Origin: Mycobacterium sp.
GTDB lineage: Bacteria; Actinomycetota; Actinomycetes; RYN-182
Direction of reading: 5' to 3'
NCBI GenBank assembly: GCA_025965515.1
Contig: JAOPWU010000029.1
Coordinates: 1 to 33,588, forward strand
Length of the DNA stretch: 33,588 nucleotides
The position numbers were made by a program, and so were the translations under genes. The notes below the pieces were generated by a model. The model saw only the letters and a program-made list of their open reading frames with translations, was not told the DNA's origin and searched no databases. How positions within the stretch are numbered: position 1 is the stretch's first letter; every line of letters begins with the position of its first letter. This document shows positions 1-33,588 of this stretch, in pieces.

Positions 1-1
1 C

Positions 2-187
2 GCCGAGCAGCTGCAGATCGCGGTCAACAGCCGCATCCTCATCGAACAGGCCAAGGGCGTCATCGCCGAACGGCGCCGCCTCGACATCGACGAGTCGTTC
101 GCCTTGCTGCGCGGCGCCGCCCGCGCCCGCAACCGCCGGCTGTCCGAGCTCGCCCGTGCGGTCGTCGACGGGTCGGAAACCGTCTGA
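2..187 (+). CDS. ANTAR domain regulator, C-terminal fragment (5' end outside window)
   Basis: The frame starting at base 2 reads through to TGA at 185-187 and is not in the ORF track because its start is upstream of the window. The visible 61 residues match the ANTAR RNA-binding fold. They include the conserved stretch NSRILIEQAKGVIAER and the later ARARNRRLSELAR helix. ANTAR domains bind paired hairpins in nascent mRNA and act as antiterminators. In actinomycetes they usually sit at the C-terminus of GAF-ANTAR or response-regulator proteins, but the sensor part here is missing, so the input signal is unknown. The domain call is firm; the full protein type is not. Confidence 0.85.
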   Translation, partial: AEQLQIAVNSRILIEQAKGVIAERRRLDIDESFALLRGAARARNRRLSELARAVVDGSETV

Positions 188-229
188 TGAGCGTGCGGCC
201 ACGGCAGCAGGGCCAACGGCCAGGAGGCG

Positions 230-334
230 CTGCCGGCCTCGCGAGTCCCTGATCGGCATCGCCACCGGCACCGCCTACGGCGCCGTGGAGCCGTCCTGGC
301 CGTCGTGAGCTCGGTGACCGGCGGGGCCGTGTAG
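230..334 (+). pseudogene. Decayed copy of the small secreted-peptide gene at 1534-1770
   Basis: Translation from about 243 gives SLIGIATGTAYGA, closely matching SLVGIATGSYYGA in the intact small protein downstream. After this the frame is lost. Shifting by one base restores a GAVLAVVSSVTGGAV tail that matches the hydrophobic C-terminus of the intact gene and ends at TAG 332-334. No signal peptide or start codon is present upstream. It is therefore a truncated, frameshifted duplicate. The 5' limit of the homology is approximate. Confidence 0.7.
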
Positions 335-359
335 GCGTAGCGACCTGTCGGGACGGAGA

Positions 360-382
360 ACCCCTCAGGACTCCTGAGGGGT
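360..382 (+). terminator. Hairpin terminator (11-bp perfect stem)
   Basis: ACCCCTCAGGA at 360-370 is perfectly complementary to TCCTGAGGGGT at 372-382 and is followed by a CTTCC tract. It lies after the ANTAR gene and the decayed peptide gene and before the next gene, as expected for a terminator. It has a weak T tract, typical of high-GC actinomycetes, and could work in both directions. Confidence 0.75.
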
Positions 383-629
383 CTTCCGTGTGCGCGATGG
401 ACGTCAGACGACGATCGGATGCCGGTATCGCGGGCGTCGCAGAGGGAGTAGCCTGGTGATGCTGCTCCGGACCTCGGCGGTGTGACGAATCCACCTGAGT
501 CCGGGGACCCCCGTGGATGCCGTCGAACGGCAGACAGCTCAGCCCTGGCATGCGCCCGTCTGCACCAGCTCCTCCCACCGCCGCGCTGCGCCGGATGGGT
601 CATGCAGTCGTGTTCTGGAAGAAGGCGTC
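383..629. other. Intergenic region upstream of the beta-helix gene
   Basis: Together with the pseudogene and terminator, this fills the 440-base gap between the ANTAR gene and the beta-helix gene. The only clear signal is a GAAGAAGG ribosome-binding site at 618-625, ahead of the ATG at 630. A promoter for the beta-helix gene presumably lies here, but I could not identify convincing -35/-10 boxes. The track ORFs crossing it are shadows or overextended starts. Confidence 0.5.
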
Positions 630-1499
630 ATGCGACGCAACCGCACTGTCATCCAGGCTTCGCTCGGGGTCGCCGCCGTCGCCGGGGGCATCGTGTTCTT
701 CCCCCCCGCGGCACAGGCCATCACCATCCCCGTGGCGTGCAGCGAGAACGCGCTCGTCGCTGCCGTCAACCTCGCCAACTCCACCCCGACCCCCGACACC
801 CTCGTGCTCGCGGGCGGCTGTACCTACCGCATGACCACCAGCCACGGTGGCGCCGCCAACGCGCTGCCGGTGATCACCACCCCGATCGAGATGATCGGCC
901 CCGCCACCGTCACCAATGCCTCGCTGCTGGGGCTCGGGCTCTTCCGGATCGCCGAGGTCGCCCCGACCGGCAGCCTCACCCTCACCACCGGGGTCGCGTT
1001 CACCCTGGGCAACGTGGTCGGTGACGGCGGCGGCATCTTCAACCGCGGCGCGGTGACCCTCACCGGCAGCACACTCACCGGTAACACCGCCTCGGGCAAC
1101 GGCGGTGGCCTAGCCAATGCGGACACCCCGTCCGGGACCGCGCCGGCAGCGACGTTCACCAACAGCCCGGTTTCCGACAACACCACCCTGCTCGGTAACG
1201 GCGGCGGCATCTACAACGGTCTCCGTGGCACGTTGACGGTCACCGGCGTCTCCGGCAGCCCGCTGTTCATCACCGGCAACAACGCCGGCCGGGGCGGCGG
1301 CATCTCCGCGGTCGACTCCACCGCGACCACCCTCACCCAGACCGCCGTGACCAACAACCACGCGCTGCTGCTCCTGGGCTCCTCCGGTGGCGTCTACCGC
1401 CAAGGCGGAACGATGACCACCACGAACTCCCCGATCACCGCCAACACCCCGAACAACTGTGTCGGCAGCGTCCCGGCGGTCCCCAACTGCACCGGCTGA
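630..1499 (+). CDS. Secreted right-handed beta-helix (POMP-like repeat) protein
   Basis: 289 residues. I chose ATG 630 over the track start at 513 because a good GAAGAAGG ribosome-binding site precedes it and a signal peptide begins there. That peptide is MRRNR, a hydrophobic stretch, then PPAAQA with cleavage likely after AQA near residue 34. The mature part is Gly, Thr and Asn rich with repeated GGGIxN and TGNxAxxxGGG motifs (GGGIFNRGAVTL, GNGGGLAN, GNGGGIYNG, GRGGGIS). This is typical of parallel beta-helix proteins of the polymorphic outer-membrane or choice-of-anchor kind. Four cysteines (CSENA, GGCTY and the C-terminal NNCVG...NCTG) may form disulfides. No cell-wall anchor motif is visible, so it is probably released or loosely surface bound. 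The next secreted-peptide gene starts 34 bases downstream, suggesting co-transcription. The ligand or activity is unknown. Confidence 0.8.
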   Translation: MRRNRTVIQASLGVAAVAGGIVFFPPAAQAITIPVACSENALVAAVNLANSTPTPDTLVLAGGCTYRMTTSHGGAANALPVITTPIEMIGPATVTNASLLGLGLFRIAEVAPTGSLTLTTGVAFTLGNVVGDGGGIFNRGAVTLTGSTLTGNTASGNGGGLANADTPSGTAPAATFTNSPVSDNTTLLGNGGGIYNGLRGTLTVTGVSGSPLFITGNNAGRGGGISAVDSTATTLTQTAVTNNHALLLLGSSGGVYRQGGTMTTTNSPITANTPNNCVGSVPAVPNCTG

Positions 1500-1533
1500 T
1501 CCCGACTCCCACCGAAGTGAAGGAGTACCTGTC

Positions 1534-1770
1534 ATGAACAAGTTCGCTCGCCTCGGAGTGGTGACCACCGCCGTCTCCGCCTTCGCCCTGGCCGCACAGT
1601 CGGCGGCCAGTGCCCTCACCGTGCCTCCGCTCCCGGCGACCCCGTCCCTGAGTGGGGTCCCGGTATTTGGCGCTCTGCTCGACTCGCTGGTCGGCATCGC
1701 CACCGGCTCCTACTACGGCGCCGCCGGTGCTGCGTTCGCCGTGCTGAACACACTCGGCCTGCCGATCTAG
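1534..1770 (+). CDS. Small secreted hydrophobic peptide of unknown function
   Basis: 78 residues. The ATG at 1534 is preceded by GTGAAGGAGT, so the longer track ORF from 1459 is overextended. The first roughly 27 residues are a classical signal peptide (MNKFARLG, hydrophobic core, SAASA). The mature peptide of about 50 residues has a Pro-rich start (TVPPLPATPSLSG) and a Gly/Ala-rich hydrophobic end (VGIATGSYYGAAGAAFAVLNTLGLPI). I do not recognise the family. A decayed copy of its 3' half lies upstream at 230-334, so the gene was once duplicated around the beta-helix locus. It could be a membrane-active or surface peptide, but nothing in the sequence decides this. Confidence 0.75.
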   Translation: MNKFARLGVVTTAVSAFALAAQSAASALTVPPLPATPSLSGVPVFGALLDSLVGIATGSYYGAAGAAFAVLNTLGLPI

Positions 1771-1786
1771 CGGTCGGTGACTCGGG

Positions 1787-1819
1787 CGGACGCCCCTCGG
1801 GACAACCCGGGGGCGTCCG
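1787..1819 (+). terminator. Strong GC hairpin after the secreted-peptide gene
   Basis: CGGACGCCCC-T-CGGG pairs with CCCGGGGGCGTCCG across an ACAA loop, with one bulged T. It begins 16 bases after the stop codon and separates this unit from the convergent HAD gene. It can serve both strands. Confidence 0.75.
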
Positions 1820-1984
1820 TCGCGCCGGCCACCACGCCGGCGCCGGCCACACCGAGGCTAGCCGGCTGCGGGGCGTGTGTACGCGGGCGTGGACCCGCTG
1901 ACCCACCGCCGACGCACCCTGCAGGAGACCGCTGCGACGCGCGGCGAGGCGGAGCTCGGGCCGGGCCGCACGGGGTCACACCGG

Positions 1985-2674
1985 TCAGCCCCTGGCATCG
2001 TCCACCTGAGCGCGGGCCCGGGCGACGACCGCCGGGGTGATCTCGCCGAGCGAGCCGACGACGACCCCAGCCAGGGCGAGCGCGTCCTGCGCGGGCGGGA
2101 AGGCGGCGTGCGGGACGGCGATCACGCCCAGCCCGGCCCGGGCCGCCGCCCGGAGGCCGTTGCTCGAGTCCTCGATCGCCACGGCCCGGCCGACCGGCAC
2201 CCCGAGGCGCCGCGCCGCCTCCTCATAGACGGCCGGCGACGGCTTCCCTTCGGCCACCTCCTCCGTCGAGACGGTCACCGCGAACCGCCCGGCCAGATCG
2301 GCCGCGGCGAGGACTGCGTCGATGAGACGCCGCGGCGAGGACGAGGCGAGGCCGAGCGTGAACGCCCCGGCCAGCCGCTCGACCGCCTCGATCGCGCCCG
2401 GGATCACCGGCAGCCGGGTGCGGTAGCGGGCAGCCATGCGGTCGATGACGGTCGTTGCCACGTCCGCGGCTGTCCCGGGCACTCCGACGACGCCGGTCAG
2501 GTATGCCGACCACTCGGCCGTGCTCATGCCCTGCATCGCGCGGGTGGCCTCATCCGGCCACGGCCGTCCAGCGGTCGCGGCGACGTCCCGTCGCACCAGG
2601 TCCCACAGCTCCTCGGAGTCGACCAGCACCCCGTCGAGGTCGAACACAACCGCCTGCACCGCGTCATCCGCCAC
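1985..2674 (-). CDS. HAD-superfamily hydrolase, beta-phosphoglucomutase-like
   Basis: 229 residues with a GTG start. All four HAD motifs are visible. Motif I is DLDGVLVDSE near residue 12, with the nucleophile Asp and the acid/base Asp. Motif II is the Ser in ASSSP. Motif III is the Lys in EGKPSP. Motif IV is EDSSNG, which binds Mg2+. The alpha-helical cap between motifs I and II (roughly residues 20-90) places it in the phosphatase/phosphoglucomutase-like subfamily. Likely substrates are small sugar phosphates or phosphoglycolate-like compounds, but the specific one cannot be read from sequence. It lies 93 bases downstream of the acyl-CoA synthetase on the same strand and may be read through from that operon, although no functional link is evident. 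Confidence 0.88.
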   Translation of the reverse strand: MADDAVQAVVFDLDGVLVDSEELWDLVRRDVAATAGRPWPDEATRAMQGMSTAEWSAYLTGVVGVPGTAADVATTVIDRMAARYRTRLPVIPGAIEAVERLAGAFTLGLASSSPRRLIDAVLAAADLAGRFAVTVSTEEVAEGKPSPAVYEEAARRLGVPVGRAVAIEDSSNGLRAAARAGLGVIAVPHAAFPPAQDALALAGVVVGSLGEITPAVVARARAQVDDARG

Positions 2675-2767
2675 GTCCGTGGACCCTACGGTTCCCCAGC
2701 CATGGCCGCTTCCGACGCATGGGCGCGCCGGGACACGTCACCTCGGTGGCCGCCGATGAGCAGCGTG

Positions 2768-4237
2768 TCAGGCCTCGGCGGTGAGCCGGCGCTTGAGGAC
2801 CTTCCCTGACCCGTTGTGCGGCAAGGCGTCGACGAAGCGGAACTCGGCCGGGATCTTGAAGTCGGCGAGCAGGGTCGCGGCGTGCGAGCGCAGCGCCTCG
2901 GCGGTGGGGGTGGCGCCCGGCCGGAGCACGACGAAGGCCCGTACCCGTTCGTCGAGGATCGGGTCGGGAACGCCGACGACGGCCACCTCGGCGATGTCCG
3001 GGTGGGCGGCCAGGGCGGACTCGACCTCGAGGCTGTAGATGTTCTCGCCGCCCCGGATGATCATGTCCTTGAGCCGGTCGAGCAGCCGCACGTGGCCGTC
3101 CGCGTCGATGGAGCCGACGTCACCGGTGTGCAGCCAGCCGTCGGCGAACGCGGCTCCGGTGGCCACCCGGTCGCCCCAGTAGCCGGCGGTGACGGTCGGC
3201 CCCCGGACGCACAGCTCGCCGACGCGGTCCCGGACGTCCCGCGGCTCCTCCCCGGCCCCGGCCACGGCCAGCTCGACGCCCGGGACGGCGCGGCCGACGC
3301 TCCAGGGCCACGCCAGGTACTCCTCGCCCTCGACGTACGTGACGATCGAGGTGGCCTCCGTCAGTCCCCACACGTTGGCCAGCACGAGCTCCGGAACCCG
3401 GCGCCGGACCTCGGCCGGGAAGTTCGCGGGCACCGGCGAGCCACCCAGCACGCACAGCCGCAGCGCCGACAGCTCGGCCGCGCCCGCCCGCAGCAGCATC
3501 AGCCGCAGCATCGCCGCCACGCCGACGAACACGGTGATCCCTTCCCGTGGGAGCAACGACAGTGCGGTTGCGGCGTGGAACTCGGGAACGAACACGCAGC
3601 ACGCCCCGGCCGCGCAGAAGCCGACCAGCTGGGAGGCGGTCCCGGTGGCGTGGAACATCGGGGCGACGACCAGCGTCCGCTCCCCGGGCGCGGCGCCGAG
3701 CCGGTCCCGGACGGTGCGGGCGTTGGCCAGCAGGTTCGCGTGCGTCTGCATCGCGCCCTTGGGTCGGCCGGTGGTCCCCGAGGTGTAGAGCAGTTGGGCG
3801 ACGTCATCGGGTTGCCGCGCGGCCCCCGGCAGCGCGCGGGGTTCCGTGCGGGCGGCGGCGAGGTCCGCCGCCCGCACGGGACGAGCGGGTGAACCGGGCG
3901 CCAGCCGGCCGCCGAGGAGGTCATCGGTGAGCACGAGCCGGGCTCCGCTGTCGCGAAGCACGTGCTCGATCTCGGTGCCGGTCAGCCGGGTGTTGACCAG
4001 GACGGCCACGGCTCCGGACAGCTGGACACCGAAGTAGCAGACCGCGTAGTGCCAGCCGTTGGGCAGCAGGATGGCGACGCGGTCGCCCGGCTCGACGCCC
4101 AGCCCGGCGAGCCCCGCCGCCACCGCGCCCGCCTGCCGCACGACGGCGGCGTAGTCGAGCCGCACGGGGCCGTCGACCAGTGCCTCGTCGGTCGCGTGCC
4201 GCCGCGCGACGTCGAGCAGCGCCGTGGCGAGGTTCAC
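2768..4237 (-). CDS. AMP-forming acyl-CoA synthetase/ligase
   Basis: 489 residues, starting at a GTG that overlaps the TGA of hyuB (GTGA). The track ORF extending to 6193 is an overextended frame. The adenylate-forming motifs are intact: P-loop YTSGTTGRPKG (151-161), LHTGDVG with the ribose-binding Asp, the hinge DRLKDMIIRGGENIYSLEVES, and the catalytic C-terminal Lys in GSGKVLK (K479). It activates a carboxylic acid through an acyl-AMP to an acyl-CoA. Its length fits medium or long-chain and aryl-acid ligases. As the last gene of the SDR-hyuA-hyuB unit it probably activates the acid made by HyuAB. By analogy with benzoylacetate-CoA ligase in acetophenone degradation, the substrate may be a beta-keto or aromatic acid, but this is inference. 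Confidence 0.93.
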   Translation of the reverse strand: MNLATALLDVARRHATDEALVDGPVRLDYAAVVRQAGAVAAGLAGLGVEPGDRVAILLPNGWHYAVCYFGVQLSGAVAVLVNTRLTGTEIEHVLRDSGARLVLTDDLLGGRLAPGSPARPVRAADLAAARTEPRALPGAARQPDDVAQLLYTSGTTGRPKGAMQTHANLLANARTVRDRLGAAPGERTLVVAPMFHATGTASQLVGFCAAGACCVFVPEFHAATALSLLPREGITVFVGVAAMLRLMLLRAGAAELSALRLCVLGGSPVPANFPAEVRRRVPELVLANVWGLTEATSIVTYVEGEEYLAWPWSVGRAVPGVELAVAGAGEEPRDVRDRVGELCVRGPTVTAGYWGDRVATGAAFADGWLHTGDVGSIDADGHVRLLDRLKDMIIRGGENIYSLEVESALAAHPDIAEVAVVGVPDPILDERVRAFVVLRPGATPTAEALRSHAATLLADFKIPAEFRFVDALPHNGSGKVLKRRLTAEA

Positions 4238-6492
4238 CCTCGGACGTCGATCTCGATGTCGTGCAGGGCCTCGTCGCCCTCCTTGACGATCTCGGAGTCC
4301 ACCCGCAGCCCGGTGACGGGGCAGAGGTACTCCCGGTACCGCGTCCGGTCGCCGGCCCTGCCCTCGCGGGTGGCGAACTCCGGGGCGACGTCGCGCCAGG
4401 GGCGTTCCAGGACCGCGCAGCCGTCCTTGAAGTTGCTGCCGGCGGGAGCCAGGACGGCGCGCCCGGTGAGGCTCACGAACACCGCGGGCCGGCCGTCCCG
4501 CTCCACGACGGCCAACTCCCCGGCGAGCGGCCGCAGCGGCACGTCGTCCGGGACCGTGGCCGGTGCGACGGGCGGCGGAACGGCGCGGGCGAGCCGGGCG
4601 GTGAGGCGCTCGGCACGCAGCGCCCGGGTCGCCTCCTCGCCGGCCGCCACCCCGTAGACCCGCTCGGCCTCCTCCGCCGGCAGCGCCCCGGTCGCGACAT
4701 CGACCCTCACCCGCTCCGGGTCGCGGGTGAGCGGGTCGCCGAAGCCGGGCGCGTTGGCGCCGGTCCACTCCCAGACAGCGTCCGCGGCCATCATCAGCAT
4801 CGGGCCCTTCGCCTCGATCCCCGGCTCGGTACCCGCGACCGTGTCGAGGTCCTGGGGCACCTCGCCCCCGGCGAACCGGGCGAGGACGTCGGTGCCGTGC
4901 TTGAGCCGGAAGTGCCCGGCCGAGCCGGGGTTGCCGCCGAAGGGTCCGACGGCCTTGGGGAACGACTCGTCCGTGTAGAGGGCCGCGGCCATGCCGGGCA
5001 CGGTCCAGGGGATCCCCGCCTCGACGAACCCGCGCCCGCCGCGGAAGCGCCCCGCACCCCCCGCGCCCGCGGGGAGCGCGCGTCGGTAGAGCACCAGCAT
5101 CGGCCAGAGCAGCTCGAGCTCCTCGATGTTGCTCGCGGTGCCCTCGGGGATCCAGGAGTGGCCGCCGAAGTCGACGCCGTCGCCGGCCGGCGACGCGCCC
5201 AGCGAGCCGATCATGTTGTCGGCGTTGGTCGCGACGAACGGCTCGCCGGTCGGGTGCACCCCGCCGGAGATGAAGCCGTAGAACACCGGGTGCGCGGGGC
5301 CGATCGCGAGCTCGGCCACCTCCCGCTCGGCGCACGCCAGCATCTTGCCGATCACCGCCCCGGACAGGCTGATCAGCGTCTCCATCGTGTAGATCCCGGC
5401 GGGGCTGACCGCCGCGGGGAAGTCCGCGCAGGACAGCGTCCCCGGCACCGGCTCGAAGTGCACCCGCCGGTACACCCCGCCGTACGCGCCGGCGAGGTCC
5501 GCGGTGAGCGAGGCGGTCAGGGCGGCGAGGAAGGCGCCGGAGAACCCCGCGTAGGTGACGTTGATCGAGCCGGTCTGCGGGTCGGTTCCGGCGTTGTCCA
5601 CGTAGAGGTGCTCGCCCTGCTTCCGCACGGTGACCTGGTACGTGTAGATGCCGGTGTCGCCCGTGTGCGCGGCCTCGGCGTAGAGCCGGTGGGTCCACCG
5701 GCCGTCCGGGATCTTCGCCAGCCGTTCGGCGACCGTCCGCTCGCCGGCGTCGAGCACGCGGTTCATCACCGACTTCACCGCGGCCGCGCCGTACCGGTCG
5801 ACCAGGGCGGCGATCCGCCCGGCGGCGACCCGGTTCGCCGACACCGCGGAGTGCAGGTCCATCTGCACGTTCGTCGGCACCCGCGACTGCCGCAGGAACA
5901 TCTCCTCGAGGTCCCTGCGCAGCTCGCCGCGACTGACCAGCTTGAACGGCGGGAAGGCCGGCGGGTCCGTGAAGATGTCCGTCGCGTCGACGCAGAAGCT
6001 GCCCATCACCGAGCCGCCGACGTCCGCGTGGTGCAGGACGTTGGCCACCCAGCAGAACAGCTCCGCGCCGACGAACACCGGGGCGGCAACGATCGTGTCG
6101 GGCTGGTGCGGGGTCCCGACGTAGGGGTCGTTGGAGACGAACATGTCGCCCGGCTCGATGCCGGGGTTCTGTGACCGGTTCTCCAGGATCCACTTGATGG
6201 TCAGGGCCTGGGCCGTGGAGAAGTACTGCAGGTACGGGCCGAGGAACACCAGGTCGCCGGACTCGGTGAGGATCGACGGCTGGAAGTCCCGGGTGATCAT
6301 CGTGACCGGGGAGACCGCGAGTCGCTGGATGGTCTGGCCGTGCTCGAGGTTGATGTTCATGAGCGAGTAGCGGATGACCTCGAAGGTCACCGGGTCCACG
6401 TCGGCGGTGTCGGTGTGCAGCCGCAGCGACGCGTGGATGCGCAGGTCGGCACCGGGGATGTAGCCGCGGTGCACGCCGTCCCAGTCGGTCAT
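4234..6492 (-). CDS. hyuB: Hydantoinase B/oxoprolinase family protein (HyuB; carboxylase-like subunit)
   Basis: 752 residues. The true start is ATG 6492-6490, which overlaps the hyuA stop by one base (TGATGA). Typical HyuB features are FEVIRYSLMNINLEHGQTIQRLAVSP near residues 39-64, then GDMFVSNDPYVGTPHQPDTI and ANVLHHADVGGS, and the later SWIPEGTASNIEELE and GPFGGNPGSAG segments. Members pair with HyuA-type ATPases as ATP-dependent hydantoinases, 5-oxoprolinases, acetone carboxylases or acetophenone carboxylases. It is longer than many HyuB proteins (about 500-600 residues) because of a C-terminal extension. That extension contains NFKDGCAVLERPWRDVAPEF and CPVTGLRVDSEIV, resembling the region found in carboxylase-type members. 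No separate gamma subunit gene of the acetone carboxylase type is present. The substrate is unknown. Confidence 0.9.
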   Translation of the reverse strand: MTDWDGVHRGYIPGADLRIHASLRLHTDTADVDPVTFEVIRYSLMNINLEHGQTIQRLAVSPVTMITRDFQPSILTESGDLVFLGPYLQYFSTAQALTIKWILENRSQNPGIEPGDMFVSNDPYVGTPHQPDTIVAAPVFVGAELFCWVANVLHHADVGGSVMGSFCVDATDIFTDPPAFPPFKLVSRGELRRDLEEMFLRQSRVPTNVQMDLHSAVSANRVAAGRIAALVDRYGAAAVKSVMNRVLDAGERTVAERLAKIPDGRWTHRLYAEAAHTGDTGIYTYQVTVRKQGEHLYVDNAGTDPQTGSINVTYAGFSGAFLAALTASLTADLAGAYGGVYRRVHFEPVPGTLSCADFPAAVSPAGIYTMETLISLSGAVIGKMLACAEREVAELAIGPAHPVFYGFISGGVHPTGEPFVATNADNMIGSLGASPAGDGVDFGGHSWIPEGTASNIEELELLWPMLVLYRRALPAGAGGAGRFRGGRGFVEAGIPWTVPGMAAALYTDESFPKAVGPFGGNPGSAGHFRLKHGTDVLARFAGGEVPQDLDTVAGTEPGIEAKGPMLMMAADAVWEWTGANAPGFGDPLTRDPERVRVDVATGALPAEEAERVYGVAAGEEATRALRAERLTARLARAVPPPVAPATVPDDVPLRPLAGELAVVERDGRPAVFVSLTGRAVLAPAGSNFKDGCAVLERPWRDVAPEFATREGRAGDRTRYREYLCPVTGLRVDSEIVKEGDEALHDIEIDVRG

Positions 6493-8516
6493 CAGAACTC
6501 CCTCAGGTGCAGCTCGCCGAGTGGGCCGGGGGTCAGCGTCGCCCCGTCCGGGACGGCAACGGTGGTGTGTGCCAGCTCGACCAGGGCCGGGCCGGTGATC
6601 GTGTCGGCCGGGGCGCCGCGGTGGACGACGGTGCGTGTCCTGCCGTGGCCCGGCCAGTAGACGTCGGTGGCTTCGGGTTCGGTGGCGGCGCTCGGCTTCG
6701 GCCGGGCGACGGGAATGCCCGCCGGAACGGCGACCCTCGCCCGCAGCGCGAACACCTCGACACCCTGGAACAGCGCGGTAGCCGCGTCGCCGTAGCGGCG
6801 TGCGTACTCCTTGTCGAAGTCGGCGAGCAGCGTGCCCCCATCGGGCGGCGACGGGACCGGGATCTCCAGGCTGTGCATCAGCTGCTCGCGGTAGCGCAGC
6901 AGGGCCTCGAGCTCCACGTGCGCCTCGCCGGTGACGCCGGTGGCCGCGAGGTCGGCCAGCGCCGCCGCCCGCAGCTCGGCCACCGCGGCGGCGAGCGCCG
7001 GCCCGTCGAACGGCGCCGGCAGGGAACGCTCGAGCTCGCGGTGGAGCACCACGTCGCCGGACGCGATGCCGTACGCCGAGAGCGTCGACGCGCCGCCGCC
7101 CAGTGGGATCACGACTTCGCGGACGCCGGACTCGGCGGCGTACCCGAAGGCGTGCACCGGGCCCGCGCCGCCGAACGCGTAGAGCGCGAAGTCGCGCGGG
7201 TCGTGCCCGCGCTCCATCGTCTGCTGGCGGATCACCGTGGCCGCCCGCATGTTGTTGACCCGCAGGATGCCGGCTGCCGTCTCCTCCACGGTCAGGTCCA
7301 GCCGGGACGCGAGCCCGCCCACCGCGGCGACGGCCGCGTCGCGGTCCAGCGGCATCCGGCCGTCCAGGAACGACGCGGGCCGGAGCAGGCCGAGCACGAC
7401 ATCGGCGTCGGTCACCGTCGGTTCCACGCCGCCGCGGCGGTAGCAGGCCGGGCCCGGCTCGGAGCCCGCGCTGGCCGGGCCGACCCGTAGCCCGCCGGTC
7501 GCCTCGTCGAGCCAGGCGATCGAGCCACCGCCGCAGGCGACCGACCGCACGTCCAGGTGGGGCAGCCGGTAGGTGTACTGGTCGATCACGTGCTCCTGCG
7601 CCACCACCGGCTTGCCGGTGACCACCAGCCCGACGTCGAACGAGGTGCCGCCCATGTCGGTGGCCACCACCTGGTCGTGGCCGTAGGCGCCGGCGAGGGT
7701 AGCGACGCCGATCAGCCCGCCGGCTGGGCCGGAGTCGATCGTGCCCACGGCGGTGGCGGCGGACGCTGGTAGCACGCCGCCGTCGGCCTGCATGACCAGC
7801 AGCGGAGTGGCGAGCCGGCTCCCCAGGTCGCCGAGGTATCGGGAGCAGGCCGGGCCGACGTAGGCGTCGAGCACGGTGGCGACAGTGCGCTCGTACTCGC
7901 CGAGCCGGGGTGACACCTGCGATGAAGCGGACACGAACGCGGCCCGGATCACCTGCGCCAGGGCCCGCTCGTGCGCCGGGTTGGCGAACGACCACAGCAG
8001 CGCGACGGCGACGGAGTCGAGCTGGTAGTCGGCGATCATCCTGCCGATCCGCTCGGCCGCGGCGTCGACGTCCAGCGCGACGACGACCTTCCCGCTCGCG
8101 TCGACCCGCTCGTGCACCTCCACCACGGCGCCGGGCACGATCAGCGGCGCCGGCAGCCTGCTGCCGTGCACCGAGAACACGTCCTCGATCGAGCGGCCGG
8201 CGACCCGGCCGGCACCGCGCATCATGGCGAGGGCGTCACCGTGCCCGGCCGTGGCGACGAGGCCGACCCGCGCGCCGTTCCGCTCCAGCACCGCGTTGGT
8301 GCCGATGGTGGTCCCATGTCCGATCCGCTCCGTCCGCTTCAGCAGCGTGGGCAGGTCGACGCCCACGGTCCCGGCCAGCCGCTCCAGCCCGGCAAGCACC
8401 CCCGCGACCGGGTCGTCCTTGGTCGACAGCGTCTTGGCCGTGCGGTGGTTGCCGTCGGAGTCCACGAGTACGCAGTCGGTGAACGTGCCACCGATGTCCA
8501 CGCCGAGGTAGTACAT
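6492..8516 (-). CDS. hyuA: Hydantoinase A/oxoprolinase family ATPase subunit (HyuA)
   Basis: 674 residues. The ATG is preceded by AAGGAG, which overlaps the SDR stop codon, so translation is probably coupled. The N-terminal hydantoinase A domain shows the actin/ASKHA-type phosphate loop VDIGGTFTDCVLVD (residues 6-19) and GHGTTIGTNAVLERNG near 67-82. The central domain has TIDSGPAGGLIG and ATDMGGTSFDVG, the second phosphate-binding loop, with ACGGGSIAW and EPGPACYRRGG after it. The C-terminal part has FGGAGPVHAFGYA. It should phosphorylate or activate the carbonyl or amide substrate with ATP while HyuB completes catalysis. The neighbouring SDR and acyl-CoA ligase favour a catabolic ketone- or lactam-activating role over glutathione turnover, by inference. 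Confidence 0.93.
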   Translation of the reverse strand: MYYLGVDIGGTFTDCVLVDSDGNHRTAKTLSTKDDPVAGVLAGLERLAGTVGVDLPTLLKRTERIGHGTTIGTNAVLERNGARVGLVATAGHGDALAMMRGAGRVAGRSIEDVFSVHGSRLPAPLIVPGAVVEVHERVDASGKVVVALDVDAAAERIGRMIADYQLDSVAVALLWSFANPAHERALAQVIRAAFVSASSQVSPRLGEYERTVATVLDAYVGPACSRYLGDLGSRLATPLLVMQADGGVLPASAATAVGTIDSGPAGGLIGVATLAGAYGHDQVVATDMGGTSFDVGLVVTGKPVVAQEHVIDQYTYRLPHLDVRSVACGGGSIAWLDEATGGLRVGPASAGSEPGPACYRRGGVEPTVTDADVVLGLLRPASFLDGRMPLDRDAAVAAVGGLASRLDLTVEETAAGILRVNNMRAATVIRQQTMERGHDPRDFALYAFGGAGPVHAFGYAAESGVREVVIPLGGGASTLSAYGIASGDVVLHRELERSLPAPFDGPALAAAVAELRAAALADLAATGVTGEAHVELEALLRYREQLMHSLEIPVPSPPDGGTLLADFDKEYARRYGDAATALFQGVEVFALRARVAVPAGIPVARPKPSAATEPEATDVYWPGHGRTRTVVHRGAPADTITGPALVELAHTTVAVPDGATLTPGPLGELHLREF

Positions 8517-8527
8517 GGCTCAGCTCC

Positions 8528-9286
8528 TTAGCGATGCAGCCCGACCTGGCCGAGTTCCGCGCCGCCGTCGAGGCGCAGCCCCTGCCCGGTCACGTATCCG
8601 GCTGCGGGCGACAGCAGGTAGAGCACCGGGCCGACGACCTCGGCGAGTGAGGCGACCCGCCGCATCGGCACACCGGCGAGCAGCCGGTCGCGCACCCCCG
8701 GCGGCATGCCGAGCACCTTCGGGGTCGCGACGAGACCGGGCACCACCGCGTTGACGCGGATGCCGCTACCGCTCCATTCGGCGGCGAGCGACCTCGTCAG
8801 CCCGAGGACACCGGCCTTGGCCGCCGCATAGCCGACCTGGCCGGGTAGGCCGGTCTCCGCCGCGAGGGATGAGAAGAAGACGATCGACGGTCGGCGCCCT
8901 TCCCGCAGCGCCGGGAACGCGGCCTGCGCGACCGTGAACTGGGCCACCAGGTTCGCCTCGATGTCCCCGCGGAACTCCTTGAGCGGGAAGGTCTCCGCGC
9001 GGTGGATGGTGTCCACCACGCCGGCCGCCCCGACCAGGGCGTCCAGGCCGCCCAGGCGCGCCACCGCGTCGGTGACCGCGCGGCCCGCGCTGTCGTCGTC
9101 GGTGAGGTCGGCCGTGACGGTCGCCCCGGACCCCGGCACGTCGATGCCCACGACCTCGGCGCCCACGTCGGCGAGCGCGCCCGACAGGGCCCGCCCCAGT
9201 CCGCCCGCGGCTCCGGTCACCAGGACGCGGCTCCCCGGAGCCGGCAGCGTCGACCACTCGGGCCTCGGTGCGACCGCGTGTCCCAT
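8528..9286 (-). CDS. Short-chain dehydrogenase/reductase (SDR)
   Basis: 252 residues from ATG 9286, which has CGGGAG six bases upstream. The track start 23 codons earlier has no such site. The Rossmann nucleotide loop is TGAAGGLG near residues 24-31, and Asp in VGIDVP suggests NAD(H) preference. The structural NAG motif is varied to GAAG. The catalytic triad is Ser in FFSSLAAE with Tyr and Lys in YAAAK. PG near residue 182 and the C-terminal GLRLDGG complete a classical SDR. It is the first gene of the leftward operon, 11 bases before hyuA, and probably interconverts an alcohol and a ketone feeding HyuAB. Phenylethanol dehydrogenase in acetophenone pathways plays that role, but this is analogy only. 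Confidence 0.92.
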   Translation of the reverse strand: MGHAVAPRPEWSTLPAPGSRVLVTGAAGGLGRALSGALADVGAEVVGIDVPGSGATVTADLTDDDSAGRAVTDAVARLGGLDALVGAAGVVDTIHRAETFPLKEFRGDIEANLVAQFTVAQAAFPALREGRRPSIVFFSSLAAETGLPGQVGYAAAKAGVLGLTRSLAAEWSGSGIRVNAVVPGLVATPKVLGMPPGVRDRLLAGVPMRRVASLAEVVGPVLYLLSPAAGYVTGQGLRLDGGAELGQVGLHR

Positions 9287-9308
9287 GCCGTAACTCCCGC
9301 GTGCCGAC

Positions 9309-9327
9309 GTCTCGTTGCCCTCGAGAC
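9309..9327. promoter_or_regulatory. Inverted repeat upstream of the SDR-hyuAB operon (candidate operator)
   Basis: GTCTCG, seven bases, CGAGAC lies 23 bases upstream of the SDR start codon, in the 200-base gap that must hold the operon promoter. The position suits a repressor operator or a 5' UTR hairpin. The arms are only six bases, so chance is possible, and no regulator gene is adjacent. Confidence 0.3.
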
Positions 9328-9486
9328 TCGTCGTGGCAGGCCCGCATGACGCCACGGCCAGCCCGAAACCCGCGCTCCGCCGGCTGGAGTCTCCGCATAC
9401 CTGCTGGCCCCCACTGGCCGGTCGGCGCGGCCCGGGTCAGGCCCGGTGGTCACCGCCGTGCGTCGCTCCGGGCCGGAGGGAGCACC

Positions 9487-10041
9487 TCACATGGCGGGCC
9501 GCAGCGTCTGCCGGGCCTCGGTGGTCAGGCTCCGGATCTGCACGGCGAGGACGAGCGACGAGATGCCGTGGACGATGCTGAAGAGGCCGAACACGGTGGC
9601 CAGGGTGAGGGCGCCGAGGTCGGGCCGGATGGCGAGCACGACGCCGAGCCCGACCGAGACGAGTCCGCTGAGGCTCCACAGCGCCCGCTCGCCGGCGGGC
9701 TCCGCGGGCCGGAACGCCAGCGCCACTTCGACCACACCGGTGGCGAGCGCCCAGGCGGCCACCCAGAGGGTCAGGGCCAGCGCCGTGATGCCCGGCCAGA
9801 CGAGGGCGCCGATGCCGGCAGCGATCGAGAGGACGCCGAGCAGCAGGTAGCCGATCACCCGGCCGGCACTCTCGCTGCGGAAGGCGCGCGACAGATCGGT
9901 GCCGGCGGCCATGAAGGCGTACACGGCAAAAAGGATCACGAATGCGCCGATGGTGATGCCCGGCCACGCAACCGAGACCACGCCGACGGCGATGCCGAGC
10001 ACCCCTCGCAGCAGCAGCGAGGATGACAGGTGAGAAAACAT
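9487..10041 (-). CDS. HdeD-family membrane protein
   Basis: 184 residues from ATG 10041, preceded by GGAGGAG. The track ORF that starts at 11193 is a shadow extension. The protein is almost wholly hydrophobic, with about six predicted membrane segments arranged as pairs. These include VLGIAVGVVSVAWPGITIGAFVIL and the repeat-like LLLGVLSIAAGIGALVWPG, which carry the duplicated WPGIT signature typical of HdeD/DUF308 proteins. The family is linked to acid stress in enterics. In actinomycetes the role is undefined. It is transcribed away from the lanthipeptide regulator and has 197 bases before the SDR gene, so it is probably monocistronic. Confidence 0.85.
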   Translation of the reverse strand: MFSHLSSSLLLRGVLGIAVGVVSVAWPGITIGAFVILFAVYAFMAAGTDLSRAFRSESAGRVIGYLLLGVLSIAAGIGALVWPGITALALTLWVAAWALATGVVEVALAFRPAEPAGERALWSLSGLVSVGLGVVLAIRPDLGALTLATVFGLFSIVHGISSLVLAVQIRSLTTEARQTLRPAM

Positions 10042-10561
10042 GGGCGTCTCCTCCCGAGCGCGTTCCGTAGAAGGCGCCGGTGGGCTGTCCCCGCTCACGG
10101 GGCGGCCGACCTGGGATTTCTGCCCGCCCGCGGGCGCTTCCACTCCGCGCCGGGCGCACGGCTTGCGGACCGCTGGTCGACCCGCCGCGCGGCCGGGTCC
10201 ACCGCGCGCGCCGCCGCGTTGAGGCTGCGGGAGACCGTGCTCGTTGCGCCGTCCACCCGTTGCACTGAGATAGCCACAATATGCTGACATCCGCCTATGG
10301 CGAGGTCGCCAGTCTCGCCTAGCGAACGGCCCACCATGGGCCCTTTGCCCGCGCCCCCCATAACCTGACGGTGCATCAACTCGTTCATCCACATGCCAGG
10401 ACGGCCTCTCCCCGGGGTTCTGCCGTCGGCGAGGAAGGAGCCGGGCGCGGGACTGGGGACCCGGGCCCGCTGGGGCAGGTCCACGCCGGATGCGACGTCC
10501 GTCGGTGCTGTGGTGCGCCGGACCGGGCGGCTGTCCTGGAGCGGCGTGAGTAGGGGGACTC
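10042..10561. other. 520-base divergent intergenic region
   Basis: No convincing gene was found. The only sizeable ORF wholly inside (10095-10484, minus) has no recognisable motif. The region separates hdeD (leftward) from the BTAD regulator (rightward) and should hold both promoters. The stretch 10255-10375 is noticeably less GC-rich and contains two inverted repeats, listed separately. Confidence 0.6.
10299..10342. promoter_or_regulatory. Two adjacent inverted repeats in the regulator promoter region
   Basis: GGCGAG (10299-10304) pairs with CTCGCC (10314-10319). Nine bases later GGCCCA (10328-10333) pairs with TGGGCC (10337-10342) across three bases. They lie 220-260 bases upstream of the BTAD regulator start, in the only locally AT-richer part of the gap. 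They could be operators or mRNA hairpins; no consensus links them to a known regulator. Confidence 0.3.
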
Positions 10562-13500
10562 ATGAAGACCGTCGGTGGCCTGCGCCCGGCCGGCGAGTGG
10601 CCCGCGAGGCCGCACGTGGAACAGAAGCTCGACAGCGCCGGAAGCCGCGTCTGCGTCGTCCTCGGCGTGGCGGGGTCCGGAAAGACGGCTGCGGTCGCCG
10701 CCTGGGCGCGCCGCCATCGCACGGTGTGGCTGGCGTACGAGCGGCGGCACGACGCCGCCTGGATCCTGCGGGTGATCGAGCGGGCGGTGGGGCAACGGGT
10801 GCCCCACGCCGTCCGCGAGGCCGCGGGGGAGACGGACGATGTCGACCGGCTGGGTGCGGCGGCGGCCGGGTTGTGCTCCTGGCTCCGGGAGGCCGTCGGG
10901 CCGGAACTCGTCGTCGTCCTCGACGATCTCCAGCGGTTCCCCCCGGGTGCTGAGGCCGTACGGCTCGTGGAGGGGATGTGCTGGTATGCCCCGCCGGGCC
11001 TGCGGATCGTCCTGGTATCCCGACGGGAGCCCCCGTTCTCGACCGCCCGGTTGCGGGGCCAGGGCCTGCTGACCGAGATCGACGCGGTGGACCTGGCTCT
11101 CGACGCGTCGGAGATCGCCGGCCTCGTGCCGGCGGTCAACGGGCCGGCCGAGGAGGGGACGGCCGGGCTCGCCCAGCGCATCCGGGAGCACACCGGGGGG
11201 TGGCCGGCCGCCGTCCACGCAGCGGTGACGGCGCTGGCGCGGGAGGACGGCGCCGGAGGGTCTTCGGCGCTGGAGCGCCTCGTGGCCCCCGGGGAGCGGT
11301 TCCACGCCTACCTGGCGGAGGAGGTGATCGGCCGGGAGCCCGACTGGGTGCAGGAGCTGTTGGTCCGGACCGCGGTGTTCGGCGGGATCACCAGCCCCGT
11401 GACGCTCGGCTCGGGGGACGGCGACCCCGGGGTCGTGCTGGCGGACCTGACCCGCCGCGGCCTCCTGCGGGAGACGTCCGGGGACGACCCGCGCTGGACC
11501 CTCGTGCCGCCGCTCGCCCGCTTCTTCGAGCACGACGGCGTGGTGGCCGGCCCGTCCCGGGCGGAGCTGCACGCTGCCGCGGCCGGTGAGTGCATGACGC
11601 GCGGGGCCTACGGCGACGCGCTGCGGCACCTGGTCGCCGCGGGGGACCGCGAGAGGACGGCGATCGTGCTCCGGCACCACGGCTCCAGCCTGGTGAGCGG
11701 GGGTCACGCCGACGCCGTGCTGCGGGCGGCGGAGCTGGTCCCCGGTCACCCCGACGACGCCCGGTTCCAGCAGGTCGTCGGCGAGGCGCGGCAGCTGCGC
11801 GGCCACTGGGCGGCCGCCTTCACCTCCTACCAGCGCGCGGCCGGCGAGGGAGACCGGATCCTCCCGGACCTGGCGTGGCGGATCATGGCCATGCTGCAGA
11901 TGCAGGGGGAGTTCGGCCAGGTGCCCCGCCTGTTCGACAGGGTGGCCCTGCGCCGCGAGGACACCCCCGACGAGTCCTGGGTGCTGGCGCACGCGGCCAG
12001 CGCCTACCGCCTGCTGGGGGACCACGCCAACGCCCGCCGTCTCGCCGACCGGTCCGTAGCCGCTGCTCAGCGCTCCGGCCGGCCGGGGGCGCACGGGCCG
12101 GCCCAGAACGTGCTGGCCATGCTCGCCGCCGCCGAGGGTGACCGCCGCGGGCTGGAGGCGCACTACACGAGCGCGCTCGAGGCGGCGGCCGCGGAGAACG
12201 ACCGCGTCCGGGTGGGGTGGATCCGCATCTCCCGGGCCATCCACCTCTTCGAGCTGGGATCCACGGGGGAGGCGGCGGCGGAGGCCGAGGCGCTGCGGAC
12301 GCTCGGTGACCAGTACGGGATCCCGTTCCTGCAGGCGCACGCCCTGACGGTGTCCGGACGCGCGGCCTTGCGGCTCGGCGACCCGGAAGCGGCCGCGGCG
12401 GACCTGTCCGCCGCGCTCGAGCTGTTCCAGCAGATCGGTTCCGGCTTCCTGGCCTGGCCCCTGGCGGCCCTCGGGGACCTGTACCGCCTCCGCGGCCAGC
12501 TCGCCCGGGCCCGGGCGGCCTACGAGGAGGCCCTGCGCACGGCTGAGGCGGGCCCCGACGCCATCGGGACGTCGCACGCGCTCCTCGGTCTGGCGCGCGT
12601 GCGGGCCGCCGACGACCTCACCGTCGCCCGCCCGCTGGCCCAGCGGGCGATGGCGCTCGACGAACCGCTCCACCGCGTCGAGGCCCTCCTCACCCGCGGG
12701 TGGGTGACCCTGCTCGCGGGCGACCGGCGCTCCGCCGCCACGGACGCGGCGCGGGCGGGTGCCGAAGCGCGGCGCCGCAGGGACGACCTCGGCCTCGCCG
12801 AGGCCGTCCTGCTGAGCGTCCAGTCCTCGAAGACCCCGGGGAAGGACGCCCAGCTGCTCGACGAGGCGATCGCGATCTGGCAGGAGGCCGGCTGCTTCCT
12901 CGAGGAGGAGGCAGCGCGGCTCGTGGCGGCGACGCTCGGCGGGGCGCCCTCCCGGCTGGAGGCGGACCGGGCGGCGCAGGCGCTGCGCGCCCGCGGCGTC
13001 GAGGTCGAGTCCCGCCAGGCGGCCGGCCCGGTGGCGGTCCTGCTGCGCTCGGCCCCGACGGTGTCCGTCCGCGCCCTGGGCGTCTTCCAGGTGGTACGCG
13101 ACGGGGAACCCGTGCCCAAGGCGGCCTGGCAGTCGAAGAAGGCCCGGGACCTGCTGAAGATCCTGGTCGCCCATCGCCGGCCGGTGCCGCGGGACCGGCT
13201 CGCGGAGCTGCTCTGGCCGGGCAGCGACCCGGCGCGCTCGGCCAACCGCCTGTCCGTGTTGCTCTCGACGCTCCGGGATGTCCTGCAGCCCGGGCGGGAC
13301 GGGGTGGGTCCGCTCCGGTCGGACGGCGCGGCGGTCTGGCTGGATCCGGCGCGGGTGCGGGTGGACGTCGAGGACTTCCTCGAGCGTGTCGACGCCGCCC
13401 TGGACGCCTTCCGCGGCGGCCGGCCCGAAGCTGCCGACCAGCTCGAACAGGCGGTCGCCGCCTACGGTGGCGACCTGCTGGAGGACGACCCCTACGAGGA

Positions 13501-13816
13501 CTGGGCCGCGCCGCTCGCCGAGGAGGTGCGCGCGCGCCACATCGCCCTGCTCCGGGCCCTCATCGCGTGCTTCCGCGCGTCCGGCGACCTCGACCAGGTC
13601 ATCCGCTACGGCTTACGGCTCCTGCAGCAGGACCCGTACGACGAGGAAGTGCGGCTCGACCTGGTGGCCGCGCTGCTCGACGCCGGGCGGCTGGGTGAGG
13701 CGCGTCGGCACTACGACGTCTACGCGCGCCGGATGCGGGAGATCGACGTCGAGCCCCGGCCGATGCCGCGCCCGCCGCGGACGATGCAGCCGGGGTGGCA
13801 GGGGCGGCTGGCGTAG
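10562..13816 (+). CDS. MalT-like ATPase/TPR regulator with C-terminal OmpR-type winged helix and BTAD domain
   Basis: 1084 residues, with ATG 10562 preceded by AGTAGGGGGA. The N-terminal STAND/AAA-like ATPase has Walker A GVAGSGKTA (K41) and Walker B LVVVLDDLQ (116-124). A winged-helix-like segment and a long helical TPR-like array follow (about 330-800), with repeated units such as AAFTSYQRAAGEGD and RARAAYEEALRTAE. A DNA-binding wHTH starts near residue 834 (VSVRALGVFQVVRDG ... SKKARDLLKILV, RDRLAELLWPGSDPARSANRLSVLLSTLR). A bacterial transcriptional activation domain then ends the protein. SARPs carry this wHTH-BTAD pair at the N-terminus; here it is at the C-terminus. The gene lies 181 bases upstream of the lanthionine synthetase and is probably the pathway-specific activator. 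The signal it senses is unknown. Confidence 0.9.
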   Translation: MKTVGGLRPAGEWPARPHVEQKLDSAGSRVCVVLGVAGSGKTAAVAAWARRHRTVWLAYERRHDAAWILRVIERAVGQRVPHAVREAAGETDDVDRLGAAAAGLCSWLREAVGPELVVVLDDLQRFPPGAEAVRLVEGMCWYAPPGLRIVLVSRREPPFSTARLRGQGLLTEIDAVDLALDASEIAGLVPAVNGPAEEGTAGLAQRIREHTGGWPAAVHAAVTALAREDGAGGSSALERLVAPGERFHAYLAEEVIGREPDWVQELLVRTAVFGGITSPVTLGSGDGDPGVVLADLTRRGLLRETSGDDPRWTLVPPLARFFEHDGVVAGPSRAELHAAAAGECMTRGAYGDALRHLVAAGDRERTAIVLRHHGSSLVSGGHADAVLRAAELVPGHPDDARFQQVVGEARQLRGHWAAAFTSYQRAAGEGDRILPDLAWRIMAMLQMQGEFGQVPRLFDRVALRREDTPDESWVLAHAASAYRLLGDHANARRLADRSVAAAQRSGRPGAHGPAQNVLAMLAAAEGDRRGLEAHYTSALEAAAAENDRVRVGWIRISRAIHLFELGSTGEAAAEAEALRTLGDQYGIPFLQAHALTVSGRAALRLGDPEAAAADLSAALELFQQIGSGFLAWPLAALGDLYRLRGQLARARAAYEEALRTAEAGPDAIGTSHALLGLARVRAADDLTVARPLAQRAMALDEPLHRVEALLTRGWVTLLAGDRRSAATDAARAGAEARRRRDDLGLAEAVLLSVQSSKTPGKDAQLLDEAIAIWQEAGCFLEEEAARLVAATLGGAPSRLEADRAAQALRARGVEVESRQAAGPVAVLLRSAPTVSVRALGVFQVVRDGEPVPKAAWQSKKARDLLKILVAHRRPVPRDRLAELLWPGSDPARSANRLSVLLSTLRDVLQPGRDGVGPLRSDGAAVWLDPARVRVDVEDFLERVDAALDAFRGGRPEAADQLEQAVAAYGGDLLEDDPYEDWAAPLAEEVRARHIALLRALIACFRASGDLDQVIRYGLRLLQQDPYDEEVRLDLVAALLDAGRLGEARRHYDVYARRMREIDVEPRPMPRPPRTMQPGWQGRLA

Positions 13817-13921
13817 CAAGCAGGTTCTGTCCTCACGGCTAGCGGACGGGTCGGGCGGCGCAGCTGACCTGCGCAAAGCCGGAACGGCACCGGGCCCGGT
13901 AAGCAGCCCCGAACCGAACCC

Positions 13922-13927
13922 TAAGAT
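13922..13927 (+). promoter_or_regulatory. Candidate -10 element of the lanthipeptide operon
   Basis: TAAGAT sits about 70 bases before the synthetase start, in the 181-base gap after the regulator gene. It is preceded by a directly repeated GAACC GAACC. The -35 region (GTAAGC) is poor, as expected for an activator-dependent promoter. This is tentative. Confidence 0.3.
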
Positions 13928-13997
13928 CGCCTGAGCCCCCGTTTCCTACGGTTGCGCCTGTCGTCACAACCCGACAACGCGCCGACGGGGGGCCCGC

Positions 13998-16718
13998 ATG
14001 GTGGACCGTGGAGCGGCTCTCACCGGGGGCCCCCGCCCGTCCGTCACCAGCGACCGCCCCGCGTTCGAGCAGCTGCTCCGGGACGCGCTGCGGCAGGCGG
14101 GCCGGGCCGGCTCCTGGCAGGTCGTGGACGGGCCCCTCTGGTGCTCCGCGTCCCCGCTCGGCGCCACCGCCGCCCCGTCGCAGGGCTGGAAGTTGCATGT
14201 CTCGGCGACGCCCGCCTCCGCTGCGGCCGTCCTCGCCCGGGCGCTCCCCGTCCTGGTCGCGGGTGACTCGGCGTTCAAGTTCGCCCGCACGCCGCAGACG
14301 GTGGCGGAGCTGAACGGACGCCACACCCCGCGCGGCCAGTCGGGCAAGGTCCTCACCGTCTACCCCAGCAGCGACGCGGAGGCCGTCCGGCTCGCGGCGC
14401 TGCTGGACGCCGCCACCCGCGGCCTGCCGGGGCCGCGCGTGCTGTCCGACCGCCCGTACGCGCCCGGCAGCCTCGTCCACTACCGCTACGGCGCGTTCGC
14501 GGAGCAGCGCCGGATCTCCTCCGACGGCCAGTACTCCTGGGTGATCCTCGACCCCGACGGCAACCCGGTCGAGGACCTGCGCCTCGGCCAGTACCTGCCG
14601 CCGTCCTGGGCGCGGTGTCCCTTCCCCGATGCGGCCCCGAGGCGTCCCGCCGCGACGCCCGGAGACCGCGGGGTGCTGATCGGCGGCCGCTTCCTCGTCC
14701 GTGAGGCGATCCGTCACGCCAACAAGGGTGGCGTCTACCGGGCGGTGGACACCCGAACCGGGGACGAGGCGATCCTGAAGGAGGCCCGCCCCCACGTGGC
14801 CGCGGACGCGGCGGGCCGGGACGTCCGCGACCTGCTGCGTGCCGAGGCACGGGTGCTCGAGGTGCTCGGCCGCCGCGGCGTCGCGCCGCGGCTGCTCGCC
14901 ACCTTCGAGCAGGGCGGTCACCTGTTCCTGGCGGAGGAGCACGTGCCGGGGGAGCCGCTCCGCGTGTGGGTGCTGGACCGGATCCGCGAGGCGGGCTGGC
15001 GGCGGAACACCCCGGAGGCCCTGCGCCTCGCCGACCGGCTGATCGCGTTGCTGGAGACCTCGCACCGGGCGGGGTTCGTGCTCCGCGACTTCACGCCCAA
15101 CAACGTCATGGTCCGCCCGGACGGACGGCTGCAGCTGATCGACCTCGAGCTCGCGGTGCGCACCGCCGAGGCGGCCGACGCGCCGGGGGGCACCGGCACG
15201 CCCGGCTTCGCCGCCCCCGAGCAGATGCGCGGGGCGCCGGCCGCCCTGGAGGCGGACTCCTACAGCCTCGGCGCCAACCTGTGCTTCCTCCTGCTGGGCA
15301 GCACGCCGGAGCTGCTCGACGAGGGCGCGGAGGGCCGTCCCCTGAGCACCCGGCTCGCCGAGTGGCTGCGGGTCCGCCGGACGCCCGAGGCGCTCGTCCC
15401 GCCGATCCTGGGGCTGATGGACCCGGAGCCGGCCCGCCGCTGGACCCCCGCCGAGGCCGCCCGGGCCCTGGCACCCGCGCTCCGCCGGCCCCCGCCGGCG
15501 GCCGGCGGCTCCCGCGACCTTCCCCACCCCGACCCGCTCGACAGCGGCCTGTGGCGCGAGGTGGTGGACGGCCTCGTCAGCCACCTGCTCGGCGCGATGG
15601 ACCCGGCCGACCCGGAGCGGCTGTGGCCCGTGTCCCCGGCCCACGGAGACCCCGACCCGTGCATCGTGCAGCTCGGCACGGCGGGGATCCTCGGCGTCCT
15701 CACGCGCTGCCTCGAACTCACGGGGGACCCACGGCTCCCGGCGGCGGTGGCCACCGCGGCCCGGTGGACAAGCCGGCACGCCGCCGGCGACTCCGAGCGC
15801 GCGCCAGGCCTGTACTTCGGCCGGGCCGGCATCGCGTGGGCGCTCTACGAGGCCGGCCGGGTGCTGGGCGACGGCGACCTCGCGGCCCAGGGCCTCGCGC
15901 TCGCCGCCGGGCTGCCGGTCGACCCGGGGTCGTACGACGTCACGCACGGGACCGCCGGCATCGGTATGGCCCTGCTCCACCTGGGGCGCAGCGCCGGCCG
16001 GGAGGACCTGGTCCGGCGTGCGGGCGAGGCCGCCGCCGTCCTGGTCGCGGCGGAACGGGATGCGGACACGGCCGACGGCCTCCTGTGGCCCACGCCCGCG
16101 GCGGCAGCGTCCCCGACGGCGGGTGGCCTGTACTACGGCTTCGCACACGGCACGGCGGGCGTCGCTGCGTTCCTCCTCGCCACCGGCCGCCCCGACGGCC
16201 GCAGGACCGCGGTCCGTGCCGGCGAGACGCTGCTCGCCGCGGCCACCGTCGCCGACGGCGTGGCGCTGTGGGGCGCCGGGCCGGGAGACCCCACGACGGC
16301 GCCCTACTGGTGCCACGGCTCGGCCGGCATCGGGAGCTTCCTGACCCGCCTGTACCGGGTCACCGGCGACGACCGCTACCAGGAGGCCGCGCGCGGGGCC
16401 GCGACCGCGGTGCTGGAGAACGCCTCCCGGGGCGTCCTGGGCCAGTGCCACGGCCTGGCCGGTAACGGGGAATTCCTGCTCGACCTGGCGGACACCGGGG
16501 ACCGGGCGCACCACGAGGAGCAGGCCACCGAGGTGGCGCGCATCCTCCTGGCCAGCCGCGCGCACCGGTCCGGCGCCGTGGTGTTCCCCGACGAGACCGG
16601 GACGGTGTCGCCGACCTGGGCCGACGGCACCAGCGGCATCCTGGCGTTCCTGCTCCGGCTGCGGTACCGCTCGCCGCGGCTGTGGCTGGTCGAGCCCACC
16701 GGGGATGGGCGCCCATGA
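13998..16718 (+). CDS. lanKC: Three-domain lanthionine synthetase (LanKC/LanL type)
   Basis: 906 residues. The N-terminal lyase-like region (about 1-215) has the family segment SLVHYRYGAF and DPDGNPVEDLRLGQYLPPSW. The kinase domain (about 225-500) has the loop NKGGVYRA, Lys261 in ILKEARP, catalytic LRDFTPNN (D364, N369) and DLE (382-384) in place of DFG. The C-terminal LanC-like cyclase (about 520-895) shows YFGRAGIAWAL, THGTAGIGMALLHLG and FAHGTAGVAAF. Notably it keeps WCHG (C772) and CHG (C817, H818), the three LanC zinc ligands. Class III LanKC enzymes usually lack these and class IV LanL enzymes keep them. The enzyme phosphorylates and eliminates Ser/Thr in the precursor and forms thioether rings. 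Its stop overlaps the next start (ATGA), so it is coupled to the peptidase. Confidence 0.94.
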   Translation: MVDRGAALTGGPRPSVTSDRPAFEQLLRDALRQAGRAGSWQVVDGPLWCSASPLGATAAPSQGWKLHVSATPASAAAVLARALPVLVAGDSAFKFARTPQTVAELNGRHTPRGQSGKVLTVYPSSDAEAVRLAALLDAATRGLPGPRVLSDRPYAPGSLVHYRYGAFAEQRRISSDGQYSWVILDPDGNPVEDLRLGQYLPPSWARCPFPDAAPRRPAATPGDRGVLIGGRFLVREAIRHANKGGVYRAVDTRTGDEAILKEARPHVAADAAGRDVRDLLRAEARVLEVLGRRGVAPRLLATFEQGGHLFLAEEHVPGEPLRVWVLDRIREAGWRRNTPEALRLADRLIALLETSHRAGFVLRDFTPNNVMVRPDGRLQLIDLELAVRTAEAADAPGGTGTPGFAAPEQMRGAPAALEADSYSLGANLCFLLLGSTPELLDEGAEGRPLSTRLAEWLRVRRTPEALVPPILGLMDPEPARRWTPAEAARALAPALRRPPPAAGGSRDLPHPDPLDSGLWREVVDGLVSHLLGAMDPADPERLWPVSPAHGDPDPCIVQLGTAGILGVLTRCLELTGDPRLPAAVATAARWTSRHAAGDSERAPGLYFGRAGIAWALYEAGRVLGDGDLAAQGLALAAGLPVDPGSYDVTHGTAGIGMALLHLGRSAGREDLVRRAGEAAAVLVAAERDADTADGLLWPTPAAAASPTAGGLYYGFAHGTAGVAAFLLATGRPDGRRTAVRAGETLLAAATVADGVALWGAGPGDPTTAPYWCHGSAGIGSFLTRLYRVTGDDRYQEAARGAATAVLENASRGVLGQCHGLAGNGEFLLDLADTGDRAHHEEQATEVARILLASRAHRSGAVVFPDETGTVSPTWADGTSGILAFLLRLRYRSPRLWLVEPTGDGRP

Positions 16719-18556
16719 CCGCGACCTACCTGCGTGACCGCTTCGCGTTCGCCTTCTCGCCCCGGGGGCGCTGGGCGGCCTGCCTGCGGCTGGCCGGTGA
16801 CCGGCGCACGCTGGAGCACTGGGCCCTGGGGACCGAGCCGCCCGTGCCCCGCACGGTCCACGTGGTCGACGCCACGGTCGACACCTCCGCGGCGCCCCTC
16901 GACGACGGCCGGATCGTCGTGGTGCAGCGGGAGCAGGCGGTCCCGCCGCGCTACCGGGTCCACCTGGTCTCCCCGACGGGGGACGGGCACGCCCGGCAGG
17001 AGATCGGCATGGTCCCGTCCTCCCTGGCGTGCCACGTGCTGGCTGCTCCGGGGGCGTCCCGGCTTGCCGTCGTGGTGGGCGTCGATGCGGAGCGTTCGAC
17101 GGTGTGGGAGGTGGCGGGCGAGCCGCCGCGGCTCACCGCGGTCGCGGAGCTGCCGGGCGCGGTGGACGGCGGCGCCTGGGCTGCCGCGGACGTGCTGGCG
17201 CTCAACCGGACCGACGACGCCGTGGGGACCCACGGGGTCGTCGTGGAGCTCCGGGACGGATCGTGGCGGCAGGTCTGGAACGTCTCCGAGGGCAGCGCCG
17301 ACGAGATCCTGCTCGCCAGCCCCGCGTCCGGGCTGCTCGTCGTGAGCACCGACGCCGGGGGCGTGCAGCGCCTGGGCTGGGGCCGGCTCGGTGAGCGCTC
17401 GGTCCGGTTCCCCGAGGCCCTCCGGCCCGCGGCGACGCCCTGTCGGGTCCTGGCCCTCGACGACCGGGGGGAGCGGTTGCTGGTCGATGCGCCCGCCGGT
17501 GCCTCGTCCCGGCTGTGCGTCGTCGACCTGGCCCGGGACGTGGCGGAACCGGTCCCCGGCCCGCCGTGCACGGTGTCGCCCCCGGCGTCGTGGGTCGGCG
17601 ACACCGTCCGCTTCGGGTACTCCGCGCCGGACTGCCCGCCGGCGCTCGGGACGGTGCGGCTCGGCCCCGACCCGCGGTGGTCGTCCGCCGGGGAGGGGGA
17701 CCGCCGGTGGGCCGGCGCCGGGCTCGTGGAGCTGGCCGGGGCGGCCGGCCCCGTCGAGGCGATCGTCTACGGGGGACCCGACTGGCGGCTCCGCGAGCAT
17801 CTGGTCCTGGCCTTGCACGGCGGTCCGCTGGCGGCCTGGCAGTGCGCGTACGACCCCCTGTTCGCGGAGCTGGTCGACGCCGGTGCCGCCGTCGTCGCCC
17901 CGAACTACCGGGGCAGCACCGGCTACGGCGAGGACCACCTGCGGGCGGTGCTCGGCCACTGGGGCGGCCCGGACCTCGCCGACGTGCTGCGCATCGGCCG
18001 GGATCTCCTCGCGGCGCGGGGCCCCGGTCGCCCCCGGCCCGTGCTGGTGGCCGCCAGCTACGGCGCGTACCTGGGACTGCTCGCGGCCTGCGAGGAGCCC
18101 GGCCTCTGGTCCGGCTGCGCGGCGCTGGCGCCGTTCCTGTCACCGGCCGCCCTGCACGCGAGCGGCTCTGCCGCCGTCCGCGACCGGGTCGAACGGCTCG
18201 GCGGGCTCGAGGGCCCGGCCCCGGACGTGCTGCGTGCCTGCGACGCCCTGACCGTTCCCCTGCTGCTCGTCCACGGCGCCGACGACACGACGATTCCCGC
18301 CGACGGGTCGCGGGCGCTGCACCAGCGGCTGCTCGCCCTGGGACGGCGTGACGGCGTCGACGTCGACTTTCTGCAGCCCGCGGCCGACCACACGGCGGTC
18401 GGCCTCTGGCAGGAGGAGGGGCTGCGGCGGCGGCTGCGCGACTTCTGCCTGCAGCCCCGACCCGCGCCACCGACCGCGGTGGCCGCCACGGCGGGCCGTC
18501 CCCCCAGACCACCTGCGCACCCGCTGCCCGCTGTAGAGGGCGGTGCCCGCAGGTAG
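16715..18556 (+). CDS. S9 prolyl-oligopeptidase-like peptidase, candidate leader peptidase
   Basis: 613 residues from ATG 16715, inside the synthetase stop (ATGA); the track start at 16682 is upstream of this. Residues 1 to about 370 form a divergent beta-propeller-like region. The alpha/beta-hydrolase domain follows, with the oxyanion strand LHGGPLAAWQ, PNYRGSTGYGEDH, nucleophile S448 in ASYGAY, Asp524 in HGADDTTIP and His559 in ADHTAV, a complete catalytic triad. The nucleophile elbow is AASYGAY rather than the usual GGSYGG. No signal peptide is seen, so it is cytoplasmic. S9-family proteases such as FlaP and AplP are known to remove class III lanthipeptide leaders, and FlaP cleaves after Pro. 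The precursor 54 bases downstream contains PETDP and PPPGGGG, which would suit such cleavage; the actual site is inference. Confidence 0.9.
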   Translation: MTATYLRDRFAFAFSPRGRWAACLRLAGDRRTLEHWALGTEPPVPRTVHVVDATVDTSAAPLDDGRIVVVQREQAVPPRYRVHLVSPTGDGHARQEIGMVPSSLACHVLAAPGASRLAVVVGVDAERSTVWEVAGEPPRLTAVAELPGAVDGGAWAAADVLALNRTDDAVGTHGVVVELRDGSWRQVWNVSEGSADEILLASPASGLLVVSTDAGGVQRLGWGRLGERSVRFPEALRPAATPCRVLALDDRGERLLVDAPAGASSRLCVVDLARDVAEPVPGPPCTVSPPASWVGDTVRFGYSAPDCPPALGTVRLGPDPRWSSAGEGDRRWAGAGLVELAGAAGPVEAIVYGGPDWRLREHLVLALHGGPLAAWQCAYDPLFAELVDAGAAVVAPNYRGSTGYGEDHLRAVLGHWGGPDLADVLRIGRDLLAARGPGRPRPVLVAASYGAYLGLLAACEEPGLWSGCAALAPFLSPAALHASGSAAVRDRVERLGGLEGPAPDVLRACDALTVPLLLVHGADDTTIPADGSRALHQRLLALGRRDGVDVDFLQPAADHTAVGLWQEEGLRRRLRDFCLQPRPAPPTAVAATAGRPPRPPAHPLPAVEGGARR

Positions 18557-18557
18557 G

Positions 18558-18576
18558 CCCGGCCACCCCGGCCGGG
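18558..18576 (+). promoter_or_regulatory. GC hairpin just upstream of the precursor gene
   Basis: CCCGGCC (18558-18564), loop ACCCC, GGCCGGG (18570-18576) gives a perfect seven-pair stem one base after the peptidase stop. With the hairpin after the precursor gene it brackets the lanA message. It could terminate or process the upstream transcript, or protect the 5' end of the precursor mRNA. Confidence 0.5.
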
Positions 18577-18610
18577 TGCACCCAAAGGAAGCACGACGAG
18601 AGGAGACACG

Positions 18611-18817
18611 ATGGAGCTCGAGAGCATGGACCTGGTGGCCTCGCTGCAGGCGCTGCCCGAGACGGACCCGATCGAGGGCATCCAGTTCTGGAGCGGCGGC
18701 GGCAACAAGAAGCCCCCTCCGGGTGGCGGCGGCAACCGCACCTGTCAGTCCGCCTGCGTGGCGGCGCTGACGATCCAGGTGAACACCGTCTGCGTGCTCG
18801 TGGCCACCTGCGTCTGA
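18611..18817 (+). CDS. lanA: Lanthipeptide precursor peptide
   Basis: 68 residues, with GAGAGGAGA before the ATG. The acidic leader MELESMDLVASLQALPETDP carries an LxxLQ-like helix resembling the DLQ leader motif of SapB/AmfS precursors. A linker (IEGIQFWSGGGNKKPPPGGGGNR) separates it from a hydrophobic C-terminal core of about 25 residues starting TCQSACVAALT. The core has Ser/Thr at 44, 47, 54, 59 and 66 and Cys at 45, 49, 61 and 67. That allows up to four thioether or labionin crosslinks, although the SxxSxxxC pattern of standard class III cores is not exact. It lies between the peptidase and exporter genes, as expected for the substrate of the synthetase. The call rests on context and composition. 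Confidence 0.88.
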   Translation: MELESMDLVASLQALPETDPIEGIQFWSGGGNKKPPPGGGGNRTCQSACVAALTIQVNTVCVLVATCV

Positions 18818-18828
18818 GGCCCGCACGG

Positions 18829-18867
18829 CTCGCGACGCCGGCCGCTGGTACCGGCCGGCGTCGCGAG
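18829..18867 (+). terminator. 16-bp perfect stem-loop after the precursor gene (attenuator)
   Basis: CTCGCGACGCCGGCCG (18829-18844), loop CTGGTAC, then its exact complement (18852-18867). It starts 12 bases after the precursor stop and has no U tract. This position, between a precursor and its transporters, is typical of a partial terminator or RNA-stabilising hairpin that keeps precursor mRNA in excess. Confidence 0.8.
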
Positions 18868-18945
18868 GCCTCTCGGCGGGGGCGGCCTGCGGGCCGCCTC
18901 CGCCGTCGGGATGTGGTTCGGAGTCTAGGGGGAGGGAGCCGCCCC

Positions 18946-20796
18946 GTGAGAGGTGCGGAGGGCCGCGGCCCGGCGCGGCCCCGCCCCGCGCGGCGTCGGC
19001 TGCTGTCGGGGTTCGCGGGTCCCGGGGGCGGCGAGCACCAGATCCGTGCGGTCGGCACGCGGCTCCTCCTGCGCAGCCTGGTCCAGGTGCGCCTGCCGGT
19101 CGCCGTCCTGGTGGTCGCAGCACTGCTGGGCACCGTCACGACCGTGCTGTTCCCCGCCGCGCTGGGCAGGGCGATCGACGCCGTCGTCACGGGACACGGC
19201 CTGCCGGGCGCGCTCGTGTCGGTGGGGGCGCTGCTCCTGACGGGCGTCGTTCTCGAGGCGGTCGACGATCTGGTCGGCACGTCGGTCGGCGCGTCGCTCA
19301 CGGCGTACCTGCGGCACCGGCTGCTTCGCCGGGCGCTCGGATGGGGCGGCGCGGAGCGGTTCCCGCCCGGTGACGTGCTGTCGCGGCTGGCCGTCAACGC
19401 CGACAGCGCGGCGGTGTTCCTGCCGGCCGTCATCGGTGGCGTCACGACGGTCCTCGTCGCGCTGGGGGGCGTGGCCGGCCTCGCCCTGATCGACTGGCGG
19501 CTCGCCGTGGCGTTCCTGCTCGGGACGCCCGTGGCCGTCGTCGTCGTCCGGGTTTTCCTCGTCCAGGCGGCCGGGCCATCGGTGCGGTACCAGGAGCTGC
19601 AGGCCACGCTGGTCGGCCGCCTGCTCGGGGCGTTCGAGGGTGTCCGCACGATCCGGGCGAGCGGCACGGCGGAGCGCGAGATCGAGCGCATCCTGCAGCC
19701 GCTGCCCGAGCTCCACCGCCTCGGGCGCCGGGTCTGGACGCTGCAGGGCCGGGCGAGCTGGCGGCTGACGCTGCTCACCCCCGCGGTGGAGGTGCTGGTG
19801 CTCGCGGTCGCGGGGTTCTCGCTGGTCCGCGGCCGCATCACGCCCGGGGAGCTGGTGGCCGCCGGGGAGTACGTCGGGATGGCCCTGGGGGCGATCGGGT
19901 TGGCGGACCAGCTGGTGTCGCTGCTCGGCTGCCAGGTCGGGGCCGGCCGGGTGGGTGAGGTCCTGGCGACGGAGGACTCGATCGCCCAGCCACCCGCGCC
20001 GCGGCCGCTGCCGGACGGCCCGGGCTGCGTCGAGCTGCGCGGCGTCACCGTCCGGGCGGGCGGCAAGGTCGTTCTCGACGCCCTGGACCTGACCGTCCCG
20101 GCCGGGGCGCAGGTGGCCCTGGTCGGTCGGTCGGGCGCGGGCAGGAGCACGCTCGTCTCCCTGGTGGGCCGGTTGCGGGATCCGGACGCGGGCGAGGTCC
20201 TGCTCGACGGGGTGCCCGTGCGGGAGGTGGCGCTGCCGGAGCTGCGGCGTGCCGTGAGCTACGCCTTCGAGCGGCCGGCCCTGCTCGGCGCCACGGTCCA
20301 CGACACCATCGCCTACGCGCGCCCGGCCGCCTCGCGCCGCGACGTCGTCCGAGCAGCCGTGGCGGCCCGGGCCGACAGCTTCGTGCGCAAGCTGCCCGAC
20401 GGCTACGACACCCCCCTGGCGCGGGCCCCGATGTCCGGGGGGGAGTTGCAGCGGCTGGGGCTGGCGAGGGCGGTCCTCGTGGCCGCCCGGGTGATGGTCC
20501 TGGACGACGCGACCAGCAGTCTCGACACGGCGACCGAGGCGCAGGTGACCCGGGCGCTCGCCACCGTCCTCGCCGACCGCACCTGTCTGGTGGTCGCCCA
20601 CCGGGCCGCGACGGCGGCGCGCGCGGACCTCGTCGCCTGGCTGGACGGCGGCCGCATCCGCGCGCTCGCCCCGCACCGCGCCCTGTGGGCCGACCCCGCG
20701 TACCGGGCGCTGTTCGCCGCCGGAGGCGACGGGTTCGCCGACCCGGACGCGACGGACGGCCGCCGGCCGCCCGTGGGCGCGGGGGCCGGGCCGTGA
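18946..20796 (+). CDS. ABC transporter half-protein 1 (membrane domain + NBD with degenerate ATP site)
   Basis: 616 residues from GTG 18946, chosen because GGGGGAGGGAG precedes it. The track GTG at 18913 would place that site inside the gene. Membrane segments span roughly residues 45-320, including LPVAVLVVAALLGTVTTVLF. The nucleotide-binding domain has Walker A GRSGAGRST with Arg400 in place of the Lys, signature MSGGE (496-500), Walker B VMVLDDATSSLD with Asp521 where the catalytic Glu should be, and H-loop VVAHR. Both substitutions weaken its own ATP site while its signature motif is intact. It should pair with the next gene product as a heterodimeric exporter, analogous to RamA/RamB, moving the modified peptide across the membrane. 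The stop overlaps a GTG in the next gene. Confidence 0.92.
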   Translation: MRGAEGRGPARPRPARRRLLSGFAGPGGGEHQIRAVGTRLLLRSLVQVRLPVAVLVVAALLGTVTTVLFPAALGRAIDAVVTGHGLPGALVSVGALLLTGVVLEAVDDLVGTSVGASLTAYLRHRLLRRALGWGGAERFPPGDVLSRLAVNADSAAVFLPAVIGGVTTVLVALGGVAGLALIDWRLAVAFLLGTPVAVVVVRVFLVQAAGPSVRYQELQATLVGRLLGAFEGVRTIRASGTAEREIERILQPLPELHRLGRRVWTLQGRASWRLTLLTPAVEVLVLAVAGFSLVRGRITPGELVAAGEYVGMALGAIGLADQLVSLLGCQVGAGRVGEVLATEDSIAQPPAPRPLPDGPGCVELRGVTVRAGGKVVLDALDLTVPAGAQVALVGRSGAGRSTLVSLVGRLRDPDAGEVLLDGVPVREVALPELRRAVSYAFERPALLGATVHDTIAYARPAASRRDVVRAAVAARADSFVRKLPDGYDTPLARAPMSGGELQRLGLARAVLVAARVMVLDDATSSLDTATEAQVTRALATVLADRTCLVVAHRAATAARADLVAWLDGGRIRALAPHRALWADPAYRALFAAGGDGFADPDATDGRRPPVGAGAGP

Positions 20797-20813
20797 CCCA
20801 GGAAAGGGCGACC

Positions 20814-22598
20814 ATGGCGGAGGGAGCCCGGTTCCTGCGGGGCGCCCTCGGGAGCCGCCGCCGGGCCCTGGCCCGGCTCGCCGGCTACTCCCTGCTGGAG
20901 GGCCTGCCCTCCTTCGTCTCCGGCCTGTTCATCGCCACCGCGATCGATCGCGGTTTCCTCGCCGGCCGGTTCTGGGTCGGTGCCGCCTGGCTCGCGGCGC
21001 TGGCGGCGGCCTGGGTGGTCGGCGCGTTCGGGACTCGGCAGGCGTACCCGTGGCTGGCGGAGATCGTCGAGCCGCTGCGGGACACGCTCCTGTCCCGCCT
21101 GGTGGCCGCCTCGCTCGGGTCGGCGCTGCGGGACGAGGACGCCGCGCGCGGAGCGACCGTCGCCCGCGCGACCGTCCAGGTGGAGACCGTGCGGGCGCTG
21201 TTCTCCAGCCTGCTGCGCATCCTGCGCCAGCTGCTCACCTCCTGCATCGCCGCGGTCGGCGGCCTGGCGACCCTGTCGCCGCTCCTGGCGCTGTGCGCCT
21301 TGCTGTTCCTCGGCGTCGCAGTGCTGCTCTTCGTCGCGCTCCTGCCCGTGCTCGTCGCCCGGTACCGGGCGGTGGTGCTGGCCGAGGAGCAGGTCGGGGA
21401 GCGCGCGGCGCCGGTGGTGACGGGCGTCCGGGACGTGGTCGCGGCCGGTGCGCAGGAGCACGCCGCCCGGGACGTGGGGGAGGCGATCGACGCCGCGGCC
21501 CGGGCCACCCGGGCCTTCGCCCGGGCCCGGGCGTGGCGCCTGCCGGTCGTCGCGCTCGGCGCGGACTTCCCGCTGCTCGCGCTGCTGGCGGCGGCGCCGT
21601 GGCTGCGGACGCACGACCGGCTGACGGTGGGGGACATCGCCGGCGGGGTCGTCTACCTGTCGGCGGGGCTCGAGCCGGCCGTCCGGTTGCTGGTGAACGC
21701 GGCCGGCACCGTCCTCGTGACGCTGGGGGTCGTCCTGGGCAGGCTGGCGGAGGCGTGCCGGGAGCCCGACGCGCCGCCGGGGGCCGTCGGCGCCCTGCGG
21801 CCGTGCGGGTACGCCGTCCGCCTCGACGGCGTGACCTTCCGCTACGCCGAGCACGCCGCGCCGGTGCTCCGGGAGCTGGAGCTCGAGATCCCGGCGGGCG
21901 AGCACCTGGCCGTCGTCGGGCCGAGCGGCGCCGGCAAGTCCACGCTGGCGGACCTGCTGGCCGGCCTCCTCCGGCCGCAGGAGGGGTCGGTCCTGCTCGG
22001 CGGCGTGCCGCTCGAGGACCTCGACGAGCGCGAGCTGCGGCGCACCGTCGCGCTCCTGCCGCAGGAGGGCTACATCTTCGCCGGGTCGGTGCGGGAGAAC
22101 CTCGCCTACCTGCGTCCGGACGCGGACGACGAAGCCGTCACCCGGGCGGCCGCCGCCGTCGGACTGGACGCGACCGTCGCGGTGCTGGGGGGACTCGGCG
22201 CGGAGCTCGACCCGCGCAGCCCCATCCTCACGCCCGGCACCCGCCAGCGGATCGCACTGGCCCGCGCGCAGCTGTCGCCCGCCGCCGTCGTGGTCCTCGA
22301 CGAGGCGACGTCCCACCTCGATCCCGCGGCGGAGGCCGCCGCGGAGCGGCTCCTCGCCGACCGGCCGGGCACGCTCGTGGTCATCGCCCACCGGATCAGC
22401 TCCGCGCTGCGTGCGGACCGCATCCTGGTGCTGGACGGCGCTGCGGCGGTCGTCGGCCGCCACGAGGAGCTGCTCCGGACCAGCCCGCTCTACGCCGAGC
22501 TCGTCGGCTACTGGACCGATGCGCCGGACGCACCGGGCGTTGCCGGCCCGACCGCCCCCTGTCCCGTGGGCGCCCCGGACGGGCTCTTTCGCCTGTAG
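20814..22598 (+). CDS. ABC transporter half-protein 2 (membrane domain + catalytic NBD)
   Basis: 594 residues from ATG 20814, which has AGGAAAGGG upstream. A GTG at 20793 overlapping the previous stop is an alternative. Membrane segments occupy about residues 25-300 (LLALCALLFLGVAVLLFVALLPVLV among them). The NBD has intact Walker A GPSGAGKST (K375), Q-loop LLPQEG, Walker B VVVLDEATSHLD (E497) and H-loop VIAHR. Its signature is LTPGTRQ (472-478) instead of LSGGQ. This is the mirror image of the first half-transporter. A heterodimer would then have one consensus ATP site (this Walker A/B with the partner's SGGE) and one degenerate site. It probably exports the lanthipeptide. Confidence 0.93.
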   Translation: MAEGARFLRGALGSRRRALARLAGYSLLEGLPSFVSGLFIATAIDRGFLAGRFWVGAAWLAALAAAWVVGAFGTRQAYPWLAEIVEPLRDTLLSRLVAASLGSALRDEDAARGATVARATVQVETVRALFSSLLRILRQLLTSCIAAVGGLATLSPLLALCALLFLGVAVLLFVALLPVLVARYRAVVLAEEQVGERAAPVVTGVRDVVAAGAQEHAARDVGEAIDAAARATRAFARARAWRLPVVALGADFPLLALLAAAPWLRTHDRLTVGDIAGGVVYLSAGLEPAVRLLVNAAGTVLVTLGVVLGRLAEACREPDAPPGAVGALRPCGYAVRLDGVTFRYAEHAAPVLRELELEIPAGEHLAVVGPSGAGKSTLADLLAGLLRPQEGSVLLGGVPLEDLDERELRRTVALLPQEGYIFAGSVRENLAYLRPDADDEAVTRAAAAVGLDATVAVLGGLGAELDPRSPILTPGTRQRIALARAQLSPAAVVVLDEATSHLDPAAEAAAERLLADRPGTLVVIAHRISSALRADRILVLDGAAAVVGRHEELLRTSPLYAELVGYWTDAPDAPGVAGPTAPCPVGAPDGLFRL

Positions 22599-22699
22599 AG
22601 TTGGGTGGTGAGAGCCACCATTCCGGCCCTGGAGTCGGACGCTCGGCCGCCCCGGTTCGGCGGGCTCGTGGCAGGCGCTGTGGGCGCTGTGGGCCGGGG

Positions 22700-23125
22700 A
22701 TGACCGCCGGACCCGGCTCCGCCGCAGACCGGAGCGCCCGGTGGGACGAAGCCGCGCCGCACGTCGTGGCGTTCGGCGCCGACGGCCTGCCGGCCGTGCG
22801 GGGGACCTGCGCAGCGCTCGCGCTGGCGGCCGGGTTGTCCCGCCAGCGGGCGGACGAGCTGACGCTGGCCGTGCACGAGGTCGCCGCGAACAGCATCCGG
22901 CACGGCGGCGGCAGGGGAACCTTTTCGCTGTGGACCGAGGCGGACCGCGTCGTCTCCCAGGTGCAGGACGCCGGGCACTTCCGCGACCTCCGCGCCGGGG
23001 AGACGGAGCCGGACCTCGACCGCGAGGACGGCCGTGGCCTCTGGCTGGCCCGGCAGCTCTGCGACCTCGTGCAGATCCGGTCCAACGCCGGCGGTACCAC
23101 GATCCGGCTGCACGTCTACCGCTGA
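22700..23125 (+). CDS. RsbW/anti-sigma-type HATPase
   Basis: 141 residues from ATG 22700, preceded by GGGCCGGGG. The HATPase_c_2 motifs are present: N-box HEVAANSIRHGG near 57-68, D-x-G in DAGHF, and the Gly-rich lid EDGRGLWLARQL, with GGTTIRLHVYR at the end. Members bind anti-sigma-factor antagonists or sigma factors and phosphorylate the former on Ser/Thr. No partner (SpoIIE phosphatase, STAS antagonist or sigma factor) lies nearby, so the target is probably encoded elsewhere. It follows the exporter by 101 bases, with no clear terminator between, so it may be co-transcribed with the lanthipeptide genes or belong to the c-di-GMP locus downstream. Confidence 0.88.
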   Translation: MTAGPGSAADRSARWDEAAPHVVAFGADGLPAVRGTCAALALAAGLSRQRADELTLAVHEVAANSIRHGGGRGTFSLWTEADRVVSQVQDAGHFRDLRAGETEPDLDREDGRGLWLARQLCDLVQIRSNAGGTTIRLHVYR

Positions 23126-23204
23126 GCCGGGCCCCCGAGGCGGCCCTGCATGATCGCTCACTCGGGGACTACATCCGCGGGACACCGTTGCCGATCCCTC
23201 GCCC

Positions 23205-25079
23205 ATGGCGGACCGCGGACGACGAGGGGGTCCGGGGGCCGCGGGACGCGACGCGGTCGTGGCCCGCGTACGTCGTCGCCGGGGGATCGCCCGTCCGGTC
23301 GTGGCCCGGCCCCGGGTCGTGGCCGTGACGACGGCGGTGCTCTTCACCGTCGCGGGCCTCCTCGCGCTCGCCGCGACGCTCCTGTCACCCGGCGACTTCG
23401 CCAACCTGCCCGCGGTCCGCGCGCTGGCCGTGACCGCGGTGGCCACGGGCGTCGTCACGGCCTGTTTCCGCAACCGGTTCCCCGTCCGAGCGGCCCATGG
23501 CCTGGTGACTGCCGGCACGGCGCTGATCACCGTGGCGGTGCACATGACCGCCCACTCGCCCACGTCGGTCGCCCTCGCGTCCCTGTACGTCCTCATCGCG
23601 GTCGACAGCGCCTTCTTCTTCTCGTGGCCTGCCGCGGTGGGGCACCTGACCGTCGCGACGGTCGGCGGCGGGGTGGTGCTGTGGTCGGACCACGACGTCG
23701 GCGCCGGGCCCAGCCTCGTGGTGGCCGGCACCGCGGTGCTCGTGGCGGGCGTGGTGGCCTGGTTGGTCCGGGCCGCTGGGGCCGCCGATACGGACGCCCT
23801 CACCGGGCTGCCGAACCGCCGGGGACTCGACCGGCTGCTCGACGACGCCATCACGGTGGCCGAGCGCTCCGGGGCCCCCCTGACCCTGGCGGTCATCGAC
23901 CTCGACCACTTCAAGGCGGTCAACGACAGCGCCGGTCACCAGGGCGGCGACCTGCTGCTCATCCGCACCGCGCACGCGTGGGCCGCGCTGCTCGGACCGG
24001 GCCAGTCACTGGCCCGGCTCGGCGGCGACGAGTTCGTCGTGCTGCTTCCCGGCACCGGCCTCGAGACCGCGCTCGGGGTGGTGCAGCGCCTGCGCGGCGT
24101 GGTGCCGGACGGGCGCACCTGCTCGGTCGGCGTCGCCGAGCGGCACCCCGACGACGCGTCCTCCCTGCTGTCCAGCGCGGACGCGGCGCTGTACGAGGCC
24201 AAGCGGGCTGGCCGCGACTGCGTCCGGCACCACGGGCACACGGCCGCGGTCCGGACCGAGGTCCGCGGTGCGCTGGCACGGGGCGAGATCGTCGTGCACT
24301 ACCAGCGGGTGGTCGACCTGGCCACGGGCCGCACGGCCGGGACGGAGGCCCTCGTCCGTTGGCAGCACCCGGAACGCGGGCTCGTTCCGCCCGGTGACTT
24401 CCTGCCGCTGCTCGAGGGCTCGACCCTGCTGGCCGACGTCGGCCGGTTCGTACTGACCGAGGCCTGCGCGCAGACCGCGGCCTGGCGGCGCGACGGCAGC
24501 GAGGTGACGGTGGCCGTGAACGTGGCAGGGGAGCAGCTGCTCGACCCGGGCTACGCCGAGCAGCTCGCCGAGATCCTCGCCGCGACGGGGCTGCCGGCGG
24601 CCGCGCTGGTGCTGGAGGTGACCGAGTCGTCCCTCGACGCGGACACCGCTCTGGCGCAGCGGACCCTCGAGGCCGTGCGGGCGCTCGGGGTGGGCATCGC
24701 CGTGGACGACTTCGGCACCGGGTACTCGAGTCTGGCCCGGCTGGGGCGGCTCCCCGTGGACCTCCTGAAGATCGACCGCTCCTTCGTCGTGGCCGTCCCG
24801 GAGGGGGCCACCGAGGCGCCCATGATCCAGGCGATCACCGCGATGGCGGCCGCGCTGGGGCTCGAGGTGGTCGCCGAGGGCGTGGAGGACGAGGGCCGTG
24901 CCCGCCTGCTCCGGAGGCTGGGGTGCGGCTACGCCCAGGGGTACCTCTTCGGCCGGGCCGTCCCGTCGGCGGAGCTCGACCTGCTGGGGGTCGCGGCGGT
25001 CGAGGACCACGGCGGCGCTCCGCGGCTGCCGGCGCAGCGCCGGCTGGCGGTCGGACCGGACCTGCGCCTGCCCCGCTGA
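23205..25079 (+). CDS. Membrane-bound GGDEF-EAL protein (c-di-GMP synthesis/hydrolysis)
   Basis: 624 residues. The ATG at 23205 has no strong ribosome-binding site, so the start is uncertain. An Arg-rich N-terminus is followed by about five or six membrane segments (residues 40-195). The GGDEF domain has DALTGLPNRRG, DLDHFKAVND and an intact GGDEF (273-277). The inhibitory RxxD site five residues before it is absent. The EAL domain has EALVRW (381-386), NVAGEQL, DDFGTGYSS, KIDRSF, VAEGVED and GYLFG, all key metal and catalytic residues. Both activities are therefore plausible, and the net direction cannot be predicted. The stop codon touches the left end of the inverted-repeat element. Confidence 0.93.
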   Translation: MADRGRRGGPGAAGRDAVVARVRRRRGIARPVVARPRVVAVTTAVLFTVAGLLALAATLLSPGDFANLPAVRALAVTAVATGVVTACFRNRFPVRAAHGLVTAGTALITVAVHMTAHSPTSVALASLYVLIAVDSAFFFSWPAAVGHLTVATVGGGVVLWSDHDVGAGPSLVVAGTAVLVAGVVAWLVRAAGAADTDALTGLPNRRGLDRLLDDAITVAERSGAPLTLAVIDLDHFKAVNDSAGHQGGDLLLIRTAHAWAALLGPGQSLARLGGDEFVVLLPGTGLETALGVVQRLRGVVPDGRTCSVGVAERHPDDASSLLSSADAALYEAKRAGRDCVRHHGHTAAVRTEVRGALARGEIVVHYQRVVDLATGRTAGTEALVRWQHPERGLVPPGDFLPLLEGSTLLADVGRFVLTEACAQTAAWRRDGSEVTVAVNVAGEQLLDPGYAEQLAEILAATGLPAAALVLEVTESSLDADTALAQRTLEAVRALGVGIAVDDFGTGYSSLARLGRLPVDLLKIDRSFVVAVPEGATEAPMIQAITAMAAALGLEVVAEGVEDEGRARLLRRLGCGYAQGYLFGRAVPSAELDLLGVAAVEDHGGAPRLPAQRRLAVGPDLRLPR

Positions 25080-25125
25080 GGGCGCCCTGGGTACGGCTAA
25101 TGAGGGTGATCGCATCGGGCTAACT
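25079..25125 (+). repeat. Left terminal inverted repeat
   Basis: Starts AGGGCGCCCTGGGTACGGCT and ends ATCGGGCTAACT. It aligns with the complement of 26166-26211, with two substitutions in the first part and a small indel block near position 32. The outermost ten bases form a perfect palindrome. Confidence 0.85.
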
Positions 25126-25184
25126 GTTCGTCGCGGACTCGCTCAGAAGGCGGCTTCAGGGACGGTCTGAAAGGACACGTGCCT

Positions 25185-25493
25185 CTACGGCAAATCCTGA
25201 GCGGCGAGGCGCTGAAGGATGCCGACCAGGTGTTGTAGGTCGTGCCAGGTGGAGACGATCTGGTCGGGTCGGAGGATCTCGTCCAGCGTGGCGATGTCGT
25301 CCGAGAGTTGCCCGATCGTGAAATCGGGCTCCTTCGGCGTCTCATAGACCTCATACGTCGCCCGTGGGTTCAGCGCCCAGTAGTGGTCAGCCGAGAGCGA
25401 GATGCTGTCGCCCTGTTCGGCCTGCACAGCCGTGAGCACACGGTCAAGGGCCAGACGCAGCTTGTCCATCGGTACTGACAACGGATCCTTCAT
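25185..25493 (-). CDS. Hypothetical cargo protein of the inverted-repeat element
   Basis: 102 residues from ATG 25493 to TAG. I do not recognise the family. It is acidic and helical, with no membrane segment or signal peptide (MKDPLSVPMDKLRLALDRVL, then SADHYWALNPRATYEVYE, ending WHDLQHLVGILQRLAAQDLP). The composition looks like a soluble domain that could bind a partner. Codon use is less GC-biased than in neighbouring genes, in keeping with acquired DNA. It lies 163 bases downstream of the GPGGG-repeat gene on the same strand, so the two may be co-transcribed. It shows no transposase or resolvase motif (no DDE, HUH or serine-recombinase signature). Confidence 0.7.
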   Translation of the reverse strand: MKDPLSVPMDKLRLALDRVLTAVQAEQGDSISLSADHYWALNPRATYEVYETPKEPDFTIGQLSDDIATLDEILRPDQIVSTWHDLQHLVGILQRLAAQDLP

Positions 25494-25656
25494 GGGCGAC
25501 TTGCTACCAGCAATCGGTCCGGTCGCTGCAGCGCGCCCTCCTACGCGCGAACGTGTCCCTGAATGGGCCGCTCAGAGCGCCAGTCCTACTTGCGTCCCTC
25601 GAGGCGAAGAACCGCCGCGCAGGTGATCGTCACGGCCGCGAGAACGAAAAGGGGTG
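25494..25656. other. 163-base spacer between the two cargo genes
   Basis: No gene is supported. A minus-strand frame ends here with a hydrophobic stretch (PLLTPLFVLAAVTITCAAVL), but it has no start codon of its own and upstream it only shadows the repeat gene. No convincing promoter was seen. Confidence 0.4.
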
Positions 25657-26019
25657 TTAGTAGCGGGACAGTAGGTCGGCGACGCTGTCCATGCCCCGGC
25701 GACGCAGTTCTCTGATCAAGACGTCTCTTGGTGGCTGGTTGCTCCGGTACGTGTTCTTGCCAGAGCTCGTCGACAGTCCGCCCCCGGGCCCGGTGGAAAG
25801 GCCACCGCCGGGTCCGGTCGACAGTCCGCCCCCAGGCCCGGTGGAAAGGCCACCGCCGGGACCGGTCGACATGCCACCGCCAGGCCCGGTCGACATGCCA
25901 CCGCCAGGCCCGGTCGACGCCCCACCGCCGGGACCGGTGGAAAGGCCACCGCCGGGACCGGTGGAGAGGCCACCGCCTGGGCCAGTCGAACGATTGCGTG
26001 GCCACCCCTTGCTCTGCAT
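25657..26019 (-). CDS. GPGGG tandem-repeat protein
   Basis: 120 residues from ATG 26019. It begins MQSKGWPRNR, followed by nine copies of the eight-residue unit STGPGGG(L/M/A) (residues 11-82), then a charged tail NTYRSNQPPRDVLIRELRRRGMDSVADLLSRY. The repeats are Gly/Pro-rich and probably extended or disordered; the tail looks like an amphipathic helix. I recall similar GPGGG-repeat small proteins with a RELxRRG tail in other actinomycetes, with no known function. The DNA repeat is 24 bases long, so copy number may vary between strains. It lies inside the inverted-repeat element. No signal peptide is seen. Confidence 0.8.
   Translation of the reverse strand: MQSKGWPRNRSTGPGGGLSTGPGGGLSTGPGGGASTGPGGGMSTGPGGGMSTGPGGGLSTGPGGGLSTGPGGGLSTGPGGGLSTSSGKNTYRSNQPPRDVLIRELRRRGMDSVADLLSRY
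25774..25989 (-). repeat. 24-bp tandem repeat, nine copies, inside the GPGGG gene
   Basis: Nine consecutive 24-base units encode STGPGGGx. On the plus strand they read as GGACCGGTGGAAAGGCCACC-like units with GTCGAC or GTGGAA variants. The period is a multiple of three without stop codons in several frames, which explains the clutter of overlapping track ORFs here. Confidence 0.9.
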
Positions 26020-26078
26020 GGCCGCAGGCTATTGCCGGGGACCGACAGTTTCGGCGTAACGGTTGGGAAAGTCGCGCT

Positions 26079-26089
26079 AGGGCGCCCTG
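26079..26089 (+). repeat. Third copy of the AGGGCGCCCTG end motif, internal
   Basis: AGGGCGCCCTG, identical to the two outer copies at 25079-25089 and 26202-26212. It precedes the inner inverted-repeat arm CCCTGAAGGGCCGCTTAGGG and could mark an older or nested end, or a transposase-binding site. Confidence 0.6.
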
Positions 26090-26165
26090 AAGGGCCGCTT
26101 AGGGCGAGTTTCGCGGGCTCCCGGGCCAGACGTCCTGGCCGCATCTCGGGCGGTCGCATCCGCGG

Positions 26166-26211
26166 AGTTAGCCCGATCTGTCACCCTCATTTGCCGTACT
26201 CAGGGCGCCCT
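26166..26211 (-). repeat. Right terminal inverted repeat
   Basis: Read on the minus strand from 26211 it begins AGGGCGCCCTGAGTACGGCA and ends ATCGGGCTAACT, matching the left end. Confidence 0.85.
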
Positions 26212-26228
26212 GCGGGGGGCGGCGGGAA

Positions 26229-27914
26229 CTAGCGGCGTGCCCGGGGCCGGCGGGGGGACCGGGGCGTGGGAACGGCAGGGTTCAGCGGCGGGGCGAGGAC
26301 GGCACGGCCGTCGCAGGCCTTCTTGGCGAGGTACATCGCCGCGTCGGCGGCGGCGATGAGCTGCGGCGCCGTCGCGACCAGCGGAGGGGTCCACGCGACC
26401 CCGAGGCTGGCTGCGATGCCGGTGGCACCGGCCAGCCCTGCGGCCCGCGCGAGGGCGTCCGCGAAGCGTTGCGCCACCCTGCGGGCGGCCTCGGCCGAGT
26501 GGACGTCCAGGCACGCGACCAGGTACTCGTCGCCACCCAGTCGGCCGACGGCGTCACGGTCGCGGCAGCTGGCGCGCAGCACGTCGGCGACGCGGCAGAG
26601 GAGCTCGTCGCCGGCCTGGTGGCCGAGCGTGTCGTTGATCTGCTTGAAGCCGTCGAGGTCGATGAACACCGCGGCCACGCCTCGGCCGGCCCGGCCGAGG
26701 GCGCCCTCGAGCGTCTCCAGCACCGCCGCCCGGTTGAACGAGCCCGTGAGCGGGTCGATGCGGGCGCGCTCCTGCAGCTGACGCCGCAGCTCGAGGCTGT
26801 CGGTCACGTCGTTGAAGCAGGCGACCGCGCCGGTCGTGACGGAGCCCTCGTCCAGGCGCCGCACCACGACGGACAGGTGGGTGACCTTCTCGGGGCAGGG
26901 CAGTGCCGCCTCGGTCTCGCCGCCGGCGGCGCCGTCGAGCACGCTGGTGAAGCAGCTGCGCACCCGGGCCGCGTCGTCGGCAGGGAGCCCGGCGACCACG
27001 CTGTCGATGCTGTCGAGTTCCGGGCCGAACAGCGTGAGCGCCTGGCTGTTCGCGTAGACCACCCGCCCGTCGGCCGCGGTCTGCACGACGCCGACGGGGA
27101 GGGACTCGGCGAGCCGGTCGAGCAGCTGCTCGCGGGCACGGAGCGCCTCGTGGGCGGCCATCTCTTCGCTGATGTCGACCATTTCGCAGAGCACGTGGCC
27201 GCGCTCCTCCAGCAGGTTGTGGTTCGTCAGCTCGAACCAGGCCCAGCTGCCGTCCTTGCAGGCGTGCCGGAGCCGGACGCGCCGGCCCAGCCCGGGCGCT
27301 GCGAGCATCTCGACCCAGCTGGCGACCGCGAGTTCCTGGTCGTCGGGGTGCACGAAGTCGCTGGAGCGGTGTCCGATGAGTTCGTCGGGGGACCAGCCGA
27401 GCAGTTGCGAGAGGGCCTCGTCGACTTCCGTGATGACCGCGATCTGGTCCTTGACCACGCGGGCGAGGCGCGGCCGCGCCGGCGCGCCGGCGGCGGCCTG
27501 CTCGCGGTCGGAGGTCTGGTCCGTGGTCGGGACCGAGACGGCGAGGAAGCAGCCGCAGGACGGCCGCGCGTCCATCATGTGGAGGATCCAAGCGCCGCCG
27601 GCGGGGTCCTCGACGAGGTGCACGACCACCGAGGCGGCGCCGGTGCGGGTGGTCGCGTCCCACGCCTCGATGACGGCGGCCCGGTCCGCCGGGGCGACGC
27701 TGTCGAGGGCGGTTTTGCCGACGAGGATCCGGCGCTGCGGGTTCGGGACACCTGTGAGCTCCGCGAGCTTCTCCGGAAGCGGCAGGAGGAAGCCGACGTC
27801 CGAGATCGCCGAGACCCGGGCCTGCGGGTCGGCCAGCAACGTCCGGAGCGCGGTCCAGAGCGTGTCGTGCTCGCGCTCGTCGGCCGTCTCGACTGTGGCG
27901 CTGTCCGGATGCAT
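26229..27914 (-). CDS. PAS-GGDEF diguanylate cyclase
   Basis: 561 residues. The ATG is preceded by a perfect AAAGGAGGT. An N-terminal PAS-like region (about 20-125, FLLPLPEKLAELTGVP) is followed by a second PAS (about 150-255) with PDELIGHRSSDFVHPDD and a PAC-type segment RLRHACKDGSWAWFELTNHNL. A third PAS follows (about 265-380, LPVGVVQTAADGRVVYANSQALTLFG). The GGDEF domain has DPLTGSFNRAAV, DLDGFKQINDTLGHQAGDE and GGDEY (460-464). The product-inhibition site RDRD (R451-D454) lies five residues before it. It is therefore a soluble, feedback-inhibited c-di-GMP synthase with sensory input. CGCF near residue 120 may bind a metal or be redox active, which is speculative. It converges on the GGDEF-EAL gene. 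Confidence 0.94.
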   Translation of the reverse strand: MHPDSATVETADEREHDTLWTALRTLLADPQARVSAISDVGFLLPLPEKLAELTGVPNPQRRILVGKTALDSVAPADRAAVIEAWDATTRTGAASVVVHLVEDPAGGAWILHMMDARPSCGCFLAVSVPTTDQTSDREQAAAGAPARPRLARVVKDQIAVITEVDEALSQLLGWSPDELIGHRSSDFVHPDDQELAVASWVEMLAAPGLGRRVRLRHACKDGSWAWFELTNHNLLEERGHVLCEMVDISEEMAAHEALRAREQLLDRLAESLPVGVVQTAADGRVVYANSQALTLFGPELDSIDSVVAGLPADDAARVRSCFTSVLDGAAGGETEAALPCPEKVTHLSVVVRRLDEGSVTTGAVACFNDVTDSLELRRQLQERARIDPLTGSFNRAAVLETLEGALGRAGRGVAAVFIDLDGFKQINDTLGHQAGDELLCRVADVLRASCRDRDAVGRLGGDEYLVACLDVHSAEAARRVAQRFADALARAAGLAGATGIAASLGVAWTPPLVATAPQLIAAADAAMYLAKKACDGRAVLAPPLNPAVPTPRSPRRPRARR

Positions 27915-28028
27915 CGGGGGACCTCCTTTGTCCCGGAGGTCTCGTCAGCAGAGAGGGGAATCTTGAGGTAGGTCTGGCCGGACGGCCGATCCCAGCTGGG
28001 AGATTGCTGCGCATCCGGGCGGCCCGCT

Positions 28029-28082
28029 CCTGTCGCCGCCGGCCGGGGCCGACAGGGGAGCAGACGCCCGCGTCCGCGGGCG
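28029..28082 (+). promoter_or_regulatory. Two stem-loops in the 5' leader of the small coiled-coil gene
   Basis: CCTGTC (28029-28034) pairs with GACAGG (28051-28056), and CGCCCGCG (28065-28072) pairs with CGCGGGCG (28075-28082). A 12-base palindrome TCCCAGCTGGGA lies further upstream at 27990-28001. Downstream, GGGAG can pair with CTCC just before the start codon, masking the ribosome-binding site. It may be a structured leader; no known riboswitch motif was recognised. Confidence 0.4.
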
Positions 28083-28108
28083 CCCCCTGCAAGGTTGGGA
28101 GACCCTCC

Positions 28109-28324
28109 ATGCCCGTCAGCGCCACCTCCGCACCGAGCCCAGCGACGAGCGCCGCGCTCGCCCAGGCACAGAAGCAGCTGATCACCGATACGCAGAAGCT
28201 CGCCAACGACGCCGCGAAGAAGGCCAGCCAGGCCCAGCTCGCCGCGGACCAGGCGGCCATCCTGCGGGACCAGCTCGCGGCCCAGTCCGCCCAGAAGACG
28301 GCCCCGGCCGCGACCTACCTGTAA
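28109..28324 (+). CDS. Small Ala/Gln-rich coiled-coil protein
   Basis: 71 residues from ATG 28109; the track start at 28004 is too early. After a short Ser/Pro/Ala start the protein is one long helix (AALAQAQKQLITDTQKLANDAAKKASQAQLAADQAAILRDQLAAQ). It has heptad-like hydrophobic spacing and alternating Lys/Gln/Asp, so a coiled coil or helical bundle is likely. No membrane segment or signal peptide is seen. The function is unknown. It is divergent from the PAS-GGDEF gene, sharing a 194-base promoter region. Its reality rests on the clean composition and a plausible GGGAGA ribosome-binding site. Confidence 0.6.
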   Translation: MPVSATSAPSPATSAALAQAQKQLITDTQKLANDAAKKASQAQLAADQAAILRDQLAAQSAQKTAPAATYL

Positions 28325-28644
28325 CACCGCTCCAGGCCCCCGCGGCTGTCGAGCGTCAGTCGGATCCGCCGGCTGGCGGCTGCGGGGCACTCCGGCCGGC
28401 CGTACCGGCCCACGTCCGCCCGCCGGAGCAGCCGGACGGCCCGCCCCCGGCGGCGATCCCCCGCTCGTGTCGACCCCGAGCGCACCATCCCGCACCGTCA
28501 GCGGCCGTACGACGAGCGCCTGCCGTCGAGCGCCGGCCCGGCGCCGCACTTCTTCCGTCCCCGTGGCCATCCCGGGCGTCCTCAGCAGGTGCAGGCGAGG
28601 CGATCCCCGCGTCTCCCTGAGGTGATCCACGCCACAGGTGACCC
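28325..28644. other. Intergenic region before the fructose operon
   Basis: No gene is supported on either strand. The minus-strand track ORF 28356-29129 mostly shadows the DeoR gene and has no family motif in its unique part. GC-rich short repeats such as CCGGCCGGCCGTACCGGCC are present. No clear terminator for the coiled-coil gene was found. Confidence 0.5.
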
Positions 28645-28688
28645 TTGACACCGGGCACAACCGGGCAGCAACATGCATGAACGGGCAT
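28645..28688 (+). promoter_or_regulatory. Promoter and candidate FruR operator of the fru operon
   Basis: TTGACA at 28645-28650 is a perfect -35 box, with CAACAT 18 bases later as a plausible -10. Inside and just after this spacer the hexamer CGGGCA occurs at 28652, 28662 and 28682, an exact 10-base phase with one degenerate unit (28672). DeoR-family repressors often bind such phased repeats, so autoregulation is likely but inferred. Confidence 0.6.
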
Positions 28689-28712
28689 CGCAACGGAAGG
28701 GATCCCACACTC

Positions 28713-29474
28713 ATGTACGCCGAGGAGCGGCAGGGCGAGATCGCCCGGCAGGCGCGTGAGCACGGCCGAGTGGACGTCGCCGAGCTGGCCCTCGTCTTCT
28801 CCGTGAGCCTGGAGACGGTCCGCCGGGACCTCACCGCACTCGAGCGGGTCGGGGTGCTGCGTCGGGTCCACGGCGGTGCGGTGCCGGCCGAGCGGTTGCG
28901 GCTGGAGCCCGCGCTGGCCGTCCGGGCCGCCGAGCGGATCGCCGAGAAGCGGCGCATCGCCCAGGCCGCGCTCGCGGAGCTGGAGGGAGCGTCCACCATC
29001 CTGCTGGACGGGGGCAGCACCACCGCGCAGCTGGCCGAGCTGCTGCCCGTCGGCCGCGAGCTGACCGTTGTCACGAACGCGTTGCCGGTCGCCCTGGCCC
29101 TCGGGACCCGCGCCGACCTCACCGTCCACCTGCTCGGCGGCCGCGTCCGCCCGCGCACGCTCGCCACCGTCGACCAGGCCTGCGTCGACGCGCTCAGCGA
29201 CCTCTGCGTGGACGTGGCCTTCCTCGGCGCCAACGGGATCTCGGTCGCCCGCGGCTTCACCACCGCGGACCCCGCCGAAGCGGCGGTGAAGCGGGCCATG
29301 GTCGCCGCCGCCCGCCGGGTGGTCGTGCTCGCCGACGCCACGAAGGTAGGGGACGACCAGTTCGCCCGCTTCGCGCGGCTGGAGGACGTCGAGACCCTCG
29401 TGACGGACAACGCCCTGGACCCCCGCGACGCGGACGCCCTCGAGGCGGCGGGCCCCCGGGTCGTGATCGCATGA
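28713..29474 (+). CDS. fruR: DeoR-family transcriptional regulator of the fructose operon
   Basis: 253 residues from ATG 28713 (GGAAGGGA upstream); the track start at 28638 would lie inside the promoter. The N-terminal helix-turn-helix is typical of the family: MYAEERQGEIARQAREHGRVDVAELA, then SLETVRRDLTALERVGVLRRVHGGAV. The C-terminal sensor domain (about 75-250) is of the ISOCOT fold, with ILLDGGSTTAQLAELLP, TNALPVALAL, LLGGRVRPRTLATV, FLGANGISVARGFTT and LADATKVGDDQFARF. Such proteins respond to phosphosugars. Here fructose-1-phosphate is the likely effector because the gene overlaps fruK (ATGA) and leads the PTS operon. Probably an autorepressor. Confidence 0.92.
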   Translation: MYAEERQGEIARQAREHGRVDVAELALVFSVSLETVRRDLTALERVGVLRRVHGGAVPAERLRLEPALAVRAAERIAEKRRIAQAALAELEGASTILLDGGSTTAQLAELLPVGRELTVVTNALPVALALGTRADLTVHLLGGRVRPRTLATVDQACVDALSDLCVDVAFLGANGISVARGFTTADPAEAAVKRAMVAAARRVVVLADATKVGDDQFARFARLEDVETLVTDNALDPRDADALEAAGPRVVIA

Positions 29475-30403
29475 TCGTCACCCTCACGGCCAACCCGTCC
29501 GTGGACCGCACGGTCGAGGTCGACGCCCTGGTGCGCGGCGCCGTCCTGCGCGCGACGGGCCAGCGGGTGGACCCGGGCGGCAAGGGGGTCAACGTCTCGC
29601 GGGCCCTCGCCGCCCACGGCGTGCCGACCTGCGCGGTCCTGCCCACCGGCGGCACCGAGGGCCTCCAGCTCGCGCAGCTGCTGGAAGCGGCGGGGGTGGC
29701 CGTTCGCCCCGTCCCCGTCCTCGGCGCCGTCCGCGCCAACGTCAGCATCGTGGAGCCCGACGGCACCGTCACCAAGGTCAACGAGCCGGGGCCCGACCTG
29801 GACGCCGCCGAGGTGGCAGCGCTCGTGGCCACCACGGTGGCGGCGGCCGAGGGCAGCTCCTGGGTGGTCCTGTCCGGCAGCCTGCCGCCGGGCTGCCCCG
29901 ACGACCTCTACGCCACACTGCTGGCCCGGCTGCCCGGGCCGACGGTGCTCGACAGCAGCGGCGCGCCCTTCGAGCGCGCACTGTCCGCCGGGCCGGCGTT
30001 GGTGAAGCCCAACCGCGAGGAACTCGCCGAGGTCTCGGGCCTGCCGGTCCGGACCGTGGGCCAGGCGGTGACCGCCGCCCGCACGCTGCTGGAACGGGGG
30101 GCCGGTGCGGTCCTGGCCAGCCTCGGGGCCGACGGCGCGGTGCTGCTCGACGCCACGGGCGCCTGGTACGGCGAGGCCCCGGTGGACGCGCCCGTCTCCT
30201 CCGTGGGGGCCGGCGATGCCACCCTCGCGGGCTTCCTCGTCGGTGGCGGCCGAGGCCCCGACGCGCTCCGCACCGCCCTCGCCTTCGGCGCCGCCGCCGT
30301 CAAGCTGCCCGGCAGCCGGATGCCCGGACCCCGGGACATCGATCCCTGCGCCGTCGTCATCACCGACGCGGTGCCGACCGACCGCGACCTCAAAGGGGAG
30401 TGA
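29471..30403 (+). CDS. fruK: 1-phosphofructokinase
   Basis: 310 residues, a normal length, starting in the fruR stop (ATGA). The PfkB/ribokinase fold is clear: MIVTLTANPSVDRTVEVD at the start, the N-terminal signature DPGGKGVNVSRALAAHG near residues 35-51, KPNREEL, and the C-terminal signature SSVGAGDATLAGFLVGG containing the catalytic Asp. It phosphorylates fructose-1-phosphate, the product of fructose PTS uptake, to fructose-1,6-bisphosphate with ATP. The PTS genes follow at once, which makes 1-phosphofructokinase much more likely than tagatose-6-phosphate kinase. Confidence 0.95.
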   Translation: MIVTLTANPSVDRTVEVDALVRGAVLRATGQRVDPGGKGVNVSRALAAHGVPTCAVLPTGGTEGLQLAQLLEAAGVAVRPVPVLGAVRANVSIVEPDGTVTKVNEPGPDLDAAEVAALVATTVAAAEGSSWVVLSGSLPPGCPDDLYATLLARLPGPTVLDSSGAPFERALSAGPALVKPNREELAEVSGLPVRTVGQAVTAARTLLERGAGAVLASLGADGAVLLDATGAWYGEAPVDAPVSSVGAGDATLAGFLVGGGRGPDALRTALAFGAAAVKLPGSRMPGPRDIDPCAVVITDAVPTDRDLKGE

Positions 30404-30407
30404 CCTG

Positions 30408-30860
30408 GTGCCCGACCTCATCACGAAGGAACTCGTGGACCTCGACCTGGAGGCACCCGACCGCGCCGCAGCCGCGCGCAGCCTCGCGACCCGCCTCGTC
30501 GAGGCCGGCCGGGTCACCGACCTGGAGGGCTTCCTCGCGGACGTCGCCGCGCGGGAGCTGCAGATGCCGACCGGCCTCGAGGGGGGCATCGGCATCCCGC
30601 ACTGCCGGTCCGACTACGTCACGGAGCCGACGCTGGCCTTCGGCCGCAGCACCGGCGGCATCGACTTCGGTGCCGAGGACGGCCCCGCGCACCTGATCTT
30701 CCTCATCGCGGCGCCTACCGGCGGCGGGTCGGAGCACATGACGATCCTCGCCAAGCTGGCCCGCACCCTCGTCCGGCCGGCCTTCACGACCGCCCTGCGC
30801 GACGCCGGCGACCCGGCCGTGGTCGCCTCGCTCATCACCACGGAGGTGTTCGGCCAGTGA
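30408..30860 (+). CDS. PTS fructose-specific EIIA component
   Basis: 150 residues from GTG 30408, with AAAGGGGAG upstream. The track ORF from 30105 is overextended into fruK. The PTS_EIIA type-2 domain is complete, with the phosphorylated His65 in GIGIPHCRSDYV, FGRSTGGIDFG, and HLIFLIAAPTGGGSEHMTILAKLARTL. It accepts phosphate from HPr and passes it to Cys9 of the EIIB domain encoded next door. It is a separate protein here rather than fused to EIIBC. Four bases separate it from fruK, and its stop overlaps the next GTG. Confidence 0.94.
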   Translation: MPDLITKELVDLDLEAPDRAAAARSLATRLVEAGRVTDLEGFLADVAARELQMPTGLEGGIGIPHCRSDYVTEPTLAFGRSTGGIDFGAEDGPAHLIFLIAAPTGGGSEHMTILAKLARTLVRPAFTTALRDAGDPAVVASLITTEVFGQ

Positions 30861-32362
30861 AGATCATCGCTGTCACGTCGTGCCCCACCGGCATCGCCCA
30901 CACGTACATGGCGGCCGAGTCTCTCGAGCAGACCGCCCGGGCAGCCGGCCACGAGATCGTCGTCGAGACGCAGGGCGCGGCCGGGGCCACCCCGTTCACG
31001 CCGGCCGAGCTCGCCGAGGCCGATGTCGTGATCCTCGCCGCCGACGTCGAGGTGCGCGGCCGTGAGCGCTTCGCGAGCCTGCCGACGGTCACCTCGGGCG
31101 TCAAGCGGGCGATCAACGACGCCCCCGCGCTGCTGGCCGAGGCGGAGGCCGCCGCCGCGGCCCGTGGCGCGAAGTCGCCCGGCGCCGCCCAGCCCGCCCC
31201 GGCCACGGCCGCCGTGGGTCCCGGCACCCGGCTGCGCCAGTGGCTGATGACGGGGGTCAGCTACATGATCCCGTTCGTCGCCGCGGGGGGCATCTGCATC
31301 GCGCTGGGGTTCCTGTTCGGCGGTGACCAGGTCGTCGACAAGCTCTACGGCGGCACGTACCACGGTCACACCTGGACGGCGGTCGCCGGCAACGTGCCCA
31401 GCTCGGTCGACGTCGCAGCGATCCTCCACCAGGCCGGCTACGCGGGCCTCGTCTTCATCATCGGCAAGATCGCCTTCTTCATGCTCGCGCCGATCCTGTC
31501 CGGCTTCATCGCCTACGCCATGGCCGACCGGCAGGGCCTGGTGCCGGGCATCGTCGGCGGCCTCATCGCGTCGGCGGTGGGCGCGGGTTTCCTGGGGGGC
31601 CTGGTGTCCGGACTGCTCGCCGGGGCCGTCGTCATGGCTATCGGCCGGCTCCGGATCCCGCGCCTGCTCGCGGGGGTGATGCCCGTCGTCGTGGTGCCAC
31701 TGGTCGCGTCGCTCGTCGTCGGCTTCGTCATGCTGATCGTCGTCGGCCGGCCCATCGCCGCCGCGACCCGCGGCCTCACGGACGGCCTCAACAGCCTGTC
31801 CGGCACGAACGCGGTCCTGCTCGGCGGCCTGCTCGGCCTGATGATGGCGTTCGACATGGGCGGCCCCGTCAACAAGGTCGCCTACACCTTCGGCGTCGCC
31901 AGCCTCGCGAACGGCAACCTGAACGTGATGGCGGCCGTCATGGCCGCCGGCATGACCCCGCCGATCGCGCTCGCCCTGGCGACGGTCGTCCGGCCGAAGC
32001 TGTTCACCGACGCGGAGCGCAAGGCCGGCGAGGCCGCCTGGCTGCTGGGCGCCTGCTTCGTCACGGAGGGCGCCATCCCGTTCGCCGCCGCCGACCCCTT
32101 CCGGGTCATCCCGCCCCTCATGGTGGGCAGCGCGGCGACCGGCGCCCTGTCCATGGCCTTCGGTGCCACGTCGCGCGCCCCGCACGGTGGGATCTTCGTG
32201 GTGGGCCTCGTGGGGAAGCCCTTGCTGTACCTGCTGGCCATCGTCGTGGGCATCGTCGTCAGTGCGGCGGGCGTGGTGCTGGCCAAGTCGACCACCCGTG
32301 CCGTCGTCGTCCCGGTCGAGGAGTCGAACGCCGCCGTGGCGCCGGCAGCCCTGGCCGCCTGA
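30857..32362 (+). CDS. fruA: PTS fructose-specific EIIBC permease
   Basis: 501 residues from GTG 30857, overlapping the EIIA stop. The EIIB domain (1 to about 98) has the phosphorylated Cys9 in VTSCPTGIAHTYMAAE. An Ala/Pro linker (about 98-125) leads to the EIIC membrane domain (about 125-480) with some eight to ten segments. Signature pieces are GVSYMIPFVAAGGICIALGFLFGG, GPVNKVAYTFGVA, CFVTEGAIPFAAADP and SRAPHGGIFV. It imports fructose while phosphorylating it at C1. A short C-terminal cytoplasmic tail ends AAVAPAALAA. The fused order B-C is normal for one class of fructose permeases; the A domain is separate. Confidence 0.95.
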   Translation: MKIIAVTSCPTGIAHTYMAAESLEQTARAAGHEIVVETQGAAGATPFTPAELAEADVVILAADVEVRGRERFASLPTVTSGVKRAINDAPALLAEAEAAAAARGAKSPGAAQPAPATAAVGPGTRLRQWLMTGVSYMIPFVAAGGICIALGFLFGGDQVVDKLYGGTYHGHTWTAVAGNVPSSVDVAAILHQAGYAGLVFIIGKIAFFMLAPILSGFIAYAMADRQGLVPGIVGGLIASAVGAGFLGGLVSGLLAGAVVMAIGRLRIPRLLAGVMPVVVVPLVASLVVGFVMLIVVGRPIAAATRGLTDGLNSLSGTNAVLLGGLLGLMMAFDMGGPVNKVAYTFGVASLANGNLNVMAAVMAAGMTPPIALALATVVRPKLFTDAERKAGEAAWLLGACFVTEGAIPFAAADPFRVIPPLMVGSAATGALSMAFGATSRAPHGGIFVVGLVGKPLLYLLAIVVGIVVSAAGVVLAKSTTRAVVVPVEESNAAVAPAALAA

Positions 32363-32391
32363 CCTCCTCCCCAGCTCCGAAAGGAACGGCT

Positions 32392-32667
32392 ATGCCCGAG
32401 CGTCGCGTCGTCATCGCCTCCAAGGTGGGCCTGCACGCCCGCCCCGCGTCCTTGTTCGTCCAGGCGGCCTCGGCCGCCGGGGTCCCCGTCACCATCGCCA
32501 AGGAGGGCGGCGACCCGGTGAGTGCCCGCAGCATCCTGCAGGTGCTCGCCCTCGACGCCCGCGGCGGCGAGGCGGTTGTGCTGTCCGCCGAGGGGGACGG
32601 GGCGGAGGCCGCGCTGGACGGTCTCGTGCGGCTGCTCGAGATCGACCACGACGCCGCGGAGGGCTGA
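32392..32667 (+). CDS. ptsH: Phosphocarrier protein HPr
   Basis: 91 residues, with AAAGGA before the ATG. The phosphorylation site His15 is in KVGLHARPAS. Ser47 in ARSILQVLAL corresponds to the regulatory Ser46 of Firmicutes HPr; actinomycetes generally lack the HPr kinase, so it may not be used. Fold and length are typical. It carries phosphate from enzyme I to the EIIA encoded in the same operon. It lies 29 bases after the permease gene and three bases before ptsI. Confidence 0.96.
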   Translation: MPERRVVIASKVGLHARPASLFVQAASAAGVPVTIAKEGGDPVSARSILQVLALDARGGEAVVLSAEGDGAEAALDGLVRLLEIDHDAAEG

Positions 32668-32670
32668 GCC

Positions 32671-33588
32671 GTGGCCGACACGCTGACCGGCCTGGGGGTC
32701 AGCCCCGGCGTCGCCCACGGTGCGGTGGTCCGGATGTCGCCGCCGCCGCTGATCCCCGCGGACCTGGTCCCACGGGGCACCCCGGCCGCCGAGGCGGCGG
32801 ACGCCCAGCGCGCGCTGGACGCGGTCGGTGACTTCCTGGATCGCAAGGCCGTCGCGGTCGGCGGCGCGGCGGCGGAGGTGCTGCAGGCACAGGCGATGAT
32901 GGCCCGCGACCCGTCGCTGACGGACGCGGTCGTCCTGGCGACCGAGGCGGGCCGGCCCGCCGCGCACGCCCTGGTCGCCGCCTTCGACGGGTTCCGCGCC
33001 ATCCTGGCGGCCGCAGGGCCCTACCTGGCCGAGCGGGTCGCCGACCTGGACGACCTGCGCAACCGGGCGGTCGCCCTGGTGCTCGGGTTGCCGGTGCCCG
33101 GGGTGCCGGCCCCGGGTCACCCGTTCGTCCTCGTCGCCGCGGACCTCGCCCCGGCGGACACCGCCGGTCTGGACCCCACCCAGGTGCTGGCGCTCGTCAC
33201 CGAGGGCGGGGGCCCCACCAGCCACACCGCCATCCTGGCCAAGTCGCTCGGCCTGCCGGCCGTGGTGTCCTGCCCCGGTGCCGCCGCGCTGGCGGACGGC
33301 GAGACCGTGCTGGTCGACGGAGGAGCGGGCACCGTCGTCGTCAGCCCCGAGCCGGCGGCCGCGGAGCGGGCGCTCGCCGCCGAGCGCGCCCGCCGCGTGG
33401 TGTTCGCGCGCTCCTCCGGGCCTGGCCGCACCGCCGACGGTCACCGCGTGCAGCTGCTGGTCAACGTCGGCGCCGACAGCGGGATCGCGGCCGCTGCCGC
33501 CGTGGACGCGGAGGGGGTGGGCCTGTTCCGCACCGAGTTCCTGTTCCTGGACCGGCCGGAGGAGCCCACCCGCGTCGAGCAGGAGGCC
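32671..33588 (+). CDS. ptsI: PTS enzyme I, N-terminal part (runs off window)
   Basis: 306 codons are visible from GTG 32671; the ORF track omits it because no stop is reached. It starts VADTLTGLGVSPGVAHG. The HPr-binding helical domain and swivelling phosphohistidine domain are present, with active His185 in GGPTSHTAILAKSLGLPAV. The first part of the PEP-binding barrel is seen in GVGLFRTEFLFLDR. The enzyme transfers phosphate from PEP to HPr. The GTG has no strong ribosome-binding site of its own and is only three bases from the ptsH stop, so it is probably translationally coupled. Confidence 0.94.
   Translation, partial: MADTLTGLGVSPGVAHGAVVRMSPPPLIPADLVPRGTPAAEAADAQRALDAVGDFLDRKAVAVGGAAAEVLQAQAMMARDPSLTDAVVLATEAGRPAAHALVAAFDGFRAILAAAGPYLAERVADLDDLRNRAVALVLGLPVPGVPAPGHPFVLVAADLAPADTAGLDPTQVLALVTEGGGPTSHTAILAKSLGLPAVVSCPGAAALADGETVLVDGGAGTVVVSPEPAAAERALAAERARRVVFARSSGPGRTADGHRVQLLVNVGADSGIAAAAAVDAEGVGLFRTEFLFLDRPEEPTRVEQEA

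Follow-up and report, generated by a model that had tools for sequence, protein, structure and literature searches.

The window, the whole 33,588-nucleotide stretch of actinomycete DNA that was analyzed, carries a class IV lanthipeptide gene cluster of the venezuelin (VenL/VenA) type, a reading to which we give a probability of about 95%. It follows from the family membership of the synthetase and its precursor peptide, the alignment columns of the zinc ligands, the gene order, and the phylogenetic placement of the enzyme. The operon is composed of lanL, an S9 peptidase gene, lanA, a 16-bp hairpin, and two complete ABC transporter halves, in that order (Table 1). The cluster is of the ordinary class IV kind, neither a hybrid nor an evolutionary intermediate, and is new only as a member.

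Table 1. Features of the lanthipeptide cluster, with positions in the window
Feature	Position	Strand	Basis
LanL class IV lanthionine synthetase, 906 aa	13998..16718	+	NF038150 1054 bits; PF25816, PF00069, PF05147
LanL domains: lyase (RamC_N, residues 35-214), Ser/Thr kinase (about 226-490), LanC-like cyclase (557-896)			
Zinc ligand C772 (WCHG), codon TGC	16311..16313	+	Alignment column and codon
Zinc ligands C817 (TGC, 16446-16448) and H818 (CAC, 16449-16451), QCHG	16446..16451	+	Alignment columns and codons
S9 (prolyl oligopeptidase family) peptidase	16715..18556	+	PF00326 54.4 bits; catalytic Ser, Asp, His present
LanA precursor, 68 aa, VenA family, LPETDP leader, core TCQSACVAALTIQVNTVCVLVATCV	18611..18817	+	NF038147; resembles clade precursors
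Perfect 16-bp hairpin, 7-nt loop, just 3' of the precursor gene	18829..18867	+	Inverted repeat
ABC exporter half 1 (TMD and NBD), probable GTG start 18946	18946..20796	+	PF00664, PF00005
ABC exporter half 2 (TMD and NBD), probable GTG start	20793..22598	+	PF00664, PF00005

The synthetase and its zinc ligands

The synthetase holds Pfam lyase (PF25816), kinase (PF00069), and LanC-like cyclase (PF05147, 121 bits) domains in a single chain, and it is the only LanC-like match across the whole genome. The NCBIfam class IV LanL model (NF038150) scored 1054.2 bits, above its cut-off of 650, while the class III LanKC model (NF038151) scored 495.9 bits, below its cut-off of 575. Class III enzymes lack zinc ligands and class IV enzymes retain them (PMC7268733, PMC10604976), and the first-pass annotation had stated this rule correctly. 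The ligands whose absence marks class III LanKC enzymes are present in the aligned synthetase.

The same annotation had named C772, C817, and H818 as LanC zinc ligands with a spacing of 45 residues from C772 to C817, which was confirmed by the codons and by the alignments. A total of 93 LanL/LanKC-type enzymes was aligned, comprising 52 with C/C/H ligands, 14 with C/C/C, 26 without the triad, and one that is truncated. The three residues, found in the local sequences PYWCHGS and LGQCHGLA, fall in the columns that hold C/C/H or C/C/C in the zinc-bearing enzymes. In the alignment with 3t33, a solved LanC-like protein, WCHG lies over WCHG and CHG over CHG, and in that with 8car the triad stands opposite C and CC. 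Judged from these sequences, the match of the triad is one of homology in the right columns, not of chance.

The ligands vary elsewhere in the sample. A separate LanL-type clade (L089-L093, L097-L099, and L102-L105) carries C/C/C ligands (CQG or CRG ... CCG). L055 and L058 have CCG within the C/C/H group, apparently through a separate change, and both have an S9 peptidase. L101 and L126 lack the zinc triad, yet they group among zinc-bearing enzymes on long branches in both domain trees, and a divergent S9-like gene adjoins each of them on the opposite strand.

Precursor peptide and predicted rings

The precursor matches the VenA model NF038147 with 47.3 bits, above the cut-off of 35. LPETDP occupies residues 15-20, and the leader contains SLQALPETDPIE. 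The SapB/AmfS precursor model NF033212 gave no match to this peptide; it does match the SapB-type precursor of locus L119, which lies beside a zinc-less enzyme. The window precursor is a VenA-family class IV lanthipeptide and not a SapB-like one.

Precursors were compared across the six-member clade to which the synthetase belongs, regular-expression searches having missed them at most other loci. VenA-like precursors occur in all the other five members (L002, L049, L050, L068, and L069). Four of these were run against NF038147 and scored 84-96 bits, about twice the 47 bits of the window precursor, whose lower score is attributed to its spacer and core changes. The L069 precursor has T18, A29, T31, C32, C34, T39, T43, C45, S49, C50, and A51 at the positions that these residues occupy in VenA (PMC2843593), which identifies the six-member clade as venezuelin-type.

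The order of Thr and Cys in the core TCQSACVAALTIQVNTVCVLVATCV is that of venezuelin; the first two cysteines are separated by two more residues, one serine is additional, and the last small ring is larger by one residue. Alignment with venezuelin predicts the rings C49-T54, C61-T66, C45-T59, and C67-T44, of which the last two are less sure because the work on VenA allowed another pairing as well. What is mildly unusual about the cluster is its precursor, which has a Pro/Gly-rich spacer and a predicted ring pattern that is slightly enlarged. It is tentatively proposed that the product could be a tetracyclic peptide like venezuelin but with larger rings (more residues between Cys1 and Cys2, an additional Ser, and a last ring of greater width) and that the spacer NKKPPPGGGGNR could at the same time be a site dedicated to cleavage by the neighboring S9 peptidase; this combination is somewhat doubtful.

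S9 peptidase and its probable role in leader removal

The probable ATG start of the S9 gene at 16715 forms an ATGA overlap with the lanL stop, and the Ser-Asp-His triad is intact in columns aligned with 26 relatives. A gene for an S9 peptidase of the same family lies directly downstream of 28 of the 66 zinc-bearing enzymes sampled and of none of the 26 zinc-less ones. By ligand type, the counts are 26/52 for C/C/H, 2/14 for C/C/C, and 0/26 for enzymes with no triad. The Fisher p value for C/C/H against none is 1.7e-6, a figure that is descriptive and not calibrated, as it ignores relatedness and the loci were hand-picked from search hits. According to a review, S9 peptidases are implicated in both class III and class IV. 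Since the gene adjoins zinc-bearing and not zinc-less enzymes in this sample, and both classes are implicated, the S9 peptidase is no class III marker.

Trimming of a class IV leader by an M1 peptidase has been reported (PMC10885120), and the genome studied here encodes two M1 peptidases. In the ven cluster there is no gene for a protease (PMC2843593), and the role of the S9 enzyme as leader protease is therefore based on analogy. By this analogy, it is the foremost candidate for making the first cut in the leader, and the candidate bonds are those after P20 of LPETDP and after P37 of KKPPP.

The cluster might instead be class IV with an S9 peptidase that is a mere neighbor serving another role. 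The lack of a protease gene in ven would fit this explanation, as would the absence of an S9 gene beside LanL in L068 and L069 (2/6 clade members). However, the overlap with lanL, the adjacency conserved across 28 zinc-bearing clusters, and the intact catalytic triad argue against it, and it is considered unlikely.

Phylogenetic placement and gene context

Three quick trees with SH-aLRT support were built, namely a lyase-kinase tree, a cyclase tree with the ligand columns removed, and a combined tree of 34 rows chosen by the author, in which VenL and RamC do not appear under their own names. The window enzyme forms a six-row clade with L002 (Saccharopolyspora endophytica), L049, L050, L068, and L069, with support of 100% in the lyase-kinase tree, 99% in the cyclase tree, and 100% in the combined tree. 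In the combined tree, the zinc-less, C/C/H, and C/C/C enzymes are each set apart from all others by a single branch, and in none of the trees does a zinc-less enzyme lie close to the window enzyme. In these trees, the window enzyme groups with LanL and not with LanKC.

The S9 gene adjoins LanL in four of the six clade members (the window, L002, L049, and L050), with ABC genes following about 2 kb on, and the two-ABC layout recurs within this class IV clade. The first-pass annotation had proposed a phylogeny of the kinase and cyclase domains and would have taken its idea as refuted if the enzyme fell deep inside a known LanL or LanKC clade with this context in every member. The placement in a class IV clade was obtained, and the shared context extends to four of the six members, most though not all of them, so that the outcome is essentially the refuting one.

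The annotation had further seen class III traits in a SapB-like layout, the leader, and the S9 peptidase. This did not hold, as shown by the VenA-family precursor (NF038147), the S9 counts (none beside zinc-less enzymes), and the recurrence of the two-ABC layout in the class IV clade. Of its proposal of a class IV enzyme with class III accessories, the first half stands on the triad, NF038150, and the trees, while the accessories are not specific to class III. Because this context is not that of class III, the interpretation fails on its premise; the observation of the ligands itself was correct.

Its other proposal was a lineage intermediate between LanKC and LanL that kept its zinc and acquired class III accessories. 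The 496 bits given by the class III model, as expected of a homologue, count in its favor, and so does the cyclase-only AU test (p = 0.129), which does not reject placement with class III, even though the cyclase tree itself favors the class IV clade (99%). Grouping with the zinc-less class III clade is rejected on the combined tree (AU p = 0.00014), the enzyme lies within the six-member class IV clade in all trees (99-100%), and the supposed class III accessories lose their specificity through the S9 counts, the precursor models, and PMC10885120. An intermediate lineage is accordingly very improbable. A class III LanKC that regained its zinc ligands is the least credible explanation, as nothing speaks for it beyond the shared three-domain architecture, while the score falls below the class III cut-off, zinc-less enzymes are never near neighbors in the trees, and the precursor belongs to the VenA family.

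Comparison with known systems

Two ABC halves belong to the SapB layout. The class III SapB/RamC system resembles the window in these halves and in its lyase-kinase-cyclase enzyme, and differs in its absence of zinc ligands, its SapB/AmfS precursor family, and its clade. The class IV venezuelin cluster (venL, venA, venT, and venH; PMC2843593) shares the three-domain LanL, the VenA-family precursor with its LPETDP leader, the Thr/Cys order of the core, and an adjoining ABC transporter. What sets the window apart from venezuelin is the gene for an S9 peptidase and the pair of complete ABC halves, together with a precursor that contains a Pro/Gly-rich spacer, an additional Ser, and predicted rings of slightly larger size.

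The LanL of L002 is 55% identical to that of the window, and the gene order is the same (LanL, S9 peptidase, VenA-type precursor, and two ABC genes), whereas its 56-aa precursor lacks the KKPPPGGGGN spacer. The solved 8car/8cav synthetase, deposited as 'Serine/threonine protein kinase', is a homologue over residues 40-905 (304 bits). Its ligands are C/C/C as against C/C/H in the window, and in its motifs it is similar to the separate C/C/C clade described above, with which 8car shares the C/C/C motif.

Neighboring genes and sequence features

The probable reading frames of the two ABC halves share a GTGA overlap, with the start of half 2 lying over the stop of half 1. The fold z-score over 18815-18912 is -5, and a second strong stem lies behind the 16-bp hairpin, which is possibly an attenuator ahead of the transporter genes.

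A large AAA/TPR/BTAD regulator gene (SARP- and MalT-like; 10562-13816, +) lies directly upstream of lanL; the only homologue detected among related loci (667 bits) lies close to the LanL cluster of L085. The exporter is followed by an anti-sigma-like HATPase_c_2 gene (22700-23125, +) and then by a GGDEF-EAL gene (23205-25079, +), the latter with no counterpart among related loci. The GC content of 13998-22598 is 77.4%, compared with 74.1% for the remaining window. Acquisition of the cluster by transfer is possible. The genome set compared contained no other genome from the family of the source actinomycete.

Proposed biosynthetic route and significance

For this cluster, we infer zinc occupancy, catalysis, the ring pattern, the cleavage site, and export. 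By homology to VenL (PMC2843593), the LanL kinase would phosphorylate Ser and Thr of the core, and the lyase would then eliminate the phosphate to give Dha and Dhb. In zinc cyclases, the metal activates Cys thiols, in contrast to the zinc-less ThurKC (PMC10604976), and the zinc-bearing LanL cyclase would add the four Cys thiols to form the (Me)Lan rings. Leader removal probably begins with a cut after Pro by the S9 peptidase, an M1 aminopeptidase encoded elsewhere in the genome may trim the remainder of the leader, and the two-part ABC exporter would secrete the product.

These findings remove a false puzzle, as it is normal in class IV for zinc ligands to occur together with an S9 peptidase within one cluster. 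That S9 peptidases accompany zinc-bearing LanL-type enzymes in this sample can be used as a hint for annotation.

Follow-up and report, generated by a model that had tools for sequence, protein, structure and literature searches.

A transposase-less gene cassette in an actinobacterial contig points to a probable Geodermatophilaceae-centred family of DDE-type, MIC-like transposons

Analysis of the window (the whole stretch of 33,588 nucleotides considered here) points to a non-autonomous DDE-type transposon with passenger genes, similar to the mobile insertion cassettes (MICs) and belonging to a family centred on Geodermatophilaceae, a reading to which we give a probability of roughly 0.78. The element is a transposase-less, mobile-type gene cassette of 1,113 bp (25089..26201, no strand assigned), delimited by terminal inverted repeats (TIRs) and a flanking direct repeat, by end modules shared with elements of other genomes and by a G+C content of 66% as against 75% in the flanks. 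Across the related cassettes the ends and subterminal modules are matched, the cargo is swapped, target duplications flank the units, the TCA-N8-TGA sites overlap stop codons, and the arrays have one spacer each.

Ends and passenger genes of the window element

The arms at 25079-25125 and 26166-26211, aligned to each other, are inverted copies with 89% identity (E 3.6e-9), and a chance origin is excluded, since the window contains two copies of the 19-mer GTACGGCWAATGAGGGTGA and shuffled sequences on average 0.01. The inverted ends of the preliminary description are thus real, but their described length of about 46 bases was inflated by a palindromic 10-bp duplication. The TIRs proper measure 36-37 bp: GGGTACGGCTAATGAGGGTGATCGCATCGGGCTAACT on the left (25089..25125, + strand) and, read from the outer end inward, GAGTACGGCAAATGAGGGTGACAGATCGGGCTAACT on the right (26166..26201, - strand), both supported by the arm alignment and the shuffles. 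The outer 10 bases of either arm are AGGGCGCCCT, a perfect palindrome repeated in direct orientation (left copy 25079..25088, right copy 26202..26211, both + strand, 10/10 identical), which corresponds to the target duplication expected of an insertion; when the duplication is taken as 8 bp, with the core GGGCGCCC at 25080-25087 in the left copy, the borders of the element become 25088-26202. Inward of the TIRs lie subterminal regions, which complete a left end module (25089..25167, + strand) containing the motif GGCGGCTTCAGGG at 25149 and a right end module (26092..26201, - strand) containing the similar GGCCGCTTAGGGC at 26093. A motif search detected a weaker inverted copy between the passenger genes (about 25557..25569, - strand), possibly a relic of two fused cassettes. 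These motifs bear out the further inverted similarity that had been noticed inside the ends.

The contents are as first described, namely two open reading frames, both on the - strand, which code for a 102-aa protein with no assigned function (25185..25493) and a 120-aa protein that combines STGPGGG repeats with a C-terminal domain (..YRSNxPP..V.I..LRxRGxD..ADLL..; 25657..26019); no transposase-like ORF lies inside 25089-26201. Family and profile searches returned no convincing family match for either protein, and no homologue of the 102-aa protein was found in viral contigs; its single-sequence fold reached a pLDDT of 53, too low for use. The 102-aa protein has relatives (35% identity) that ride as passengers in IS701-family elements of Streptomyces plasmids (L018, L019), which makes the cargo less unusual than had been supposed. 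The earlier suggestion that such elements spread GPGGG-repeat genes finds no support, as the window's GPGGG gene is the only one in an element of this kind and the one true relative examined, at locus L004, is without the ends.

The Streptomyces passengers, together with the passenger genes known in IS231-type elements (PMC2266710), raise the alternative that the window element is a decayed remnant of a known IS (IS701, IS4/IS231 or IS256), or an ordinary MITE of one, and that it picked up its two genes. We consider this very unlikely, given that both ends of the element and its duplication are intact, that these ends show no relation to those found for IS701 (TAGTACTCCAGTGCGG, with CTAG), and that the candidate transposase described below lacks the YREK motif of IS4. 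Beyond the shared passenger, the IS701-family elements differ from the transposase-less window element in their own transposase, other ends and CTAG flank; mobilisation by IS701 was dropped as the ends differ.

Related cassettes, their target sites and arrays

In Geodermatophilus ruber, window-type end modules bound an element whose cargo is different: one of its ends is 89% identical to the left module (81 bp) and the other 93% identical to the right module (about 110 bp), and the homology is limited to the ends and breaks off at the element boundary. These copies refute the reading that the ends are repeated in inverted form by chance or for some other function, for example as two terminators around two native genes, a reading to which the palindromic outermost 10 bp beside a GC-rich host hairpin might otherwise have lent some colour; the same modules surround other genes in other genomes, the homology stops at the boundary, and the shuffles speak against it as well. 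G. ruber has seven window-type ends per strand with varied cargo, and among 112 Geodermatophilaceae genomes window-type (A-type) ends occur in 21 and B-type ends in 20, with few matches in Geodermatophilaceae to the reversed pattern used as control. An apparent B-type end beside the L004 GPGGG gene was rejected as a four-mismatch chance match. The A-type ends are taxonomically narrow, since at up to one mismatch they were matched in a class-wide sample only in the window genome; in viral contigs and plasmids the element ends gave nothing above chance. The cassettes with related ends mostly carry single genes, for epoxide hydrolase, glyoxalase, GNAT, methyltransferase and other proteins; one genome holds two copies, 93% identical to each other, whose flanks are unrelated (L090/L092), and G417 has several miniature copies. 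No description of such a cassette system was found in the open-access literature, and judging from the shared ends the window element appears to belong to a previously unnoticed cassette family of soil actinobacteria, centred on Geodermatophilaceae. The other copies of the ends that the preliminary description proposed to look for are thus present in Geodermatophilaceae genomes, whereas no second copy was found in the window genome itself; because of the latter, the cassette probably arrived by horizontal transfer or stayed behind when its mobiliser was lost.

Thirty-two end pairs were picked as neighbours, blind to flank sequence. Matching 10-mers (at least 8 of 10 positions) flank 26 of these pairs, as against 2.3% in a cross-paired control, and a clean duplication is absent in the remaining six. 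Since the mismatches between paired 10-mers cluster at positions 1 and 10, an 8-bp duplication is favoured, and it probably lies within a TCA-N8-TGA site. At solo ends the TGA stop of a gene is re-created exactly at the junction in 15 of 64 cases, with at most two at any other offset. In the window itself, an intact gene for a 624-aa GGDEF/EAL protein (23205..25079, + strand) precedes the element, and its TGA stop (25077-25079) adjoins the insertion such that the first base of the duplication is the A of TGA; the target there, TGA-N8-TGC, is two bases off the consensus. On the other side lies an intact, convergent gene for a 561-aa GGDEF/PAS-like protein (26229..27914, - strand); the domains of both proteins were named by eye. 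The palindromic outer 10 bp borders a GC-rich host hairpin.

Cassettes also occur in tandem arrays with repeated spacers (L055, L089, L094, L106 and L088), in which all cassettes of one array have one common spacer and the junctions are palindromic (CCGTACTC-N10-GAGTACGG). These junctions and spacers, along with the tandem units and the integron-like cargo, are features also expected of a site-specific cassette system, in which a tyrosine or serine recombinase would act at imperfect palindromes (arm, spacer, arm), as in integron or SCC-like cassettes, with the 8-10-bp spacer as the recombination core. We hold this to be quite improbable: the spacers vary freely among sites and yet agree at both ends of each solo unit, as the duplication from a staggered cut does; each unit has two inverted ends rather than one site; and the autonomous relatives encode a DDE-like protein and an exonuclease, with no recombinase detected by Pfam in their genes.

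Larger elements and a candidate transposase

Among 13 genomes searched directly, two larger elements (4.4-4.6 kb) with related ends were found that code for a DDE-like protein and a DEDDh exonuclease. In both, the TIRs match and a duplication is present (9/10 in one and 10/10 in the other), and one shares an array with an A-type cassette. Their ends are of the B and D types (GAGTTCGGC and GACCTCGGC), related to the A type of the window; the two differ from each other in these ends and in their third gene, and the DDE-like/exonuclease gene pair is 44% identical between them. The DDE-like proteins (577-665 aa) conserve the acidic D, D and E residues and an N-terminal Cys/His, and it is on their position and the conserved acidic residues that we regard them as candidate transposases and the two elements as the likely mobilisers of the cassettes. 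The full-length, transposase-bearing element that had earlier been proposed as a check was thus encountered with related B and D ends, but not with exactly the A-type ends of the window; we assume that A-type cassettes are cross-mobilised by the B- and D-end elements or by an unseen A-type relative. In its core, the earlier picture of an insertion cassette moved in trans is favoured by the copies with the same ends, other cargo and duplications, and by these larger elements with related ends and a transposase-like gene; what it had named as fatal to that picture, an absence of other copies and the same two genes fixed in relatives without the ends, is not what we observed.

The DDE-like protein gave no match of weight in Pfam, NCBIfam or PDB and was not found in plasmids or viral contigs, and its one hit in PHROGs, to a family without known function, was weak (E 0.02). 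Alignment by hhalign with IS256 was not significant (E 0.11, with the best alignment at the second-D region; IS701 control 0.28). The YREK motif, Y(2)R(3)E(6)K, the signature of the IS4/IS231 family (PMC2266710), is absent from both DDE-like proteins. This lack of resemblance to any known transposase, and the recovery of just two such elements among the 13 genomes against the abundance of cassettes, would suit the view that the 4.4-4.6-kb elements are merely bigger cassettes and that an unrelated transposase encoded elsewhere moves everything. Such an arrangement strikes us as unlikely, if by no means negligible, as the gene pair recurs in elements with differing ends and third genes with its acidic and Cys/His residues conserved, and the DDE-like protein is the sole plausible enzyme among the units read.

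Proposed mechanism and comparison with known systems

We propose that the DDE-like transposase, co-made with the DEDDh exonuclease, acts in trans by binding the TIRs and subterminal repeats of a cassette, which it would excise or copy and join to the target with an 8-bp stagger. As the ends start with TGA and end with TCA, insertion would rebuild both the stop codon of the gene ahead and the target for the next cassette, and arrays could grow. In the window, the two-gene cassette would have landed at the stop of the GGDEF/EAL gene and a terminator-like hairpin, leaving the gene unbroken. More broadly, and tentatively, at slightly less than even odds, Geodermatophilaceae and some other actinomycetes might harbor an undescribed DDE-type family, defined by the DDE-like protein and the DEDDh exonuclease, that delivers intact single-gene cassettes to TCA-N8-TGA stop sites, rebuilds stop and target each time, and so builds open-ended, integron-like arrays without an integron integrase.

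MICs were described in the IS231/IS4 group of Bacillus cereus, with similar elements in Xanthomonas and on qnr plasmids (PMC2266710, PMC6542083, PMC3913671, PMC5444012). The present family resembles them in its inverted ends, passenger genes, lack of a transposase, target duplication (10/10 in the window element) and presumed movement in trans. It differs in its new ends, new candidate transposase and TCA-N8-TGA stop-codon target, as well as in its long asymmetric subterminal modules, one-spacer arrays of differing cassettes and integron-typical single-enzyme cargo. In the Mutator/IS256 superfamily, C/D(2)H follows the second D by 11-19 aa, the inverted repeats measure 18-39 bp and the direct repeats 8-9 bp (PMC3942029). 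The present family is like its prokaryotic members (p-MULT; PMC3942029) and plant Pack-MULEs in TIRs within this range (36-37 bp), a duplication of about 8 bp and gene-sparing insertion, and its candidate transposase is like IS256 proteins in the D-D-E order, an xxH after the second D and an NIERxN that resembles the IS256 NxxERxN (alignment A2). Nevertheless, that protein has S(2)H rather than C/D(2)H, 23 rather than 11-19 residues after the second D (D436), and no significant profile match, and the family differs from both Mutator/IS256 and Pack-MULEs in its partner DEDDh exonuclease and in carrying intact genes rather than gene fragments.

The textbook means of assembling arrays of single-gene cassettes in bacteria is the integron. 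Like integron cassettes, those described here line up in tandem and bear small metabolic or detoxification genes, usually a single one per unit, but they have two inverted ends and a duplication in place of the one IntI-recognised attC site per cassette; no integrase was recognised in the arrays read. If our proposal is correct, a DDE transposon family would constitute a second, independent route to cassette arrays, harmless at stop codons. It would add a new candidate transposase, along with the exonuclease that partners it, and might yield a tool for insertion behind genes. It would also explain the scattered metabolic and detoxification genes of soil and rock-dwelling actinobacteria.

Ends and insertion site of the window element

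Re-examination of the window bore out the preliminary description in its inverted ends, its positions and its pair of genes: the arms match each other at 89% (E 3.6e-9), and the window contains the 19-mer GTACGGCWAATGAGGGTGA twice, versus 0.01 times in shuffles. The outer ten bases of the arms, AGGGCGCCCT at 25079-25088 and 26202-26211, had been counted with the inverted repeat; being a perfect palindrome they resemble part of it, though they are actually repeated in direct orientation, as expected of a target duplication. Without them, the element spans 25089-26201 (1,113 bp) with terminal inverted repeats (TIRs) of 36-37 bp, and its G+C content is 66% versus 75% in the flanks. The insertion leaves a GGDEF/EAL gene intact, falling exactly where this gene has its stop codon and a terminator-like hairpin (GCCCCGC..GCGGGGGGC).

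The proposed search for other copies of the end sequence found none in the window genome, where the element itself also has no second copy, and recovered them in Geodermatophilus ruber, other Geodermatophilaceae and actinomycete MAGs. Scanning the genome collection with an 18-base end core yielded two convergent copies on one G. ruber contig, as well as more ends in the MAGs. G. ruber has 14 ends of the window kind (A-type) at <=3 mismatches, seven per strand, and none of a reversed control pattern at that threshold. Between the window element and an element of G. ruber, only the end modules are alike (93% identity over ~110 bp at one end, 89% over 81 bp at the other); homology does not extend past the element boundary, and the two carry entirely different cargo. 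A-type ends are present in 21/112 Geodermatophilaceae genomes, the related B-type end GAGTTCGGCAGCAAGRTGA in 20 of the 112, and A-type ends at <=1 mismatch in none of 392 other sampled Actinomycetes. One genome contains two 93%-identical copies of a single cassette unit in unrelated flanks. Another, G417, has several miniature B-type elements of 238-317 bp (L141 5511-5750, L142 5453-5769, L144 5234-5471), all in one large contig and with perfect 10-bp duplications; the L142 element provides both stop codons for a convergent gene pair. Ends of a third type, CCCCCTTACGGTGAAAGTGTGATG, border additional small elements that are nested among the A- and B-type ends (L059 4566-4906; L095 8748 and 10515; L023 3965-4687 and 4952-5555).

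Target duplication and candidate mobiliser

When neighbouring convergent ends were paired blind to their flanks (n=32 pairs), at least 8/10 flanking bases were identical in 26 pairs, versus 2.3% in a control that set the left flank of one element against the right flank of another. Mismatches cluster at positions 1 and 10 (12/52 cells, against 5/208 for the inner eight), which suggests a true duplication of 8 bp. The target would then be TCA-N8-TGA, with element ends that start TGAG and finish CTCA. The junction forms a predicted gene's TGA stop exactly at 15/64 solo ends versus <=2 at any other offset; thus insertions tend to fall behind genes, remaking the stop.

The preliminary description had proposed looking for a full-length element with a transposase; elements encoding a candidate transposase were found with related ends, and not with A-type ends. 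One such autonomous element (G415:C1, L140 5831-10205, 4,375 bp) has B-type ends and a 9/10 duplication; the other (G421:C16, L088 1097-5677, 4,581 bp) is bounded by D-type ends (GACCTCGGCAGGGGGTGTTGAT), its duplication matches at 10/10, and it also carries a TPR gene. Each encodes a DDE-like protein, of 665 aa in the first and 577 aa in the second (44% identity), whose gene is overlapped by that of a DEDDh exonuclease matching RNase_T (E 4e-13 and 3e-18). The DDE-like protein has conserved motifs LLLDDxPVY, VVADAGxG, PSxWH and GNIERTN; searches of Pfam, NCBIfam and PDB gave no match to it, and among the PHROGs it weakly resembles (E 0.02) a family whose function is unknown. Against four IS256-family transposases its second-aspartate region aligns at a non-significant E 0.11 (IS701 control 0.28), and it lacks both the C/D(2)H signature by which the Mutator superfamily is recognised (PMC3942029) and the YREK motif of IS4 (PMC2266710); we therefore describe it as working like a Mutator/IS256-type transposon, without filing it there. 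We infer that this family moves the A-type cassettes, although the searches turned up no autonomous element that has A-type ends itself; the G421 element lies in one array with an A-type cassette, with nearly identical spacers. The DDE-like protein would recognise the TIR and a subterminal motif and join the ends to the target with an 8-bp stagger, moving units that lack a transposase in trans, whether by cut-and-paste or by copying, and the exonuclease could act in end processing or gap repair.

Passengers, arrays and cargo

The 102-aa protein of the window element has relatives at 35% on two Streptomyces plasmids, where the homologue is a passenger gene adjoining the transposase of an IS701-family element (~1.83 kb; L018 2514-4350 in NZ_CP108139, L019 2514-4350 in NZ_CP108231) whose ends are TAGTACTCCAGTGCGG and whose flank is CTAG. 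A full-length relative of the GPGGG protein, encoded in another actinomycete (L004 1400-1770, G019:C59), is not flanked by window-type ends, so both genes are passengers, and the earlier idea that such elements may spread GPGGG genes finds no support as a general rule. An ORF adjoining this relative (about 1880-2400) resembles, by eye, a TIR-domain protein.

Elements often abut, with one spacer repeated at every junction: AGCTCGTGGY three times in L055, ACCCGGCGAT three times in L089, AGCCGGTGCY in L094, AGGAGCAGCT in L106, and AGGTTCTTCT with variants four times in L088. A Streptosporangiaceae MAG (JAOPYH010000112.1, L023 2272-6416) has five or more cassettes in one array, with two or three kinds of ends, a common spacer CCCTCTGG, and metallo-beta-lactamase-fold, cupin, isochorismatase and F420-reductase-like genes. 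Units of the family mostly carry a single intact gene: epoxide hydrolase, mycothiol-S-transferase (DinB), glyoxalase, methyltransferase, GNAT, alpha/beta hydrolase, SnoaL, isochorismatase, cupin, metallo-beta-lactamase fold, F420-dependent reductase, RibD_C, SGL or alcohol dehydrogenase; a sulfatase also occurs together with its maturase. A 4.4-kb G. ruber unit with A-type ends (L053 3897-8310), which has no matching duplication at its ends, encodes an arylsulfatase, a formylglycine-generating enzyme and a membrane protein; the first two form a complete functional pair.

The sequences themselves show the paired ends with their duplications, the target motif, the restored stop codons, the arrays and the exchange of cargo. 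The initial reading as a mobile insertion cassette holds in kind, given the matched ends, duplications and cargo exchange, while its ends, its target, its arrays and the candidate enzyme set the family apart from such cassettes. The window element is thus a genuine non-autonomous transposon cassette that had not been recognised before, and it belongs to a family whose members target stop codons and form arrays. It is possible that the cassette system as a whole is integron-like, which, if true, would be of high interest.
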